Origin: Tepidanaerobacteraceae bacterium
GTDB lineage: Bacteria; Bacillota; Thermosediminibacteria; Thermosediminibacterales; Tepidanaerobacteraceae
Assembly (NCBI GenBank): GCA_024655905.1
Contig: JANLFP010000005.1
Location: 62,001 to 126,000 of the forward strand
Direction of reading: 5' to 3'
Length of the DNA: 64,000 nucleotides
Below, in pieces: positions 1 through 64,000 of this stretch. The position numbers and the translations under genes were made by a program. The notes beneath the pieces are model-generated. The model had not been told where the DNA came from, searched no databases, and was given only the letters and a program-made list of their open reading frames with translations. Position 1 is the stretch's first letter. The number at the start of each line of letters is the position of its first letter.

Positions 1-1303
1 GGGTTCCCACTATTACCTTCCAGCCCGGCAGTTCGTCTTCGATGTCGGATTTCAAAACCGCCACTTTCCCCGGGATGATGAGTTCTCTCGTCTTCAGCTT
101 GCCTTCCACTTCAAAATCCTTAATCGCCTTTGCAATGGATTTTGCATTGAGTTTTCCCGAAGCCCATGCAGTCAGCACCGAATATCCCCCTGCATCGGGA
201 ATCAGTATCCATGACGGCACCTTTGCCCTCTCCACCTCTCCGGAAACTATGAAATATGTCAGCGCAAAGTCTACGGTAACCAGAAGAGGCGATTTTTCAT
301 CAGCCTGACCTATTCTGTAAATGCCCTGTTCAATCCTCATGGGCCTCTGAGGATCGGTGTAAATATTCTGCCTCAGGGAAAAGAGGGGCAGAGCCATTGA
401 GTAATCCATATCGCTCAATACAATAATCGACGCATATTTTTCAATAAACAGCGCCGCCATGGCGACTTCCATCATCTTATCCCGCGTCATGTCGCACACA
501 AAAGCCACAGTGGGGTATCCAAAAGTCCTGTCTTTTGAAAGAAGCGCCGTCCGCCTTATATTGACAGCATCATCAAAGGCGGTTTTCAAACTCCTGCCGC
601 CGCCGTCCAGGAGAAGTTCGCGAAAGCCCATGCTCTGTATCTTCTGGACAGTATCATACAACTTTGCCTGATCCTCTGCTTTTACTCCGAGCAGAAGTTT
701 GTGCTTGCTTGCTATTCCTGCCATGGCTTCGCAGTTTTTTTCATTTGCACCGTAAATTATGGGCCCAAGGGCGGCAAATTCTTCCGCAGCTGCCGAAGCT
801 ATGTCTGGATCTTCGGAAATTATCATGGGCACCACTTTTTTGCAATCGGAAGTAACCTTTTTAATCAGCGAAATAAATTTCTGCTTGTCTTGCGACGAGC
901 ACCTGAATGCCGCTATCTCCACGTACATTTCTTCGCTGATGCGGGTATAATTCACCGCATTTATATGGTTGATTTTTTTTGCTACATCATCCGCATTTTC
1001 TCCATCGTCGAACATCACCGCAAATCTGGGTTTGTTCACGAATGTTTTCTCGTGCCTGAAAAGGACATTTTCGCCTCCCAGTGAATATGCCCTGTCACCT
1101 ATGCCGAATGTCACCGTCTTCATTGGCGGGGCTGTAGCCTCTGCCAGTTTGTCTTTCGCCTCATCGGACATGTAAGGGCATTTTTCCGCCTGAGTTCCTC
1201 CCTGAGCCAGCTTCATGGCAAAGGCGAGGCATGTGGGGAACCCGCATTCCTTGCAATTTTTCTTTGGAAGCATTTTGTATATTTCCATACCATTTAAGGC
1301 CAT
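1..1303 (-). CDS. acsC: Corrinoid iron-sulfur protein large subunit (partial, C-terminus off window)
   Basis: Gamma subunit of the corrinoid iron-sulfur protein (CFeSP), which carries the methyl group from methyl-THF to acetyl-CoA synthase in the Wood-Ljungdahl pathway. The N-terminus shows the 4Fe-4S signature NCKECGFPTC plus a later KCP (Cys 17, 20, 25 and 42). A TIM-barrel-like body follows. About 434 residues are visible of a family near 445, so only the last residues run off the window edge. The ATG at 1303 is preferred over the in-frame ATG at 1309 because AGGAG lies 8 nt before it. It follows acsD closely, the partner it forms a heterodimer with; acsE and acsB would be expected beyond the edge. 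Confidence 0.95.
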   Translation of the reverse strand, partial: MALNGMEIYKMLPKKNCKECGFPTCLAFAMKLAQGGTQAEKCPYMSDEAKDKLAEATAPPMKTVTFGIGDRAYSLGGENVLFRHEKTFVNKPRFAVMFDDGENADDVAKKINHINAVNYTRISEEMYVEIAAFRCSSQDKQKFISLIKKVTSDCKKVVPMIISEDPDIASAAAEEFAALGPIIYGANEKNCEAMAGIASKHKLLLGVKAEDQAKLYDTVQKIQSMGFRELLLDGGGRSLKTAFDDAVNIRRTALLSKDRTFGYPTVAFVCDMTRDKMMEVAMAALFIEKYASIIVLSDMDYSMALPLFSLRQNIYTDPQRPMRIEQGIYRIGQADEKSPLLVTVDFALTYFIVSGEVERAKVPSWILIPDAGGYSVLTAWASGKLNAKSIAKAIKDFEVEGKLKTRELIIPGKVAVLKSDIEDELPGWKVIVGT

Positions 1304-1320
1304 GATCATCACTCCTATCG

Positions 1321-2256
1321 TTATAACAGTTCATCGATAAAATTGCGGATAATCTCCACGGATTTTGGATGCCTCAAAATAACGGCGTTGGAACCCGCAG
1401 CCAGCACCCCCGCGGCTGTTGCTATTTCCATGGCGATGCCTCTTTCTTCCTGGCTGCCCCATTCGGGCATATCTTCTTCCGATGCCGCAGATTCTTTAAC
1501 TTTCCATGTTTCGAAGGATACCGGGCTAACAATCGGCATTTGAAGTGTGGCGTCGTTCTGGTCCAGGGCGGCCAGCTTTATCCTGTCCATTGTGGTGATT
1601 ACATACTCGAAGCCGTATCCCACCGCAGCGCATCCGGGGTTCATCACCATTTTTTCCGGTTTTACACCCAGCTGGGTTATGAGTATGTTCAACTGTTTTG
1701 CCAGATTTAAATCAACCGAAGACTCGGCGCTCACGATGTTCCCGTATGCCATTCCGCAGGCGGCGCCTACCTCCTTGTAGTTGGCTTCCACCGCCGAAAG
1801 GAAGACATAATTTTTGTCCGGCAAAGCCTCGGCTATTTTGACAAATATTTTGGCGTTTTTTTCATCGGAATCGCATCCCGCTATCATCAGCGGAACCGGC
1901 ACTTCCCCCGCAAGCCTCTCCGCCGTCCGGGCGCATTCCTCCGGAGACCTGTCTTCTCCTTCCGGATTTGCTCCCTCAAATCTTATGCATATAAAATCGG
2001 GATTATATTTTTCCATGCAAAATTTCGCCCATTTTACCGGATCGTCGGCGTATTCTCCGAATATATCTTTCAGGCTCTGGGGCCAGCTCTCGGGAAAAAC
2101 ATCCCATATTTCCATACCCACAGCCGGTTTTGCTCCGGTGTCTCCATCAAATTTATAGAATGGGAGAACAGATTCTCCTCCGAGTTTCAGACCGGAGCCC
2201 ACAGTCACTTCCCGGATTTTTCCGCTGAATTTTTGAGAAGGCTTTTTATAAGCCAT
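1321..2256 (-). CDS. acsD: Corrinoid iron-sulfur protein small subunit
   Basis: Delta (small) subunit of CFeSP, 311 aa, the usual family length. It forms the TIM-barrel half that helps hold the corrinoid. Recognisable stretches include FKFDG-like and PLMIAGCDSDEKN, and a C-terminal GSNAVILRHP. The ATG at 2256 has GGAGT 8 nt upstream; an upstream in-frame extension to 2289 has no ribosome binding site and is not part of the family. It is immediately followed by acsC (17-nt gap), so the two are translated from one transcript. Cytoplasmic. Confidence 0.95.
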   Translation of the reverse strand: MAYKKPSQKFSGKIREVTVGSGLKLGGESVLPFYKFDGDTGAKPAVGMEIWDVFPESWPQSLKDIFGEYADDPVKWAKFCMEKYNPDFICIRFEGANPEGEDRSPEECARTAERLAGEVPVPLMIAGCDSDEKNAKIFVKIAEALPDKNYVFLSAVEANYKEVGAACGMAYGNIVSAESSVDLNLAKQLNILITQLGVKPEKMVMNPGCAAVGYGFEYVITTMDRIKLAALDQNDATLQMPIVSPVSFETWKVKESAASEEDMPEWGSQEERGIAMEIATAAGVLAAGSNAVILRHPKSVEIIRNFIDELL

Positions 2257-2374
2257 GCAGATCACTCCTACGCAATAATTTTGCTGCAACTTTTTTTCGA
2301 TTAATGATTCTGTGCTGCATCTTCCAAAAGCGAAAACTCCATTCTTGCCTGTGCCGTTTTTGTGAAATAAATCC

Positions 2375-3154
2375 CTATACCATCTCCTTTGACATCAAAT
2401 ATGAATCGAATATTTTTTCGGCGGCTCTTCGCGCAGGCACTTCTAGAGGCAGCTTAACAAGGGGCATCCCCCGATTGTCATAGTCAAAGATATTTATATC
2501 AAGAGGTATCGTGCCCGCCAGTTTCAAGCCGTATCCTTCTGCAGCATCAATTATTTCCTCGGTTACACCGCCTTCAGGCACTCTGTTGATTATGAGATAA
2601 AGGTCTTTTACATCCAGAGCAAGCTCTTCTATAAGACTTTTTACCCTTGCCGCAGCGTCAATTCCCCTTTTTGAACACTCGCTTACCGCAAACATTAAAT
2701 CCACTTTTTTTGTTGTGCGGCGGCTGAGATGCTCAAGGCCCGCCTCATTGTCCACAACCATGAATTTATAATTGTCCGCCAGCCTGTCGGTGGCTTCCCT
2801 CAACAAGCCGTTGGCAAAGCAATAGCATCCCAGCCCCTCAGGCCTTCCCATTACCAGGAGGTCGAAGCCATGGCCTTCGATGACGGCCTGCTGAAGCTTT
2901 AAATTGATGTAATCGGCTTTTGACATGCCGCTGGGAAGCTTGCCATCCCTGTTGTTTATGCTAATTTCCTCCCTGATTTCACCCAGCGTAGTTTCAACTT
3001 CCATTCCCAGAACCTGATTCAAATTGGAATTTGGGTCCGCATCAACGGCAAGAACCGGCGTCATGCTGTTTCTCACAAGATAATCCACCAGAAATCCCGC
3101 TATTGTGGTCTTGCCCGTGCCTCCCTTTCCCGCCACCGCCACTGTATACGCCAT
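2375..3154 (-). CDS. acsF: CooC/AcsF-type nickel-insertion ATPase
   Basis: P-loop ATPase of the CooC/AcsF family (SIMIBI class, MinD-like), 259 aa, implicated in nickel insertion into CO dehydrogenase or acetyl-CoA synthase. The N-terminus holds the deviant Walker A GKGGTGKTT and the ADPNSN switch motif. The CYC pair in GLGCYCF matches the Cys-X-Cys dimer metal site known in CooC. GGAGG stands 7 nt before the ATG. It lies between lpdA and acsD, as in clostridial acetogen clusters. A second paralogue lies at 10669-11454; the one beside acsA is more likely CODH-specific and this one ACS-specific, which is inference from position. Confidence 0.88.
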   Translation of the reverse strand: MAYTVAVAGKGGTGKTTIAGFLVDYLVRNSMTPVLAVDADPNSNLNQVLGMEVETTLGEIREEISINNRDGKLPSGMSKADYINLKLQQAVIEGHGFDLLVMGRPEGLGCYCFANGLLREATDRLADNYKFMVVDNEAGLEHLSRRTTKKVDLMFAVSECSKRGIDAAARVKSLIEELALDVKDLYLIINRVPEGGVTEEIIDAAEGYGLKLAGTIPLDINIFDYDNRGMPLVKLPLEVPARRAAEKIFDSYLMSKEMV

Positions 3155-3245
3155 GCAATCGCCTCCATGAAGTTGTACTGCAATTTTTCAGCCCGCAAGG
3201 CGATTTACGTTCGCACCGCCTATGAGCTGCTAAATAATAATTGTT

Positions 3246-4628
3246 TTACACTTTGTGAATGGCATTGCCGTTTACATCTTTTAAAGCTTCCATTACCGCT
3301 TCGGACAGGGTTGGGTGCGAATGAATGGCTGCACCCAGTTCTTCCGCCGTAATTCCGCATTTTATGCCAGCAACCAGTTCCTGGATGAGGTCAGTGGCAT
3401 GGGGCCCAAGCATTGATGCTCCCAGTATCTTTCCGGTTTTTTCATCGGCTATCACTTTTACCTTTCCGACAAGCTGCCCCATGGCCTGAGCTTTTCCCAG
3501 CCCTCTGAAATCGAAGGTTCCTTTTTTTATAGTGTATCCGCGTGCCAAAGCTTCCTCTTCGGTTAGTCCTACACCAGCAACCTCCGGATCGGTGAAAACG
3601 CCTCTGGGAACCGCTGAATAATCCATGACGCACTTTTTTCCCATGATGTTCTCCACGGCGCATTCAGCTTCCGCAAAAGCTAGATGCGCTAGCTGAGCCC
3701 CAGGCACCACATCCCCTACTGCGTAAATCCCTTCAACATTTGTCATCATAAATTCATTTACGGGAATCCTTCCGTTTTCTATCCTGACCCCTACCTTTTC
3801 AAGACCCAGGTCATGAATATTCGCCTTCCTGCCGATGGCCACAAGCATCATTTCCGCTTCAATCTCTTCTCCGCTTTCAAACGCCGCTTTGACTCCGTTA
3901 TCGGTGACTTCGACCCTCACTATCTTTTTGCTCAGCATAAGTTTTATTTTCTTCCTCTTGAGCACCTTTTCCATCTCTCTGCCTATCTCTTTGTCTTCCA
4001 GCGGCAGGGCGTGGTCCATCATTTCCACCATGATAATTTCAGAGCCCATGTTGTTGAAAAACATGCCGAATTCGCAGCCGATGACGCCTGCACCCACTAT
4101 TATCATGCTGGAAGGCAGCTCCCTGAGATTCAGAGCCTCATCGCTGGTAAGCACCCTTTTACCATCGTATGGAAAGACCGGTATCTTTGCAGGCGAGGAA
4201 CCCGCAGCAACAACTATGGCGTCGGCAGTCAAAACCTCTGACGAGCCGTCGTCTTTTGTTACCGTGACTTCGTTTTTGGCGGTAATTTTTCCTGTCCCCT
4301 TTATCGCTCTGACTCTGTTTTTTTCGAAAAGAAATTCTATTCCCTTTACTAACCTTTCCACAATACCGTCTTTTCTATCCATAATGGCAGCGATATCAGG
4401 TGCAACTTCGCCTTTAATGTGAATTCCAAATTCTTCCGCTTCTTTGACGGCAGTCAGGACATCGCTGGAGGCCAGAAGCGCCTTGGTAGGGATGCATCCT
4501 CGATTCAGGCATGTGCCTCCAACCCTGTCTTTCTCCACCACAATCGCCTCAGCGCCCATCTTTGCAGCCTTAATAGCTCCAACATATCCCGCCGGGCCGG
4601 CTCCGATAAATACAACTCTCTTTCCCAT
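3246..4628 (-). CDS. lpdA: Dihydrolipoamide dehydrogenase
   Basis: FAD-dependent disulfide oxidoreductase, 460 aa. It has an N-terminal FAD-binding GAGPAGY, the redox-active pair in GTCLNRGCIPTKAL, a second dinucleotide fold (VGAGVIGCEFG) for NAD, the AVGD FAD motif, and the C-terminal HSHPTLSEA with the catalytic His-Glu. Start at 4628 because GGGAGG lies 6 nt before it; the ATG at 4634 touches the ribosome binding site. An lpdA gene between metF and the second cooC is typical of clostridial Wood-Ljungdahl clusters, where it is thought to link to the glycine cleavage system. No gcvH is seen in the window. Confidence 0.92.
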   Translation of the reverse strand: MGKRVVFIGAGPAGYVGAIKAAKMGAEAIVVEKDRVGGTCLNRGCIPTKALLASSDVLTAVKEAEEFGIHIKGEVAPDIAAIMDRKDGIVERLVKGIEFLFEKNRVRAIKGTGKITAKNEVTVTKDDGSSEVLTADAIVVAAGSSPAKIPVFPYDGKRVLTSDEALNLRELPSSMIIVGAGVIGCEFGMFFNNMGSEIIMVEMMDHALPLEDKEIGREMEKVLKRKKIKLMLSKKIVRVEVTDNGVKAAFESGEEIEAEMMLVAIGRKANIHDLGLEKVGVRIENGRIPVNEFMMTNVEGIYAVGDVVPGAQLAHLAFAEAECAVENIMGKKCVMDYSAVPRGVFTDPEVAGVGLTEEEALARGYTIKKGTFDFRGLGKAQAMGQLVGKVKVIADEKTGKILGASMLGPHATDLIQELVAGIKCGITAEELGAAIHSHPTLSEAVMEALKDVNGNAIHKV

Positions 4629-4649
4629 AGCCATCCTCCCGCAAATATT

Positions 4650-5534
4650 TTATGCCGCGCGCTTAAAACCGCACATTTCAAGCAGCACGGGGACATTTTC
4701 CTCAGCACCGATAGCCATAATGTGGACGCCGCTTGCCAGTTTTTGCTCCACTATTTCATTAATAAACTCGGCGGCTATCTTCAAACCTTCCTTTGTCTTA
4801 TCCTGAGACTTCCTGAGCCTGTCGATCACTTCTTCGGGCACATATATTCCCGGCACGTTTTTGTTCATGTAATTGGCCATTCCAGGAGACTTCAGCGGAA
4901 TCACTCCTACCAGTATCTTCGCGTCTATGCCCTTTGCCGCCTCCAGGAATTTTTTAAATAGTTCGATGTCGTAAACAGCCTGGGTCTGAAAGAATCTTGC
5001 GCCTGCATTGATTTTCTTCTTCATTTTCAAAACCTGGAGTTCAATCGGGTCATACACCGGCGTCACGCTCGCTCCGAGGAAAAAGTCAGGCGTGCCATCG
5101 AGGGGGTTTCCGGCAAGATCCTTTCCTGCCATGAGAGTGGCGGCGGTCTGCAGGATGTTTACCGAATCCATATCAAATACGCCTTTTGCCTGGGGATGGT
5201 CGCCTACCGAAGGATGGTCGCCGGTCAGTGCCAGCACATTTTTAATGCCTAGGGCTGCGGCGGACAGCAGCTCCCCCTGGATGGCTATGCGGTTTCTGTC
5301 CCTGCCTGTTATCTGCATCACCGGTTCCAATCCTTCCTGAACAAGGATTGCTGCGGCACCCAGGGACGAGGCGCGAACCACAGCGCTCTGAAAATCGGTC
5401 ACATTGACCGCATCCACCATGCCCTTTACTTCTCTGGCACACTGTATGAAATGGCTGAAATCCGCACCCTTGGGGGGAGCCATTTCGGTGGTCACGGCAA
5501 AGCCGCCGCTTTGCAGCTTTTGAGCAAGACCCAT
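4650..5534 (-). CDS. metF: 5,10-Methylenetetrahydrofolate reductase
   Basis: MetF-family TIM-barrel flavoprotein, 294 aa, reducing methylene-THF to methyl-THF in the methyl branch of the Wood-Ljungdahl pathway. The N-terminal FAVTTEMAPPKG, the LALTGDHPS segment and QTQAVYD are family hallmarks of the flavin and folate site. GAGGAAGG precedes the ATG. It is followed by lpdA and preceded by metV, the zinc-binding partner; in acetogens MetF and MetV form the active complex. Cytoplasmic. Confidence 0.94.
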   Translation of the reverse strand: MGLAQKLQSGGFAVTTEMAPPKGADFSHFIQCAREVKGMVDAVNVTDFQSAVVRASSLGAAAILVQEGLEPVMQITGRDRNRIAIQGELLSAAALGIKNVLALTGDHPSVGDHPQAKGVFDMDSVNILQTAATLMAGKDLAGNPLDGTPDFFLGASVTPVYDPIELQVLKMKKKINAGARFFQTQAVYDIELFKKFLEAAKGIDAKILVGVIPLKSPGMANYMNKNVPGIYVPEEVIDRLRKSQDKTKEGLKIAAEFINEIVEQKLASGVHIMAIGAEENVPVLLEMCGFKRAA

Positions 5535-5555
5535 AATCCTTCCTCTCCCTTCAAG

Positions 5556-6203
5556 CTATTTTCCGATGGTTACCCTGCGGGGATTCGCAGCTTTGCTGTA
5601 ATCCTTCGGGTCCTTTATTTCCAGCAATCGGTCGAGCTCGTTTGATTCCTTTAATTTCTTATATATCAGAACCCATGCACAGTCGTTTTCCGGATTGACT
5701 TCGCATTTGCCATCCCTTGACCCGCCGCAGGGGCCATTCAGGAGGCTTTTTGCGCAGCGCGTGATGGGGCAGATGCCTGCGGTCCATCCCAGCTCGCACT
5801 GGCCGCATGCCTTGCAGGCTTCGCTGAAATGTCCCATTCTTTCCACTTCTCCTATGAACATGGTGTCGTTGGCCGGGTAAACGGGAATGTTTACAACCTC
5901 CGCCACGGTTTGAGCGCCGTCTCCGCAAGCCATGCACAGTATGGCGTCAGCCGAATCCAGCGCCTGCTTGTATTTCTTCAAGGTAGATTTGGCCTGGAGT
6001 TTGTGGCATGAAGGGTCCAGCACCACATATCCCGTAACCTCTTTGCCTTCCTTCTCGAGTTGCTCCTTCATTGCCAGAATCTCTTTTTCTCCCCCGGTCA
6101 TGCAGGAAGTGGCGCACAGGGTGCATCCTGTTATGAAAATATTCTTCTTGCCCTCCAAATACTTTAAAATATCCGAAAAAGATTTCGGCTGCGTGATGAC
6201 CAT
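5556..6203 (-). CDS. metV: Methylenetetrahydrofolate reductase zinc/Fe-S partner subunit
   Basis: 215-aa MetV, the C-terminal-type domain that pairs with MetF in acetogens. It is cysteine rich: GCTLCATSC near residue 27, CMACGDG in the middle, and CKACGQCELGWTAGICP followed by CAKSLLNGPCGG. These bind zinc and Fe-S clusters in characterised homologues. AAGGGGG lies 7 nt before the ATG. It lies between folD (6-nt gap) and metF (21-nt gap), in the same transcript. The call is firm because the Cys pattern and neighbourhood agree. Confidence 0.92.
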   Translation of the reverse strand: MVITQPKSFSDILKYLEGKKNIFITGCTLCATSCMTGGEKEILAMKEQLEKEGKEVTGYVVLDPSCHKLQAKSTLKKYKQALDSADAILCMACGDGAQTVAEVVNIPVYPANDTMFIGEVERMGHFSEACKACGQCELGWTAGICPITRCAKSLLNGPCGGSRDGKCEVNPENDCAWVLIYKKLKESNELDRLLEIKDPKDYSKAANPRRVTIGK

Positions 6204-6208
6204 TTTGT

Positions 6209-7054
6209 CTACCCCCTTTTGCAGGCTTGAATTACGTGTTTTGCCAGAACGGTGGAGGTTACCGCACCCACGCCGCCCGGAACAGGAGTTATCATTCCCG
6301 CTGCGGAGCTTACTTCATCAAAATCAACATCACCGCACATTTTGCCGTTTTCGTCAAAATTTATCCCCACATCTATGACGCAAGTGCCTTCTCTTACCAT
6401 ATCTTTTTTAATCATCCTCGCTTTCCCGGCGGCAGCAATCAATATGTCCGCCCTGCGGGTTTCTTCGGCAAGATTTGCAGTCCTTGTGTGGCATACGGTT
6501 ATGGTTGCATTCTCTTTCAGAAGCATCATTGCAAGCGGTCTTCCCACCACCATGCTTCTGCCAACGATGACAGCCTTTTTGCCTTTCGGGTCTATGCCGT
6601 AATGATGCAATATCTCCATTACCGCCGATGGAGTGCAGGGCGCGAAGCCCCCCTCTTCCCCGCTCATGACTTTGCTGACGTTCACGGGGCTGAAGCAATC
6701 CACGTCTTTGGCGGGAGATATCTCATATTTTACCACATTTTCTGAAATTTGCGAAGGCAACGGCCTCATAATCATTATGCCATGTATTTTTTCATCAGCA
6801 TTTTGTCGATGGATTACCTCCAGAAATTCATTCTGGCTCAAATCCTGCGGCAGTTCGGTAACACTGCACTCAATCCCGATTTCGCCGCACCTTTTTACTG
6901 CCCCCTTTATATAGGCGGCAGAATCCGCCCTATCCCCCACTATGATGATGGAAAGGGTAGGGACAACACCTTTTTCGCGAAGTTCATCCGCCTCGGCCTT
7001 CAATTTTTGCTTCAAAGCCTCGGCCACTTCCTTGCCGCTCAATATATTCCCCAT
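6209..7054 (-). CDS. folD: Bifunctional methylene-THF dehydrogenase / methenyl-THF cyclohydrolase
   Basis: FolD, 281 aa, converts between 10-formyl-THF and 5,10-methylene-THF in the methyl branch. Visible signatures are the YIKGAVKRC substrate region (catalytic Lys), GRSMVVGRP at the dinucleotide fold and the C-terminal PGGVGAVTSTVLAKH. GGAGG stands before the ATG. Having both FolD and the separate cyclodeaminase FchA (upstream) gives two possible cyclohydrolase activities, as in other clostridial acetogens. Confidence 0.96.
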   Translation of the reverse strand: MGNILSGKEVAEALKQKLKAEADELREKGVVPTLSIIIVGDRADSAAYIKGAVKRCGEIGIECSVTELPQDLSQNEFLEVIHRQNADEKIHGIMIMRPLPSQISENVVKYEISPAKDVDCFSPVNVSKVMSGEEGGFAPCTPSAVMEILHHYGIDPKGKKAVIVGRSMVVGRPLAMMLLKENATITVCHTRTANLAEETRRADILIAAAGKARMIKKDMVREGTCVIDVGINFDENGKMCGDVDFDEVSSAAGMITPVPGGVGAVTSTVLAKHVIQACKRG

Positions 7055-7162
7055 TTTCCAACCTCCTAAAACAATTATTTGAATCCGGTGCGAAAGTTAA
7101 AATTGCCGTCATATGCCGGGGCGCCTCCGGCAGAAAAGTTCTTTTCTCAACCACAATCGCTT

Positions 7163-7795
7163 TTAACTCCCCAGCCTACGTTCCACAATGCATATCGTCT
7201 CATCTGCAATTTCAATGCTGTTTTTTATCAGAATATCCATTTCTTGCCTGCAGTTTTTCACGAATTCTTCGTCTTTTATGCCATTTAGATTGATGTCCAC
7301 GTTGAGCTTGCCGCTCAACAGGGCTGCCTTCAAGCAATGCACTCCGACTCCCACATCGCTTATGGCAAGTTTTGAACCGATATCCGCCAGCCTTCTCTGG
7401 AGCCTTATGGCCTCACCAGCATTCTTCATTATATCAAGCGGCACGGTGCACGCCTTCCTCAGCGCCGCCTGCATGGCTTCTTCCCTGGCTTTTTTCTCGC
7501 TTTCGGTGCCCTTCGGCATTTTATATACCTCCGCCACGTCCTTGAAAACCTCAGCATCTTTGTCCACCAGGGAAAGCAACTTTTCCTGAAGAACTTTGGC
7601 TTCCTCCATGATGCTTTTGATTTCCTCTTCCACGTCTTTATACTTTTCCTTGCCTACCGTAAGATTGCCCACCATGTTGCCAAGCGCCATACCGATGGAT
7701 CCTACCAATGCAGCGGCTCCTCCTCCTCCCGGCACCGGCTCTCTGGAAGCCAGCACATCCACAAATTCTCTGCAGCTTTTTTCAATCAGCATCAT
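7163..7795 (-). CDS. fchA: Methenyltetrahydrofolate cyclohydrolase / formiminotransferase-cyclodeaminase family
   Basis: FchA/FTCD cyclodeaminase-domain protein, 210 aa, mostly helical. The conserved N-terminal PVPGGGGAAALVGSIGMALGN and the later AISDVGVGVHCLKAAL are diagnostic. It catalyses methenyl-THF hydration in the Wood-Ljungdahl methyl branch. The first 14 bases overlap the end of the upstream DUF166-like gene, implying translational coupling. GGAGG lies 5 nt before the ATG at 7795 and 8 nt before the ATG at 7792, so either may be used. Confidence 0.93.
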   Translation of the reverse strand: MMLIEKSCREFVDVLASREPVPGGGGAAALVGSIGMALGNMVGNLTVGKEKYKDVEEEIKSIMEEAKVLQEKLLSLVDKDAEVFKDVAEVYKMPKGTESEKKAREEAMQAALRKACTVPLDIMKNAGEAIRLQRRLADIGSKLAISDVGVGVHCLKAALLSGKLNVDINLNGIKDEEFVKNCRQEMDILIKNSIEIADETICIVERRLGS

Positions 7796-8612
7796 GCATC
7801 CCTCCCAATTTTTTTATTGCCATCCTGGCAGCATTGAAATTAATATGACCCGCCACATGCATGATTAAATCATTTAACTCGGGGTCCATACCTCCGCTCG
7901 ATATGCAGGGGTATGCTGCCCAGAGATGGTTTGCCTTTTGCAATATTTCATCCTTTGGCACGCCTATAAGCCCTGAGGCCACAAAATATGTGGCTCCGCA
8001 GGGCGATGACCTTATTACACGGATGTCATTAACTTTATCTTGCTCGTCCAGGAATATCTCATACTCGGGCATTCCTATCCTGAAATGCTCGATAAATCTA
8101 TTTATAAATTCGAATCTGCCCTTCGACAACGAACAAAACGGCCTCGGAAATGCATATTCCAAACCCAGCTTTTCGCACACCATTTTTATCTTGTTTAAAG
8201 TTGAATTGTCAATCCAAGAAGGGTCTTCCCTGGGAGCGATCACGGCCCGGCATCCGGCGCCGCACGCTCTTTTTAAAAATTCCAGGAAAATGTCTGGATG
8301 AACTCCTATAACCACAACAACGTCATGGGAGGGAAGCTCGGTTTTGATATATGTCTCAGGATCATCCACCAGTTCCGGCAGGACGGCAGGGAATTCAATT
8401 ATCCCTGCCAGGCGGTCTGAAAAGTCCAGCCGGTATTTTTTGCGGAATTCGGAGCAACGATGGCTGCATGCAAACTTTTCGTCCCTGTAGTCTGTCATAT
8501 GCGGTATAAATCTTCTTTCGGCGAATTCACCGCCGTATTTTTTTTGGAACGGACCGGGTGCGGTGGGAACATCCTCGCTTTTCGCTATTAATATTTTTAA
8601 ATCCCCAGTCAT
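7782..8612 (-). CDS. DUF166-like protein, first gene after an internal promoter
   Basis: 276-aa cytoplasmic protein whose C-terminal SSPCGATYFVASGLIG and several scattered cysteines (CSHRCSEF, AACRAVIAP-like, CSLSKG, YPCISSGG) resemble the DUF166 family, which is known mainly from methanogens and anaerobes and has no settled function. The family call is from memory of the motif and should be confirmed. It overlaps fchA by 14 bp and has its own promoter (8662-8700) sharing a palindrome with the main operon promoter, so it is tied to one-carbon metabolism. AGGGTG lies before the ATG. No enzymatic role can be assigned. Confidence 0.7.
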   Translation of the reverse strand: MTGDLKILIAKSEDVPTAPGPFQKKYGGEFAERRFIPHMTDYRDEKFACSHRCSEFRKKYRLDFSDRLAGIIEFPAVLPELVDDPETYIKTELPSHDVVVVIGVHPDIFLEFLKRACGAGCRAVIAPREDPSWIDNSTLNKIKMVCEKLGLEYAFPRPFCSLSKGRFEFINRFIEHFRIGMPEYEIFLDEQDKVNDIRVIRSSPCGATYFVASGLIGVPKDEILQKANHLWAAYPCISSGGMDPELNDLIMHVAGHINFNAARMAIKKLGGMHDAD

Positions 8613-8627
8613 GTATCTTCACCCTGC

Positions 8628-8700
8628 TATACCAGTATATACATCATTCTCTTCCGTAATTATTATAACTTATCCCTGCACAAAATTCCACCAGAATTTT
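8628..8700 (-). promoter_or_regulatory. Internal promoter with 19-bp palindrome, copy 2
   Basis: On the minus strand AAAATTCTGGTGGAATTTT (8682-8700; inverted repeat AAAATTC/GAATTTT around TGGTG) is followed 14 nt later by a TATAAT box (8662-8667). The same palindrome with the same 14-nt spacing precedes the operon head at 14207-14245. Downstream, TATACCAGTATATACAT (8628-8644, plus strand) matches TATACATGTATATACAT at 14186-14202 in 15 of 17 positions. The palindrome covers the place of a -35 box, which is poor, so an activator is likely. It would drive the DUF166-like gene and fchA through acsC. Confidence 0.65.
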
Positions 8701-8747
8701 AAAAAAAAATGGAGCATTTAAAAAAACCTTCAATTAATAAATGCTAG

Positions 8748-8836
8748 CGGTTAGTCAGCAGTCGGCTTTTTGAAATGCATTGCAAAAAGCCCTAAATTAA
8801 GGTTTATCATTGCCTTCCCATGCATTTTAAAAAAGC
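8748..8836. repeat. Dispersed palindromic element, copy 1
   Basis: About 88 nt that fold into a two-arm hairpin (AAATGCAT pairing with ATGCATTT, flanked by T and A runs) and align with 51509-51597 through GTTAG, GCAG, TTTTTGAAATGC, AAAGCC, ATTAAGG and GCATT. The outer stem changes in a compensatory way (ATGCAT pair here, ATGCGT/ACGCAT there). It overlaps the last bases of fhs, so on the minus strand it is at the 3' end of the fhs message. It could be an old MITE-like or extragenic palindromic element, or a processed RNA structure; no coding potential is seen. Confidence 0.5.
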
Positions 8837-10506
8837 CCTGTGATGCGCCCGTTTGCATCCACATCTATATTTTCTGCAGCAGGCTTTTTCGGAAGCCCCG
8901 GCATGGTCATGATGTCTCCTGTAAGCGCCACCACAAAACCGGCACCCGCAGAAACTTTCACATTCCTAACGTTTATCCTGAATCCGACAGGCCGACCGAG
9001 TTTCCGTGGGTCGTCCGAAAGCGAATACTGCGTCTTTGCCATGCACACCGGCAGGTTTTTAAACCCGAGTTTTTCCAGATTTTCGATTTCTTTTAATGCT
9101 GCTGGAGAAAAATCTGCTCCATCCGCTCCGTATATTTCCCGGGCAATGGTTTCAATTTTTTCCGCTATGCCCTGTTCGAGACTATATACAGGTTTATAGC
9201 TGTTTTCGCCCTTTTCTATCAGTCTGATTACTTCTTTTGCAAGTTGAATGCCACCTTCTCCGCCTTTTGCCCATACTTCCGACAGCACCGATTTCACACC
9301 GTACCGGGCACATTCTTCTTCAATTAGTTTTAGTTCTGCTTCAGTATCAGCCGGGAACCTGTTGATGGCGACCACAGCCGGCAGGCCGAATTTTACGGTG
9401 ATGTTCTCCACATGCTTCAGCAGATTCGGAATGCCTTTCTTTAAAGCATCCAGATTTTCCCTGTTCAAATCTTCTTTCGGCACTCCGCCGTTATATTTGA
9501 GTGCTCTGACCGTAGCCACTATGACCACCGCATCGGGCCTTATTTCCGCAGTCCGGCACTTTATGTCCAGGAATTTTTCCGCCCCCAGGTCTGCGCCGAA
9601 TCCCGCTTCGGTTACTACATAGTCCGCAAGTTTCAGCGCCATCTTCGTAGCCATTATGCTGTTGCAGCCATGGGCGATGTTCGCAAATGGGCCACCGTGC
9701 ACAAATGCCGGTGTGCCTTCCAGAGTCTGTACCAGATTTGGCTTGAGCGCATCTTTTAAGAGTGCTGCCATCGCTCCATGAGCTTTTAGTTCTCCCGCCG
9801 TGACCGGCTTTCCTTCATAAGTATAGCCAACTATTATTCTTGCCAATTTGTTCTTTAAATCCTCCAGGTCCTTCGCCAGGCAAAATATGGCCATGACCTC
9901 CGATGCAACTGTGATGTCATATCCGTCCTCCCTGGGGGTACCGTTAGCCTTGCCGCCAAGGCCGTCGACCACAAACCTCAGCTGCCGGTCATTCATGTCA
10001 ACGCATCTTTTCCATGTAATGCGCCGCGGATCGATGCCCAGAGCATTTCCCTGATATATGTGGTTGTCAATCATAGCCGCAAGAAGATTGTTGGCCGCAC
10101 CGATGGCGTGAAAATCTCCCGTGAAGTGCAGGTTTATGTCTTCCATGGGGATTACCTGCGCATATCCTCCTCCTGCAGCTCCTCCCTTTATTCCGAACAC
10201 CGGCCCCAGCGAAGGTTCCCTCAAGGCTATGGCAACCTTTTTCCCCAGCTTATTTAGAGCGTCTCCCAGGCCCACAGTCGTGGTTGTTTTTCCCTCGCCT
10301 GCCGGAGTGGGATTAATGGCGGTGGTCAGAATAAGCTTTGCATCTTTTTTGCCCTCAAGCTTTTTCAATAGATTGTAATCCACCTTTGCCTTGTACTTGC
10401 CATAGTACTCGATGTCGTCTTCGCCGAGCCCCAATTTGCCGGCAATATCGCGGATGTGCTGCGGCCTTGCCTCCTGGGCGATTTCAATGTCGCTTTTGTA
10501 GTTCAT
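8827..10506 (-). CDS. fhs: Formate-tetrahydrofolate ligase
   Basis: 10-formyl-THF synthetase, 559 aa, ATP-dependent entry step of formate into the methyl branch. The P-loop [16 protein letters not shown] sits near residue 60, with family blocks [27 protein letters not shown] and [13 protein letters not shown] at 10506 has AGGAGA 8 nt upstream; the in-frame extension to 10551 lacks a ribosome binding site. It follows cooC with a 160-nt gap that carries a GCAGGTG/CACCTGC hairpin. The stop lies inside the palindromic element at 8748-8836. Confidence 0.97.
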
Positions 10507-10556
10507 GGGTTTCTCTCCTTTAGCAAAAATGATGTTGGTATATAAAACCATTCTCT

Positions 10557-10585
10557 GCAGCAGGTGACAGCCCCTGCACCTGCCA
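10557..10585 (-). other. Intra-operon hairpin between cooC and fhs
   Basis: GCAGGTG and CACCTGC, 10 nt apart, form a 7-bp stem in the gap between cooC and fhs. No run of T follows on the minus strand, so it is not a typical terminator. It may stabilise or attenuate the message between the CODH part and the folate part of the operon. Confidence 0.4.
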
Positions 10586-10668
10586 CATTGTCTGGGTTTT
10601 ATATCAGAACCAAATTTGATATGGGTTTTAAAATCAGTTTCCTGCCGGAGAATATCTAGCTTCTTTGC

Positions 10669-11454
10669 TCATCCACTTGTTCTTAATCTTGATTCCAATT
10701 CTTCTTTAATCATTTTTACCTCAAGAATTATTTTTCGGCTCCTTTCATATGGAGAAACTCCCAATCTATCGGCATGCATTATGTTCTCGTCATGAGACAT
10801 AAAGCCAAGCACCGGTATATCGCCGCATGAATCGAGAATAAAAGTTTCTTCCTCGGGGCTTTTTATTTTATTGCCTACTGCAAATATGTTTTTGATGCCA
10901 ATATCCCGGGCTAGCTTCTCTACAGCCTTCAACGTCTGAATGCTCCTCTTGCCCGGCTCCACCACCACCAAAAAGGCATCCACAGACTGGGCGGTGGCTC
11001 TTCCCAGGTGCTCTATGCCTGCTTCCATGTCGAGTATCAACGCCTCATTTGTCCTGAGTATGAGATGACTCATAAGCGCCTTCAAAAATGCATGTTCCGG
11101 GCAGATGCATCCCATGCCGCCTTCTTTTACCGTACCCATTACCAGAAGCGTCACATTGTTGTGGGTTACGCAGTATTTTTCAGGGATGTCGTCAACTCTG
11201 GGGTTCAGCTTGAACATCTGACCGATTGCTCCCGGCTTCGCTTCAGTCCTTTGGGCTATCAGGTCCTTCATATCTGAAAGCGGCACGATTTTTTCAGTTA
11301 TCTCCTCTGGAAACCCCAGTGCGGAAGCTAAATTGGAATCAGGGTCCGCATCCACAGCCAGCACTTTGTATCCGTCATCGGCATATGACCTGGCCAGAAC
11401 TCCTGCCAATGTGGTCTTCCCCACTCCGCCTTTACCGGTTACAGCAATCCTCAT
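10669..11454 (-). CDS. cooC: CO dehydrogenase maturation ATPase CooC
   Basis: 261-aa CooC ATPase with Walker A GKGGVGKTT at residues 7-15, ADPDSN, and the metal-binding CIC pair in GMGCICPEHAF. It inserts nickel into the C-cluster of CO dehydrogenase in characterised systems. It starts 19 nt after the acsA stop with GGATGTG before the ATG, so it is co-expressed with its client. Paralogous to the gene at 2375-3154, with which it shares the overall fold but only moderate sequence likeness. Confidence 0.93.
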   Translation of the reverse strand: MRIAVTGKGGVGKTTLAGVLARSYADDGYKVLAVDADPDSNLASALGFPEEITEKIVPLSDMKDLIAQRTEAKPGAIGQMFKLNPRVDDIPEKYCVTHNNVTLLVMGTVKEGGMGCICPEHAFLKALMSHLILRTNEALILDMEAGIEHLGRATAQSVDAFLVVVEPGKRSIQTLKAVEKLARDIGIKNIFAVGNKIKSPEEETFILDSCGDIPVLGFMSHDENIMHADRLGVSPYERSRKIILEVKMIKEELESRLRTSG

Positions 11455-11473
11455 GGAATCACATCCTTAATAA

Positions 11474-13369
11474 TTATATGTCCAGTTGTCTCCTTTTTGC
11501 CTCTATATGATCAATAATCTTGCGGGCGGTCTGAACCGGATCGGATTCTATCTCAAATCTTCCTCCGTAAATGCTCTCCACATCGGATGTCAGATGCCTG
11601 GTAAGGTTTTCTGAACCCGTGATTTGCGGCGCCACTCCCAGCACCACATATATTCCCGAAGCCACTGCGTAAGTACCGATAGACAGCGCCTTTTCAGACA
11701 TCCACTCGGGAGCCGCCGCAGCCACGGGGAGGTCCTTAATATCAACATTCATATAATTTGCCATTATAGAAAGAAGGTGTAAAATCCTGCTTATGTCAAC
11801 ACAGGAGCCCATATGGAGCACCGGGGGGATATTCAACAACTCGCAGCAGGTGGCGAGGCCCTTTCCGCAAAGTTTTACGGCATCTTCGCTCATTAGGCCT
11901 GCTTTGATGCATGCATGGGCACCACATCCGGTGGTGACGACAAGCACATCGTTTTTAATCAGTTCTTTGGCAAGCACTACATGGCTTCTGTCATGCGGCA
12001 CCCTGTGGTTGTTGCACCCGACTATGGCTGCCGCTCCCCTGAGCACTCCCGACTTTATTGCGTCTACCAGCGGTTTCACGGTACCGGACGGATGGGCGAA
12101 AGTATTCGTAATACCATCCAGAGCCCGAATAATGGCCTCCAAGCTGTAACCTACTTTGCCTCTCGATTTTTCCTCCGGTATGAGCACATTGCCCGTTCTG
12201 TTCTTAAAGTTCATTATTGCTTCCATCACTATTTTTCTGGCGCATTCCACAGAATTCTTTTCGTCAAACTCCATATGAACGGCACCGGGAACCTTTGCCT
12301 TGGGAGATGTAGTAATGAGCTTAGTATGATAGCATCTTGCCACCTGCGACAGCGACGGCATAATGCACTGTACATCCACCACCATTGCTTCCACAGCTCC
12401 CGTCACAACAGCCAGCTCCTGCTGGAAGAAATTGCCTGCCATCGGTATACCGTGCCTCATAGCCACTTCATTCCCCGTGCAGCACATTCCCACAAGGTTT
12501 ATCCCCTGGGCTCCATGCTGCTTTGCCGCTTCAAGCAAATCGGGATCGTTTACCGCCAAAACCAGGGCTTCGGACAGAGTAGGCTCATGGCCGTGCACAA
12601 CTATGTTAACGCATTCTTTCTTCAAGACGCCTAGATTTGCTTCCACTTCATGGGGAACAGGAGTCCCAAACAATATGTCCGAAAGTTCGGTGCCGATCAT
12701 CGAACCTCCCCATCCATCGCTCAGCGCGGCCCGGACGGCAGCATTCATTATGTTCCTGTAATCCGCATCGCATCCCATATGCGTGGAATGAAGCACCTCG
12801 ACTATATCCCTATCAATGGCTCTGGGCGCAACATTCATGCCTTCCCATATTTCTTTCCGCTTTTGAGGAGCTCTTTCTACAAATCGCAGGTGGCCGAAGG
12901 GCTTCCCGAATTCTTTCAAGGCTTCCCCGGCAACTTTTGATGCCAGTTCTTCAGCGCTGCTGCCCTCGGTTTCAATTCCCCATTCTTTTGCCAGAGCCCG
13001 CAACTTTTTTTCATCCATTATCGGCGCTTTTTTCTCCGCTGCAAAAAGCAATGCTTCCGCTATATCCCTTCCGTGGTCGGAGTGTGCGGCGGAACCGGCT
13101 GCTATAGACCTTGCCAGATTCCTCGCCGCTATGGTGTCTTCAGTAGCGCCGCATATGCCCATTTTGGGGCCGTCCGGTGATACCTTGACTATACGGCAAG
13201 GCCCCATAGAACAATTGGTGCAGCAAACCCCCATTTCCCCGAAACCGCACTGGGGCTGCATGGCAAGAGCCCTGTCCCATACAGTTTCAATCCCGTCTCG
13301 CTTTGCTTTTTCTATAAGCACAGATGTTGCAGAATCGCATCCCGAACACATCAATTTTTCCTGTTGCAT
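11474..13369 (-). CDS. acsA: Anaerobic CO dehydrogenase catalytic subunit
   Basis: Ni-containing CO dehydrogenase (CooS/AcsA), 631 aa. The N-terminal cysteines MCSGCDSA and CGFGEMGVCCTNCSMGPCRI ligate the D- and B-clusters. C-cluster ligands are in the later blocks GCDADYRN, NLVGMCCTGNE, GCNNHRVP, TTGCGAHAC and MGSCVDISRI. Oxidises CO or reduces CO2 to supply the carbonyl carbon of acetyl-CoA. GGAGG precedes the ATG. It follows the ferredoxin gene by 22 nt. Whether it works with acetyl-CoA synthase or alone cannot be read from the window because acsB is not included. Confidence 0.96.
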   Translation of the reverse strand: MQQEKLMCSGCDSATSVLIEKAKRDGIETVWDRALAMQPQCGFGEMGVCCTNCSMGPCRIVKVSPDGPKMGICGATEDTIAARNLARSIAAGSAAHSDHGRDIAEALLFAAEKKAPIMDEKKLRALAKEWGIETEGSSAEELASKVAGEALKEFGKPFGHLRFVERAPQKRKEIWEGMNVAPRAIDRDIVEVLHSTHMGCDADYRNIMNAAVRAALSDGWGGSMIGTELSDILFGTPVPHEVEANLGVLKKECVNIVVHGHEPTLSEALVLAVNDPDLLEAAKQHGAQGINLVGMCCTGNEVAMRHGIPMAGNFFQQELAVVTGAVEAMVVDVQCIMPSLSQVARCYHTKLITTSPKAKVPGAVHMEFDEKNSVECARKIVMEAIMNFKNRTGNVLIPEEKSRGKVGYSLEAIIRALDGITNTFAHPSGTVKPLVDAIKSGVLRGAAAIVGCNNHRVPHDRSHVVLAKELIKNDVLVVTTGCGAHACIKAGLMSEDAVKLCGKGLATCCELLNIPPVLHMGSCVDISRILHLLSIMANYMNVDIKDLPVAAAAPEWMSEKALSIGTYAVASGIYVVLGVAPQITGSENLTRHLTSDVESIYGGRFEIESDPVQTARKIIDHIEAKRRQLDI

Positions 13370-13391
13370 GTCAATCCTCCTAAATAATATA

Positions 13392-13808
13392 CTATACCGC
13401 CTTTATCTTCAAGGCTTTCGTAGGACAAGCTTTAGCGCATAAGGGTTCGTCGGAGTCAGCGCACCTGTCGCACACGGTGGGAAACGGCCCCAGAACTATT
13501 GCTCCGAACGGGCACGCTTCCTCGCAAATACCGCAGCCCGTGCATGTGAAACGATTTACTCTGACAGTACCGTTTTCATCTTTTGCGAGGGAATTTGTCG
13601 GGCAACTGGCAATACATTTGGGATTTTTGCACAACTTGCACTGCTCCAACTTGATTTTCCCGCTGACTTTCTTAATTCTTATTCTGGCGACCCTCTTTTC
13701 CTTTATGGCGCCGGTCAGGTTCTTGGCCTTTGAATGGGCGGCGGCACATGCCAGCTCACAGGTTTTGCATCCAAGGCATAAATCTTTATCAAAAGAAATA
13801 TTTACCAT
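13392..13808 (-). CDS. Polyferredoxin-type 4Fe-4S protein (CooF-like)
   Basis: 138-aa iron-sulfur protein of the CooF/HycB/DMSO-reductase-B type. Four cysteine sets are visible: CLGCKTCELAC, CKLCKNPKCIASCP, CTGCGICEEACPFGAI and CDRCADSDEPLCAKACP. It would pass electrons to or from the adjacent CO dehydrogenase. ATG at 13808 has AAGGGG 5-6 nt upstream; the extension to 13847 has no ribosome binding site. It is the first clear gene of the carbon-fixation operon, 400 nt downstream of the shared-palindrome promoter. Confidence 0.9.
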   Translation of the reverse strand: MVNISFDKDLCLGCKTCELACAAAHSKAKNLTGAIKEKRVARIRIKKVSGKIKLEQCKLCKNPKCIASCPTNSLAKDENGTVRVNRFTCTGCGICEEACPFGAIVLGPFPTVCDRCADSDEPLCAKACPTKALKIKAV

Positions 13809-14071
13809 AAATACCCCTTCTTTGCGATTAATTGTTATTCTTTTCACAATCTCACTTTTATAATACTACCGCGATATTATTTTGTCAATATGATAAAATT
13901 TTTTTGTATTTGTTTAATATTTCATTCTAAACTCGGAATATATCAACATCCATCCGAACCGCTTGATACTGTATAGTTTGCCTGATATTTTTTTATAGGC
14001 CCTGAGTTATATTGAGAGTTGCGCAGGGATGATTGTTAAATATTTAACTTATTAATTAATTCGTTAAAAAT

Positions 14072-14158
14072 TTAACATATTTTTTCAAAAACTTTATACT
14101 CGTAAAAATTTTTTACTGCAAACGGCACCATTAAGTATAATTTTTCAATAAGCGGCAT
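14072..14158 (-). CDS. Possible 28-aa leader peptide ahead of the CODH operon
   Basis: A 28-codon frame (begins MPLIEKLYLMVPF, ends with a cysteine, stop TAA) lies between the operon promoter and the ferredoxin gene. GGAGG is 12 nt upstream and a second GGAG is 7 nt upstream of the ATG. It starts roughly 40 nt after the predicted transcription start. It is hydrophobic and aromatic in the middle. No family is recognised. It might be a regulatory leader, a small membrane protein, or chance; the strong ribosome binding site is the only support. Confidence 0.35.
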   Translation of the reverse strand: MPLIEKLYLMVPFAVKNFYEYKVFEKIC

Positions 14159-14185
14159 TATTCTTCTCCACCTCCTTAGGTTTTA

Positions 14186-14245
14186 TATACATGTATATAC
14201 ATATATATTATAACTCATTTTTTAATAAAATTCCACCAGAATTTT
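14186..14245 (-). promoter_or_regulatory. Main Wood-Ljungdahl operon promoter with 19-bp palindrome, copy 1
   Basis: Minus strand: AAAATTCTGGTGGAATTTT (14227-14245), 14 nt, TATAAT (14207-14212), then TATACATGTATATACAT on the plus strand at 14186-14202. Palindrome, spacing and second motif repeat at 8628-8700 before the DUF166-like gene. The 500-nt gap 13809-14307 otherwise holds the possible leader peptide, an AT-rich stretch with TTAA-type short repeats, and the hydrogenase terminator. Confidence 0.7.
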
Positions 14246-14261
14246 TTCAATTGATTTTTTG

Positions 14262-14290
14262 AAAATAAAAAAACCCGGCAAAACCGGGTG
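14262..14290 (-). terminator. Rho-independent terminator of the hydrogenase gene
   Basis: On the minus strand CACCCGGTTTTGCCGGGT forms a GC stem followed directly by a run of eight T. It lies 18 nt after the hydrogenase stop and just before the operon promoter, separating the two units. Confidence 0.9.
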
Positions 14291-14307
14291 ATTCAGTTAT
14301 CGCACAA

Positions 14308-16245
14308 CTAAACTTTTTTTAAAACCTCATCAATTACTTTTTCAACCGTGGCTTTTCCTATGAGAATGTCATCCACCATGGCACACGGGCTTTGCGCACA
14401 ATTTTCAAGGCAGAAAGTCGCCGATAATTCTATCCTATCTTTGAATCTTTCCTCATTTGCAATTTCTTTTAAAGCAGAAAAAAGGTCATAAGAGCCTGAG
14501 AGATAGCAGCATGTCCCCACGCACACCTTAACGCTAACCTTTCCGGCTTTTTTAATGTCTTCCGAAAAACATATCTCCCCACCGATTCTCTTGCGGTTTC
14601 TATAGGTGGTGTGAAGCAATTCATGCGCCTTTTCGCTGCCCGGGCTATACAGATGGTCGCGGTATAAATCCTTTATTATCGGATTTTCTGCCGGCGATTT
14701 AAGCTGCATGAGCTTCTCCGATCCCAAAAGCCCTTTTTTCCGGCTTTCTCTTGCGTCGTCGGTGTTCGGCTGAGGCTGGCCGCCGCCGCCTACACAGCCG
14801 CCAGAACACGCCATTACTTCCACAAGGTCATAGTATTCTTTCCCATCTCTTATATCTTCGAGAAGCTTTTTCGCATTGTTAAGGCCTGAAACGGCAGCGG
14901 CTTTAATTATTTTGCCATCGTATTCTATTTCGGCAGTCTTTATCTGCCCGCCTTCTCCATGAGTTCTAAAAACCGGTTCCCTGCCGAGTGTCCTTATTAC
15001 AGCCGTCGCCACACCTTCACCGCCGCCGAAAATTAGTCCTCCGCCAGTAGCAAAACCCAGCGGCATGTCGAAAGGCAGCTCTTCTACTTCATCGAAAATT
15101 ATTCCTGCTTGCCTTACCATCCTGGCCATTTCCTGGGTTGCGAGCACTGCATCCACATCCGGAATGCCGCCTTTGGAAAATTCTTCTCTTTGCGCTTCGG
15201 CTTTTTTAGCGGTGCAGGGCATTATTGATACCACAAAAATCTCTTCCGGGTCGATGCCAAGCCTTTTTGCATAAATGCCCTTCATTGCCGAGCCGAACAT
15301 CTGCTGCGGAGACTTGCAGCTGGAAAGATTATCTTTAAAATCCGGATAATTGAGCTCCACATATTTCACCCACGCCGGACAGCACGATGTGAATTGAGGC
15401 AGCCTTTTTTTGCCGGAAAGCCGCTCCAAAAATTCATGGGATTCTTCGACTGCCGTAAGGTCTGCTGCGAAACATGTATCGAAAACCATGTCAAACCCCA
15501 TTTTTTTCAGCGCCCCAATGATTTTGCCAGAAGTCACAGCGCCGGGTTTTAATCCGAATTCTTCTCCCAAAGAAACCCTTACCGCAGGAGCTATCTGGGC
15601 CACCACCGTTTTTGCCGGGTCATAAAGCGCATTCCATACTTTTTCCATGTGCGATGCAACCGTGATAGACCCCGTGGGGCAAACAGCGGCACACTGGCCG
15701 CAATCTACACAATTTACTTGAGAAATATTTTTGTTAAAAGGCGGCGTAACTCTGGCCTCACTGCCCCTGTAAGCAAATCCGATTACCCCTATGCCCTGGA
15801 TTTCCGGCGTCATATTGCCGTACACCCTGTCGTTTACTACCACCACAGGAGCCAGGCCGCATGCTCCCAGGCACGAAACGGTCTCCAGGGTGAAAAGCAT
15901 ATCATCCGTGGTCTTTGCACCATTTTTCAAATTCAGCGTTTCCCTCACGGTCGACAGTATTTTATCCGACTTTCTTACGTGACACGCAGTGCCGTCGCAA
16001 ACTTTTATTACATTTTTCCCTTTTGGTTCCAGTGAAAAATTTTCATAAAATGTAGCCACCCCAAATACTCTGGCAGGTGCGATTCCCATAGCAGTGGAAA
16101 TATAAGTAAGGATTTCTTCCGGCAAGTAACGATAAATCTCCTGCACTTCCTGGAGTATGCTTATAAGATTCGATGGTCTGTAATCATACTTTTCGAGAAT
16201 ATCATTCACTTTTTCAAAATTCCTGCATGAAATGCTTTCCGTCAA
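14308..16245 (-). CDS. Single-chain [FeFe]-hydrogenase with NuoE-like and C-terminal 2Fe-2S domains
   Basis: About 645 aa, four modules in one chain (numbering from the GTG at 16266). A NuoE/HydC-like thioredoxin-fold 2Fe-2S domain spans about 15-165 (Cys 90, 95, 132, 136). One 4Fe-4S site CVDCGQCAAVCP is at 186-197. The H-cluster domain covers about 215-560 with TSCCPAW, MPCTAKKAE and MACSGGCVGGGGQP, plus the small-subunit-like tail. A second thioredoxin-like 2Fe-2S domain is at 575-650 (CVGTCC, CLENC). Usually NuoE/HydC is a separate subunit; no NuoF-like flavoprotein gene is adjacent. The start is probably TTG at 16245, since AAGGAGG sits 8 nt before it, inside the GTG-initiated frame. Cytoplasmic; likely exchanges electrons with ferredoxin and perhaps a flavoprotein. 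Confidence 0.88.
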   Translation of the reverse strand: MTESISCRNFEKVNDILEKYDYRPSNLISILQEVQEIYRYLPEEILTYISTAMGIAPARVFGVATFYENFSLEPKGKNVIKVCDGTACHVRKSDKILSTVRETLNLKNGAKTTDDMLFTLETVSCLGACGLAPVVVVNDRVYGNMTPEIQGIGVIGFAYRGSEARVTPPFNKNISQVNCVDCGQCAAVCPTGSITVASHMEKVWNALYDPAKTVVAQIAPAVRVSLGEEFGLKPGAVTSGKIIGALKKMGFDMVFDTCFAADLTAVEESHEFLERLSGKKRLPQFTSCCPAWVKYVELNYPDFKDNLSSCKSPQQMFGSAMKGIYAKRLGIDPEEIFVVSIMPCTAKKAEAQREEFSKGGIPDVDAVLATQEMARMVRQAGIIFDEVEELPFDMPLGFATGGGLIFGGGEGVATAVIRTLGREPVFRTHGEGGQIKTAEIEYDGKIIKAAAVSGLNNAKKLLEDIRDGKEYYDLVEVMACSGGCVGGGGQPQPNTDDARESRKKGLLGSEKLMQLKSPAENPIIKDLYRDHLYSPGSEKAHELLHTTYRNRKRIGGEICFSEDIKKAGKVSVKVCVGTCCYLSGSYDLFSALKEIANEERFKDRIELSATFCLENCAQSPCAMVDDILIGKATVEKVIDEVLKKV

Positions 16246-16441
16246 CTTTAAAACCTCCTTCGCCACAACACCTTTAAGAAGCCGAAAATCAAGTTCGTTA
16301 TTTTTTTCACAAATATGAGTAAAAAATAAAGGTTGTTAAAAAAATATCAATAAGTATCCTTCAGGTTATCTGCCTCCCTGTTGCTGATTAAAATTATATA
16401 AGGAGATTTTCTCCTTTTTTATAAGAGCGTCATAATAATAA
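16246..16441 (-). other. Hydrogenase leader, 3' part
   Basis: Between structured element A and the TTG start. It contains an AAGGAG/CTCCTT hairpin near 16400-16418, followed on the plus strand by a run of T and on the minus strand by TATATAATTTTAAT. The rest is AT-rich with no open frame of note. Confidence 0.4.
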
Positions 16442-16520
16442 TGCCATGAAAGCACGAACGCCGCAGCGCCGAACCTTCATGGCCTTTTCAGGTATCTTCA
16501 TGATACCATTTATTCATGCA
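16442..16520 (-). promoter_or_regulatory. Structured leader element A (riboswitch-like), upstream of hydrogenase
   Basis: Minus-strand RNA: hairpin GGTATC-loop-GATACC (16491-16507), then an 8-bp stem GCCATGAA/TTCATGGC (16443-16450 with 16476-16483) enclosing conserved GGT and GTGC internal-loop bases and an inner stem GGCGC/GCGTT that needs G-U pairs. Element B at 21541-21618 has the same plan and order, with different bases in the stems. It starts about 10 nt into a transcript from the perfect promoter at 16538-16566. Ligand unknown; I do not recognise the class. Confidence 0.65.
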
Positions 16521-16537
16521 TTTTACCTTTTGTAGAT

Positions 16538-16566
16538 ATTATATTAGAATGTGAAACCTTTGTCAA
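16538..16566 (-). promoter_or_regulatory. Sigma-A promoter of the hydrogenase leader
   Basis: TTGACA (16561-16566), 17-nt spacer, TATAAT (16538-16543), reading on the minus strand. It gives a leader of about 285 nt before the hydrogenase start, starting just before element A. Confidence 0.85.
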
Positions 16567-16590
16567 TATATTTTTTTATTTATTTTAGAC

Positions 16591-17700
16591 TCATGGCAGC
16601 GTCAGCTTTCCAAATCCTCCGAAGTCTTTTGCCATCTGTTCATACATGGGTTTGCCGAGCAGCGTTTCATAAATTTCATCGGCTTTCTTCTCGGGGTCAA
16701 CATCCTTGAACTCTTCGGGATATATCACTTTACCCAGATAGTATGCGTCAGCCATGGCAGTGTCGATATTTGTGTGGTAATAGTTATAAGGCAGCTGTGC
16801 ATACACTTTGCCTTTTTTGACAGCAGACAAAACTCTGTAAAATTCCTGATTTTTTTGATAATCCTGCTGCACCATTGCATATCCGCCTCTGTCGATAAAA
16901 ATTATGTCGGGGTCCCATTGAATCAATTTCTCCTTATCTATCATGATGGAACCCGTTTTGCCGGTCTCATCCACCACATTCCTGGCGTTTATAGCTTCGA
17001 ACAGAGAATACTTCCCCTGGGTGCTTTCTATTCCGTGCGTCCCCCTTGCGCCCAGGGCGCCTATATAAACGGATGGCTTTTCATTTTCCGGAATATCTTT
17101 GGTTCGGCCCTCGAGGTCTTGCTTGCATTTTTCCATATAGGCTGCCAGTTCCTCTGCCCTATCATCCCGCCCCATTATTTTGCCTATCAGTTTCAAAGAA
17201 GCATAAACATCCGGATCAAAAGTGGACACCTTTCCATAACTGAGGGCCACAACCGGTATGCCGGTTTTTTCCTGCAGAGCATCTACAGAAGCCTTTTCTG
17301 AAGTATACATGCTGAAAATAACGTCAGGCTTCACAGCCAGTATTTTCTCCGGATCGGGAGCGTTGTTGGGGCCGCCCGGGCCGATGACTGGCAAATCTGC
17401 CAGCGAAGGATTCGCCAGGATATACGGCCTGCCTATGGGATTATCCTTTTCAAGCTGTTCCACTCCCGCTACTTTGCTCGCGCCGTTTATATAACAGTAA
17501 AGCCTCAAGGCACCCGGCCCAACAGCCACTACCCGTTCTACGGGCAATGTTACGGAAACTTTTCTCCCCACCATATCAGTAACAGTAATCTTTTCTGAAG
17601 CATTCTGCTGCTTCTGTACACTGCCGGAGCCGCAGCCGCTCAACAGAAAGGCAGATATGAGCAGCACTAAGAGTAATAAAATGAAATTTTTCTTTCGCAC
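16591..17700 (-). CDS. ABC transporter substrate-binding lipoprotein (FecB/BtuF type)
   Basis: 369-aa cluster-A substrate-binding protein with a signal peptide and lipobox LLSGC (Cys 22), so anchored outside the membrane. The TroA/BtuF-like body includes ITVTDMVGRKV, VPVVALSYG-like and IIFIDRGG segments. Family members bind ferric siderophores, corrinoids or other metal complexes. Start is GTG at 17700 with GGAGG 9 nt upstream. It ends a unit with ATPase, permease and FmdE genes downstream of cbiM, which favours a metal or corrinoid substrate over a siderophore, but the sequence does not decide this. Confidence 0.85.
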   Translation of the reverse strand: MRKKNFILLLLVLLISAFLLSGCGSGSVQKQQNASEKITVTDMVGRKVSVTLPVERVVAVGPGALRLYCYINGASKVAGVEQLEKDNPIGRPYILANPSLADLPVIGPGGPNNAPDPEKILAVKPDVIFSMYTSEKASVDALQEKTGIPVVALSYGKVSTFDPDVYASLKLIGKIMGRDDRAEELAAYMEKCKQDLEGRTKDIPENEKPSVYIGALGARGTHGIESTQGKYSLFEAINARNVVDETGKTGSIMIDKEKLIQWDPDIIFIDRGGYAMVQQDYQKNQEFYRVLSAVKKGKVYAQLPYNYYHTNIDTAMADAYYLGKVIYPEEFKDVDPEKKADEIYETLLGKPMYEQMAKDFGGFGKLTLP

Positions 17701-17778
17701 AATTCATAACCTCCATAATTCATATTATTACAAGGCATATGCCGAATTTCCCGTTTCCTCGAACATCGAAGCCTAAAT

Positions 17779-18531
17779 TTAAATCGGTAAGACCACGGGT
17801 ATGTTGTTGAATTTTTCGACTGCTACCCGAATGGAATATACGCTCTCGATGTTTTCAGGAGTAATTATTTCTACGCCGCCGGCTTCAAATATTGTGCCAT
17901 TCTTAAGAAAGATGAATTTATCCGCAAAGCGGATGGCAAGATTTATGTCGTGCATGGTTACGATGGCGGCAATCTGCTGGCTTTTCACCACTTTCTTTAT
18001 GATATCGATGACTTCGACCTGATTTTTCAAATCAAGGTTGCTGGTGGGCTCATCCAGCAGGAGAATATTCGGCTCCTGAGCCAGGGCCCGAGCTATAACC
18101 ACCTTTTGCAGCTCCCCTCCGCTCAGTTCATCCAGATACCTGAGGGAATAATCCTCCAAGTCCAGCAATTTCAAGGTCCTGCGTGTTATTTCCATGTCTT
18201 TCGGGCTGGCATCCCATTTAATATAGGGCTTCCTGCCGAGCAGCACCGCATCGAATACAGTAAGTCTTGCGCTTTCGTGCTTCTGTGCCACATAACCCAC
18301 TTTCTGCGCCAGTTCATTGCGGCTTAGCTTAAATATCTCATCTTCCTGAATGTATACCGCCCCCGATTGCGGTTTTAAGATTCGGTTGATGCATTTTAAA
18401 AGGGTGGATTTTCCAACGCCGTTGGTGCCCAGTATCGCAAGGCAATCCCCTTTTTCCACGGAAAAATCAATATCCTGAAACACCCGGCGGCCCGGATATT
18501 TGAATTTCAATCCGTTCACCGATAAAATCAT
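17779..18531 (-). CDS. ABC transporter ATPase (FecE/BtuD type)
   Basis: 250-aa ABC ATPase with Walker A GTNGVGKST, the signature LSGGELQKV, Walker B ILLLDEPTS and the switch His in VTMHDINLA. It energises the permease whose 3' end overlaps its start by 4 bp, so the two are translationally coupled. Same unit as the binding protein at 16591-17700. Substrate as for that protein: corrinoid, iron complex or another metal chelate. Confidence 0.92.
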   Translation of the reverse strand: MILSVNGLKFKYPGRRVFQDIDFSVEKGDCLAILGTNGVGKSTLLKCINRILKPQSGAVYIQEDEIFKLSRNELAQKVGYVAQKHESARLTVFDAVLLGRKPYIKWDASPKDMEITRRTLKLLDLEDYSLRYLDELSGGELQKVVIARALAQEPNILLLDEPTSNLDLKNQVEVIDIIKKVVKSQQIAAIVTMHDINLAIRFADKFIFLKNGTIFEAGGVEIITPENIESVYSIRVAVEKFNNIPVVLPI

Positions 18532-19613
18532 CGCTTTTGATACCCCCTTGCCAGCAGATACAAAAACAGCGGCGCTCCCAGAAAGGAGGTGATGGCCCCT
18601 ACGGGCAGCACTACAGGCGCTATGACTGTCCTGGCCAGGGTATCGGAGGAAAGTAGCAGCAGTGCTCCCATTAACGCCGATCCCGGAATAAGAAACCTAT
18701 GGTCCGAACCTATTATCCTCCTGATTATTTGTGGCCCCACCAGACCAACGAATCCGATGATTCCAAGGAAAGATACGCTGACAGCGGTTATCAGCGAAGA
18801 AATAAACATGCCCTCAAGCCGTACTCTGGCCACATTTACTCCAAGGCCCCTGGCGCTTTCCTCGCCGGTGTCCAGAGCGTTGTAGTCCCACCTTTTGAAC
18901 ATAAAGTAGGCAATCGAAAGAATAACCAGGAATGCCATTATGGCGACTTCCTTCCAAGAGGCTCTTCCCAAATCGCCGAATGTCCAGAATACCACCGCCG
19001 CCACCTGCACATCCTGGGCAAAATACTGAATGAGTATGGTAGCCGCAGAAAAAAGCGAGCCAATCGCAACTCCTGCCAGCACCATTGCCTCCGGCGAAAA
19101 GCCGCGCAGCCTGGCCAAAAGTATAATAATCAGGGTGCCCACCATAGCCCACATAAAAGCCGAAGCTGTTACAGCGTAAGGGTTGTTTATAATTACCGCA
19201 TCGGCACTGGAACTCTGAATGCTTCCAGCTCCGAATACAATAATCGCAATATTTGCCCCAAACGCGGCAGCGTTGGATATGCCCAGGGTTGAGGGAGACG
19301 CCAAAGGATTTCTCAGATTGTTTTGCATCACGCATCCTGCTGCGGAAAGGCCAGAGCCTGCGATAATGCCAGCAAGAACCCTAGGCAATCGGATATTCCA
19401 GATAACCACATCAAAAATGCCGCTTCCCCGCCCCAGCAGTGTCATAAAAACCTGATACGGGCTTACGTCCATGGAACCGGCATTAATAGCAATTACCGAT
19501 AGAGCCGCCGTCATCAATGCCAGAAGTAAAATAACAAATTTCTTCCTGCCCGTATACTGTTGATATAATGCTGTCAGATGTGAATTTGCGATGGCTGAGA
19601 CTTCCTGTTTCAC
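18528..19613 (-). CDS. ABC transporter permease (FecCD/BtuC type)
   Basis: 361-aa integral membrane protein of the FecCD family with about nine to ten hydrophobic spans. Typical blocks are RLPRVLAGIIAGSGLSAAGCVMQNNLRNPLA, LGLARGLGV-like near the middle and GLVGPQIIRRIIGSDHR before the last helices. Probable start is GTG at 19613 with AAGGA about 10 nt upstream. It overlaps the ATPase gene. Downstream of the FmdE/methyltransferase-remnant pair by about 60 nt. Confidence 0.92.
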   Translation of the reverse strand: MKQEVSAIANSHLTALYQQYTGRKKFVILLLALMTAALSVIAINAGSMDVSPYQVFMTLLGRGSGIFDVVIWNIRLPRVLAGIIAGSGLSAAGCVMQNNLRNPLASPSTLGISNAAAFGANIAIIVFGAGSIQSSSADAVIINNPYAVTASAFMWAMVGTLIIILLARLRGFSPEAMVLAGVAIGSLFSAATILIQYFAQDVQVAAVVFWTFGDLGRASWKEVAIMAFLVILSIAYFMFKRWDYNALDTGEESARGLGVNVARVRLEGMFISSLITAVSVSFLGIIGFVGLVGPQIIRRIIGSDHRFLIPGSALMGALLLLSSDTLARTVIAPVVLPVGAITSFLGAPLFLYLLARGYQKR

Positions 19614-19672
19614 CGTTTCTCAATTCCTTCACTTTTTTATATAATTCACTGAATCTAGCGCTTATACTTCCA

Positions 19673-19972
19673 TTATATCCACGCAAATTTCATTTTCACT
19701 TTCTGTTTTATTGACCCATCTTCGTCCAGAGTTTTTAAGTAATTTTCAATAAATTCTTTTTGAGCTTTCGAAGGTCCGTCCGGTATGGGCAAATTCTTTG
19801 CGAGCATCCCCTTTTCAGTCAGCACCGCTATGAGTTTGCCTACGCGCTCTGCTGCGCTTTTGCGATAGGCATTTGTGCTAAAATGGTCGGCCCTGCCGTC
19901 CCAAAACTCGCGGCTGGTATTCTGGCCGTTTTTCTTCGGCCTCCATAAAGCATCATAATATAAAACATCCAT
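19673..19972 (-). pseudogene. Remnant of a FmdE-associated SAM methyltransferase (internal deletion)
   Basis: 99 codons. The first half (SREFWDGRADHFSTN, AAERVGKLIAVLTEKGML) looks like the N-terminal helices of the class I methyltransferases found beside fmdE in Clostridia. The last part (KEFIENYLKTLDEDG to KFAWI) looks like their C-terminal tail. The SAM-binding core, with its GxGxG loop, is missing, and the frame stays open across the join. So it appears to be an in-frame deletion product. Its ATG is 1 nt after the fmdE stop (TAAGATG). A genuinely short protein is the alternative; the resemblance is from memory. Confidence 0.5.
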
Positions 19973-19973
19973 C

Positions 19974-20504
19974 TTACCAGCCCCTGCTGTACTCCTTGAA
20001 ACAATCCATGCACACTTTCTTTCCATCCTGAATCCTTGCCTTGTGTTCAGGAACTGCTTCGCCGCAAATTTCGCATACCACTGTTGAAAAGAGCCTTGCA
20101 GTTTCAGGCAATGAAAAATGCGGCTCCTTGAATTCAAAAATCTCCTCCAGCTCAGCGCTCAATAAATATTCCTGCCGCTTTTTTCTGTCCATTTCCTTTG
20201 AGGAAGGCTTCAATACTATTCTCAGGCCCTCGCCAGTCTTTCTCTTAAAGAATGTGAACGCCTGCTTTCCGGTAGGCCTGTATATTAGGTTGCCTTTGCC
20301 CAGGGTGCAGCCCATAAGCACCTGGACTGCATCCACGCCGCACGCGTCATTTTCCGTAACGCATACGATTTCCTCGTCTTTGGAAAAGGTAATCCCCATT
20401 TTTTCTCTCGCTGCCTCCACAGCCCTGACGCCTATAGCGAGGCCCGGACACTCATGGCCGTGAAATTCGACAGCCTTCTTCCAATCGGCATTGCTGTTTT
20501 TCAT
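19974..20504 (-). CDS. FmdE family protein with C-terminal zinc finger
   Basis: 176-aa protein of the formylmethanofuran dehydrogenase subunit E family. The N-terminal core has FHGHECPGLAIGVRA, ENDACGVDAVQVLMGCTLGKGNL and FTFFKRKTG. The C-terminus adds a Cys4 finger VCEICGEAV and KVCMDCFKEY. Members are often linked with metal ABC transporters and molybdenum/tungsten enzymes; their exact role is unsettled. GGAGG precedes the ATG. It lies between a PDGLE/CbiM unit and a FecBCD transporter. Confidence 0.85.
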   Translation of the reverse strand: MKNSNADWKKAVEFHGHECPGLAIGVRAVEAAREKMGITFSKDEEIVCVTENDACGVDAVQVLMGCTLGKGNLIYRPTGKQAFTFFKRKTGEGLRIVLKPSSKEMDRKKRQEYLLSAELEEIFEFKEPHFSLPETARLFSTVVCEICGEAVPEHKARIQDGKKVCMDCFKEYSRGW

Positions 20505-20537
20505 AATCTATTCCTCCATTTTCCGGATAATTCAAAT

Positions 20538-20825
20538 TCAATCCCTGGCTTCACCGCGTTTAAGAGCCTTCGCCGCCAAAAATACTGCAGCAAATGCAAC
20601 CGATGTTCCGATGATTCCAGCCGTTGCGGTAGATATCTTTTCGTTGGAAATGCCCGGAACTGTATAATCGGGCATCGGCGAAAAAGCCAGCGCACTCGTT
20701 GCTTTTTCGGCAAAAGAGAGGTTTTCCGCCACTCTTTCAAGCCCGTCGGGATGCGGAGATGCAAATGGCGAAAGAATAAACGCCACAAGAAGTGATAAAA
20801 AAAGGATTGTTTTCCAGCTCTTCAT
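20538..20825 (-). CDS. PDGLE-domain (CbiN-like) small membrane protein
   Basis: 95 aa: N-terminal hydrophobic segment, then HPDGLERVAENL (the PDGLE motif) and a second hydrophobic helix near 70-90. PDGLE proteins replace or accompany CbiN as the small component of cobalt/nickel ECF transporters. Its ATG overlaps the cbiM stop (ATGA), and GGAGGAGG lies upstream, so it is coupled to cbiM. Confidence 0.88.
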   Translation of the reverse strand: MKSWKTILFLSLLVAFILSPFASPHPDGLERVAENLSFAEKATSALAFSPMPDYTVPGISNEKISTATAGIIGTSVAFAAVFLAAKALKRGEARD

Positions 20826-21505
20826 TTTGCGCTTCCTCCTCCATTCATGCTTTCTGCATCAGTTGAGAAGTACCTCGAGCCTTCATCCGGCTTTATGTTC
20901 AGCACCTTTCCTATATACGCCACCGCCGCCACGGTTATCAGCCCTTCTCCCACGCCTATGAGCGCATGTATGGACACCATGGGCGCCAGCACCGCCTTCA
21001 GGGCGACCGTGCCGGATAATGCCAGTTCAAGGCTGGCAAATACCGAAGCCGTTACAACAGAAAGCCACGATGCTGCAAATATTGCCACCGTATCCACCCC
21101 TGAAAAATGAAAATTTCTTTTCATCGCCGCAATTATGAAATATGCTACCATCGGCGCCACAACAGCCATGTTTAAAATATTGGCTCCAAGCGCCAGAAGC
21201 CCTCCATCCTGGAAGAATATGCATTGAACTATAAGCACGGTAGTTATAACGAGCCCGGCGCTGTAAGGCCCCATCAGCGCCGTGGCCAGCGCAGCCCCCA
21301 GGAGGTGGCCCGAAGTCCCCGCCATAATGGGAAAGTTCACCATCTGGGCGGCAAATATGAAGGCCGCCATCACTCCCATCACAGGGATATCTCTGTCCCC
21401 GAGTATTTTTCTGGTTTTTTCCACATCCTTTTTGATTGCGTAAGCGCTAATTGCCGCAGTGGTTGCAATGGTTTTTACATCCAAAAAACCGTCGGGAATG
21501 TGCAT
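20822..21505 (-). CDS. cbiM: Cobalt/nickel ECF transporter substrate-binding subunit CbiM
   Basis: 227-aa membrane protein with the diagnostic N-terminus MHIPDGF, whose amine and His chelate the metal. Six to seven hydrophobic spans follow, with the AGTSGHLLGAAL signature. Imports cobalt (for corrinoids) or nickel. ATG at 21505 has AAAGGG 8 nt upstream; the in-frame extension to 21595 runs through structured element B and is not real. Its CbiQ and CbiO partners are at the end of the preceding transcription unit, so the transporter is split over two units. Confidence 0.93.
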   Translation of the reverse strand: MHIPDGFLDVKTIATTAAISAYAIKKDVEKTRKILGDRDIPVMGVMAAFIFAAQMVNFPIMAGTSGHLLGAALATALMGPYSAGLVITTVLIVQCIFFQDGGLLALGANILNMAVVAPMVAYFIIAAMKRNFHFSGVDTVAIFAASWLSVVTASVFASLELALSGTVALKAVLAPMVSIHALIGVGEGLITVAAVAYIGKVLNIKPDEGSRYFSTDAESMNGGGSAK

Positions 21506-21540
21506 AAAATTCACCCTTTCATATAATTTTTGAAAACAAA

Positions 21541-21618
21541 AGGCCATGAAAGCACAGGCGACTTGCGCCAGACCTTCATGGCCTATCCCGGGCATCTTCT
21601 TGAGCCCTTATCCGCATC
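21541..21618 (-). promoter_or_regulatory. Structured leader element B (riboswitch-like), upstream of cbiM
   Basis: Minus-strand RNA with hairpin GGGC-TCAAGAAGAT-GCCC (21590-21607), then a 9-bp stem GGCCATGAA/TTCATGGCC (21542-21550 with 21575-21583), the same internal bases GGT and GTGC as element A, and an inner stem GGCG/CGCC. The long stem is followed by TTTTGTTTT, so here it could also end transcription. Loop TCANGAAGAT is shared with A while the stem bases around it differ. Confidence 0.65.
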
Positions 21619-21655
21619 AAATCAATTTATAAATTTTAGATTCTCCTCTGAAAAT

Positions 21656-21684
21656 AGTATATTATATCGTTAATCATTTGTCAA
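21656..21684 (-). promoter_or_regulatory. Sigma-A promoter of the cbiM leader
   Basis: TTGACA (21679-21684), 17-nt spacer, TATACT (21656-21661) on the minus strand. The leader to the cbiM ATG is about 145 nt and contains element B. Confidence 0.8.
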
Positions 21685-21699
21685 TAAATATAACTTAAT

Positions 21700-22530
21700 T
21701 CACTGACATTTACCATTCATTTTCCTTCTAAGAAATTCCGCGGCTTCATCCACTGATGCGGGTATTTTATCGCATCTTGCTTCAGACAGTTTCTTAAATA
21801 ATTTCACCAGTAAAGGATATTCCAGTTCCGCTTCGTTTATGATTTTATCATCTGTCAATATATTGCGGTCCCCGCTGGCCAATACAATGCCGTCTTTCAT
21901 TACAACAACATCATCGGCCCATTCATAGGCAAAATCAACATCGTGTGTTGCGACTATTATTGAGCTGCCCTGACCGTTTAAAGCATCCAGTATTTTTAGC
22001 AGCTCCGCCCTGCTGTATGGATCCAGAAAAGCATGGGGTTCATCCAGTATGAATATTTCCGGTTTTAAAGCCAGAACTCCCGCTATGGCCACTCTCTTTT
22101 TCTGCCCGTAGCTCAAATGAAAGGGTGCTTTTTGCTCCAGTCCTTCGAGGCGCACGGCTTTTAACGCTTCGTCAACCCTTTTGTCAACTTCTTCTTCCGG
22201 CAGGTCGTAATTTAATGGACCGAATGCCACATCCTCCCACACGGTAGGACAGAACACCTGGTCATCGGGGTCCTGAAAAACCAAACCCACAATTTCGCGC
22301 AATTTTTTTTCATTTTTTGGATTTACTTCCATGCCCAGAACCTTCACCGTTCCCTTTTGGGGGAGGTAGATGCCGTTCAGATGAAGCAGCAGAGTGGATT
22401 TGCCTGCCCCATTTGGTCCCAGAATGACCGTCCTGCGGCCTCTCCGTATTCGAAGATTGATGCCTTTCAGAGCCCGAGTGCCATCTTTGTGATGAAAAAA
22501 GAGATCATCTATTTCAACAGCGCAATCCAT
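21700..22530 (-). CDS. cbiO: Cobalt/nickel ECF transporter ATPase CbiO
   Basis: 276-aa ECF-type ABC ATPase: Walker A GPNGAGKST, the ECF Q-loop stretch VGLVFQDPDDQVFCPTVWEDVAFGP, signature LSYGQKKRVAIAG, Walker B IFILDEPHAFLDP and switch VATHDVDFAYEW. It powers CbiM-PDGLE-CbiQ uptake. The start overlaps the cbiQ stop by 22 bp. It ends a long unit that begins at the SteA gene. Confidence 0.93.
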   Translation of the reverse strand: MDCAVEIDDLFFHHKDGTRALKGINLRIRRGRRTVILGPNGAGKSTLLLHLNGIYLPQKGTVKVLGMEVNPKNEKKLREIVGLVFQDPDDQVFCPTVWEDVAFGPLNYDLPEEEVDKRVDEALKAVRLEGLEQKAPFHLSYGQKKRVAIAGVLALKPEIFILDEPHAFLDPYSRAELLKILDALNGQGSSIIVATHDVDFAYEWADDVVVMKDGIVLASGDRNILTDDKIINEAELEYPLLVKLFKKLSEARCDKIPASVDEAAEFLRRKMNGKCQ

Positions 22531-23255
22531 GATATACCCCTCATTTCTGCCATCTTGAAAACCGCGGGAGCAAGAACTATCGAGATGCCTGCAAACAAAT
22601 CCGCCGCTTTTATCCTGCTTGTTTCACGCAGAGGCATTGTTCCGCCGGTATATCCCCTTGAAAGCATGGAAAAATATATTCTTTCGCTCCTTTCATAGGA
22701 GCGCAGAAACAATGCTCCGATTGTCTGTCCAATTATTTTCATCGTAGCAAAATGCCACAAATTTTTTCCCGGGGAATATCCCCTTGACTTCCTGGCCGTC
22801 ATCATTCTGGACATTTCCTTGGAAAACACGTCTGCATAGCGCAGCGTAAATCCCACAAGGCTCACCAGCATATCGGGCACACGCAAGCCCTTCATGGAAT
22901 GCAGCACTTCCGGCACGGTCATGGAAGATACAGCCGCATTTATTGCAAAAACAGCACATAAAGCCCTTAAAAATAGAATTATGCCCCTTTCCACACCCTG
23001 CCCCGAGCTCATTTCAGCAAGTCCCATCAGCGCGCTCATGATCCCCACCAAAAATACCGGAATCATCAAGCGCTTCAGATGTTTATAGATGGGAAAATTC
23101 ATTGCCAGAAGCTCAATGGTAAAAATAAACAATACCGCAACAAGGTTGTACCACGAGTATATCATTGTGACCAAAGCCACAAAAATACAGGTTGAAATCA
23201 GTTTAACGCGCCCATCGGCTGCTTGAAAAATGCCATGCTGTTCTGAACTTTTCAT
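22509..23255 (-). CDS. cbiQ: Cobalt/nickel ECF transporter transmembrane subunit CbiQ
   Basis: CbiQ-family transmembrane coupling protein, about 248 aa. The N-terminal ADGRVKLISTCIF corresponds to the conserved DPRxKL region. Coupling-helix signatures near the C-terminus are MTARKSRGYS and FLRSYERSERIYFSMLSRGY. The start is uncertain. ATG at 23255 has GGGTGG upstream and fits the family; an in-frame ATG at 23354 overlaps the upstream stop (TAATG) but lacks a ribosome binding site. Confidence 0.88.
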   Translation of the reverse strand: MKSSEQHGIFQAADGRVKLISTCIFVALVTMIYSWYNLVAVLFIFTIELLAMNFPIYKHLKRLMIPVFLVGIMSALMGLAEMSSGQGVERGIILFLRALCAVFAINAAVSSMTVPEVLHSMKGLRVPDMLVSLVGFTLRYADVFSKEMSRMMTARKSRGYSPGKNLWHFATMKIIGQTIGALFLRSYERSERIYFSMLSRGYTGGTMPLRETSRIKAADLFAGISIVLAPAVFKMAEMRGISWIALLK

Positions 23256-23353
23256 TTTTGCCAACCACCCGCAAACTTTTTGCTTCATCTCCATCATATA
23301 CATTTTATACATTCGGCAGGGCTTCGGCAAGTCAATTTTAGTTTTGCACGGCA

Positions 23354-24508
23354 TTAAGCTTCAAATATGTCCGCAGCATAATACCCGGCCGCTCCGGCTG
23401 TCAGGAAAAATTCAGGGTCTTCTTCAATGCCTCTTCCCATAGTGGTCATTTTAATAGGGAAAATTCCTTCGCCCTCAGAGTCCCCCCGTTCAGTAAAATG
23501 CGGCGTGGCACCTAATATATTATCATCGTAAAAAGAAATGTTTTCCATAACGGCTTTTACTTCTTCCACTACAGCAACCGTATGCTGCCCTTCGATTTTG
23601 TTTTGCTTGATCTGAGACATGACATATTCGAATTTGCCCTCATCCATACGCGGCACCACCACACGGGCTTGCGTCTTGGATATGCTGGCCAGCACGGTTA
23701 TGCTGTGATGGCTCAGGCCAAAGTGGCGGCTCCTTTTTTCGGCAAAGCTTATCCTGGGAATGAACACCGGGCGACCTCCCAGTGTATTGACCGCATCTAT
23801 AATCGGGCCCTGTTCCGCGCCGGAAAAGCCGAAACGCGTGCCGGTCCCGGTGATGCCCGGGCCCATGGTCACCACGGCTATATCGGATTTTTGTATCTCG
23901 CGGGCTGCTATAAGGGCGGTGTAAATGTTAACGGTTTCCAAATCTCCGCCGAATGCCTGGCCGTATGTTATCGTTCCCTCGATGAGGCCGTTCTGTTTCA
24001 TGTATGATACGCTCCTGCTGAAATCCAGAGGCAGCGCTCCGCCATCGGTCATTATGTATGACACCCTTAATCGTGGTCTTCGGCGCTTTATGTTGAATAC
24101 GGCCGGCAGCAGCATGCTGTGGAGTTCGCCTATTACAACCGGCATGGCATTTAAGCTTTCAAAACTGTCGAAAATCCGGTGGTATGGGCTCTGCTGCTCT
24201 TCAGCGCAAAGGACGCTGAATTGAAGGGGGGTGTACCGCAGTTTCATTATATGGCCTTTTTCCTGCGCTCCCACGATTTTGCTTTCCCTGCCGCCTATCG
24301 AAACCACAAAGTGCACTCCGCCGCTGCCTAGCTTCAAATCTACGGCTGTGGTGTTAATGACTACTTCGTCTCCTTCTTTGACATCCCCTGTAATAGAATT
24401 ATAATTCACCGCTTTCGATTCCCCATCAGGGGTAGACACTATTATTTCCGTACAGTTGTTATATTTTCCGGAAATCTGTTTCACCCTGCCTTTTTGGAAA
24501 CTTATCAA
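23354..24508 (-). CDS. DUF3866 family protein
   Basis: About 384 aa, DUF3866 family of unknown function, common in Clostridia. Internal blocks include GELHSMLLPAVFNIKRRRP, YIMTDGGALPLDFS and GPGITGTGTRFGFSG. Probably cytoplasmic, no signal peptide or membrane span. The start is likely TTG at 24508 (GGGAG 8 nt upstream, giving an N-terminus MISFQKGRV that fits the family); ATGs at 24523 and 24547 are in frame but less favoured. It lies in the SteA/SteB/glycosyltransferase unit, whose order suggests a link to envelope or division functions. Confidence 0.85.
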   Translation of the reverse strand: MISFQKGRVKQISGKYNNCTEIIVSTPDGESKAVNYNSITGDVKEGDEVVINTTAVDLKLGSGGVHFVVSIGGRESKIVGAQEKGHIMKLRYTPLQFSVLCAEEQQSPYHRIFDSFESLNAMPVVIGELHSMLLPAVFNIKRRRPRLRVSYIMTDGGALPLDFSRSVSYMKQNGLIEGTITYGQAFGGDLETVNIYTALIAAREIQKSDIAVVTMGPGITGTGTRFGFSGAEQGPIIDAVNTLGGRPVFIPRISFAEKRSRHFGLSHHSITVLASISKTQARVVVPRMDEGKFEYVMSQIKQNKIEGQHTVAVVEEVKAVMENISFYDDNILGATPHFTERGDSEGEGIFPIKMTTMGRGIEEDPEFFLTAGAAGYYAADIFEA

Positions 24509-24530
24509 GCAAAACACTCCCATAAAAAGC

Positions 24531-25376
24531 CTATCTTCCGAGTTCATCCAAGTATCTTAAAAATCGGTTGCGGGCAATGATATCGCTGAGCGAATATTTT
24601 TCTGCAAATACGTGTATCGCAATTAAGACCAAAAGAATGGCGGTTTTTTCATGCATGTCAAAATGCAGCACGGCCATAATCCCTGCCGACACGCCGAGCA
24701 CATTTGAACCGGCATCCCCCATCATGCACCGGGCTTTCAAATCAAACGGGAAATATCCTATCACGCTTCCCACCAGAGGCAGAAAAAGCAAGAATGCGAA
24801 AAGGTCTCTGGATACCGCCGCATCAATCGCAAAAAACACGATTAATATTATGTAAAATTTTATTGCCCTTCCCGGCCTCAAATCCATGAGATTTAATAGA
24901 TTTGCAAAAAGAGCGATGATGAGGGTGTTGACAATAAGCTCAGCCGTACCGTATGACAAAAAAAAGCTTGCCATAAAAGCTGCCAGAAGCCCGACCACTG
25001 CCTTCAAAACCCCCGTTGTAAGCCTGCCCGACAAAAGAGCGCCGAAATGTCCGGAAAAACCAAGGGTATCCCTCGAGCCCAGCATGTCGTCTATGAAACC
25101 GGTAAAACCCACGGCAAAAAAAGCTGTCATGATGATGAGCATTTCAAAAGATATTTCATGCATGGAATATAGATTTGTCACCGGCAGAAGCACGGCATAC
25201 CACAGCAGGGTGTAGAGCGTGAACATGATGCCTATGCCCTGGGGAACCGCCTGACCTCTGAAGTTTTTCGCAAGAGCCTGCCCCTTCGCGAAAATATTGA
25301 TAAAGAGAGGCGTCGCGCAATATCCCGCCAGGACCGAAAAAATAAAAGCAGCCGCAGCGCAACCGATTTTAAGCAA
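24531..25376 (-). CDS. MraY/WecA-like glycosyl-phosphotransferase family membrane protein
   Basis: 281 aa, multi-span membrane protein of the MraY/WecA/TagO superfamily. The catalytic Asp motif is FIDDMLGSRD, the second motif is NLLNLMDLRPGRA (usually NxxNxxDGxDGL, so altered here) and the third is MMGDAGSNVLG. It would move a sugar-1-phosphate onto a polyprenyl phosphate. The start is TTG at 25376, inside the preceding gene's last codons, with GGAGG 3 nt before it. The changed second motif leaves activity open. Confidence 0.82.
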   Translation of the reverse strand: MLKIGCAAAAFIFSVLAGYCATPLFINIFAKGQALAKNFRGQAVPQGIGIMFTLYTLLWYAVLLPVTNLYSMHEISFEMLIIMTAFFAVGFTGFIDDMLGSRDTLGFSGHFGALLSGRLTTGVLKAVVGLLAAFMASFFLSYGTAELIVNTLIIALFANLLNLMDLRPGRAIKFYIILIVFFAIDAAVSRDLFAFLLFLPLVGSVIGYFPFDLKARCMMGDAGSNVLGVSAGIMAVLHFDMHEKTAILLVLIAIHVFAEKYSLSDIIARNRFLRYLDELGR

Positions 25377-26073
25377 CAGCCTCCATCCTCCCCAGCTTTG
25401 AAATCAATACTTTTAATATATCCGCAAACTGCCTGCCACGATGAAAAAATCCTTTCAGGTCTCTGCCCGTCACATCATGCCGCATGTTTACAGGCACTTC
25501 CATCACGCAGAAGCCTTTTTTCAGCATATCTATCAGCATGCCTACCTCTAATCCGTAACCGTCAGGAATGCTGCCGATGCTTTCCAGCACCTCGCGGCGA
25601 AAGGCCCGCTGGCCGGAAAGGCTGCTGGAAAAACTTTTTCCGGTGAAATATTTTATGCCCCAGTAAGCCAGAGCCTTCACCAGACCGAAACCGCTTTTGC
25701 CCCGGACGGGTTTAAACTTTGCTATGGTCACATCGGCCTTATGATTCATTATTGGCTCAATCAATTTGCGTACTTCCCGCGAACTTTCCCTCAAATCCGC
25801 ATCGAGAAAAACAATGATGTCACCGGTTGCGTTCTTTGCCCCATGCCGCAGGGCGCCGCCCTTGCCCATGTTTTTTTCGAGCCTTATAACCTTGGCTCCG
25901 CATCCCGCCGCTTTTTCAGAGGTTTTATCGGCAGAGCCGTCATCTATTACAAAGATTTCCATATCTAGTTTCCGTTTAACGCAAAAATCCTCCTCAAAAT
26001 CCGCAAGTCCCCGCAAAGTGCTTTCGATATTTTTTTCTTCATTGAAAGCCGGTATCAGTATTGAAATCTTCAC
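25369..26073 (-). CDS. Family 2 glycosyltransferase (polyprenyl-phosphate type)
   Basis: 234-aa GT-A fold transferase: SILIPAFNEEKNIESTL at the N-terminus, IDDGSADKTSE, KNMGKGGALRHG and the metal-binding DADLRE. It resembles dolichyl/undecaprenyl-phosphate sugar transferases. No C-terminal membrane span is evident. GTG start with GGAGG 7 nt upstream. It overlaps both neighbours, SteB-like and MraY-like, so the three are coupled. Confidence 0.88.
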   Translation of the reverse strand: MKISILIPAFNEEKNIESTLRGLADFEEDFCVKRKLDMEIFVIDDGSADKTSEKAAGCGAKVIRLEKNMGKGGALRHGAKNATGDIIVFLDADLRESSREVRKLIEPIMNHKADVTIAKFKPVRGKSGFGLVKALAYWGIKYFTGKSFSSSLSGQRAFRREVLESIGSIPDGYGLEVGMLIDMLKKGFCVMEVPVNMRHDVTGRDLKGFFHRGRQFADILKVLISKLGRMEAVA

Positions 26074-26948
26074 TTTTCACCCTCCGAGCCCATCTTTGGC
26101 ATGAGACTTTTGGCTGTACTCTTCACTCCGAAATTGCCTGCTTTTCCGGATAGGACCAGCACCAGCGAAGTCTGGCCTATGACGGTGTCTGCATTGTCTA
26201 CCGTTGATATCTTCTGCTTTTTATAGATTTCCATATAGGAGTTTGCCGCTTCCACGGTCTCCACCCCCACAACCGTCAGTCCTAGTCCCTTGAGGCTTTT
26301 TATCAGAGGTATATCCAGCGCCTCGCATTTTGCCGTTTTTTCCTTGCTTCCGCCGCATATCACCGCATAACCCGGCGCACCGTCAAAATTTCCGGAAGCT
26401 TCTATATACCCAGCCTGCTGCAGATATTCAAGGTCCTGAGTTTTGCCGTGAGTAAGAGCTTCTATGATCTTCTGAGCTATGAGGTTGCCGGCATCCTGAT
26501 TTTTTGCGGCGCCAAAATAGTTCATCAAGTTATTCAATTCGTCACCGCCGGCTTCCATAAGTCTGTCTGTCACGGTTATTACCGCCGGAATACGGGCTCC
26601 CGCCATCTCGAGGACCTGTTCCACACTGCCGAAATCATAATCTTCCGTGGTCTTTATGACGGCTATAACGGCTCCCGACAGTTTGCCTTCAATATAATCA
26701 GGAAAAATGTTGTTTATATATGCTTCGTTCAATGTGTTTTTATCCATCAAGCTTTTGATTTCATCTTCCATGGCGGCATTGGTTTTGCTGAGTTCGTCAA
26801 ACTGCTGCTCAATTTTCGAAATAAGGGTCTCCTGCTGCTTTACGACAATACTCTGGGAATCCAGCTGGGCTCCCATGAATATTCCGATGCTCATGGCAAG
26901 AAAAATTGATATGACCGTTATAACGAGATATTTAATATTTATAAGCAT
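26070..26948 (-). CDS. SteB/MctB-like membrane-anchored protein
   Basis: 292 aa with one N-terminal membrane span (KYLVITVISIFLAMSIGIFMG), a coiled-coil stretch at about 35-70 (QETLISKIEQQFDELSK) and an extracytoplasmic domain. This is the copper-transporter MctB family, renamed in part as the cytokinetic ring partner SteB because it is paired with SteA. Here it is 13 nt downstream of the SteA-like gene, supporting the division role. Confidence 0.82.
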   Translation of the reverse strand: MLINIKYLVITVISIFLAMSIGIFMGAQLDSQSIVVKQQETLISKIEQQFDELSKTNAAMEDEIKSLMDKNTLNEAYINNIFPDYIEGKLSGAVIAVIKTTEDYDFGSVEQVLEMAGARIPAVITVTDRLMEAGGDELNNLMNYFGAAKNQDAGNLIAQKIIEALTHGKTQDLEYLQQAGYIEASGNFDGAPGYAVICGGSKEKTAKCEALDIPLIKSLKGLGLTVVGVETVEAANSYMEIYKKQKISTVDNADTVIGQTSLVLVLSGKAGNFGVKSTAKSLMPKMGSEGEK

Positions 26949-26961
26949 TGCGATATCCCCT

Positions 26962-28083
26962 TCAATAACCTATAAGCATGCGAATCCGCAGCTCCAGCAG
27001 CTTCAAAAAGTTCTGCATCAGCGGAGAAGTAACTGATATTACCATAACGGGAAACATTGCCGCGGTAAGCAGCCCCACAACATAAAAAGGTCTCATTTTC
27101 TGGTTGTAAAGCTTGCTGGCGCCCTTCGCATCCACAAGTTTTGACCCCACCTTCAATCTAACAAGAAAAGTGCTCGCCATGCCCTTCCTGCCCTTTTCCA
27201 GAAAATCGACCATGCTGGAATGGGTGCCCACAGCCACCAGCAAATCAGCTCCCTTTTCATATGCCAGCAGCATCGCTATATCTTCACTGGTGCCGGGTGC
27301 TTTGAAAACGTGCGCACGAAGCCCCAGTTCCTCAACGCGCTTTAGCCCCGGCGCCCTGCCGTCGGGATATGCGTGCACCACTATCTCCCGGCATGCCTTT
27401 AGAGCCTCATCGGAAACGCTGTCCATATCGCCTATGATAATATCCGGCCTGTAACCGAATTCCAAAATTGCGTCCGCCCCACCGTCAACTCCCACCAGCA
27501 CCGGCCTTACTTCGGAAATGTATGTTCTGATCGCCGCTAAATCTTCTTTATAATTGCTGCCCCTCACCACAATCAAAACATGCTTTCCCTTAATGTCCGT
27601 CAGGATTTGCGGTATTTCGACCCCGCCCATAATGAGATATTTTTCCTTTTTCGCATACTCCAGAGTATTATCTATAAATTTATCCAGGGAATTTTCCATA
27701 TTAATCCTGGCCTGTTTCATAATCCTATCTATCATTTCCATGGCAAGCATTTCGCCCCGGGCAACAAGCCTTCCTTCACAGAATATGCCGCCATCCCCGG
27801 TTATGGAAATTTCGCTGCTTTCTCTTAGATTCATCACCTGTTCACCGGCACAGTCCACTATCGGAATTCCGGCCCGGGCGAGGATGGCCGGCCCGGGATT
27901 GGGATATCTTCCGGTGATGGATTTTGCGGCGTTCACCACGGCCCTGACCTTCGCCGCAATCAGGCCCATGGCCGCCACTTCGTCGATATCTTCATGGTCT
28001 ATCACCGCTATATCGCCGGGATTTAACCTCTTTACCAGATTTTTAGTTTTATGATCGACTTTTGCGATGCCTTTAATATACAT
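26962..28083 (-). CDS. SteA-like cytokinetic ring protein
   Basis: 373 aa. N-terminal GIAKVDHKTKNLVKRLNPGDIAVIDHEDID and RYPNPGPAILARAGIPIVD are typical. The central part has a thiamin-pyrophosphokinase-like fold (VGVDGGADAILEFGYRPDIIIGDMDSVSD). Two C-terminal hydrophobic helices (about 310-370) anchor it. Formerly called a thiamin pyrophosphokinase-like protein. ATG at 28083 gives the family N-terminus MYIKGIAK; a GTG at 28095 is the alternative. It is the first gene of a long minus-strand unit. Confidence 0.86.
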   Translation of the reverse strand: MYIKGIAKVDHKTKNLVKRLNPGDIAVIDHEDIDEVAAMGLIAAKVRAVVNAAKSITGRYPNPGPAILARAGIPIVDCAGEQVMNLRESSEISITGDGGIFCEGRLVARGEMLAMEMIDRIMKQARINMENSLDKFIDNTLEYAKKEKYLIMGGVEIPQILTDIKGKHVLIVVRGSNYKEDLAAIRTYISEVRPVLVGVDGGADAILEFGYRPDIIIGDMDSVSDEALKACREIVVHAYPDGRAPGLKRVEELGLRAHVFKAPGTSEDIAMLLAYEKGADLLVAVGTHSSMVDFLEKGRKGMASTFLVRLKVGSKLVDAKGASKLYNQKMRPFYVVGLLTAAMFPVMVISVTSPLMQNFLKLLELRIRMLIGY

Positions 28084-28104
28084 TTTATCCAACACCCAAC
28101 ATTT

Positions 28105-28132
28105 ATTTTACCAGAAAAATCGTCAATGTAAA
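28105..28132 (-). promoter_or_regulatory. Promoter of the SteA unit
   Basis: TTTACA (28127-28132), 16-nt spacer, TAAAAT (28105-28110) on the minus strand, about 20 nt ahead of the start codon. Good match to a sigma-A promoter; back to back with the promoter at 28155-28183. Confidence 0.6.
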
Positions 28133-28154
28133 CTCAAACCGTTCTTCATATTCG

Positions 28155-28183
28155 TTGCAAACCAGCGATTATGCTGGTATAAT
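28155..28183 (+). promoter_or_regulatory. Promoter of the AlkP-fold membrane protein, with internal dyad
   Basis: TTGCAA (28155-28160), 17-nt spacer, TATAAT (28178-28183) with an extended TGG before it. The spacer holds a 6-bp inverted repeat ACCAGC/GCTGGT (28161-28166 and 28173-28178) that could be an operator. Confidence 0.6.
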
Positions 28184-28210
28184 GGCATTAAACGATTTTT
28201 TAGGTATGTG

Positions 28211-30430
28211 ATGAAGAATATGAAAATGCTCCGACGTATTTTTCTACTTCTTATTATTATCAGTCTTTCGCCATTAAATACGGCAATAGTTTCCGCTTCC
28301 GGCGCCCCGCAAAAAAAAATCGTCATGCTTATAATGGACAACATAAACTATGAAGACATGGCGGAATTCGGTGGGAAAAATTTTAAATTTTTATTGAAAA
28401 ACGGGGCTCTTGGGCTGATGAATACCAATTCGGGAGGTCCTTATACCGATACCAATGCATATGCCACCATAGGAGCCGGAAGTTACGCGGTTGGCTCATC
28501 CCAGGCAAGCTGTTCAGGGGGGTACAGCGATGTCTTTTCCGGACAGCCCGTGAATGAAATTTACTTGAGAAATACCGGCAAGAAAATGGAAAAGCTCAAC
28601 ATAGCCAACATCGACATTATTGACATCCTGCAAAACAATCAGAAGTTGAACCACTCCGTCAGGATAGGTCTTCTGGGCTCGCTGTTGAACGAGCGCGGTT
28701 TGAAAACCGCTGTCATCGGCAATGAGAGCAAAAGTCCGGATGAAACAAGCGCGAACGCGGCAATGATAACCATGAACGGCAACGGCATCACTGATTTCGG
28801 CCGGGTGGACGCAGGATTGCTCATGAAAGACCCCATGAGCCCCTTCGGAATAAGAACCGATTACGCCGCGCTGTACAGTGCTTTTCTGGATGCAAAGCAT
28901 AGGGCCGACTTCATAGTAATACAATCGGGCGATTCCTGCCGTCTCAACAAATATTCGGGCCTTTCCGACGAAATGTATAAAAAAGCCAAACGGGAAATAT
29001 TCCACAGAGCCGACGATTTTCTCGGAAAAATCCTGGCCGAAATGGATAAAAACACTCTTTTCATGCTGGTGACACCGTTTCCTTCATATGCGGATGCCGC
29101 GGCAGGCAGAAAACTTACGCCGGTCATAGCCTGCGGAGATGCCGTGCGCGGGACAATACTGACTTCCCCAACCACCAAAAGGGACGGAATCATCACAAAC
29201 ACGGACCTTGCCGCACAGGTGCTCAATTATTTCGGTATTCCGAGGGATTCCACCATGACCGGCCATGAATTCATATATAAAAATATGGCTAATTCTCTGG
29301 AATATATTTACAGATTAAATGCGATTACGGTGTTTAACTACAAAATCAGGCCCGCTGTCGTCAAAGCATTTATCGGCATTATAGTGGCAGGCCTCATCCT
29401 GGCTGTAATATTCATTTTGTGTGCCAGAAAATACTTGATCTATCTTAGACACATGCTGGTGGCTATTATGATTGCGCCGGGGCTTTTTCTGATTTTGCCG
29501 CTTCTTCAGCCCTGGGACGCTTCGAGGCTGGCTCTGGGCATTCTGCTGCTTGCAGCAACATCCATCGCTTCGCTTTCATATTTCTTGAAAGAAAATTTGA
29601 GCATATTTGCCGTGTGCCTGCTCGGCTCCTCATCGCTCATTATTCTGGATACCTGGCTGGGCAACCCTCTCATGAAAGTGTCCATATTCGGATACGATCC
29701 AGTCGGAGGCGCGAGATTCTACGGAATCGGTAATGAATACATGGGGCTTTTGCTGGGTTCGGCCATCATCGGCACAGCGGCCATAGTGGATAAGTTTCGC
29801 CATCATGAGAAAACCGCAAAGCTTTTAAGCATTTTCTTTTTAGCCGTAGTGCTTTTCACCCTCGCCCATCCTGCCCTCGGCACAAATGTGGGAGGGGCCA
29901 TGGCCGCTCTTGTCGGATTCGGCGCTTTTGCAGCGCTTTTGTTCAAGGAAAAATTATCTGCCGCAGATATTGTGAAAATCGGCGCAAGCCTCGTAATCCT
30001 CTTGCTCTGCCTTTTTATTTTCGACAGCACGAGGCCGCAGGACGCCCAATCCCACATCGGCCAGACCGGCGCCCTTATAAGGCAAAGCAGCATTGCTGCC
30101 CTGCTTTTGATTTTCAAAAGAAAGCTTCTGATGAATTACAAGCTCATAAGATACAGCAACTGGACTCTCGCGCTCATCGCCATGATGGCGGTTTTGGGAA
30201 TGCTTTTCATCTGGCCGGTGGGAATCCTCAAACAGATATTCCGCCGCCACAGGCACCTTTATTTCGGGTTCGTAGCGGGAATCATAGGGACTGCAGCCGC
30301 CTTCGTCTTCAACGATTCCGGAGTGGTGGCGGCCGCCATATCCATGATACCCATCGGGATGCCTTTAATCCTGCTGTGCATCGATGAAATCATGACTACC
30401 CGCGAAGGGGACGCCTTGTTCAAGCAGTAA
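28211..30430 (+). CDS. AlkP-superfamily-like multi-span membrane protein
   Basis: 739 aa from ATG 28211 (a GTG at 28208 is also possible). Signal-like N-terminus (MLRRIFLLLIIISL). An extracytoplasmic domain of about 370 residues follows with features of the alkaline-phosphatase fold: IVMLIMDNINYEDM, the TDTNAYATIGAG stretch, a run TLFMLVTPFPSYADAAAG and TDLAAQVLNYFGI. The C-terminal half has about nine or ten membrane helices. It may act on a lipid-linked or envelope substrate. Divergent from the SteA unit. I do not recognise a named family, and the fold call is inference from local motifs. Confidence 0.6.
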   Translation: MKNMKMLRRIFLLLIIISLSPLNTAIVSASGAPQKKIVMLIMDNINYEDMAEFGGKNFKFLLKNGALGLMNTNSGGPYTDTNAYATIGAGSYAVGSSQASCSGGYSDVFSGQPVNEIYLRNTGKKMEKLNIANIDIIDILQNNQKLNHSVRIGLLGSLLNERGLKTAVIGNESKSPDETSANAAMITMNGNGITDFGRVDAGLLMKDPMSPFGIRTDYAALYSAFLDAKHRADFIVIQSGDSCRLNKYSGLSDEMYKKAKREIFHRADDFLGKILAEMDKNTLFMLVTPFPSYADAAAGRKLTPVIACGDAVRGTILTSPTTKRDGIITNTDLAAQVLNYFGIPRDSTMTGHEFIYKNMANSLEYIYRLNAITVFNYKIRPAVVKAFIGIIVAGLILAVIFILCARKYLIYLRHMLVAIMIAPGLFLILPLLQPWDASRLALGILLLAATSIASLSYFLKENLSIFAVCLLGSSSLIILDTWLGNPLMKVSIFGYDPVGGARFYGIGNEYMGLLLGSAIIGTAAIVDKFRHHEKTAKLLSIFFLAVVLFTLAHPALGTNVGGAMAALVGFGAFAALLFKEKLSAADIVKIGASLVILLLCLFIFDSTRPQDAQSHIGQTGALIRQSSIAALLLIFKRKLLMNYKLIRYSNWTLALIAMMAVLGMLFIWPVGILKQIFRRHRHLYFGFVAGIIGTAAAFVFNDSGVVAAAISMIPIGMPLILLCIDEIMTTREGDALFKQ

Positions 30431-30494
30431 AGTATTTTGGGTTATAAGATTTACGGGATGCCGCAGATCATCCCCCAGACACCTCCATCCTCCT

Positions 30495-31202
30495 TTATGT
30501 TGCGCCTCCCAGGTACGCCCGGGTGACCCGCTCATTCCGCAGGAGTTCCTGCCCGGAGCCGGTCAGGGTGATTGCGCCGGTCTCCAGCACGTATGCGTAA
30601 TCGGCAATTTTGAGCGCCATTCTGGCGTTTTGCTCGATTAGCAGAATTGTCACCCCTTCTTCATGAATCTTCCGGATTATCCTGAATACCTCTCCCACCA
30701 GAATGGGAGCGAGCCCCAGCGACGGCTCATCCATCATCAGCAGCTTCGGCCTTGACATGAGGGCCCTCCCCACAGCCAGCATCTGCTGCTCTCCTCCGGA
30801 GAGCGTGCCCGCCAGCTGCTTTTCCCGCTCTTTCAGCCGGGGAAAGAGTGAATATACCCATTCGATATCCTTTTTCACCCCTTCTTCGTCTTTCCTGATG
30901 TAAGCCCCCAGCATCAAGTTTTCGAAAATGGTGAGATCCGCAAAGACCCTGCGCCCTTCGGGAACCATGGAAATGCCCCTTTTCACTATTTCCCTGGTGG
31001 GAAGCCTGCTTATGTCTTCTCCCATGAAGGAAACGGTCCCCGTCTTTTTCACTAGACTCAATACCGCTCTCAGGGTGGAACTCTTTCCCGCGCCGTTTGC
31101 TCCGATAAGGGTGACGATGCTGCCTTCCTTGACGCTCATGTCGATGCCTCTTACCGCATGAATTCCTCCGTATCTTACATTCAGATTCTTTATCTCAAGC
31201 AT
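30495..31202 (-). CDS. livF: Branched-chain amino acid ABC transporter ATPase LivF
   Basis: 235-aa ABC ATPase, LivF type: Walker A GANGAGKSS, signature LSGGEQQML, Walker B LLMMDEPSLGLAP and the family-specific LIEQNARMAL. Last gene of a livK-H-M-G-F operon. Its start overlaps livG by 8 bp. Imports branched-chain or related amino acids together with LivG, H, M and K. Confidence 0.95.
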   Translation of the reverse strand: MLEIKNLNVRYGGIHAVRGIDMSVKEGSIVTLIGANGAGKSSTLRAVLSLVKKTGTVSFMGEDISRLPTREIVKRGISMVPEGRRVFADLTIFENLMLGAYIRKDEEGVKKDIEWVYSLFPRLKEREKQLAGTLSGGEQQMLAVGRALMSRPKLLMMDEPSLGLAPILVGEVFRIIRKIHEEGVTILLIEQNARMALKIADYAYVLETGAITLTGSGQELLRNERVTRAYLGGAT

Positions 31203-31965
31203 CCGTTTCCACCCCCAGATAGGCTTCTATGACCTTTTGATTGCCCTGGATATCTTCGGGACTGCCTTCGGCTATGGTGACGCCGTGATCCAGCACCAGT
31301 ATGCGCTCGCAAATCCCCATCACCACCTGCATGTGATGTTCTATCATAAAAATGCTCAAGTCGAATTTATCCCTTATTTCTTCTATAAATTCCATAAGCT
31401 CGTGGGATTCTTTCGGATTCATGCCCGCCGCCGGTTCATCCAGGAGCAGGATTTTGGGGTGGGTGGCGAGTGCCCGGGCTATTTCCAGCCTCCTCTGCTG
31501 TCCATATGGAAGGGACCCGGCCTTTTCATCCATAAACCGGGAAAGGGCCAGGCCGCCCAGAAGTTCTTCGGCTTCCTTTCGCATGGCTCGTTCCTCCCGG
31601 AGATACCCCGGCAGGCGCAGCATAGCCGCCGCAAATGAGGATTTCAGCCTCAGATGGTGGGCGACCAGCACATTTTCCAGCACCGAAAGATTGGAAAACA
31701 GGCGGATGTTCTGAAATGTCCTGGCTATGCCCAGTTTTGTTATTTTGTCGGGCTGCATGCGCGTAATATCTTTGCCGCCAAAGTTTATGCCGCCCGATGT
31801 GGGCTTATATATCCCCGTTATGGCGTTGAACGCCGTGGTCTTTCCGGCGCCGTTGGGGCCTATTAATCCCACTATTTCACCCTTTTTCAGAGAAAGCGAA
31901 AAGTCCGACACAGCGGTGAGGCCGCCGAATTTTACGGTAATGTTTTTAACTTCAAGCAGATTCAC
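31195..31965 (-). CDS. livG: Branched-chain amino acid ABC transporter ATPase LivG
   Basis: 256-aa LivG-type ATPase: Walker A GPNGAGKTT, ARTFQNIRLFSNLSVLENVLVA, signature LPYGQQRRLEIARAL, Walker B ILLLDEPAAGMNP. Start is GTG at 31965 with AGGGGG 9 nt upstream, which gives the usual length; the ATG at 31986 is in the same frame but touches no ribosome binding site. It overlaps the end of livM. Confidence 0.94.
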   Translation of the reverse strand: MNLLEVKNITVKFGGLTAVSDFSLSLKKGEIVGLIGPNGAGKTTAFNAITGIYKPTSGGINFGGKDITRMQPDKITKLGIARTFQNIRLFSNLSVLENVLVAHHLRLKSSFAAAMLRLPGYLREERAMRKEAEELLGGLALSRFMDEKAGSLPYGQQRRLEIARALATHPKILLLDEPAAGMNPKESHELMEFIEEIRDKFDLSIFMIEHHMQVVMGICERILVLDHGVTIAEGSPEDIQGNQKVIEAYLGVETDA

Positions 31966-33004
31966 GACGGCCTGCCCCCTTTCCAAACAGCATATCCCAT
32001 GAAAATTCCTTTTCTCCCATTATGCCCCTCCTCATGAACAGGGCAACGGCTATGAGTAGTGCCGAAAAGACCACCATCCTCATTCCCGGAATGCCCGGAA
32101 GACTTATAAAACCGAGATTCATGGGAGATTCCACCGCTCTCAAGAGTTCCATTATCACGGTCATTATGGAAGCGGATATTACGGAGCCGGTTATGCTCCC
32201 CATTCCGCCCAGAACTACCATGAGGAGAATCTGATAGGTCAGGGAAAACCGGAACATGGTCGGGTCTATGGTTGAAATCAGGTTGCCCAGAAGCGCTCCG
32301 CCGATGCCTGCAATAAAGGCACTAATGGAAAAACTTAGCAGTTTGTGATAAAAAAGGTTTATACCCATGGCCTGGGCTGCCGTCTCATCCTCCCTAATGG
32401 CTTTGAACGCTCTGCCGTAGCTGGAATTCAAAAGCATCATAAGGCCTATGATGACTATAACGGCCGTTCCCCAGCTCCAGTATAAAATGGTATACTGCGG
32501 AATGCCCTTGAGCCCCAGCGCCCCGTTGGTAATTGTCTGGGTGTTGGTGAATACGACCGAGATTATTTCGCCGAAACCCAGTGTGGCTATGGCAAGATAG
32601 TCGCCCTTTAATTTCAGCACGGGAGCTCCTATGAGAAATCCTACAACAGTTGAAACAATGCCTGCGAGTATCAGTGCCGCAATAAAAGGTGCGTGCAATT
32701 CAGCCAGAACGGGATTTATGGGGACCATGAAAAAGTTCATGGTTTTGATATCGTAAGGCATGGTCAAAAGCGCGCTCACATACGCCCCTACAGCCATGAA
32801 ACCCGCGGTTCCCAGAGAAAAAAGCCCTGTGAATCCGTTGGTAAGATTCAGGCTCAGTGTGAGGATTATATTTATGGCGCACAGGTTCAAAATCCTGACT
32901 TTATACGGGTCAAGGTTTTTTTGAGCCCAGTACAAAAAAACAAAAAATAAAAGGATAGCTGCTATAGACAGTAAAATCTTTGCAGTGCTTTTCAATCCGG
33001 TCAC
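31952..33004 (-). CDS. livM: Branched-chain amino acid ABC transporter permease LivM
   Basis: 350-aa permease with about ten hydrophobic spans. LivM hallmarks are LSLNLTNGFTGLFSLGTAGFMAVGAY, GDYLAIATLGFGEI, SYGRAFKAIREDETAAQAMGIN and VLGGMGSITG. Start GTG at 33004 directly follows the livH stop with no gap. Confidence 0.94.
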   Translation of the reverse strand: MTGLKSTAKILLSIAAILLFFVFLYWAQKNLDPYKVRILNLCAINIILTLSLNLTNGFTGLFSLGTAGFMAVGAYVSALLTMPYDIKTMNFFMVPINPVLAELHAPFIAALILAGIVSTVVGFLIGAPVLKLKGDYLAIATLGFGEIISVVFTNTQTITNGALGLKGIPQYTILYWSWGTAVIVIIGLMMLLNSSYGRAFKAIREDETAAQAMGINLFYHKLLSFSISAFIAGIGGALLGNLISTIDPTMFRFSLTYQILLMVVLGGMGSITGSVISASIMTVIMELLRAVESPMNLGFISLPGIPGMRMVVFSALLIAVALFMRRGIMGEKEFSWDMLFGKGAGRRESA

Positions 33005-33898
33005 CTACACTTTCTCAGCCACTTTTTCGCCCAGGATGCCGGTGGGCCTGAAAAGCAATATCAATATCAAAATGACAAAGGCGAAGGCATCCCTGTACCC
33101 TGATAGTCCGGGCAAAAAAGCCACCAGCAGTATTTCCCCGAGGCCCAGGATGAATCCTCCCAGCATAGCTCCGGGTATATTGCCGATACCTCCCACCACG
33201 GCGGCTATAAAACATTTGAGGCCCGGCATAATTCCTATAAGAGGGTGAAGCTGAGGATACTTGAGCCCCCACATGATGCCCCCCACCGCAGCCAGGGCGG
33301 ACCCCAGGCCAAAGGTGAGCGAAATGATGCGGTCCACATCGATTCCCATCAGCTTTGCGGTATCTATATCCTTGGAACAGGCCCTCATTGCCATGCCGGT
33401 CCTGGTGTTATTTACGACGTAAACCAGGCCCAGCAGGAGGGTAATGGCTATTATCGGTATAATAATGCCGAGACTTATGATAGAAACATTCCCCAGCTTG
33501 ATTACTCTCTGGAAAACTTCCGGAGAATAAAAGGCCTGGGGGCGCCCTCCGAAAACCACTATTCCGAAGTTTTCCAAAAAAAACGAAACCCCTATGGCAG
33601 AAATCAGTATGGAAATCCTTGGAGCATCCCTCAACGGCTTGTAAGCCGCCTTTTCTATCCCCATGCCCACCAGTGCGGTGAGAACTATGGAAAAAAGGGC
33701 CGCAAGCCACCACGGCATGTGAAACAGACCCACCCCGAAAAACACAAAATACGCCGCAAGCATTATTATATCGCCATGGGCAAAATTGATGAGCCTGACT
33801 ATGCCATACACCATGGTATAGCCTATGGCTATAAGAGCATAAAGGCTTCCAAGGGAAATGCCATTGATGAAGTGCTGCAAAAAAAGCTCAAATGTCAC
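33005..33898 (-). CDS. livH: Branched-chain amino acid ABC transporter permease LivH
   Basis: 297-aa permease with about eight spans. LivH blocks are GSLYALIAIGYTMVYGIVRLINFAHGD, GMAMRACSKDIDTAKLMGI and AAVVGGIGNIPGAMLGG. GTG start at 33898 with AAGGGA upstream. Separated from livK by a hairpin at 33940-33961. Confidence 0.94.
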   Translation of the reverse strand: MTFELFLQHFINGISLGSLYALIAIGYTMVYGIVRLINFAHGDIIMLAAYFVFFGVGLFHMPWWLAALFSIVLTALVGMGIEKAAYKPLRDAPRISILISAIGVSFFLENFGIVVFGGRPQAFYSPEVFQRVIKLGNVSIISLGIIIPIIAITLLLGLVYVVNNTRTGMAMRACSKDIDTAKLMGIDVDRIISLTFGLGSALAAVGGIMWGLKYPQLHPLIGIMPGLKCFIAAVVGGIGNIPGAMLGGFILGLGEILLVAFLPGLSGYRDAFAFVILILILLFRPTGILGEKVAEKV

Positions 33899-33939
33899 AA
33901 TAGATCCCTTCTTTATTTAAGATAAAAATGATAAATTTA

Positions 33940-33961
33940 CAGCGGGCAATGATGCCCGCTG
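33940..33961 (-). terminator. Hairpin between livK and livH (partial terminator)
   Basis: CAGCGGGCA and TGCCCGCTG form a perfect 9-bp stem with a 4-nt loop, followed on the minus strand by TAAATTTATCATTTTT, a weak T tract. This is the usual place for a leaky terminator that makes more binding protein than transporter. Confidence 0.6.
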
Positions 33962-34035
33962 AATCAAACGCAGGGCACACAATCGGTTGGCGGCAAACCT
34001 TTTCACATCGATGCCGCCGATGCTGCCCCGGGCTC

Positions 34036-35283
34036 TTACTTATCCGGTTGAATGGTTTCTATATATACAAATTTTCCGTCTTTGACCTGCTTTATGACGG
34101 CGCTCTTATTGGCATCGCCGTTCTGATCCAGGGTAATGATGCCCGTGGCTCCTTTAAAGTCCTGAGTTTTTGCCAGCGCATCCCTGATGGCCTTGGGTTC
34201 AGCCGACCCTGCCCTCTCTATGGCATCTCTCACCACGAGATAAGCATCAAAACCCAGAGCCGCAAAAGCCGTGGGGTCTTTTCCATATTTTTGCTTGTAA
34301 GCATCCAGGAATTGTTTCGACACTTCGGTCACAGGAGCTTCCGCGGTATAGTGGGTGCTGAAGGCCACTCCCTCAACAGCCTTGCCGCCTATCTGGATGA
34401 ATTCCGGAGCCTCGTATGTGTCGCCGCCTAAAAACAGCGCATCAATGCCCAGATCCCTCGCTTGCTTTATGAGAAGCGCAGATTCGCCGTAGTTGCCCGG
34501 AGCAAAAATCGCATCAGGCTTGAGGTCTTTCAGCCCTGTGAGCTGTGCGGTGAACTCCTGATCGCCGGTTTTATACTTGGCTTCCGCCACGATAGCGTTC
34601 TTGTCTCCGGTAAGTTCGACAAATGCCTGCTTGAAGTAATTCGAAAGGCCAACCGAATAATCACTGGACACGTCCATTATGATGGCCGCCTTTTTAGCCT
34701 TGAGAGTGTTATAGGCGTATTTTGCCATCACTTTGCCCTGAAACGGGTCAATAAAACATACTCTGAAATAATAGTCATTGTTGAGGGTGACCAGCGGGTT
34801 TGTCGGTGAGCAACCAACCACCGGAATCCCGGCATCCTTGGCCACCTGTCCGCCGGCCATGGAAAGGGAGCTGCCGTAAGAGCCGATAATCACGCTCACC
34901 TTGTCCTGCTGTATCAGACGGGATACCGCATTTGCAGCTTCCGTCTTGTCCGTCTTGTTGTCGACCAGAAATAGTTTTATTTTCTTTCCCAGAACTTCGG
35001 GGAACATTTCATTGGCCAGATTGATGCCTTCCACAGTCATCTGACCGCCGGCCGCGCTGGCGCCGGTCATGGGCTCATATACGCCCACTTTTATGACATC
35101 GCCCGAAGATTCACCGGAGGCTGCAGAACCCGATTTGCCGGAGTCGGAAGCCTGCTGCCCCGATTCTGCGGGTTTTCCGGCATCCGAGGCCTGTTTGCTG
35201 CCGCATCCCGCCAGCAATGCCGAAACAACCAGCAAAAAGATGATTGAAATAATAATGAGCTTTTTTCTGCTGCCAAGCATCAT
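34036..35283 (-). CDS. livK: Branched-chain amino acid ABC transporter substrate-binding lipoprotein LivK
   Basis: 415-aa periplasmic-binding-protein fold (type I, leucine-specific). Signal peptide with lipobox LLAGC (Cys 27), then a Ser/Gly/Ala linker, then KVGVYEPMTGASAAGGQMTVEGINLA. ATG at 35283 has GGGGGAGGAG upstream. First gene of the operon. The regulatory gap 35284-35502 shows no clear operator. Confidence 0.94.
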   Translation of the reverse strand: MMLGSRKKLIIISIIFLLVVSALLAGCGSKQASDAGKPAESGQQASDSGKSGSAASGESSGDVIKVGVYEPMTGASAAGGQMTVEGINLANEMFPEVLGKKIKLFLVDNKTDKTEAANAVSRLIQQDKVSVIIGSYGSSLSMAGGQVAKDAGIPVVGCSPTNPLVTLNNDYYFRVCFIDPFQGKVMAKYAYNTLKAKKAAIIMDVSSDYSVGLSNYFKQAFVELTGDKNAIVAEAKYKTGDQEFTAQLTGLKDLKPDAIFAPGNYGESALLIKQARDLGIDALFLGGDTYEAPEFIQIGGKAVEGVAFSTHYTAEAPVTEVSKQFLDAYKQKYGKDPTAFAALGFDAYLVVRDAIERAGSAEPKAIRDALAKTQDFKGATGIITLDQNGDANKSAVIKQVKDGKFVYIETIQPDK

Positions 35284-35502
35284 TGAAAATCTCCTCCCCC
35301 TATTTTCGTTCACAGACTGACTTTAGAAAAGCATAATTTTTGCTAAGCAGAAAAACGATTTTGATAATCATGCTATTTCTTCAGCGTGTTATATTCTATA
35401 CAACCGCCCCCCTGTCCATAAAATAAACGCATGTGTTCACGATATATAAACTATCATTATTTATAAAAAAAATCAAGAAGCAATTATTGACTGAAGCGTT
35501 AT

Positions 35503-35531
35503 TAAAAAAAGAAGCCGCGGAAATCGCGGCC
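35503..35531 (-). terminator. Terminator of the purine permease gene
   Basis: Minus strand GCCGCG-ATTTC-CGCGGC stem followed by TTC and a run of seven T; it begins 23 nt after the permease stop. Confidence 0.88.
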
Positions 35532-35553
35532 AATGCAGGATTGTTATCGGTTT

Positions 35554-36888
35554 CTATCTGATAAATGCAAAGTAAAGCGCAAAGGTTATCGCAAGGACAT
35601 ACATCATCCAGTGAACCTTGTCGCCCCTTCCGGAAAGCAGCATCAATGCGGCGTAAGCCACGAATCCCACAGAAAGCCCCAGGGAGATGCTGAATGTAAG
35701 GGGCATGAGTATAGCGGTCAAAAATGCAGGAAACGCCTCATAGAAATCGTTGAATCTTATTTCATTAAGGCTGCTGGCCATGAAAATACCTACTATAATA
35801 AGTGCCGGAGCCGTAGCCTCTCCCGGAACCGCTAGAGCAATGGGAGAAAAAATTATGCTTGCAATGAACAGCAGCGAAACTACCACTGACGTAAGCCCCG
35901 TCCTGCCTCCCACGCTCACTCCAGCTGCGCTTTCCACATATGTGGTGGTATTGCTGGTGCCTAGCAGGGAACCGATAACCGTACCCAGCGAATCGGCGAA
36001 CAGCGCCTTGTTTCCCCTCTTCAAATTGCCATTTTCATCTATCATGCCGGTACGGCTGGCCACACCGACAAAAGTGCCTATGGTGTCAAAAAGGTCTGCA
36101 AAAAACAGCGAAAATATGACGGGGTACATTGAGAACTTGAGCGCACCCATAATATCGAGCTTGAAAAGCCCCGGCGCCATGCTTGGCGGAGCGGATACTA
36201 CCGATGCCGGCAGTTTTGTTACGCCCATGGGGATTCCTATGATGGTAGTAATTATGATTCCGAGCAGAATTCCACCTTTTACTCCCCGGGCCACCAAAAC
36301 CGCCATGATTACGAGACCGATGGTCGCCAGCAGAGTTTTTGGATCATTAAAATTGCCCAAATCAACAAAAGTTGAGGGATTGCTGACAACTATTCCAGCG
36401 TTTTTAAATCCGATGAATGCTATAAAAAGGCCGATGCCGGCGCCTACCGCATGCTTCATCGGAAGGGGTATGGCTTTAATCAATAATTCCCGAAGTCCCG
36501 TCAGCGTCACCACAACAGCTATAATGCCCGAAAGAAATACCGCCCCCAGCGCCGTCTGCCATTCAAGGCCCATTTTGCCAACCATCACATAGGCGAAAAA
36601 GGCGTTGAGTCCCATGCCCGGAGCCAGTGCAAAGGGATAATTGGCATAAAGCCCCATGAAAAGCGTCGATAAAGCCGATGCCAGTGCGGTGGCCATGAAT
36701 ACGGCCCCCTGATCCAGATGAGCATCTTTAAGTACCAGCGGGTTTACCAGCAGGATATAAGCCATGGTGACAAATGTGGTTATTCCTGCCAGAACCTCAG
36801 TCCTTACGTTTGTGCCGTTTTCCGAAAGATTGAAAAGCCTTTCAAAAAAATTGCCGGAACCGCTTGAGATGGAAACTTCCTCCTTCAA
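35554..36888 (-). CDS. pbuG: Guanine/hypoxanthine permease (NCS2, AzgA/PbuG type)
   Basis: About 444 aa, some twelve to thirteen membrane spans. NCS2/AzgA blocks: TTFVTMAYILLVNPLVL, GMGLNAFFAYVMV, PMKHAVGAGIGLFIAFIGFKNAGI, DLFDTIGTFVGVASR and TTTYVESAAGVSVGGRTGLTS. The start is unclear. The frame is open to 36963, but that crosses the terminator and riboswitch. TTG at 36888 with GGGGG 9 nt upstream is my choice; the AAGGAGG inside the frame points to a rarer start near 36865. Controlled by the guanine riboswitch and probably by PurR. Confidence 0.93.
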   Translation of the reverse strand: MKEEVSISSGSGNFFERLFNLSENGTNVRTEVLAGITTFVTMAYILLVNPLVLKDAHLDQGAVFMATALASALSTLFMGLYANYPFALAPGMGLNAFFAYVMVGKMGLEWQTALGAVFLSGIIAVVVTLTGLRELLIKAIPLPMKHAVGAGIGLFIAFIGFKNAGIVVSNPSTFVDLGNFNDPKTLLATIGLVIMAVLVARGVKGGILLGIIITTIIGIPMGVTKLPASVVSAPPSMAPGLFKLDIMGALKFSMYPVIFSLFFADLFDTIGTFVGVASRTGMIDENGNLKRGNKALFADSLGTVIGSLLGTSNTTTYVESAAGVSVGGRTGLTSVVVSLLFIASIIFSPIALAVPGEATAPALIIVGIFMASSLNEIRFNDFYEAFPAFLTAILMPLTFSISLGLSVGFVAYAALMLLSGRGDKVHWMMYVLAITFALYFAFIR

Positions 36889-36931
36889 ATTGAAAAACCC
36901 CCTTTTTATTATTATTGTGCCACAAAATAAA

Positions 36932-36953
36932 CAAAAAATCCCCTCAGCGGGGA
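36932..36953 (-). terminator. Riboswitch expression-platform terminator
   Basis: Minus strand TCCCC-GCTGA-GGGGA stem followed by TTTTTTGT, 13 nt after the riboswitch P1 helix. Closing of P1 by guanine would leave this hairpin free to form and stop transcription. Confidence 0.85.
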
Positions 36954-36965
36954 CAGCACGCACCC

Positions 36966-37036
36966 CCCTGTAGCCTGTGGTGTTTTACGGACACCTGGTA
37001 GAGACTTCCGGGCCATATCCCCGGAATTATACAGGG
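36966..37036 (-). promoter_or_regulatory. Guanine (purine) riboswitch
   Basis: Minus-strand RNA: P1 CCCTGTA/TACAGGG, P2 CCGGG-GATATGG-CCCGG, the junction AAGTCTCTACC, and P3 GGTGT-CCGTAAA-ACACC. The loops L2 GATATGG and L3 CCGTAAA are the classical kissing pair. The base before the 3' P1 strand is C, the guanine/hypoxanthine-specific identity. It precedes the NCS2 permease gene. Confidence 0.95.
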
Positions 37037-37064
37037 CTGTAGCATTTGTTTAAATCACGAAATT

Positions 37065-37093
37065 ATATTACCAGATTAAAAAATGCCTGTCAA
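37065..37093 (-). promoter_or_regulatory. Sigma-A promoter of the purine permease
   Basis: TTGACA (37088-37093), 17-nt spacer, TAATAT (37065-37070) on the minus strand, about 30 nt ahead of the riboswitch. Confidence 0.85.
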
Positions 37094-37097
37094 TATA

Positions 37098-37139
37098 AAT
37101 GCGAACGATTTTTAGCATCCTGCTATTATCGTTCGCATT
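37098..37139 (-). promoter_or_regulatory. PurBox-like inverted repeat (candidate PurR operator)
   Basis: A perfect 12-bp inverted repeat AATGCGAACGAT (37098-37109 and 37128-37139) separated by 18 nt lies just upstream of the permease -35 box. With its left A it matches 11 of 13 positions of the Bacillus PurBox AWWWCCGAACWWT, and the head-to-head arrangement with about 17 nt between boxes is that of PurR sites. A nested TAGCA/TGCTA repeat lies between. It could also be read as the end of the carA message, but no T tract follows. Confidence 0.6.
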
Positions 37140-37173
37140 GCATTTCAAAATATGCTTTCGTCTATTTCACTTT

Positions 37174-38265
37174 CTATATTGCCCTTTCTTCCGCCTTTTT
37201 CCTGAACATCATAGCAAAAAATTCTTCAAATAGACTGCTGCTGTCTATCGGCCCCGGTGAGGCCTCCGGATGAAACTGCACGGAAAATGCAGGCAGAAAC
37301 CTGTGCCTGAGCCCTTCTACAGTGCCATCGTTCAAATTCTTATGTGTAACCACCAGGCCTAACCGCCGCAAGTCTTTCTCCCTTACCGCATACCCGTGAT
37401 TCTGCGAGGTCATTATAGTTTTTCCGGTTTCAACGTCCGCCACAGGATGATTGGCTCCTCTATGGCCAAATTTGAGTTTATACGTCTCCGCACCCAGAGC
37501 GAGCGCCAGCAGCTGATGACCGAGGCAAATGCCGAAGATAGGCACCCTGCCCAGCAGTTTTTTTACGGTAGCAACTATTTCCGGAACATCCGCCGGGTCC
37601 CCCGGCCCATTCGAAAGCAGTATGCCGTCCGGTTTTAGCGAAAAAATATATTTTGCATCCGAATAAGCCGGGACCACAATCACATCGGCGCCCAAAAAAC
37701 TCAGCCGCTTCAATATATCTTTCTTCACGCCGAAATCCATGACCACGACTCTCGGGCCCTGACCCGGCATCCTGTATGTGCGCTCCGTCGTCACCAGCCT
37801 TACAAGGCTTTCTCCCCTTTCCGGCGCATCCTGCGTTTTTTGCTCACAGGAACCGCGCATTCCGTCTTTTTGAATATATCCCTTCATTGTCCCGCAAGAT
37901 CTTATGCGTTTTGTAAGGCTCCTGGTGTCTATATCCGATATCCCCACCACTTTATGCTTCTTTAAAAAACCGTCCAGAAAAACAAAGCTTTTCCTGTTGC
38001 TGAAGTAATTCTCCCTCACGATCAATGCCTTTGCCCATATTCTGTCCGATTCCGAAAAAACCTGAGATATGCCGTAATTTCCAATCAAGGGATATGTGAG
38101 CACCACCATCTGACCCGCATAAGACGGATCGGTGAGTATTTCCTGATATCCGGTCATGCCGGTGTTAAAAACAACTTCCCCGGTTACGGCTTCTTCACAA
38201 TCCGCAGCCCCAAACAATTTGCCTTGGTATACGCTTCCATCCTCAAGAACAAGCCGACCGTTCAA
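37174..38265 (-). CDS. carA: Carbamoyl-phosphate synthase small subunit
   Basis: 363-aa glutaminase subunit for arginine/pyrimidine synthesis. The N-terminal domain has GEVVFNTGMTGYQEILTDPSY. The class I glutamine amidotransferase domain has LLSNGPGDP, the nucleophile in FGICLGHQLLALALG and a C-terminal VQFHPEASPGP. Gives ammonia to CarB. No carB follows; the next gene downstream is the purine permease with its own promoter. GGGAGG precedes the start. Confidence 0.95.
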   Translation of the reverse strand: MNGRLVLEDGSVYQGKLFGAADCEEAVTGEVVFNTGMTGYQEILTDPSYAGQMVVLTYPLIGNYGISQVFSESDRIWAKALIVRENYFSNRKSFVFLDGFLKKHKVVGISDIDTRSLTKRIRSCGTMKGYIQKDGMRGSCEQKTQDAPERGESLVRLVTTERTYRMPGQGPRVVVMDFGVKKDILKRLSFLGADVIVVPAYSDAKYIFSLKPDGILLSNGPGDPADVPEIVATVKKLLGRVPIFGICLGHQLLALALGAETYKLKFGHRGANHPVADVETGKTIMTSQNHGYAVREKDLRRLGLVVTHKNLNDGTVEGLRHRFLPAFSVQFHPEASPGPIDSSSLFEEFFAMMFRKKAEERAI

Positions 38266-38294
38266 AATAAAACCTCCCGAAAATATTATCTATA

Positions 38295-38323
38295 ATTATA
38301 CTATATTTTGCATATTTATTCAA
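38295..38323 (-). promoter_or_regulatory. Promoter of carA
   Basis: TTGAAT (38318-38323), 17-nt spacer, TATAAT (38295-38300) on the minus strand, giving a leader of about 22 nt. Confidence 0.7.
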
Positions 38324-38475
38324 TACAGTTAGAGCATTTTAAATCATTTTTAAAGAATAATCTTATAGCCAAGGAGCGCATATTTTTATGAAAAGGCGGA
38401 ATTGTTTAATTTATTGTACGCCTTCTGCCGTTTTCCGCAATATGGCTGATTATTATTTTTTGCATTAAACTGGTT

Positions 38476-38541
38476 TCATGCTGCTGCAGTTGCCTTCGCT
38501 GCAATATGTGCTGCCTGCGGCGATGCACAAGTCGCTTGCAT
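38476..38541 (-). CDS. Possible 21-aa alanine-rich peptide upstream of carA
   Basis: ATG at 38541 with GGAGG 5 nt upstream, followed by 21 codons rich in alanine (begins MQATCASPQAAHIAAK), stop TGA. A second small frame follows. Nothing known matches. The remainder of 38324-38654 shows no convincing gene on either strand. Confidence 0.2.
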   Translation of the reverse strand: MQATCASPQAAHIAAKATAAA

Positions 38542-38654
38542 GAAAACCTCCGGTCATCCAATGCAGATGCTGAACTTTTGCGATTTTCAAGCGGGTGATT
38601 CAACTCATCAGCTTCATTATTTTTGTCATTAGCATTCCACAATTGGACAGTCTG

Positions 38655-38867
38655 TTGCATATTGTCTGTATCTGGTATAATAGATCAGGGGAAGCCCCTG
38701 GTCTTCTGGGTGTAGACATTAAAGGACACATCTATTTTCGCGGGGTGCAGATGCTAGGGAACGCACCTCCTCTTTCGGGCATGCCTCTGTGCTGCTGAAT
38801 GAGCGCGCCCAATAACGCTGCGGGATTCGGCGGAGTGTCTCCAATATAGATTGCAAGGTGATGGAAT
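38655..38867 (+). promoter_or_regulatory. Promoter and structured leader of the YlqG-like gene
   Basis: Extended -10 TGGTATAAT ends at 38681 with a poor -35 (TTGCAT, 38655-38660). Just after it GATCAGGGG-AAG-CCCCTGGTC (38683-38703) can form a 9-bp hairpin. The next 160 nt contain further GC-rich pairings, for example GGGTGC/GCACC near 38745-38768 and GGGC/GCCC around 38780-38813. The leader is unusually long and structured for this genome. I could not match it to GEMM, 6S or SRP RNA. Confidence 0.4.
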
Positions 38868-39716
38868 ATGCAGGTGAATTTGCCATATTCGGTGCTCCTG
38901 CAAAACAACCTGTTGCAGGGCGAAGTTTTAACTGCCACGGTGCTGCAGAATGTCGACGGCGGTTATATTATCGATATAAACGGCCTTGAAATCTTTGCGC
39001 AATCGGACCTGAACCTTGAGCCGGGAAATCTTTTGAGACTTAAGGTGATCGAATCCACTCCTTCACGGTTGATATTAAAGGTCACAAATACCGACGGCCG
39101 GGCAAAAAGTATTCAGGATGAGCAGACTGCCCTTTCAAAACCGATTTCCTCCGTCGAAATCAGGGCAGCGTTCAAGCTTCTGTCAAAATTGAATCTTCCC
39201 GCAACCGAAGAAAGGCTTTCAATAGTATCCGATTTGCTATCCGGCATTGCAAATAAAGATGAAAGTCCCGACTCCACTCAGAATACATCCGACACTTCAA
39301 GAAACCTCGCTATTAGGGCTCTTAATCTGATATATAAAGAAGCAAGTTCCGATAATATATATTATTTTGCTCTTTCCCTTCCGGAATATAAGACAGTTTA
39401 TTTCAGAGTATCCGACGGTTCTAAAGCCAATGGCGGCAAGCCATTGTTCCGTTTAAGCTTCATAGTTGAAACTGGGCCTCTCGGACCGGTCCTTGCCGAA
39501 ATCTACCATACCGGGGGTTCCACATATGCATCGCTTACCTTTGAAAAAAGAAAGGATATGGAAACCGCCCGAAAGTCTTTAGCCAAACTTGGCCCAGAAG
39601 CCAGCAGTCTGTTAAAATCATTGAAAATGCAGGTGGGGAAAGTTTCGAAGCGGGACTTCTTTTTAAAGGACCTCGATTCCTCCGGATTTTCGCCGGGCAT
39701 AAACCTGAGGATATGA
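38868..39716 (+). CDS. YlqG/FliK-like hypothetical protein
   Basis: 282 aa. N-terminus MQVNLPYSVLLQNNLLQGEVLTATVLQ with an OB-like segment (GNLLRLKVIESTPSRLILKVT), an acidic Ser/Thr linker near 125-145, and a C-terminal region resembling the FliK hook-length domain (PLGPVLAEIY, FEKRKDMETARKSL). Followed after 30 nt by the FlhB-like gene; B. subtilis has the same pair as ylqG-ylqH. No flagellar genes are near. Function unknown; FliK likeness is inference. Confidence 0.6.
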   Translation: MQVNLPYSVLLQNNLLQGEVLTATVLQNVDGGYIIDINGLEIFAQSDLNLEPGNLLRLKVIESTPSRLILKVTNTDGRAKSIQDEQTALSKPISSVEIRAAFKLLSKLNLPATEERLSIVSDLLSGIANKDESPDSTQNTSDTSRNLAIRALNLIYKEASSDNIYYFALSLPEYKTVYFRVSDGSKANGGKPLFRLSFIVETGPLGPVLAEIYHTGGSTYASLTFEKRKDMETARKSLAKLGPEASSLLKSLKMQVGKVSKRDFFLKDLDSSGFSPGINLRI

Positions 39717-39746
39717 CCGGATATTTTTTCGGGGAGATGATATCTT

Positions 39747-40031
39747 ATGAAGTATGGCAACATTGATCTGGAAGGAGAGATAAAAAAAGCCGCGGCCCTC
39801 AAATACGAAGCGGGAAAAGATGCCGCTCCCAAAGTGATGGCTGCGGGCGGGGGGAAAATTGCCCAGAAAATGCTTGAAATCGCGCAGGAGCATAATATAC
39901 CCGTTTACCGGGATCCGGTGCTGGCTGATGCCCTGGTGAGGCTTGACGCAGGGCAGGAAATCCCGCCGGAGCTTTATAAAGCCGCAGCAGAAATCCTGGC
40001 TTTTATATACAGCCTGAAGGCAGAGGATTGA
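39747..40031 (+). CDS. EscU/FlhB C-terminal-domain-like protein (YlqH type)
   Basis: 94 aa corresponding only to the cytoplasmic C-terminal domain of FlhB/EscU/YscU, without the membrane part. Typical are AALKYEAGKDAAPKVMAAGGG, EHNIPVYRDPVLADALVRLD and IPPELYKAAAEILAFIY. The cleavage motif NPTH is not present. YlqH-like stand-alone proteins are thought to interact with the flagellar export gate. Confidence 0.85.
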   Translation: MKYGNIDLEGEIKKAAALKYEAGKDAAPKVMAAGGGKIAQKMLEIAQEHNIPVYRDPVLADALVRLDAGQEIPPELYKAAAEILAFIYSLKAED

Positions 40032-40033
40032 AA

Positions 40034-40390
40034 TTATTCCACCATTACCTCCACATGGACTCCTTCTTCTTCATCGGTTACATCCACTATCCTGCCTTGT
40101 TCGCCGCTCTTTACGGCCTCCATTATTTCATCCATGTTTATGTCTTTAACATGCTCCTTGGGGATGAATTTCAGGCCGAATTTCACGAGGCCGTAAGGGA
40201 TATTCACATTGACTTTCTGCCTGTTCGTCTTGAGATCGTATACTCTGACCCTGACCCATTTTACATTGGTTCCGGAAGCGCCGACCTCCACCGGTTTTTG
40301 GTCCAGAGCGGCAAGAAGCTCAGCTCCCTCCTGGGCTGAAATCTTGCCCGATTCTATCATCTTCAAAATGCTCATTTTTTCCTCATCCAC
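40034..40390 (-). CDS. SHOCT-like/YvlB-type domain protein
   Basis: 118 aa from a GTG with GGAGG 7 nt upstream. The N-terminal helix pair KMSILKMIESGKISAQEGAELLAAL is the SHOCT-like motif, and the rest is a small beta-rich domain (WVRVRVYDLKTNRQKVNVNIPYGLV). It follows a DUF2089 gene by 130 nt in the same direction. The DUF2089 protein carries a similar helix pair at its C-terminus, so the two probably interact. Likely regulatory. Confidence 0.75.
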   Translation of the reverse strand: MDEEKMSILKMIESGKISAQEGAELLAALDQKPVEVGASGTNVKWVRVRVYDLKTNRQKVNVNIPYGLVKFGLKFIPKEHVKDINMDEIMEAVKSGEQGRIVDVTDEEEGVHVEVMVE

Positions 40391-40519
40391 GATGATTCCT
40401 CCTTTTTAATTTAGATTTCAATAATGCAAAACTCATTGCCAAAGAAAATGAAAATGTTTTCTTTATATTTTCGGTATAGCCCGTGAGTATTTGATTTCCT
40501 AAGATCATGTTTTCAAACA

Positions 40520-40891
40520 TTACCTGCCTTTCAAAAGCTTTAAGGCTTCCTGTGGTGAAATCTCTCCTTTTTCCAGCTTTTCGAGTATTTCCTTCCTGTT
40601 TGCCCCACTTTCCTCGACAACCTCTTCAGCCTTATATCCCAGGGCCATAATGACATTCTCCAGTCTGCTCCTTATGGTGGGATAGGATATACCCAGCTCC
40701 TTTTCCATTTCCTTCAGATTTCCCCTGCATTTGATGAAAATTTCTATAAAGGATCTCTGCTCCCTGCTCAGGTAGCAGAATTTGCACATCACAAATTCGC
40801 CTTCCATGCCCGTGCCGCATTTAGGACAGCTTAACCTCGTCACGACAAATTTTTCATTACATACCGGGCATCTGCCTATGATCTCATTCAA
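40520..40891 (-). CDS. DUF2089 family zinc-ribbon/HTH protein
   Basis: 123 aa. N-terminal zinc ribbons CPVCNEKF, CPKCGTGM and CKFCYLS, a sigma-70-region-4-like or HTH segment (LSREQRSFIEIFIKCRGNLKEMEKELGISYPTIRSRLE) and a C-terminal SHOCT-like helix pair (EKLEKGEISPQEALKLLKG). Probable DNA-binding regulator that controls itself and the SHOCT partner downstream. The 310 nt upstream to the Fur promoter are very AT-rich and empty. Confidence 0.82.
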   Translation of the reverse strand: MNEIIGRCPVCNEKFVVTRLSCPKCGTGMEGEFVMCKFCYLSREQRSFIEIFIKCRGNLKEMEKELGISYPTIRSRLENVIMALGYKAEEVVEESGANRKEILEKLEKGEISPQEALKLLKGR

Positions 40892-41134
40892 GCCATCACC
40901 TCCCTGCAGGCGGGATTATTAAACCATGGTTTAATATTATTGATATTATTATACCATATATATTTATTTTATCAATATCTATTTTAATATTTTTTATATA
41001 TTCATCTAATCATTTTATATAAATCTTTTAAGCTTTTAAAAGCATAATTCTTTCCCTTATTTTACCAGTCATGTATAAGAAAGTGAACTTTTTCCTTAAA
41101 TTGTTAAATTTTAATTAAGATTTGAGAATTCCTC

Positions 41135-41190
41135 TTGAATGAAAATCATTCTCATGTTATAATAAATTCGCGAAATGAAAATAATTCTCA
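41135..41190 (+). promoter_or_regulatory. Fur-box promoter (two Fur boxes)
   Basis: TTGAAT (41135-41140), 17-nt spacer, TATAAT (41158-41163). TGAAAATCATTCTCA (41140-41154) fills the spacer and TGAAAATAATTCTCA (41176-41190) sits about 10 nt past the start point. Each matches the 7-1-7 Fur consensus TGATAATNATTATCA in 13 of 15 positions. This is the classic layout of an iron-repressed promoter. Confidence 0.85.
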
Positions 41191-41205
41191 TCGGAGGTAA
41201 TCATC

Positions 41206-41304
41206 ATGTTAAAAAAATATTTCTTTGAAGGCAAAGTTGCCAGAGAAAAAATCGAAAAGGCAAAAAAAGATGCCGAAAAAATTTTATCCACCGTATGGAG
41301 CTAG
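41206..41304 (+). CDS. Fur-regulated 32-aa basic peptide
   Basis: Short frame with GGAGG 8 nt before the ATG, directly behind two Fur boxes and followed by a terminator, so it is an independent iron-repressed monocistron. The peptide begins MLKKYFFEGKVAREKIEK and ends in LSTVWS. It has eight Lys and one Arg against five acidic residues and would form a charged amphipathic helix. No family recognised. By analogy it recalls the small Fur-regulated basic proteins FbpA-C of Bacillus, but there is no clear sequence match. Confidence 0.75.
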   Translation: MLKKYFFEGKVAREKIEKAKKDAEKILSTVWS

Positions 41305-41345
41305 GATGCCTGATAGTTTCCGCACATATGCCATACTAAAATAGA

Positions 41346-41376
41346 TCAGGGCCCAGAAGGGCCCCTTTATTTTTGC
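41346..41376 (+). terminator. Terminator of the Fur-regulated peptide gene
   Basis: GGGCCC-AGAA-GGGCCC stem followed by CTTTATTTTTGC on the plus strand. Confidence 0.85.
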
Positions 41377-41475
41377 TATATTTTGCGCTTAATTAATGCA
41401 GGAAATCCGTTCGCTATCAACATTAGAAAAAAAAACACAGAGCCTTTAAATCGGCTCTGTGCCTTGCTTTCGATA

Positions 41476-41550
41476 TGGTGGGCGCGGCAGGTTTCGAACC
41501 TGCGACCTCTTGAATGTGAGTCAAGCGCTCTCCCGCTGAGCTACGTGCCC
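41476..41550 (-). tRNA. tRNA-Val (CAC)
   Basis: Full cloverleaf on the minus strand: acceptor GGGCACG/CGCGCCC (one A-C mismatch at the fifth pair), D arm GCTC, anticodon stem CTTGA/TCAAG with loop CTCACAT (anticodon CAC, reads GUG), T arm GCAGG-TTTCGAA-CCTGC, encoded CCA. Confidence 0.95.
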
Positions 41551-41555
41551 ATATT

Positions 41556-41631
41556 TGGTGGACGTGAGGGGATTCGAACCCCTGACCCTCTGATTGCGAA
41601 CCAGATGCTCTCCCAGCTGAGCCACACGCCC
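41556..41631 (-). tRNA. tRNA-Ala (CGC)
   Basis: Cloverleaf on the minus strand: acceptor GGGCGTG/CACGTCC with the G3-U70 pair that defines alanine tRNA, anticodon loop TTCGCAA (anticodon CGC), T arm AGGGG-TTCGAAT-CCCCT, encoded CCA. It is 5 nt from tRNA-Val. Confidence 0.95.
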
Positions 41632-41825
41632 ACGGTTTTCCCGTGACGTAAAATAATTATAATATAAAATCTCGGAAAATGCAAGGTCTTGATGACGATT
41701 TCACAATTTTTATGCGATGGGAGCACGAAATCTTAATACTGCTTGTTCTGAAAGGCATAGGGCTCATGTGGCGCAGCGCGGCTGCCTCCGTTCCTATGAT
41801 CGCACCATCACTCCGCAATTGAAAT

Positions 41826-42350
41826 CTATTTCATCGGACCTATTCGGTCGAGCGGCCAGATCCTGTAAGTGGCTTTGCCAACAATGAGTTTCCTGGGAAC
41901 AAATTTATTCACCCAGAAACGGCTGTCCTTGGAATTGTTTCGGTTATCGCCCATCATAAAATAATAACCTTCGGGAACCCTATAAGGACCAAAGTTGCCC
42001 ACCATGGGCTCTTTAAGATATGGTTCCTGCACAGCAACATTATTCCTGTACAGCACTCCGTTTTTTATCTCGATTACATCGCCGCCAACGCCGATCAGTC
42101 GCTTTACAAAGGTTTGGCTGGGGTCATCGGGATATTTAAAAACCACTATATCCCCGCGCTTTAAAGGTTCAAACCTGTAAATAAATTTGTTTACAAGGAT
42201 TCTATCGCCTATTTCAATGGTGTGTATCATGGAGCCCGTGGGAACCATCATGGGCTCAAAAATATAACCCCTTATGGCCAGTGCTAACACAAGGGCAAAT
42301 GCGATGGCCTTTATCCATTCCAGAACCTCGTTTTTAAAATCCTTTTCCAT
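41826..42350 (-). CDS. lepB: Signal peptidase I
   Basis: 174-aa type I leader peptidase with one N-terminal membrane span. The catalytic Ser is in VPTGSMIHTI and the catalytic Lys in FVKRLIGVGGD; the GDNRNNSKDSRFW motif is near the C-terminus. Cleaves secreted proteins outside the membrane. Gram-positive SipS-like length. The start ATG is in METKDFK-like context (MEKDFKNEVLEW). Confidence 0.95.
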   Translation of the reverse strand: MEKDFKNEVLEWIKAIAFALVLALAIRGYIFEPMMVPTGSMIHTIEIGDRILVNKFIYRFEPLKRGDIVVFKYPDDPSQTFVKRLIGVGGDVIEIKNGVLYRNNVAVQEPYLKEPMVGNFGPYRVPEGYYFMMGDNRNNSKDSRFWVNKFVPRKLIVGKATYRIWPLDRIGPMK

Positions 42351-42426
42351 TTTATCCTTTCACCTGCAGTCAAGATTGCTTATTTATTATAACATAAAAA
42401 TAGTATAACAGGCTAGAAAAACCAAA

Positions 42427-43188
42427 TCAACTATTTTTGAAATAATCTTCCACAGCATAAAGAATATACTGGCTTAATTTTTGTTGAAAAACTTCGCTTG
42501 TCAGCAGTTGCCTGTCCGATGGGTTTGTGATGAACCCGAGTTCTGCAATTACTCCCGGGACATCGGTGTTGCAAAGCAAAAACAGAGTTGAATTGGGCAG
42601 CGATTTTCTCTGCCTTATTTCCTGACCCGAAGATTCATATGCTTCCTCAAGCCTTTTCTGAATAAAATCTGCCAATCTTCGGCTCTCCTCGTTCCTCCTA
42701 TAATAAAAAACCATGGGGCCGCGGGTATTTGCTGAGCTTTTTTCTGCATTTACATGCAAGCTGATAAATATATCCGGCTGAGATCGGTTTATGATATCTG
42801 CTCTGGCTATTAAATCCCGCTTGTGCCTGTATTCGCTCTTGTTGTTGAGCCTGTCAAGCGCCACATCCTGCATCCTGGTCATTATGACATTTGCTCCCCT
42901 TTTCTCCATGAAACTCTTGAGCTTCAGAGCCACCTGGAGGTTAATGTTTTTCTCCAGCGTCCCATCCCTGTGATATGTGCCTCCGTCAATACCCCCGTGC
43001 CCCGCATCTATGACTATGGTTCTTCCGGATAAAGGCAGCCAGTATCTGAATGCCTGAATGGCAGGATTTTTCCCAATCAGCATACTGTAGACTATTACTG
43101 CAGCAAGTAAAACAGACAGCACAATCATGCGCCCGCAAACATTATAATCAAAAATATCATTCTTGTTTTGCACGCAAAAGTTTTTCAT
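42427..43188 (-). CDS. cwlD: N-acetylmuramoyl-L-alanine amidase (CwlD-like)
   Basis: 253 aa. N-terminal membrane anchor (MIVLSVLLAAVIVYSML) and an amidase_3 domain with zinc ligands in VIDAGHGGIDGG and ISLHVNA, and the catalytic-end motif GVIAELGFITNPSDR. Size and the single anchor match CwlD, which makes muramic lactam in the spore cortex, so the organism probably sporulates. Other amidases of the family cannot be ruled out. Confidence 0.85.
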   Translation of the reverse strand: MKNFCVQNKNDIFDYNVCGRMIVLSVLLAAVIVYSMLIGKNPAIQAFRYWLPLSGRTIVIDAGHGGIDGGTYHRDGTLEKNINLQVALKLKSFMEKRGANVIMTRMQDVALDRLNNKSEYRHKRDLIARADIINRSQPDIFISLHVNAEKSSANTRGPMVFYYRRNEESRRLADFIQKRLEEAYESSGQEIRQRKSLPNSTLFLLCNTDVPGVIAELGFITNPSDRQLLTSEVFQQKLSQYILYAVEDYFKNS

Positions 43189-43263
43189 GAATAAATCCCC
43201 CCTAAAAAGCCTAATAATAAAAAGTATTAACAGCAGGGGGGATAATATGACTATTAAATTGTC

Positions 43264-43824
43264 TTAAAATAAATCTTTCCAGCGCCTTGCATGTTCCGTT
43301 TCCACGCCAAAGTACGCCAGCGCCCTCGACACCGTTTGATTAATAATGTCATCAACAGTTTCGGGCCTGGTATAAAACGTCGGCATCAGAGGCATTATAA
43401 TAACCCCCAGGCGGGATAATTTTAGCATATTCTCCAGGTGTATGGGCGAAAGCGGTGTCTCTCTCGGCATAAGCAGCAGCCTTCTTTTTTCCTTGATGGT
43501 CACATCCGCTGCTCTCGTTATGAGGTCATCGGCAAAGCCAATGGCAATACCCGCCAGGGTCTTCATGCTGCAGGGCGCAACTATCATGCCATCGGTTTTA
43601 ATGGAACCGCTTGCAATCACAGCCGACAGGTCGTTTACATCGTGGGAGAAACTTGCCATTTTCTCCACTTCCGCCACCTTAAATCCTGTTTCCTGCTCGA
43701 TGGTGAAGCCACCCCATTTGCTCACAATAAGGTGCGTTTCAATGTCCTTTTTCTTGAGCTCTTCCAGTATTCTGATTCCGAAAATAGCTCCCGATGCGCC
43801 CGTAATGGCTACTACCAGCCTCAT
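43264..43824 (-). CDS. ubiX: Flavin prenyltransferase UbiX
   Basis: 186 aa with AITGASGAIFGIRILE (flavin site), SMKTLAGIAIGFADDLITRAADV and the C-terminal RPETVDDIINQTVSRALAYFGV. Makes prenyl-FMN for UbiD-type decarboxylases. ATG at 43824 has GGAGG 6 nt upstream; the extension to 43839 is not favoured. An LpdD-like gene lies upstream. No ubiD is in the window. Confidence 0.93.
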   Translation of the reverse strand: MRLVVAITGASGAIFGIRILEELKKKDIETHLIVSKWGGFTIEQETGFKVAEVEKMASFSHDVNDLSAVIASGSIKTDGMIVAPCSMKTLAGIAIGFADDLITRAADVTIKEKRRLLLMPRETPLSPIHLENMLKLSRLGVIIMPLMPTFYTRPETVDDIINQTVSRALAYFGVETEHARRWKDLF

Positions 43825-43839
43825 GCCATCCCTCCTCAA

Positions 43840-43935
43840 TTTAGCGCAGCTTTATCCGAAGTTTAACATATATATATATATTTAACATATATATATATAT
43901 CTGAAATATATCCGTCCATTTAAAATATATCAGCC
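43840..43935. repeat. AT dinucleotide-rich repeat
   Basis: Two copies of TTTAACATATATATATATAT-like sequence (about 43861-43900) followed by AATATATCCGTCCATTTA and AATATATCAGCCCATTTA. A short tandem repeat between ubiX and the LpdD-like gene. Confidence 0.7.
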
Positions 43936-43960
43936 CATTTAAAGCGGGAAGAGTGTTGCG

Positions 43961-44380
43961 CTAATCTTTCGGATCAGCCGATGTTTTCTTCGGTTTTTCA
44001 AGACTCTTTGCTATAATCCTCGTCAATTCCCGCCCGTTTCTAATAAGCTCATCGATTTCCTCTTTTGCAGCATCGTCGACATGTATGCCGCATGTAACAA
44101 CAACAGCACAATTCATCCTTTTGCATATTTCTTCCGCCATGGGAACCGCAACTATATCATCCATGTGTCCCGGGATATTGATCACGGAAGTGGTGCAGCT
44201 TATACTGCCATCACCCTTCAAGCTCGGTCTGGGCTGGCTCAATACTACCGTGCCTATGTGGGGCTTTTCGCCGCCCCCGACATATACATTAATCCCGTCT
44301 TCACTTCTCGCAACAACAGCCTGCAGGCAGAACTTTGCCTTGCCATATCTTTCGAAAAACATTTCAATCATACGCAACAC
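43961..44380 (-). CDS. LpdD-like prenylated-flavin chaperone domain protein
   Basis: 139 aa, no signal or membrane span. Conserved GGGEKPHIGTVVLSQPRPS, TTSVINIPGHMDD and VVTCGIHVDDA match the small family now called LpdD (prenyl-FMN chaperone of gallate decarboxylase systems). The neighbour ubiX supports the link. Function of stand-alone LpdD without a decarboxylase nearby is unclear. Confidence 0.75.
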   Translation of the reverse strand: MLRMIEMFFERYGKAKFCLQAVVARSEDGINVYVGGGEKPHIGTVVLSQPRPSLKGDGSISCTTSVINIPGHMDDIVAVPMAEEICKRMNCAVVVTCGIHVDDAAKEEIDELIRNGRELTRIIAKSLEKPKKTSADPKD

Positions 44381-44426
44381 CGTTTTTAATTATATCATTA
44401 CAAAAGCCCAATGTAAATTTTTAAGG

Positions 44427-44569
44427 AATGTAAGGTTTTTTATTTTTATGTCAGGTTTAGTAAATTAATCCTGACATTTTGTTGACTTTTTTAAGTAAGA
44501 GATATATTCTATAAATCAATATAAAAACAATTTATCAAACCTTACATTATATTTTAAAATCCTGACATT
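44427..44569 (+). promoter_or_regulatory. amt control region: promoter plus five operator-like repeats
   Basis: Five copies of AATGT(A/C)AGG(T/A)TT: forward at 44427-44438 and 44448-44459, reverse at 44466-44477, 44537-44548 and 44558-44569. The first two are 21 bp apart, and the last two are also 21 bp apart; in each pair one copy reads GTAAGG and the other GTCAGG. A promoter TTGACT (44482-44487), 17 nt, TATTCT (44505-44510) lies between the groups. Candidate nitrogen-responsive operator; it does not fit the TGTNA-N7-TNACA spacing of GlnR/TnrA. Confidence 0.65.
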
Positions 44570-44673
44570 CGGAGGTGATTCAAGATAGATTTTGTATATT
44601 TCATTAAATTTTTCTCAAGGAATTCCGATGGACCGCAAAATTTCACCATAATAAAAAAAGGAGTGTGGTCAAA

Positions 44674-46263
44674 ATGACAAAAAAGATGGTTGCCGTGCTT
44701 CTCCTGGCAATAATTTTTTCTATCTTTCTCGCTTCGGCAGTCCTGGCCGATGGGCAGGATCCGGCCGGCGTCAGTTACGGTACCGCCAATGACATAACCG
44801 CCGCTGATGCCGGTCATCCCACCCAGCAGGAAATAATCACCCAGGTGGCAAAAAATAAGATTGGCATCAATTATGTATGGGTCATGCTGACGGCGTTTTT
44901 AATCTTCTTCTTTCAGGCGGGATTTGCACTTGTAGAAACAGGTTTTACCCAGGCAAAAAACGCCCTCCATACCATCGGCATGAATTTAATGGTTTTTGTG
45001 GTGGGAACCATAGGTTTCTTTCTTACAGGCTTTGCCTTCATGTTCGGCAATGCGGGAGGATTTGCCACTCTCGGAGGACCCCAGGTCTTAAACAGCGGTC
45101 TGAGCTTAAACGGATGGAATTTGCTGGGATTGAAAGGTTTTCTTCTCAGCGGTGCGGCATATGATGCCAGCATATATGCCATGTTTTTCTTCCAGATGGT
45201 GTTTATGGACACCACCGTCACCATTCCCACCGGAGCCATGGCGGAGCGCGTAAAATTCCTGGCGGTGGTCATAGCTTCCTTCTTCATTTCAATGTTTTAT
45301 TACCCCATTTACGGCGGCTGGGTATGGGGCGGTGGATGGCTGGCCCAGCTTGGAGCAAAACTGGGGCTTGGCAATGGAGCCGTTGACTTCGCAGGTTCCG
45401 GCGTAGTCCACGCCATGGGCGGCATGCTGGCCCTTGCAGGCGCCATTATCATAGGTCCCAGAATCGGCAAATTTAAAAACGATGGCACTCCCGTAAATAT
45501 TCCCGGCCACGACATACCAATGGCGGTACTTGGAACCATAATCCTGTTCTTCGGCTGGTTTGCCTTCAATGCAGGCAGCACCTTGAACGGCACCGACTTC
45601 AGGCTGGCAGTGGTTGCTACCAACACCATGATAGCCGGAGCAGTGGGCGGCTTTACGGCTATGGTTTATATGTGGATCAAGACCGGAAAACCCAACATTG
45701 CCATGACATGCAACGGCGCGCTGGCAGGTCTTGTGGCAATAACAGCCCCGTGTGCCTTCGTAAACGGCGTATCTGCATTTATCATCGGCCTTGTGGCGGG
45801 CGTCCTGGTATGCGTTTCAGTGGATGCTGTCGAAAAGCTCAAAATCGATGATCCCGTGGGCGCCTTCTCGGTCCATGGAGCCAACGGCATATGGGGCTTG
45901 ATAAGTGTGGGTCTTTTCGCCGACGGCACATACGGCGCCGGATTAAACGGAGTATCCTCTGCCGTCACGGGTCTGTTCTACGGAGGAGGCTTCGGGCAGC
46001 TTGCAGCCCAGCTCATAGATGTAGCGGTTGTAATCATTTATGGTTTTGGTTTAGCTTATTTATTCTTCAAAGTACTGGATACGGTCATAGGTCTACGGGT
46101 AAATGCGGAGCATGAAATATCCGGACTTGACCTTCCCGAAATGGGCGCTCTTGCATATGCCGACTTTCAGCTTGTGCCCAGCCTTCATGCCACTGGCAGT
46201 TCAAGGAAAAAGTCCAGCTTTGAATCATCGGACTCCGAACGGAAGCTTGCAGTCGAAGCTTAA
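44674..46263 (+). CDS. amt: Ammonium transporter Amt
   Basis: 529 aa. Cleavable-looking signal segment (about 1-23), an extracytoplasmic stretch, then eleven spans with FALVETGFTQAKNALHTIGMN, WGGGWLAQLG, VHAMGG and VDPVGAFSVHG-like VDDPVGAFSVHGANGIWGLI, where the twin-His pore residues lie. It has a longer N-terminus than usual and a Ser-rich C-terminal tail. ATG 44674 has AAGGAG 10 nt upstream. No glnK/glnB gene follows, which is unusual for amt. Confidence 0.95.
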   Translation: MTKKMVAVLLLAIIFSIFLASAVLADGQDPAGVSYGTANDITAADAGHPTQQEIITQVAKNKIGINYVWVMLTAFLIFFFQAGFALVETGFTQAKNALHTIGMNLMVFVVGTIGFFLTGFAFMFGNAGGFATLGGPQVLNSGLSLNGWNLLGLKGFLLSGAAYDASIYAMFFFQMVFMDTTVTIPTGAMAERVKFLAVVIASFFISMFYYPIYGGWVWGGGWLAQLGAKLGLGNGAVDFAGSGVVHAMGGMLALAGAIIIGPRIGKFKNDGTPVNIPGHDIPMAVLGTIILFFGWFAFNAGSTLNGTDFRLAVVATNTMIAGAVGGFTAMVYMWIKTGKPNIAMTCNGALAGLVAITAPCAFVNGVSAFIIGLVAGVLVCVSVDAVEKLKIDDPVGAFSVHGANGIWGLISVGLFADGTYGAGLNGVSSAVTGLFYGGGFGQLAAQLIDVAVVIIYGFGLAYLFFKVLDTVIGLRVNAEHEISGLDLPEMGALAYADFQLVPSLHATGSSRKKSSFESSDSERKLAVEA

Positions 46264-46312
46264 TTTAGCATCGTTATTCCTCCCCATATATCATATACAT
46301 TTTTCCCAAACT

Positions 46313-46344
46313 TAAAGCCGCAGAAATATTCTGCGGCTTTAAGG
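46313..46344 (+). terminator. Hairpin after amt, between convergent genes
   Basis: TTAAAGCCGCAGAA and TTCTGCGGCTTTAA form a perfect 14-bp inverted repeat. The T tract is short on both strands, so it may serve as a two-way terminator. Confidence 0.65.
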
Positions 46345-46401
46345 CTCTTAAATCTCCTTTATGCACTCATAAGGAAAAATAGCGGCTGAAGCCTGATAAT
46401 G

Positions 46402-46965
46402 TCAGTCTATCAAAATCATTCCGGTCCAAATGATAGCATCCGCGGAAAACACAATTTCCAGCCCTGCATTCCTGCAGGTGGCGATCACGTCTATGCCCAG
46501 AGCTTCCATTGAAGGCCTGGCCTTCTCCGGCTTTACACATACTAGAGTCTTGGGACATTCCTTGCATAACTTGCAGGGCCCTCCAATCAGACCCGCAGCA
46601 AAGGGGAAGCCGAGAGAAAATGCCTTTTTCTCTATTTTATAGACGGCATCGTGCAGTTTCAGGGCCAGTTCATCCGTTTCCGGCTCCCATTTTTTTACAT
46701 CATGCACCTCAGCCTTCATTTGAACCACAAGAGCTAGAAAATAGCTCGAAAGAACCTTGCGAAACTCGTCAACGCTCGGCGTATTAGGAGGACACTTCAG
46801 ATTTTTGCCGTAGTTCCGGCATCCCGATTGAGCGCACTGAAACCTGACCCTGTCGTCAACCACGACATTTTTTGCATGCATCAATTTTGCTCCCGACATT
46901 CCCTCTATGTTTAGAGCAAAACCAAGCAGCTCTTTTGCCTTTTCTATCTGTTCAAGGAAATCCAT
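46402..46965 (-). CDS. DUF2284 predicted metal-binding protein
   Basis: 187 aa with the Cys-rich pattern of DUF2284: FQCAQSGCRNYGKNLKCPPNTPSVDEF and CKLCKECPKTLVCVKPEKARPSMEALGID. Probably binds an Fe-S cluster. ATG at 46965 with GGAGG 7 nt upstream. A single gene with no clear partners; function unknown. Confidence 0.85.
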   Translation of the reverse strand: MDFLEQIEKAKELLGFALNIEGMSGAKLMHAKNVVVDDRVRFQCAQSGCRNYGKNLKCPPNTPSVDEFRKVLSSYFLALVVQMKAEVHDVKKWEPETDELALKLHDAVYKIEKKAFSLGFPFAAGLIGGPCKLCKECPKTLVCVKPEKARPSMEALGIDVIATCRNAGLEIVFSADAIIWTGMILID

Positions 46966-46986
46966 AAAGTCGCCTCCGGCAAACAC

Positions 46987-47346
46987 ATGAATGAAATGAA
47001 TATATCATTAGCTTCAGCAACATGTTTCTTAACTGAAGCAATGCTTTACCACTCATTTAAATCTACCTCTTCACAGCTTCTTCAATTATTTTGTATTTTA
47101 ACCAATTTAATCCTTCCTTTCACAACAGACATTGTGATATATTATATCACGAAAATGAACTTGTAACAAAGGGAAACAAGTTCTTTCTCTATTCTTTACA
47201 GTTTTTGCATAGTTTGTACACCTAAAGCCCGGGTTGCCCCAGGCTTTTCTTTTTGAACTACCCTGAAAATAGATTTTCATTCATCTGAGAGTGTCACAAA
47301 GTTGCATGAGTGTCTTATTCTACATTATAGATAGCATCATGTACTC
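46987..47346. other. Intergenic region with palindromes and an orphan terminator
   Basis: No gene seen. GTGATATATTATATCAC (about 47131-47147) is a perfect palindrome. AACTTGT/ACAAGTT (about 47158-47182) is another inverted repeat. A plus-strand terminator-like hairpin (AAAGCCCGGG-TTG-CCCCAGGCTTTTCTTTTT, about 47223-47252) follows although no plus-strand gene precedes it, so a small RNA could be made here. Confidence 0.35.
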
Positions 47347-47763
47347 CTATTCGGTGCCGTTCGCCAATCCCAGATGCCGAAAGCCCTCAACGATGCTCTC
47401 TTTGCCGATGGAAATCAGATGTGAGGCTAGTTTGTCCATATCCCAACCATTATTAATAACTGAGCATAGTTCTAAAACCATCGGCAGATTGGTCCCCGAT
47501 ACCACTCGCATTTTGCTTTTAGAGTGCCGGCTTGAAAGCTTCATAGCCATGTTGAAGGGACTTCCCCCGAACAGATCCGCCAGTATCAACACGTCTTCAC
47601 CGGCATCGCCTATTTCCTTTTTCAATTTGGACTCAAAGCCTTCCAAATCATCATCTTCATCAAAACTCATTATTTTCAAAAAGTCATTTTCTCCCGATAT
47701 CATTTTTGCCGCTCTGAGAAGACCTGCAGGAAAAGCCCCGTGGCCGACCAAAATCACCTTCAT
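47347..47763 (-). CDS. PTS mannose-family EIIA component
   Basis: 138 aa. The phosphorylated His is in ILVGHGAFPAGL (His 8), and LADLFGGSPFNMA is the other family motif. Cytoplasmic phosphotransfer domain. Last gene of a IIB-IIC-IID-SIS-IIA operon. Substrate not decidable; the SIS partner suggests an amino sugar or similar ketose/aldose. Confidence 0.93.
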   Translation of the reverse strand: MKVILVGHGAFPAGLLRAAKMISGENDFLKIMSFDEDDDLEGFESKLKKEIGDAGEDVLILADLFGGSPFNMAMKLSSRHSKSKMRVVSGTNLPMVLELCSVINNGWDMDKLASHLISIGKESIVEGFRHLGLANGTE

Positions 47764-47770
47764 TATATCA

Positions 47771-48529
47771 TCACACCTTCAGATTCTTGACATATTCGGT
47801 ATACTTGGCATAAACCCTATCGGTAATATCACCCGCCGCGCCTGCCACATTGGGCGAAACAAAAGTATGCAGGTCTATGCCCTTTTCTTTGAGAAGCCGT
47901 GCCGTTTCTGAAAGAAGGGACATTGATATGAATATGACGGACAGTGTGGAGCCGGCTCCGACTTTCGGCTTGCCGCTTTCTATTTCAACCAGCGCATCCT
48001 CCATGGGCACGCAGTTGTCGATTACCACATCGGCCACATCCGCCAGAGTTTTTCCGCTGGAGTGAGTCGGTCTGGAATTTCTATAATTGTCTTTGGAAGT
48101 TACGGCTATCACTTTCATTTCTCTTTCCTTCGCATACAGCGCTGCTTCTACCGGCGCCGCATTGAGCCCGCCGTGAGAATAGACCACCATGCAGTCTTCC
48201 TTGTAAAAGGTATAGCTCTGCAGAAAATTCTTTACGTACCCCTCCTGCCTCTCAATCCATAAAAGCTCCCTCGCGCCCCCGGGACCAATCACATTGAACC
48301 ATATCAGTCTTGGATCGATTAACGGATGAAGGCCGACAAAACTTCCATATCTCGGGAATATATCCAGGGCAGGTATTGCGGAATGACCGCTGCCGAACAG
48401 ATGCACCAGATGCCCCTTGCCGATGCTTTCGGCCATTATCCCGGCAGCCCTTTTTATACTGCCGATTTCCTCTTCTTTTATTTTGTTCAAAATCTCCAGC
48501 GCTTTTTCCTGATATACTTCAACTGACAT
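47771..48529 (-). CDS. SIS-domain sugar isomerase family protein (UPF0309)
   Basis: 252 aa with SIS-domain blocks HLFGSGHSAIPALDIFPRYGSF, VVYSHGGLNAAPVEAALYAKE and VIAVTSKDNY. It matches the UPF0309 family often found with PTS operons. It would isomerise or deaminate the phosphorylated sugar made by the PTS. It sits between the IID and IIA genes. Confidence 0.88.
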   Translation of the reverse strand: MSVEVYQEKALEILNKIKEEEIGSIKRAAGIMAESIGKGHLVHLFGSGHSAIPALDIFPRYGSFVGLHPLIDPRLIWFNVIGPGGARELLWIERQEGYVKNFLQSYTFYKEDCMVVYSHGGLNAAPVEAALYAKEREMKVIAVTSKDNYRNSRPTHSSGKTLADVADVVIDNCVPMEDALVEIESGKPKVGAGSTLSVIFISMSLLSETARLLKEKGIDLHTFVSPNVAGAAGDITDRVYAKYTEYVKNLKV

Positions 48530-48547
48530 TTAATCCACTTCCTCTTT

Positions 48548-49363
48548 TTAAAATATTTTTAAAACAACACCTGCGAATGTTGCCAGGAATAAAAATCCCA
48601 TCACCCATAAGGGTGATTTTTTCTTCACCGAAAGCAGATACCATACAACGACCACAGTTAAAATTGATAACAGCCCGGGAAAAATATTGTCCAGTATCTT
48701 CTGAAACTCTATGGCCATCTCGCCTGAGGTATATTTTATTGCAGTCGACAGATTTATATATGAAGCTGAAAGCGCTCCCATCACCAGCAGGCCGAGTACG
48801 TTTAACGCATTGGTCAGCGCATCTATCTTGCCGCCCTGCATGATGTCCTGTATGCCGCCCAAACCTGCCGAGTACCCGAATTTATACAGGTACCACGAAG
48901 ACAGACCGATAACAATCGGATATACAAGGGCATAAAATACCGGCCCCAGTATTCCGGCGCTCTTTGTAATGCCGATGGCTATGGCAAGAAGGATCGGTAT
49001 CAGCGTACCGGGAACCAATGTGTCTCCGATGCCTGAAAGAGGCCCCATCAATGCAACTTTGACGGTATTGATTGTGTCATCATCGATTTCGGCGCCATTG
49101 GCCCTTTGCTCTTCAAACGCCGCGGTAACGCCGTTAATGACGCTTCCGATTTGCGGTTCGACATTAAAAAGAACCAGATGTCTTTTCAAAGCCTTGATTT
49201 TTTCTTCTTTGTCCTTATAAAGTTCTTCGATCACCGGCAGCATGGAATGGCAAAATGCTATGCCCTGCATCCTTTCGCCGCTCTGGGATGACCCGTTGAA
49301 AAAGAACCAGTTCAGCCATGAGTTAAAAAGCGTCTTTTGAGTTAATTTCTTATATTCAGCCAT
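48548..49363 (-). CDS. PTS mannose-family EIID component
   Basis: 271 aa membrane component. N-terminal LTQKTLFNSWLNWFFFNGSSQSGERMQGIAF and PLSGIGDTLVPGTLIPIL are typical. ATG at 49363 has GGAGG upstream and overlaps the end of the IIC gene; the longer frame to 49414 is not used. Works with IIC as the sugar channel. Confidence 0.94.
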   Translation of the reverse strand: MAEYKKLTQKTLFNSWLNWFFFNGSSQSGERMQGIAFCHSMLPVIEELYKDKEEKIKALKRHLVLFNVEPQIGSVINGVTAAFEEQRANGAEIDDDTINTVKVALMGPLSGIGDTLVPGTLIPILLAIAIGITKSAGILGPVFYALVYPIVIGLSSWYLYKFGYSAGLGGIQDIMQGGKIDALTNALNVLGLLVMGALSASYINLSTAIKYTSGEMAIEFQKILDNIFPGLLSILTVVVVWYLLSVKKKSPLWVMGFLFLATFAGVVLKIF

Positions 49364-50114
49364 TGTATGATTCACCTCCCTGGAATTTAAACCAGAATAT
49401 CGCCAGCACAACACCCATTACGGCTATGGCTATTATTGGGAGATTGAGATATTTCACCAGCATGAAACCAAGGATGAAAATTCCAAAATAGCTTTTGTCT
49501 TTTATGATCATATTAAGCAGTATACCGATTCCAAGAGCCGGCAATATTCCGCCCAGGACCGTCAAATAATGCGTAATGATAGGCGGTATCATGTTCAACA
49601 AATTTTGCAAAAATCCCCGTCCAAAATAGAGAATCAAAAATGCCGGTATGAACCTCATCGCAAAATTGACTATCTGGGCACCTAGATTCATCGCTTTGAT
49701 TCCGCTGCCAACGCCCTTTTCGGCGTACCCATCCGCTCTATGTGCAAAATAAACATTTATTACCCATATTATATTCCATATAGTAACGCCCAGCAGTCCC
49801 ACCGGAACCGCCAGTGTGGGCGCAATACTCGGGTCCGCTTTCGATAAAATGATCAGAGCGGTTGTGATATATCCTATATAGTCCACATCAAAAGGCATGA
49901 CCGCCCCGGGAGTTATTATGCCGATGTACATGGCCTGAATGAGAATGCCGACCTCCAGTGCCGTTTTTACGTCTCCCAAAATCAATCCTACAAGCGCCGA
50001 AGCGACAAGTGGTCTTCCCAGAGTGTAAAAACCTCCTGTAGTGCCCAGAATCCATGGAGCTCCAATAGCCCCCAGATATGCCAGCAGAGATATTAAGGCA
50101 ATTTGAATAAACAA
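49356..50114 (-). CDS. PTS mannose-family EIIC component
   Basis: 252 aa, six to seven hydrophobic spans, with LGRPLVASALVGLILGDVKTALEVGILIQAMYIGIITPGA, a conserved EIIC-Man block. It overlaps the IID start by 8 bp. The sugar passes through IIC/IID while being phosphorylated by IIB. Confidence 0.94.
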   Translation of the reverse strand: MFIQIALISLLAYLGAIGAPWILGTTGGFYTLGRPLVASALVGLILGDVKTALEVGILIQAMYIGIITPGAVMPFDVDYIGYITTALIILSKADPSIAPTLAVPVGLLGVTIWNIIWVINVYFAHRADGYAEKGVGSGIKAMNLGAQIVNFAMRFIPAFLILYFGRGFLQNLLNMIPPIITHYLTVLGGILPALGIGILLNMIIKDKSYFGIFILGFMLVKYLNLPIIAIAVMGVVLAIFWFKFQGGESYNG

Positions 50115-50132
50115 TATAATCCCTCCCAGAAA

Positions 50133-50624
50133 TTATTTCAGGGTATTTTTAATTTTTGACCATGAGTATAAGGGAGTCTCGGGAAGCAATTGAAAGTCTA
50201 CATTTATCCCTCCTTCCTCCAATTTATTCAAATAGCCCACCTCCTCCTCTGTAATAAAAATATTGTGAGTAATTTCGTATGTTTTCCGGGTTTCTTTAAC
50301 CTTTTTCGATACGTTGCCTATATTCAGCCTTTGGAAGTTTATACCGGCATTAAAAAGTTCATAGGCTGTTCTGGGAAATCTGACGATAATCATGATGCTG
50401 CTCTTTTCCCTGATTGAATTGAGGCTTTCCTTGACTTCATCAAATTTACAGATGATGCATTTGACATTTTTAGGAACAGCCATGGTTGCTATGGATTTTA
50501 ATACCGGATTTCCCGCGGTTTCATCATCGACGGCAATTATTGCATCAATATCATGAAACTTAATCCATTTTGTGACGATCTGACCATGAATTAGTCTATC
50601 ATCCACTCTTATAATTTTTATCAT
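50133..50624 (-). CDS. PTS mannose-family EIIB component
   Basis: 163 aa. The phosphorylated His is in RVDDRLIHGQIVTKW (His 13), the family signature. ATG at 50624 has GGTAGG upstream. First structural gene after the regulator, 9 nt from its stop, so regulator and PTS genes share a transcript. Confidence 0.94.
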   Translation of the reverse strand: MIKIIRVDDRLIHGQIVTKWIKFHDIDAIIAVDDETAGNPVLKSIATMAVPKNVKCIICKFDEVKESLNSIREKSSIMIIVRFPRTAYELFNAGINFQRLNIGNVSKKVKETRKTYEITHNIFITEEEVGYLNKLEEGGINVDFQLLPETPLYSWSKIKNTLK

Positions 50625-50633
50625 CACGCCTAC

Positions 50634-51368
50634 CTACCTTTCCGTAATCAAATTGACGCGTATGGAATACCTGTCTCCCCGCAAAATTGAAACAGCATAT
50701 TCGAAAGGTATGCCTTCCTCCGTATAGGTTATCCTTTTTACAAGAAAAGCTGCGGTCTTTAAACTGACTGAAAGTCGTTCCGCAATAACTCTGTCGCTTA
50801 TATTTATTGAATTGTAATCTTCCTCCGCCCGATAGGGAATAATATTGAACCTGGTCTTCAATATGGAATATAGAGAGCTGGCGGTTTTTAAAAATTCTTC
50901 GTCAAAATCTTTAAAAAGAGAGCACGGAAGGTAACTTTTCTGCAAAGCCACAGGCTCGCCGCCGCCCAATCTCAACCTTTCAATTATCCAAACATCTTCA
51001 TCGTTTGCGAGGTTTAAAGCATCGGCTATATCTTTTTCAGCCCGCTCTTTCCCAAAATTCAAAATGATCGTGGATGGCTCTATTCCTTTTTGTCTCATTT
51101 CTTCGGTAAAACTCATTAAATTCAAATATCTTTGTATTTTGGGCTTTGCAACAAATGTCCCCTTGCCTTGAATCCTGTACAATATTCCTTCCTGGACAAG
51201 ATCCGAAAGCGCCTTTCGAACAGTTATCAGGCTGACATTATAAATTTTTTGCAGTTCGTTTTCGCTGGGAATTTTTTCGTCTTCCCTGTATATGCCTTTT
51301 TTAATGTCCTCCAGCAATTCACTTTTGAGCTGATAATACAACGGCAAAGGCTTATCTCTGCTTACCAT
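50634..51368 (-). CDS. GntR-family regulator (HutC/UTRA type)
   Basis: 244 aa. The N-terminal winged helix has LPLYYQLKSELLEDI, PSENELQKIYNVSLITVRKAL and GKGTFVA; a UTRA ligand domain follows. Likely senses the sugar phosphate and represses its own operon. The upstream gap has AACATAA, AACATGT and AACATAA at short intervals (about 51384-51418, minus strand), possible binding sites. Confidence 0.9.
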   Translation of the reverse strand: MVSRDKPLPLYYQLKSELLEDIKKGIYREDEKIPSENELQKIYNVSLITVRKALSDLVQEGILYRIQGKGTFVAKPKIQRYLNLMSFTEEMRQKGIEPSTIILNFGKERAEKDIADALNLANDEDVWIIERLRLGGGEPVALQKSYLPCSLFKDFDEEFLKTASSLYSILKTRFNIIPYRAEEDYNSINISDRVIAERLSVSLKTAAFLVKRITYTEEGIPFEYAVSILRGDRYSIRVNLITER

Positions 51369-51508
51369 GCTGTCACCTCATATATCTTTATGTTTTCATA
51401 TTGACATGTTATTATGTTCTTATACTAAGTTATTCGACGCAAAACTTTAAATTCCTTCTTTAAAATAAAAAATCTTTGATTTTTAATTCTCATGCCTTGT
51501 ACCCAAGG

Positions 51509-51597
51509 TGTTAGATCGGCAGATTTTTTGAAATGCGTTGCGGAAAGCCATATATATTAAGGAATATTTATGCTTTCCTACGCATTATAAAAAAATT
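51509..51597. repeat. Dispersed palindromic element, copy 2
   Basis: Second copy of the element at 8748-8836. Stem AATGCGT/ACGCATT encloses GGAAAGC/GCTTTCC and an AT-rich loop with ATTAAGG; T and A runs flank it. It lies between the divergent GntR and EndoQ genes. The stems are kept although the sequence has changed. Confidence 0.5.
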
Positions 51598-51696
51598 CAT
51601 GCTGTTATTTTATTGTGATATAATATGATTCGGTTGTTTGTTTATAAGGTTTCAGTCGCCATGAATTCTGTACAAAAAAGGGTGAGGGTGTGGCAA

Positions 51697-52923
51697 ATGT
51701 TCATCGCTGATTTTCATATACATTCAAAATACTCGCGAGCCACGAGTAAGGAATGCGTGCCGGAAATGCTCGAAATGTGGGCGAGGCGCAAAGGCATCGG
51801 CGTTGTTGGGACAGGGGACTTTACCCATCCGGGCTGGCGGGAGGAATTGAAGGAGAAGCTTGTGCCTTCGGAAGAAGGCCTTTATATCCTTAAGGATGAT
51901 TTCCGCAGAGAGGACAAGGTGGCCGGAGCTGATTTTGAACCAAGATTTGTTGTCACCGGCGAAATCAGCTCCATATACAAAAAGAACGGAAAGGTAAGAA
52001 AGGTCCACAACCTTATAATCCTGCCCGGCCTGGAGCAGGCCGAAGCATTGTCGCAACGGCTTGAGGCCATAGGCAATCTGCACTCCGACGGCAGGCCCAT
52101 ATTGGGCCTTGACAGCAGGGATCTGCTGGAGATGGTGCTCGACACATGCCCGGAGGCCATATTCATACCTGCCCACATATGGACCCCTCATTTTTCTCTG
52201 TTCGGAGCATATTCCGGATTCGACGATATCAGGGAATGCTTCGGAGACCTTACCGGCTCCATATATGCGCTGGAAACCGGACTTTCCTCGGATCCTCCGA
52301 TGAACTGGCGCCTGTCCGCGCTGGATGGCTTCACTCTGGTTTCCAACTCTGATGCGCATTCGCCCATGAATCTGGGAAGAGAGGCGAACATTTTTGACAC
52401 GGAACTTTCTTATAAGGGCATAATGGAGGCATTAAGGGACCGAGGAACAAAAAAGTTCTACGGTACAATAGAGTTTTTTCCGGAGGAAGGCAAATATCAC
52501 TACGATGGGCACAGAAAGTGCAACGTCTGCTGGAGTCCTTCCGACACGATAGCCGCCGGAGGCATATGCCCCGTATGCGGCGGCAGGATCACGGTAGGAG
52601 TGCTTCACCGGGTTGAAGCCCTGGCGGACAGGCCGGAAGGATTCAGACCATCGGAAGCGAAACCTTTTGAAAGCCTTGTCCCCCTCCATGAGGTGATAGC
52701 TTCATCCATTGCTTCTTCTGCATCCAGTGCTAAGGTAAAGAGAAAATACGAAGACACGATTAGCACCCTTGGGCCCGAATTTTACATACTCCGCGGGGCT
52801 CCGCTAAAAGACATAGAACTTTTGGCAGGCCCGTACATAACTGAAGGAATCCGCAGGCTGAGATGCGGCGAGATTGAAATACAGCCCGGTTATGACGGTG
52901 AATACGGCAAAATAAGGATATAA
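51697..52923 (+). CDS. Endonuclease Q family PHP-domain protein
   Basis: 408 aa. The PHP domain begins FIADFHIHSKYSRATSKEC and includes GVVGTGDFTHPGW and the metal-site runs IPAHIWTPHFSLFG and VSNSDAHSP. A C-terminal zinc ribbon CNVCWSP...CPVCGGRITVG precedes GVLHRVEALADRP. EndoQ cleaves DNA 5' of deaminated bases and abasic sites, known from Thermococcales and some Bacillota. ATG 51697 is used; the frame start at 51625 adds a non-family extension. Confidence 0.85.
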   Translation: MFIADFHIHSKYSRATSKECVPEMLEMWARRKGIGVVGTGDFTHPGWREELKEKLVPSEEGLYILKDDFRREDKVAGADFEPRFVVTGEISSIYKKNGKVRKVHNLIILPGLEQAEALSQRLEAIGNLHSDGRPILGLDSRDLLEMVLDTCPEAIFIPAHIWTPHFSLFGAYSGFDDIRECFGDLTGSIYALETGLSSDPPMNWRLSALDGFTLVSNSDAHSPMNLGREANIFDTELSYKGIMEALRDRGTKKFYGTIEFFPEEGKYHYDGHRKCNVCWSPSDTIAAGGICPVCGGRITVGVLHRVEALADRPEGFRPSEAKPFESLVPLHEVIASSIASSASSAKVKRKYEDTISTLGPEFYILRGAPLKDIELLAGPYITEGIRRLRCGEIEIQPGYDGEYGKIRI

Positions 52924-53427
52924 ATGAGATTCAATACCGCTTGATAAAAGAATTGTGCTGGGCCGCGAAAACCGTCTTTCAAAGTATTCCCCCTCTACTT
53001 CGAGTTTAACGTCTCTTCTATTTCCGAGAGCTACTGTTTTATCCGCCCAATTAACGTTGCGCATTATTTGTCATAGCTTTATATCTTCTTTTTCAATGGT
53101 TTTTTTGAAGCTCTCCCTGCATTCTTCCGGAGCGACGACATCGATTTTAAAATCCGGCGACAGAGAAATTAGTTCTCACAATTCTCCAGGCTTCAACGAA
53201 TCTATGCTTTAGTAACTGTTCTTCTTTTTTCCCTGTTCTCTCAAAAAATGCGGTATTTTTCCATCTCTTCAGACGTACGGTCTTTTGCGGTCTTCATACG
53301 CCACACCTCGCAATTTTTTTCAATATTTTTCAATATAACGAGGTGAAAAGATGACCCCGCTTCTTTAAGCAAGTCTGGTTCCTATTAGCAAGACAGGCAG
53401 TGGGTTCTAATCCTCCGTGGGCGCAAA
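52924..53427. other. Decayed stretch without an intact gene
   Basis: The minus strand shows broken coding traces separated by stops, for example SLSPDFKIDVVAPEECRESF around 53080-53180 (like the end of a WYL-type or similar regulator) and KTAKDRTSEEMEKYR around 53240-53300. On the plus strand the frame of the next gene is open only from 53389 and reads out-of-family residues before GRKVGGPLTD. This looks like eroded genes plus the lost 5' part of the YheO-like gene. Confidence 0.5.
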
Positions 53428-53967
53428 GTGGGCGGGCCCCTTACGGACCTTGGCCTGAAGCTGCTAAAAGATGCGGCGTATGATAAACAGGACTTTCTGC
53501 TGAATTATCCAAGCACAGCAAAAAACGGTAAACCGCTTCGATCATCCACTTTTTTCATAAAGGACAGTGATGGCAGACTCATCGGGATTCTGTGCATAAA
53601 TATAGACCTTACCGCACCACTTGCGGCCAAAAAATTCATAGACAGTTTTATCATGGGTTGCGGTGTTGAGGCTTCAGTAGCTGATTCTCAAAAAGTCTCG
53701 CCGGATTTGCCGCTGACGACAGAATGTCAGCCGACTCCCGAGAGTTTTTCTAGCTCCATCGAAGAACTAATCGCCACCACTATTAATAATGTAATAGATA
53801 GTTTGAACATACCGGCTGAAAGGCTTTCTCCCGAAGAAAAAATCCATATAGTGAAGCAGTTGAACGACAAGGGCGTATTCTTAATAAAAGGCTCGGTGTC
53901 GGAAGTGGCAAAGTATCTCAAAGTGTCAGAAAATACCGTTTACCGGTATTTAAATAAAAAAGATTGA
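53428..53967 (+). CDS. YheO-like (DauR-type) regulator lacking its N-terminal PAS part
   Basis: About 179 aa. Begins inside the YheO domain (GRKVGGPLTDLGLKLL is normally near residue 65) and continues through KDSDGRLIGILCINIDLT to a C-terminal HTH (LNDKGVFLIKGSVSEVAKYLKVSENTVYRYLNK). The first 60 or so residues of the family are missing and upstream sequence does not supply them. It may be a pseudogene or a shortened DNA-binding protein. The GTG at 53428 is nominal. RidA follows after 20 nt. Confidence 0.7.
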   Translation: MGGPLTDLGLKLLKDAAYDKQDFLLNYPSTAKNGKPLRSSTFFIKDSDGRLIGILCINIDLTAPLAAKKFIDSFIMGCGVEASVADSQKVSPDLPLTTECQPTPESFSSSIEELIATTINNVIDSLNIPAERLSPEEKIHIVKQLNDKGVFLIKGSVSEVAKYLKVSENTVYRYLNKKD

Positions 53968-53987
53968 TTTATGGGGAGGAATTTTTC

Positions 53988-54365
53988 ATGAAAAAAGTAA
54001 TAACCACAGATATGGCTCCAAAGGCCATCGGACCATATTCTCAGGCCATCATGATAGGGGATTTGCTTTTTGCGTCGGGCCAAATCGCCATTGAGCCCGC
54101 AAAAGGCGAACTGTTAGAAGGAGGAATTGAAGCCCAGGCAAAGCAGGTAATGGAGAACATAAAAAATCTGCTTGCAGCCGCAGGGATGGACTTTTCAAAT
54201 GTTGTTAAAACAACCATATTTTTAACAGATTTAAATAACTTTGCTCTGGTAAACGATATTTATGGCAGTTATTTTTCCGAGGAACCACCTGCCAGGTCAT
54301 GTGTGGAAGTCAGCCATCTTCCAAAGGGAGCGCTGATTGAAATCGAGGTTATAGCGCATAGATAA
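53988..54365 (+). CDS. ridA: RidA family reactive enamine/imine deaminase
   Basis: 125 aa with IGPYSQAIMIGDLLFASGQIA, the conserved Arg in EEPPARSCVEVSHLPKGALIEIE, and the usual length. It removes reactive enamines made by threonine dehydratase, whose gene follows. ATG 53988 has GGGGAGG 8 nt upstream. Confidence 0.95.
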   Translation: MKKVITTDMAPKAIGPYSQAIMIGDLLFASGQIAIEPAKGELLEGGIEAQAKQVMENIKNLLAAAGMDFSNVVKTTIFLTDLNNFALVNDIYGSYFSEEPPARSCVEVSHLPKGALIEIEVIAHR

Positions 54366-54460
54366 AGCCGGTGTTAAGATGGGGCATTGCCCCGTCTTTG
54401 CCGGAATGTATCATGTTGAGTCATAAAAAAATTCAAAAATGCGTTCAGGAGATGAAAATT

Positions 54461-55687
54461 ATGGAATGCATCCCGAGTCATTATGTTTGCATGAAAGATA
54501 TCGAAGATGCAAGGGACATGCTGCAAAATGTGATATACAGGACTGGCATTGTCCATAATACCACCTTGAGCGAAATAAGCGGGAATTCTGTATATCTCAA
54601 AATGGAAAACCTTCAGAAGACGGGCTCTTTCAAAATCCGCGGGGCTTTCAACAAAATCGCCCACCTGACCGATGAGGAAAAAAATCGCGGCGTCATTGCA
54701 TCCTCCGCGGGAAACCATGCCCAGGGAGTGGCCATGGCTGCAACAGCTTACGGGATAAAATCAACCATCGTCATGCCCGAGCACGCCCCACTTGCAAAAA
54801 TATCCGCCACCAAAAGCTACGGAGCGCATGTGGTTCTTTGCGGCAATGTTTATGATGATGCGTACGCAGAGGCCTGCAGGCTTCAAAAAGAAAGCGGTGC
54901 AACATTCATTCATCCATTCAATGACCCCTACATCATAGCAGGCCAAGGCACCATCGGGCTGGAGATACTGGAAGACCTGCCCGATGCCGATATAATCGTC
55001 GTCCCTATAGGGGGCGGAGGACTTATCTCCGGCATCGCCATAGCTGCCAAAAGTATAAAACCAAACATAAAAATCGTCGGCGTCCAAGCCAAAAATGTGC
55101 CTTCCATGGCCGAATCCGTCATGCAGCATAAAATTTCGACAGCAGGAGGATTGCCCACCATTGCCGACGGTATAGCCGTAAAGACTCCTGGAGATCTCAC
55201 CTTCCATCTCGTGCAAAAATACGTTGATGAAATTCTGACTGTTGACGAAGATGAGATAGCAGGCGCCATACTCCTACTTCTGGAGAGAGCAAAAGTCATA
55301 GTTGAAGGAGCCGGTGCCGTGCCTGTAGCTGCAGTTCTGAACCGGATGGGTAGTTATAAAAATAAAAAAATTGTAGCCGTTATAAGCGGAGGAAATATAG
55401 ATGTAAATATGGTGTCTCGCATCATAGACAAGGGACTTGTTAAGAGCGGTCGAAAAATATTTATCGATACGCATATTCCAGACAGGCCCGGTACCTTGTG
55501 GAGGCTCCTGAACCTCGTTGCCGAGACCGGCGCCAACGTGCTTTCCGTGACCCACAACCGTTCCACACGAGATGTGGCTATCGGATATGCAAAAGTGGAA
55601 ATGGAGCTTGAAACGATGGATGAAGGACATGTAGAAAACATTAAAGACATCCTGACAAAAAACAATTATAATTTTATGATTTTATAA
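54461..55687 (+). CDS. ilvA: Threonine ammonia-lyase (catabolic type, ACT domain)
   Basis: 408-aa PLP enzyme. Lys in KTGSFKIRGAF, SSAGNHAQGVA, and the phosphate-binding VPIGGGGLISG. A C-terminal ACT domain (FIDTHIPDRPGTLWRLLNLVAETGANVLSV). Deaminates threonine (or serine) to 2-oxobutyrate. ATG 54461 has AGGAG 9 nt upstream; the open frame to 54371 is longer than the family. Between ridA and a symporter, so part of amino-acid fermentation. Confidence 0.92.
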   Translation: MECIPSHYVCMKDIEDARDMLQNVIYRTGIVHNTTLSEISGNSVYLKMENLQKTGSFKIRGAFNKIAHLTDEEKNRGVIASSAGNHAQGVAMAATAYGIKSTIVMPEHAPLAKISATKSYGAHVVLCGNVYDDAYAEACRLQKESGATFIHPFNDPYIIAGQGTIGLEILEDLPDADIIVVPIGGGGLISGIAIAAKSIKPNIKIVGVQAKNVPSMAESVMQHKISTAGGLPTIADGIAVKTPGDLTFHLVQKYVDEILTVDEDEIAGAILLLLERAKVIVEGAGAVPVAAVLNRMGSYKNKKIVAVISGGNIDVNMVSRIIDKGLVKSGRKIFIDTHIPDRPGTLWRLLNLVAETGANVLSVTHNRSTRDVAIGYAKVEMELETMDEGHVENIKDILTKNNYNFMIL

Positions 55688-55759
55688 AATGGATCTAAAA
55701 CTTTAAGTTGCCTAAGATCTTATATCATCTTTGCCACATGCGGCAGAACGGAGGTTAAA

Positions 55760-56950
55760 ATGATGAAACGGCTGGGCTTATTGCCTAAACTCATAATTGC
55801 CATCATTCTCGGTATAATTATCGGCAGGTTTATGCCGGCGGTATTTGTCCGATTGCTGGCCACTTTCAACTCGCTCTTCGGCAATTTCCTCGGATTTGTA
55901 ATCCCACTCATCATAGTAGGTTTTGTTGCTCCAGGCATCGCCGAACTAGGAGCCGGGGCCGGGAGACTTTTATGCATCACTGCTGGTCTTGCATATACCT
56001 CCACCATTATTAGCGGCTTTTTTGCATTTGGCGTATCCACCACCTTGCTTCCCAGATTGATTAATATTACTGAAAATTTCGCCGCTGCCAACCCTGAGGA
56101 AAAGCTGTTAAAGCCATTTTTCACCGTAGACATGCCCCAGCTTTTCGGAGTCATGTCAGCACTTCTAATAGCCTTCATCCTCGGTATGGGCATGGCTATG
56201 ATCAAAGAAAAAACCATGTATAATTTTCTTTCAGAATTTCAAAAAATTGTACAACTGGTCATTGAAAGGATTATAATACCTTTTTTGCCCTATCATATCG
56301 CCGGAATATTTGCCAATATGACCTATGCGGGAGAAGTAGCAAGGATTTTATCGGTGTTCGGAAAGGTATTTGTAATCGTCATCGCTTCACATCTTGTGAT
56401 TATACTGTTCCAATTCTTTATAGCAAGCATATATAGCAGAAAGAGCATGTTTTCCAGTTTAAAGAATCAAATCTCTGGTTATCTCACCGCTCTTGGAACC
56501 CAGTCTTCGGCAGCCACCATTCCCGTAAATATGGAATGCGCGAAAAACAACGGGATTTCCGAAGAAATCCGTGAATTCGTGATACCGCTCTGCGCCACCA
56601 TCCATTTATCCGGCAGCACCATAACACTGACCACCTGCGCCATAGCGGTCATGATGCTTAACGGAACTCCGGTTACACTTTCCGGTATGGCCGGATTCAT
56701 CTTCATGCTTGGGGTTACAATGGTGGCGGCCCCTGGCGTCCCCGGCGGCGCAGTAATGGCGGCCTTAGGTATACTTCAGAGCATGCTTGGATTTAATGAA
56801 GCCCAGTTGGCACTGATGATAGCACTATATCTTACTCAAGACAGCTTCGGTACAGCCTGCAACGTGTCGGGTGATAATGCCATAGCCCTTATCGTGGACA
56901 GGATGGCCGGACATCTCAAATCGCCGGATAACATGGCTGTCACCAAGTAA
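55760..56950 (+). CDS. Dicarboxylate/amino acid:cation symporter (DAACS)
   Basis: 396 aa, eight or more spans with re-entrant regions: IPLIIVGFVAPGIAELG, GTQSSAATIPVNMECAKNN, the serine/asparagine motif and the late block QDSFGTACNVSGDNAIALIVD. SstT/GltP family; the operon with ilvA and ridA suggests serine or threonine uptake. GGAGG lies before the ATG. Confidence 0.9.
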   Translation: MMKRLGLLPKLIIAIILGIIIGRFMPAVFVRLLATFNSLFGNFLGFVIPLIIVGFVAPGIAELGAGAGRLLCITAGLAYTSTIISGFFAFGVSTTLLPRLINITENFAAANPEEKLLKPFFTVDMPQLFGVMSALLIAFILGMGMAMIKEKTMYNFLSEFQKIVQLVIERIIIPFLPYHIAGIFANMTYAGEVARILSVFGKVFVIVIASHLVIILFQFFIASIYSRKSMFSSLKNQISGYLTALGTQSSAATIPVNMECAKNNGISEEIREFVIPLCATIHLSGSTITLTTCAIAVMMLNGTPVTLSGMAGFIFMLGVTMVAAPGVPGGAVMAALGILQSMLGFNEAQLALMIALYLTQDSFGTACNVSGDNAIALIVDRMAGHLKSPDNMAVTK

Positions 56951-56983
56951 AAAGACGGGCTTCCTTGCCAGACTCCATTGTTT

Positions 56984-57011
56984 AAGGCTCCCTCTGGGAG
57001 CCTTATTTTTT
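56984..57011 (+). terminator. Terminator after the symporter gene
   Basis: AAGGCTCC-CTCT-GGGAGCCTT stem with TATTTTTTATT on the plus strand. It abuts the stop of the convergent MFS gene. Confidence 0.92.
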
Positions 57012-58428
57012 ATTCCCCGTATTCCGGAAGCCTATCCCTGCAGGGTTCCTGCTTTCCCCTAACCATCGAAGTTATCATGCACAACATATCGATTGCTGCG
57101 GTTATTAAAAACACATCCTTTAAACCCTTCAAATATGCCGCATCCTGAAGGGTTTTTCCGGACCCGGGCAATATATCAAGATAGTAAGCGTTTCGCACGG
57201 AAAAAAGCCCGCTGCCAAGCGCGATCCCCAGCACCATGCCCACATTTCTCATAGTGGCGAGCACTCCCGAAGCTATCCCCTGGCGCTCCCGCGGCGCGCT
57301 GCCCATCACCGAGCTATTGTTGGGAGTCTGAAAAAGGCCGTTTCCGAAGCCGAACAGCACCAGTCTCCATACTATTTCAAAGGTTGAAGAAGCAAGGTTC
57401 AGAGTGCTCATTAGATAAAGGGCGATAGAACATATCAGAGCCCCACCGGTGCTCAAAAAAAGAGGCCCGATTTTGTCAGAAAGAGCGCCGCTTATCGGCG
57501 CCACCAGAAGCATTGTTATCGGATAAGCCGTCAAAATGAGACCGATTTGATTTGTGGAATATCCCGCCTGGGTGAGGAAAAAGGGAGTCAAAAATATCAT
57601 CATGTACTGGGCAATAAAATTTAAGAGACAACTCAAATTTCCGGCCGAAAACATGCGGTTTGAAAATAGAGAAAGCTCCAGCATGGGTTCTACGGCTCTT
57701 TTTTCCTGAACTATAAAGGAAATAAAAGACGCGATGGATACTGTCAGGAGGAAAAATCCTGCCCCAGATGTCCAACCTATTTCCTGCCCCTTGCTTATAT
57801 ATAGCAGAAGGCTTGCGAGAAATAAAAATCCCAACAGAGCTCCGAGCGGATCGAAGTTTTCCTTCTTGAGTTCATTTTCGCCGGGTATCACGCTCCTTGC
57901 CCAGAAATATCCGGTTAAGCCTATGGGTAGATTTATAAAAAATATAGACCTCCATCCGAAGCTTTTCAACAACAATCCTCCGAAGGATGGCCCCACCGAA
58001 AGCCCCACCGCCACCGCCATGGCATTGTATCCCAGTGCTTTTCCACGCTCACCCGGCGGAAAAGTTCTCGTTATTATGGCCGGCGCTACCGCCATCATTA
58101 GACCAGCTCCTGCCGCCTGGAGTGCCCTTGCCAAAATCAAAATCTCTATAGCCGGTGAAATCCCGCATAGCACAGACGCTGCGGTAAAAACAACCATTCC
58201 CAACAAAAATAGCTTTCTGTACCCCAGCATATCGCCCAATCTTCCATATGTAAGCAGCAGGCTGCTCAATATTAACAGATATGACATGGAAACCCAGCTC
58301 ACCGTAGTCATCCCGGCCCTGAACACTTCAGCCAGCGTGGGCATGGCCACATTCACCACGCTTGTGTCAAGCGGGCCCATGATGGTCCCCAACAATACCG
58401 CTGTCAATATCTTGTATTTGTTATCCAT
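57010..58428 (-). CDS. MFS drug exporter (DHA2/EmrB-QacA type)
   Basis: 472 aa, fourteen predicted spans. MGPLDTSVVNVAMPTLAE (DHA2 motif D1), YGRLGDMLGYRKLFLLG (motif A) and GLSVGPSFGGLLL (motif C). Proton-driven export, substrate unknown. ATG 58428 with GGAGG 6 nt upstream. No regulator next to it; the gap to 58674 carries the divergent promoter. Confidence 0.92.
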   Translation of the reverse strand: MDNKYKILTAVLLGTIMGPLDTSVVNVAMPTLAEVFRAGMTTVSWVSMSYLLILSSLLLTYGRLGDMLGYRKLFLLGMVVFTAASVLCGISPAIEILILARALQAAGAGLMMAVAPAIITRTFPPGERGKALGYNAMAVAVGLSVGPSFGGLLLKSFGWRSIFFINLPIGLTGYFWARSVIPGENELKKENFDPLGALLGFLFLASLLLYISKGQEIGWTSGAGFFLLTVSIASFISFIVQEKRAVEPMLELSLFSNRMFSAGNLSCLLNFIAQYMMIFLTPFFLTQAGYSTNQIGLILTAYPITMLLVAPISGALSDKIGPLFLSTGGALICSIALYLMSTLNLASSTFEIVWRLVLFGFGNGLFQTPNNSSVMGSAPRERQGIASGVLATMRNVGMVLGIALGSGLFSVRNAYYLDILPGSGKTLQDAAYLKGLKDVFLITAAIDMLCMITSMVRGKQEPCRDRLPEYGE

Positions 58429-58599
58429 ATATTGCCTCCATCCAATGGGAATATTTTTTGCATAATACATTTTAACACTTAATCATAATAAATAAAAGCC
58501 GCTTTTAAAGATTCTTTAATAAATTTACATTCCTGACTTGGCGAACACTTGCATCTGATTCTTGTGAAAAAGAATTTTTTCGCTATTATAGAAATTTTC

Positions 58600-58628
58600 T
58601 TGAAATTTATTATGGACTATGATAAGAT
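58600..58628 (+). promoter_or_regulatory. Promoter of the small Cys-rich protein
   Basis: TTGAAA (58600-58605), 17-nt spacer, TAAGAT (58623-58628). Confidence 0.55.
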
Positions 58629-58674
58629 ATTTACACAAAGGTTTTCGAGAATACTTATGAAAGGGTGGTTATTT

Positions 58675-58851
58675 ATGGCAACTCCGCAGAAAGTGAATTA
58701 TACAGATATATCCCGGTGCCAATATCTGAAATGCGAGGATACTTGCTACGGCCCCATATGCTACTGCACTCTGGAAGCCTGGGGTGAAAAGGCCTTATGC
58801 GGCCAGCCGGTAAAAGAAGCGTGTGAAAAGGAACATTACATTGTAATGTAA
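58675..58851 (+). CDS. Small cysteine-rich protein (58 aa)
   Basis: 58 aa with seven cysteines (about 15, 20, 24, 29, 31, 42, 50), the core reading CQYLKCEDTCYGPICYC. Probably binds metal or forms a compact Zn/Fe-S site. AAAGGGTGG precedes ATG 58675, and its own promoter and terminator flank it, so it is an independent gene. No family recognised. Confidence 0.7.
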   Translation: MATPQKVNYTDISRCQYLKCEDTCYGPICYCTLEAWGEKALCGQPVKEACEKEHYIVM

Positions 58852-58872
58852 AGGGCGGAAGTTTAGGGCTGC

Positions 58873-58901
58873 GGACTTTTATGTCCGCTAGTTTTTTTGT
58901 T
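58873..58901 (+). terminator. Terminator of the small Cys-rich gene
   Basis: GCGGAC-TTTTAT-GTCCGC stem followed by TAG and a run of seven T on the plus strand. Confidence 0.88.
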
Positions 58902-60060
58902 CGTCGGGTTTTTCTCCTAGCCTTACCACATATCTCATCCTGCCGTCCATTTTAAACTTGTCCACCCATGTCGGTATTTGAACTATATTATCAATTTTTA
59001 TTGTATTTTTCTGCATATCTTTTTTAAAAATTATCTTCAAAATTACACCCTCATCGGTATGCGGAAACCTCTGCGCCGAAATAAAGTTGCCCAGTGAATA
59101 GGCTGCATATTTTTCAACCAATTCGCCTCCTCGCCCCAGCACCTGCACCCATTCCCCTGGCTGCGTTACGTGAGGGTGGCTCCCTATCACGACATCGGCG
59201 CCTTTTTCCAGCAGCATTCTGGATAAGCTTTTCTGCTGGTCGGATGCAGTCCTCCGATATTCCTGGCCAAAATGAAGCTATATCACCACCGCATCGGCTG
59301 ATTCGCTTGCTTCAGCCAGGTCGCTTAACATCTTAGATTCATCCATCAAATTCACCAGATAGGGCTTGTCTTTTGGGACGGGATTGCCGTTTGTGCCGTA
59401 AGTATAAGCCAGAAAGGCAATTTTCACGTGCTTTACCTCTTTTATAAGAATCCTTGCACTTTCATCGGCTGTCCTGCACGTGCCCACCGCCGATAGTCCC
59501 CTCTGCTCCAGCACATCCAGAGTCCTCAGGAGTCCCTTTTCCCCCCGGTCCAGACAGTGATTGTTGGATGTCACTATCACATCGAATCCCGATTCCTTTA
59601 ATGCATCTGCCAGCTCATCGGGGCTGTTGAATCTCGGATAACCCGTGAAGTTTGTTTCCTTCCCTCCCAGGGTAGTCTCCAGATTGGCAACGGCTAAATC
59701 AGCAGAAGATATCTCCTGTTTTACATCCTGGAAAAATGCTGAATAATCATATTTCCCGCTGACAGAATCATAGCCGGACAATATCTGCCCCTCGTGCATC
59801 ATCACATCTCCCACCGCATCTATGGTAACGACAGGGTTTTCCGGCAAAATGTGCTGCGATGGAACATCTTCCTCAGTCGGAAGCATAGCTGCATCCCGAG
59901 CAGTTGCGATTTTATCCGGATGATTAGGAAGACGGTTTCTTGACCCACCCGGCTCAAAAATCCCGATAAAATTTTTTATGGAAACAATATTCAGAAATCC
60001 GGCTATAAAAATTAACGCCATTCCGGCGGCTATGCATCCTTTTTTCCAGGATTTATCCAT
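58888..60060 (-). pseudogene. capA: CapA-family protein interrupted by one in-frame TAG
   Basis: Signal-anchor N-terminus (CIAAGMALIFIAGFL) then a CapA/PgsA metallophosphatase-like domain: DAVGDVMMHEGQIL, AVANLETTLGG, TSNNHCLDRGEKGLLRTLDVL. At 59278-59280 a TAG stops the frame after SADAVVI. The same frame then continues LHFGQEYRRTASDQQK, VVIGSHPHV and SLGNFISAQ to a normal end at 58888. Homologues read roughly VVIVSLHWGxEY, so exactly one codon is replaced. Both halves keep full family sequence. Recent nonsense mutation, sequencing error or readthrough are possible. It follows manC by 40 nt. Confidence 0.8.
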
Positions 60061-60100
60061 AGGTTGTCCCCCTTTATGTGCCCTCGCAGCATCGATGCCA

Positions 60101-61183
60101 TTAAAGCAATTCTTCCCGGCCCATCTTTTTCAGCTGCTCCACTACTTTCTTCACATCCTGGGCTTTTTTCTTCGGGCATACCAGCAGGGCGTCACTGGTT
60201 TCAACGACAATCATTTCTTCCAGACCCACCGCCGCCACCAGACGGCCGTTGGAATAAATGATTGAATTTCTGGTTTCAATATCCACATAATCGCCTCTGG
60301 CAATATTGCCGTTTTCATCTGGCGGGAATACGCTTCCCAGAGAATCCCAGCTTCCCACATCATTCCACCCGAAATCTCCTGGTATCACCACTACATCTTC
60401 TGCCCTTTCCATTATTCCGTAATCAATAGAAATGTCTTGCAACGAAGGGTAAATGTTTTCAATCATTTCCCGCTCTTTATCAGTATCTATGTAGGGCTCA
60501 ATTTGGGCTATTTTATGGTAAAGCCTCGGTAGAAACCGTTCAAAACCAGAAAGGATTACAGAAGTTTTCCATATGAACATGCCGCTGTTCCAAAGATAAT
60601 TCCCGCTGTCCAAGTATGCCTTGGCCTTTGGCGCATCGGGCTTTTCCACAAACTCCAGGACCTCAAAGGCGCTTTTTTCTTCAGCTGGTATCGCTTTTTC
60701 CCTGTCGAACTTTATGTAACCGTAGCCCGTAGACGGAAATGTCGGAGTAATCCCCATAGTTACCAGCTTACCCTCCTTTTCTGCCACAGTGCATGCGGCT
60801 CTCAGAACCCTCTGGAATTCAGCCGCATTTTTTATATAGTGGTCCGATGGAAAAACTCCCATCACCGCATCGCCGGCGCGCTTCTTAATTACAAAAGCCG
60901 CATAGGCAACGCATGCTGCTGTATTTCGGCCCACAGGCTCTATAAGTATGTTTTCCGCAGGAATGTCATCTATGACCACCTTGTTCAAAATCTTTTCCTG
61001 AGCCTTATTTGTAACTATCAATATCTTTTCCGGCGGAATAATGTCCTTTATTCTCTTTATGGTGTCATTTATCATGCTGTCATCGCCGGTAATGTTTAAA
61101 AACTGCTTGGGTGTGGAAATCCTGCTGAGAGGCCAGAATCGGGTGCCCCCGCCACCAGCCATGATGACTCCGTATCTTTCCAT
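60101..61183 (-). CDS. manC: Mannose-1-phosphate guanylyltransferase
   Basis: 360 aa, nucleotidyltransferase with GVIMAGGGGTRFWPLSR, PKQFLNI, FPSDHYI and FVEKPDAPKA. Makes GDP-mannose for envelope polysaccharide. ATG 61183 with GGGGGG 8 nt upstream; the ATG at 61189 lies too near it. No C-terminal isomerase domain. With capA downstream this suggests a surface polysaccharide function. Confidence 0.93.
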   Translation of the reverse strand: MERYGVIMAGGGGTRFWPLSRISTPKQFLNITGDDSMINDTIKRIKDIIPPEKILIVTNKAQEKILNKVVIDDIPAENILIEPVGRNTAACVAYAAFVIKKRAGDAVMGVFPSDHYIKNAAEFQRVLRAACTVAEKEGKLVTMGITPTFPSTGYGYIKFDREKAIPAEEKSAFEVLEFVEKPDAPKAKAYLDSGNYLWNSGMFIWKTSVILSGFERFLPRLYHKIAQIEPYIDTDKEREMIENIYPSLQDISIDYGIMERAEDVVVIPGDFGWNDVGSWDSLGSVFPPDENGNIARGDYVDIETRNSIIYSNGRLVAAVGLEEMIVVETSDALLVCPKKKAQDVKKVVEQLKKMGREELL

Positions 61184-61384
61184 AGACATTACCCCCCATT
61201 AAAATGAAATACGAGATTATTTTTACCAAAAAAACAGGAAAAATCTCCTGCCATATATAAAATTCTATACAGAATAGATTTTTCCTTTCAAAGATAAAAA
61301 TTTATTAGCGTTTTAAACGAATAAAAATATTGCAGCACTGCGGAAATGATGTACAATCGCTCAGGGATACAAGAGCATGATCAC

Positions 61385-61588
61385 CTAATTTTTGCGGATC
61401 TCCTTTTTCATATATTCTTCACCGACGTGAAGCATCACGATTGCCCTATCATCGACAATGGGATTGCCCGCGGGATCCACAGCACCGATGGCCATCTCTT
61501 CATTGAAATGAATTGAAATGGATTTTAGCCATATACCCGTGATTACATCGGAAAAAAACTGTACGGTGCCATATGCCTGAGTTTTCAA
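61385..61588 (-). CDS. Hypothetical protein (67 aa)
   Basis: 67 codons from TTG 61588 (AAGG immediately before it, poor). Sequence FNEEMAIGAVDPAGNPIVDDRAIVMLHVGEEYMKK does not match a family I know. It might be the C-terminal fragment of a longer lost protein. The 200 nt to manC hold nothing else. Confidence 0.35.
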   Translation of the reverse strand: MKTQAYGTVQFFSDVITGIWLKSISIHFNEEMAIGAVDPAGNPIVDDRAIVMLHVGEEYMKKEIRKN

Positions 61589-61652
61589 CCTTCAGCTCAG
61601 GCCTGCTGTTTTAAAGAATAGTTTTTGACAAAAACAGGCAAAATATGGTTTA

Positions 61653-63377
61653 TTAAAGTCTTTTCACATCATGCTTTACCAATACTTTTTTTCCATGAAA
61701 CACCACTGCTACTTCCAACGCTTCTTTAATTCCAGAGGCCGCAAGTTCGGCGGTATAATTCATTTTCTTAATCTGTTCCAGAGCTTCATCCGCCTTTGCT
61801 TCAAGCGCCTGCTCATCACCGCTTCTTACTGTCTTGAATTCCATGATAACTCCCTTTTTTGTGCCGTCTTTCGGTATTATCATGACATCAGGCCTGCCTT
61901 CTCCGGATTCTCTGTTTGATTTTATTTTATATTTTGCTTCTATGTTTACAAGAAGCCCCAGAATAAAGGCGTGGTAGAAGTTTTCCGCCGAGTTTTCCCC
62001 TACGTCGAAGTAGCTGAAGGTCTTCTCCACCAGGTATTGAAAGCCTTCTTTGAATTTTTCTATGTCCCCTTCTACCATTTCTTTCAGAAGCTCTTTTATT
62101 TTGTCCGATGTTACTTCTTCGCTCTCAAACCAGGTGGATATTATGTCGCGGTATAGTTTCAGTATTTCTTTGTTTGGAACTTTTAGGTCGCATATCGTAT
62201 CTCCGTATTCGCTATGGCGCAGGTTGACCGGCTTTAGATATCCGCTCACCAAGAGCATGCTCCAGAGCACTTCTTCGCTGATTATTTTTCTGTTTCTTAT
62301 ATCTCTGAAATTGGTGTCGGTATTTATGACTTCGTCTTTAATCTTTCCGCCTTCTATGAGAGTCTGTATCTTCTTTTTGACACTGCTTGCTGTCTTTGTC
62401 AAGACATCCCTTATGATATCGTTGCTGCTGGTGTTCACCCAGTAAGGTTGAAGTTTCTTCTGCTTCACATAGTTCAAGATAGACCATGGATTATAGATTA
62501 TCGTGTTATCTCCGAATATGTATCCGTTGTACCATTCTTTTACATCGTCAATACTTGAATCCATATTATAGTAGTTAAGGATACCTTCCACTTCTTCTTC
62601 GACAAATCCGAATTTATCGGCAAAAGCATTGTTAATCACCGAATAAACTTCTATGTTGTTAAAACCGGAGAATATGCTCTCTTTGGCCACCCTATATATG
62701 CCCGTAATAACTGCTGTTTTCAGGTTGGGGTTGCCTTTCAAACCGCTGCCCAGAAAATTTCTCATGAAGTCTATAATATCATCATAATAGCCGCATATGT
62801 AGCCATGGTTGATCGGCGTGTCGTACTCGTCAATCAAGACTATGACTTCTTTTTGGTAGTACTCATAAAGCAACCTTGTCAGCAATTTAAGACTATTTTT
62901 ATACCATACATCACTGGCCTTTGCGTCAATGATATCCCAGAATAACTTTTTATCTGTTTCCTTGATTTTGTCAGACTTTAATATATAATCGTGCCGCTTA
63001 TATTCCTCAGTGAGCTGTATCTTTAAACTCTCAAAACAACTTTGAAAACTTTTTTCCTTCACGTCCTTAAAAGTGAGGTTCACCACAGGATATATGCCCT
63101 GTTCCTTTGTATAAGCGTCCCCCTGCCGCCAGATTTTTAAATCTTTGAAAAGGCGGCTGTTGTCTTCCCCGGTTTTTTCGAAAAAATACCGCAGCATGGA
63201 TAGGTTGAGGGTTTTCCCGAACCGGCGGGGACGGGTTATGAGTTTTACCTTTGATATATCATCGATTATTTCTTTGATAAAAAGAGACTTGTCTACAAAA
63301 TACCCGTTGCTCACAATCATGTCTCTAAAGTCATCTATTCCTATGGGTATCCCCTTTTTCCTATCCATATTTTCCAC
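61653..63377 (-). CDS. AAA-ATPase-like / PD-(D/E)XK nuclease fusion (DUF1703 type)
   Basis: About 574 aa. N-terminal AAA-ATPase-like domain (IPIGIDDFRDMIVSNGYFVDKSLFIKEI, P-loop-like RPRRFGKTLNLSML, VLIDEYDTPI). C-terminal DUF1703 nuclease-fold region with EFKTVRSGDEQALEAKADEALEQI. These occur in many copies in anaerobes and have no settled role; defence or selfish roles are guessed. GTG 63377 has GGGG 9 nt upstream and is preferred over ATG 63386. AT-richer than its neighbours. Confidence 0.9.
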   Translation of the reverse strand: MENMDRKKGIPIGIDDFRDMIVSNGYFVDKSLFIKEIIDDISKVKLITRPRRFGKTLNLSMLRYFFEKTGEDNSRLFKDLKIWRQGDAYTKEQGIYPVVNLTFKDVKEKSFQSCFESLKIQLTEEYKRHDYILKSDKIKETDKKLFWDIIDAKASDVWYKNSLKLLTRLLYEYYQKEVIVLIDEYDTPINHGYICGYYDDIIDFMRNFLGSGLKGNPNLKTAVITGIYRVAKESIFSGFNNIEVYSVINNAFADKFGFVEEEVEGILNYYNMDSSIDDVKEWYNGYIFGDNTIIYNPWSILNYVKQKKLQPYWVNTSSNDIIRDVLTKTASSVKKKIQTLIEGGKIKDEVINTDTNFRDIRNRKIISEEVLWSMLLVSGYLKPVNLRHSEYGDTICDLKVPNKEILKLYRDIISTWFESEEVTSDKIKELLKEMVEGDIEKFKEGFQYLVEKTFSYFDVGENSAENFYHAFILGLLVNIEAKYKIKSNRESGEGRPDVMIIPKDGTKKGVIMEFKTVRSGDEQALEAKADEALEQIKKMNYTAELAASGIKEALEVAVVFHGKKVLVKHDVKRL

Positions 63378-63625
63378 TTGCGGCATCCCCTTTCTTTTCC
63401 GTAAATCCTTTGATTTTATTATATCCTATAACATTTCATGATACAACTTTTTTATAGCCACCCTTGATTTTTGGATAATATAAAACCCTGGCCAGCAGAG
63501 TTGCTCTCAAGCTCTTGCGCCGTCAATCCCGTAGAATAATTAAACCGACGCCCCAGCCAAATACCCATCTAATACCAACATTAAATAGTATTCCTGTAAT
63601 AATTTAAAATGAAAATCGTAATTGA
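63378..63625. other. Intergenic, nothing recognised
   Basis: Between the AAA-ATPase gene and the end of the next upstream gene. No promoter with both boxes, no terminator and no convincing short frame was seen. Confidence 0.4.
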
Positions 63626-64000
63626 TTAACCGATTTTAGTATTTTCGTACACAGATACATTCATCCTGTTGATTTCAAAAGTCCCCGTGTCCTCAAAAGC
63701 CGGAATAGGTTTGCCCAGCATCAGGTCATTGAGCCTTCTTACAACCAGCTCACCCCATAATCTGGGCCTCTGGGCGATTACCGATACGAGCTTTCCCTCT
63801 TTTATCAACCTTACAGTATCGGGAGTTTTATCAAACCCCACGCACTTTACACCTGTTTTCAGCTCATCATGCAGCTTTTCCACCAGCAACCACGCTTCTG
63901 AGTCCAGGCACACAAAACAATCAAAACCCGAATGCCTGCTTATAATGTTCTTCAAATTTTTAATCCTGTTATTTATATTCCCCGCATCCGATAAATCAAT
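63626..64000 (-). CDS. Periplasmic-binding-protein-fold protein, C-terminal part (partial)
   Basis: The last 124 codons of a gene that runs off the window. The piece resembles the C-terminal lobe of LacI/ribose-type binding proteins: FVCLDSEAWLLVEKL, VGFDKTPDTVRLIKEGKLVSVIAQRPRLWGELVVRRLNDLMLG. It could be a sugar-binding protein of an ABC transporter or a two-component sensor input. The 5' part is needed to decide. Confidence 0.75.
   Translation of the reverse strand: MDLSDAGNINNRIKNLKNIISRHSGFDCFVCLDSEAWLLVEKLHDELKTGVKCVGFDKTPDTVRLIKEGKLVSVIAQRPRLWGELVVRRLNDLMLGKPIPAFEDTGTFEINRMNVSVYENTKIG

Follow-up and report, generated by a model that had tools for sequence, protein, structure and literature searches.

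A putative twin-hairpin antitermination leader precedes nickel-related genes across Bacillota

The window analysed here, a 64,000-nucleotide stretch of a Tepidanaerobacteraceae genome, carries two leader elements, A and B, that probably belong to a widespread set of antitermination leaders for nickel (possibly nickel/cobalt) genes, the most likely factor being the product of a linked DUF3842-cooT gene pair. Comparison of sequences across genomes points to two competing structures within each element, to the set of genes that the elements precede, to the breadth of their distribution, and to a lack of ANTAR proteins and NikR both in the window's genome and in the relatives closest to it that carry the element. 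Taken as a whole, the elements apparently form a large, undescribed class of bacterial RNA switches.

Results

Competing hairpins in elements A and B

Elements A (16442–16520) and B (21541–21618), both on the minus strand, were recognized in a preliminary description, which aligned them with each other and placed a promoter before each. The positions, the mutual alignment and the promoters, both close to ideal for the sigma-70 type, were all reproduced, and the parts of the two elements are as follows.

16538–16566, minus strand: promoter of A, TTGACA-17-TATAAT, 12/12 match to consensus
16491–16507, minus strand: hairpin P1 of A, GGTATC-[ATGAA]-GATACC; the stem covaries across relatives
16472–16484, minus strand: hairpin P2 of A, the antiterminator form, GGCC-[ATGAA]-GGTT; P2 covariation in 85 distant elements
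16443–16483, minus strand: terminator-form hairpin of A, GCCATGAAGG...CTTTCATGGC, mutually exclusive with P2
16431–16442, minus strand: terminator tail of A, ATTATTATT, a weak T-run
21656–21684, minus strand: promoter of B, TTGACA-17-TATACT, 11/12 match
21590–21607, minus strand: hairpin P1 of B, GGGC-TC-[AAGAA]-GA-T-GCCC, with one bulged T
21569–21585, minus strand: hairpin P2 of B, TAGGCC-[ATGAA]-GGTCTG
21541–21584, minus strand: intrinsic terminator hairpin of B, AGGCCATGAAGG...CTTTCATGGCCT, mutually exclusive with P2
21533–21541, minus strand: terminator T-run of B, TTTTGTTTT

A T-run comes after the lower hairpin of both elements and gives it a terminator-like form; a G+C-rich hairpin with a T-run is clearly present at B, and is present with a weaker T-run at A. 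This part had earlier been described as an inner stem; the hairpin itself stands, but it is in fact an intrinsic terminator, the T-run after it having been overlooked. The 5′ strand of the terminator, GGCC-AUGAA-GGUY, is able to refold as a copy of hairpin 1, and because P2 is built from this very strand, P2 and the terminator cannot coexist. P2 of A is weak owing to its two G-U pairs. Both elements fold more stably than their dinucleotide shuffles (z −3.7 for A, z −3.0 for B), and the element pattern gave no site across 100 shuffles of the 64-kb window. The layout predicted for the class is thus P1, followed by a P2 that competes against an intrinsic terminator.

An extra small hairpin, AAGGAG-AAAA-CTCCTT with a T-rich tail (16400–16416, minus strand), lies between A and the hydrogenase start and is possibly a second attenuation site. 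A leader peptide (ATG-AAG-GT...) was rejected, as reading frames differ between copies.

Genes behind the two elements

The genes that follow A and B are listed below.

14308–16266, minus strand: NuoE-like domain fused to an [FeFe]-hydrogenase catalytic subunit (PF02906, PF01257), first gene after A
13392–13847, minus strand: CooF-like 4Fe-4S ferredoxin, downstream of A (profile search)
11474–13369, minus strand: nickel carbon monoxide dehydrogenase (CODH; CooS), behind A (family from sequence inspection)
10669–11454, minus strand: CooC-like nickel-insertion ATPase, behind A (family from sequence inspection)
20822–21511, minus strand: cbiM, Ni/Co ECF transporter component, first gene after B (PF01891, 3.7e-57)
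20538–20825, minus strand: PDGLE (CbiN-like) component (profile search)
19974–20504, minus strand: FmdE-family protein with a zinc ribbon; the family recurs among the element's targets at other loci
16591–19613, minus strand: genes between B and A for a metal-chelate type transporter (FecCD permease, ABC ATPase, periplasmic binding protein)

The targets named in the preliminary description, an [FeFe]-hydrogenase after A and a cobalt/nickel transporter (CbiM) after B, agree with the profile matches. The genome holds a third copy, on contig C31, ahead of an ECF S-component gene (PF12822); a gene for a SAM-dependent methyltransferase comes next. Elsewhere in the window, a frame at 19673–20137 (minus strand) overlaps the FmdE gene and extends past its end in another register, as a possible frameshift or overlapping gene; a purine riboswitch (RF00167, 72.3 bits) occupies 36951–37054 (minus strand), and a tandem tRNA gene pair lies at 41479–41631 (minus strand).

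Breadth and target genes

A covariance model made from the two sequences, the check that had been suggested, picked the element out in three related genomes, ahead of cbiM, of the NuoE/[FeFe]-hydrogenase gene and of an ECF S-component gene, and a wider covariance model found it in the sister family as well. Of the 398 Bacillota genomes searched, 75 gave a match to model R3 at E ≤ 0.01, some 4 being the chance expectation; matches that do not hold the core motif (G095, G289, G074 and others) are treated as false positives of the model. Copies of the element span about 23 family-level groups. Exact-pattern scans of public collections returned matches only in about the number expected by chance, in unrelated contexts.

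Downstream transport genes encode CbiM, SBP_bac_5 (Nik-type), ZnuA-type and Fec-type (Peripla_BP_2) binding proteins, and permeases. FmdE, a CobN-like chelatase, CooT, DUF3842, [FeFe]-hydrogenase and SAM methyltransferases make up other targets, together with an HdrA-like protein in one genome (G254) and MvhD/FlpD-type proteins in two (G376 and G315). Judged by these annotations, the targets are mostly a nickel or nickel/cobalt gene set, and the loci of A and B show the like set, with cooF-cooS-cooC (CODH) behind A. The mobile repeat that had been raised as a counter-explanation was not what emerged: copies sit a median of 80 nt before a gene on the same strand, and recurrent gene types dominate downstream. 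The earlier assignment to a cis-regulatory RNA class is upheld by many homologues, by compensatory changes and by metal and hydrogenase targets.

A TrmO_N domain occurs in four targets, each a first gene and at four distant loci, and has no obvious link to nickel. One genome carries, within a few kb of each other, a NiCo riboswitch (L118, 9372–9444, minus strand) and a twin-hairpin element that precedes FmdE.

Covariation of the competing structures

P1 and P2 each have a five-base loop on a closing C-G pair, the consensus being C-[ANGRA]-G; P1 also allows G as the first loop base, and ATGAA, ACGAA, ATGGA and AAGAA were all found. Among the variants of P2 are GGCC-AUGAA-GGUC, GACC-AUGAA-GGUC, AAAACC-AUGAA-GGUUUU and GCC-AUGAA-GGC, and a T-run follows the 3′ arm of the terminator in most copies from the related genomes and the sister family. 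Across 16 sequences, five of the six P1 pairs changed on both sides, and 91.6% of P1 cells are paired as compared with 72% in shuffles, a level that 0 of 500 shuffles reached; the terminator helix shows double changes at 8 of its 16 pairs (0/500 shuffles). Support for P2 is weaker in this set because the inner P2 pairs never vary.

A stronger test of P2 drew on 85 distinct distant matches of R3, a model built without P2 pairs. The fourth P2 pair forms in 74 of these copies against 56.3 expected (sd 2.4), and the fifth in 57 against 44.4 expected (sd 3.3); the competing terminator pair, which uses the same bases, is kept in 84 against 67.9 expected. The variable loop base, for its part, covaries with the terminator 3′ arm (58 U-A and 19 C-G among the 85). 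Sixty permutations of the loop were compared on the same DNA; many terminator-embedded hairpins arose from ANGRA and patterns that overlap it but from no others (88, against a median of 0 for the rest). An explicit scanner returned 153 matches in 716 kb, a figure that includes some P1 hairpins that also satisfy the pattern, and 0 in the reversed sequence. P1 of the same loop class, called by strict criteria, was present within about 90 nt upstream in 24 of the 85 distant copies (0.3 expected). The P1–P2 spacing is bimodal, at 4–7 or about 31–56 nt, with two copies at 71–73 nt. Taken together, pairing and covariation make the RNA switch itself a well-supported prediction.

At one locus (L124, 4960–5150, minus strand), two complete twin-hairpin/terminator elements stand in tandem before a CobN-like gene, one of the two elements having an ACGGA loop.

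DUF3842 and CooT as the candidate factor

When genes in the neighbourhood of the elements were clustered, a 69-aa protein of the CooT family (PF10133; structure PDB 6fan) and DUF3842 stood out. CooT is present in 57 of the 75 genomes matched by R3 and in 60 of the 323 others (OR 13.9, p 6e-21, with shared ancestry ignored). Under a strict definition of the element, which uses sequence only and is satisfied in 58 of the 398 Bacillota genomes, DUF3842 occurs in 57/58 element genomes versus 36% of the others (123 genomes) and CooT in 50/58 versus 20%, shared ancestry again being ignored; FmdE, a target used as control, occurs in 48/58 versus 29% (OR 11.7). One element-bearing genome (G027) has neither DUF3842 nor CooT, and seven further element genomes have no CooT. 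Well-known control genomes, B. subtilis among them, gave no match to DUF3842. The element stands directly before cooT in five places (G146, G028 twice, G397 and G359) and before DUF3842 in five genomes (G062, G103, G254, G269 and G356). The window's genome has its own cooT-DUF3842 pair, next to acsB and about 6 kb to the left of the window.

Rhodospirillum CooT forms a dimer and takes up one Ni (Kd 9 nM); its function is unsettled (PMC6006190). It is a Ni-binding homodimer whose gene is linked to the element and in places follows it; descriptions so far, however, make it an accessory protein of CODH, and the literature searched reports no regulatory RNA target for it. The same search returned no paper mentioning DUF3842. 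Part of the association of the two proteins with the element would follow from a common nickel lifestyle, and DUF3842 may do something else or merely share that lifestyle. We advance only tentatively, as something less than probable, the idea that DUF3842 and/or CooT represent a new family of RNA-binding, nickel-sensing antiterminators governing a Bacillota-wide nickel regulon through twin ANGRA-loop hairpins.

A 110-aa protein with a WIEHN-SHEENF motif is encoded beside one cooT-DUF3842 pair (L178, 11786–12118, minus strand); its homologue has no Pfam match, and it recurs in the sister family.

A proposed model for antitermination

We infer that a protein acts here rather than direct sensing by the RNA, and the identity of that protein, the nickel signal and the direction of control are likewise parts of the proposal. 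By default, with nothing bound, the longer terminator hairpin would win and transcription would stop. A dimeric factor, most likely the product of the linked DUF3842-cooT gene pair, would hold the loops of P1 and P2, so that P2 would be kept, the terminator blocked and the downstream genes read. Since CooT is a Ni-binding homodimer, nickel status would decide RNA binding, and since most targets import nickel, the simplest logic would be that the nickel-free factor binds and thereby opens the uptake genes. The CODH behind A, the HdrA-like gene and the MvhD/FlpD-type genes do not fit this simple low-nickel-on rule. Element A, with its weak T-run and an operon that includes CODH, fits the mechanism least well.

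Comparison with known RNA systems

Another RNA-binding protein, possibly a diverged ANTAR or a CsrA-like one, might carry out the antitermination, with CooT and DUF3842 merely members of the regulon; elements do precede cooT and DUF3842 in some genomes, as expected of targets, and we consider this reading possible but rather unlikely. ANTAR proteins act on a two-hairpin-plus-terminator layout (PMC3369931, PMC8934654). Their targets (those of EutV, NasR and AmiR) resemble the element in having two small like-looped hairpins, of which the latter shares sequence with the 5′ strand of an intrinsic terminator and is mutually exclusive with that terminator, in their start-of-operon position, and in an A as first loop base and a conserved G. 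ANTAR target loops are, however, hexaloops with A first and G fourth (PMC3369931, PMC8934654), whereas the element has the pentaloop C-[ANGRA]-G; the known targets concern ethanolamine and nitrogen rather than metals, and the P1–P2 spacing here extends to about 56 nt. In the EutV system, lengthening the linker by 20 nt abolishes antitermination (PMC8934654). No ANTAR domain (PF03861) was found in the window's genome (G000, 99.98% complete) or in G001, G005 and G009, and no NikR was found in these four genomes either. As two defining features of ANTAR targets fail, the element is classed here as a variant of two-hairpin antitermination and not as an ANTAR target; an ANTAR protein as the factor was rejected on its absence from the window's genome and the closest element-bearing relatives and on the differing loop.

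CsrA needs GGA in the loop, and dimeric CsrA/RsmA bridges two hairpins with loose spacing. An ANGGA loop falls within ANGRA, and hairpin spacing is loose in the element too, but most loops here are GAA, including those of A and B (GGA occurs in 19 of the 85 distant P2 loops), and the output is a terminator switch. CsrA is found in nearly all these genomes, but as a single copy, irrespective of the elements and not linked to them; being single-copy and general, and with the loops mostly GAA, it was rejected as the specific factor.

Improbable, in our judgement, is a protein-free riboswitch in which the ANGRA loops bind a metal ion or a metal-linked metabolite and so stabilize P2 against the terminator. 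The RNA is compact, with conserved loops and metal-gene targets, as a riboswitch would be; its P1–P2 spacing is loose and bimodal, though, many copies have no P1 identified nearby, and neither a conserved linker nor a tertiary signature was seen, so that two protein-docking sites suit the element better than one aptamer. Twin-hairpin antitermination by a bound protein thus appears more likely than a classical metabolite riboswitch. The guanidine-II (mini-ykkC) riboswitch likewise has a tandem of two hairpins whose small loops, closed by C-G, are identical, and its paired loops bind guanidine. There the loop is ACGR, whereas the element has no Rfam match, variable spacing and other genes. The NiCo riboswitch (RF02683) likewise serves nickel/cobalt-related genes but is structurally unrelated, and its model gave no match at A or B. 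A covariance-model search of Rfam 15 yielded no family above gathering at either element, with only chance-level matches up to E=10, in keeping with the earlier description, which did not recognize the RNA as a cobalamin, NiCo, Moco, SAM, THF or purine one. A literature search found no paper describing the element class; most subscription papers lay outside its scope, and an earlier description elsewhere is therefore possible.

DNA operators, as inverted-repeat sites for a metal-responsive repressor such as NikR, would suit palindromic, promoter-proximal sites; they are highly improbable given half-sites that vary freely yet stay paired and retain G-U pairs, variable arm lengths and spacings, a terminator T-run after the hairpin, a constant strand relative to the gene, and the absence of NikR from the window's genome. 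That the elements are ordinary constitutive terminators, or a mobile palindromic repeat, and regulate nothing is barely credible. The lower hairpin is a terminator and copies within one genome resemble each other, but P2 covaries, the loop is shared, metal genes recur as targets, copies stand at operon starts and about 23 family-level groups carry them; the position and covariation data, as read from sequence, already contradict this reading.

Discussion

Acetogens and related gas-fermenting bacteria cannot do without nickel for their carbon monoxide dehydrogenase and [NiFe]-hydrogenase. Neither the window's genome nor the closest relatives that carry the element encode NikR, which leaves these genomes with no obvious regulator for nickel. 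The element defines a regulon and predicts new nickel transport genes, the predicted nickel genes comprising the ECF S-component with methyltransferase and FmdE, ZnuA-/Fec-type importers, and CobN-like chelatases. If true, antitermination by the DUF3842-cooT product would give a role to DUF3842 and to CooT, a CODH accessory protein whose function is unclear.
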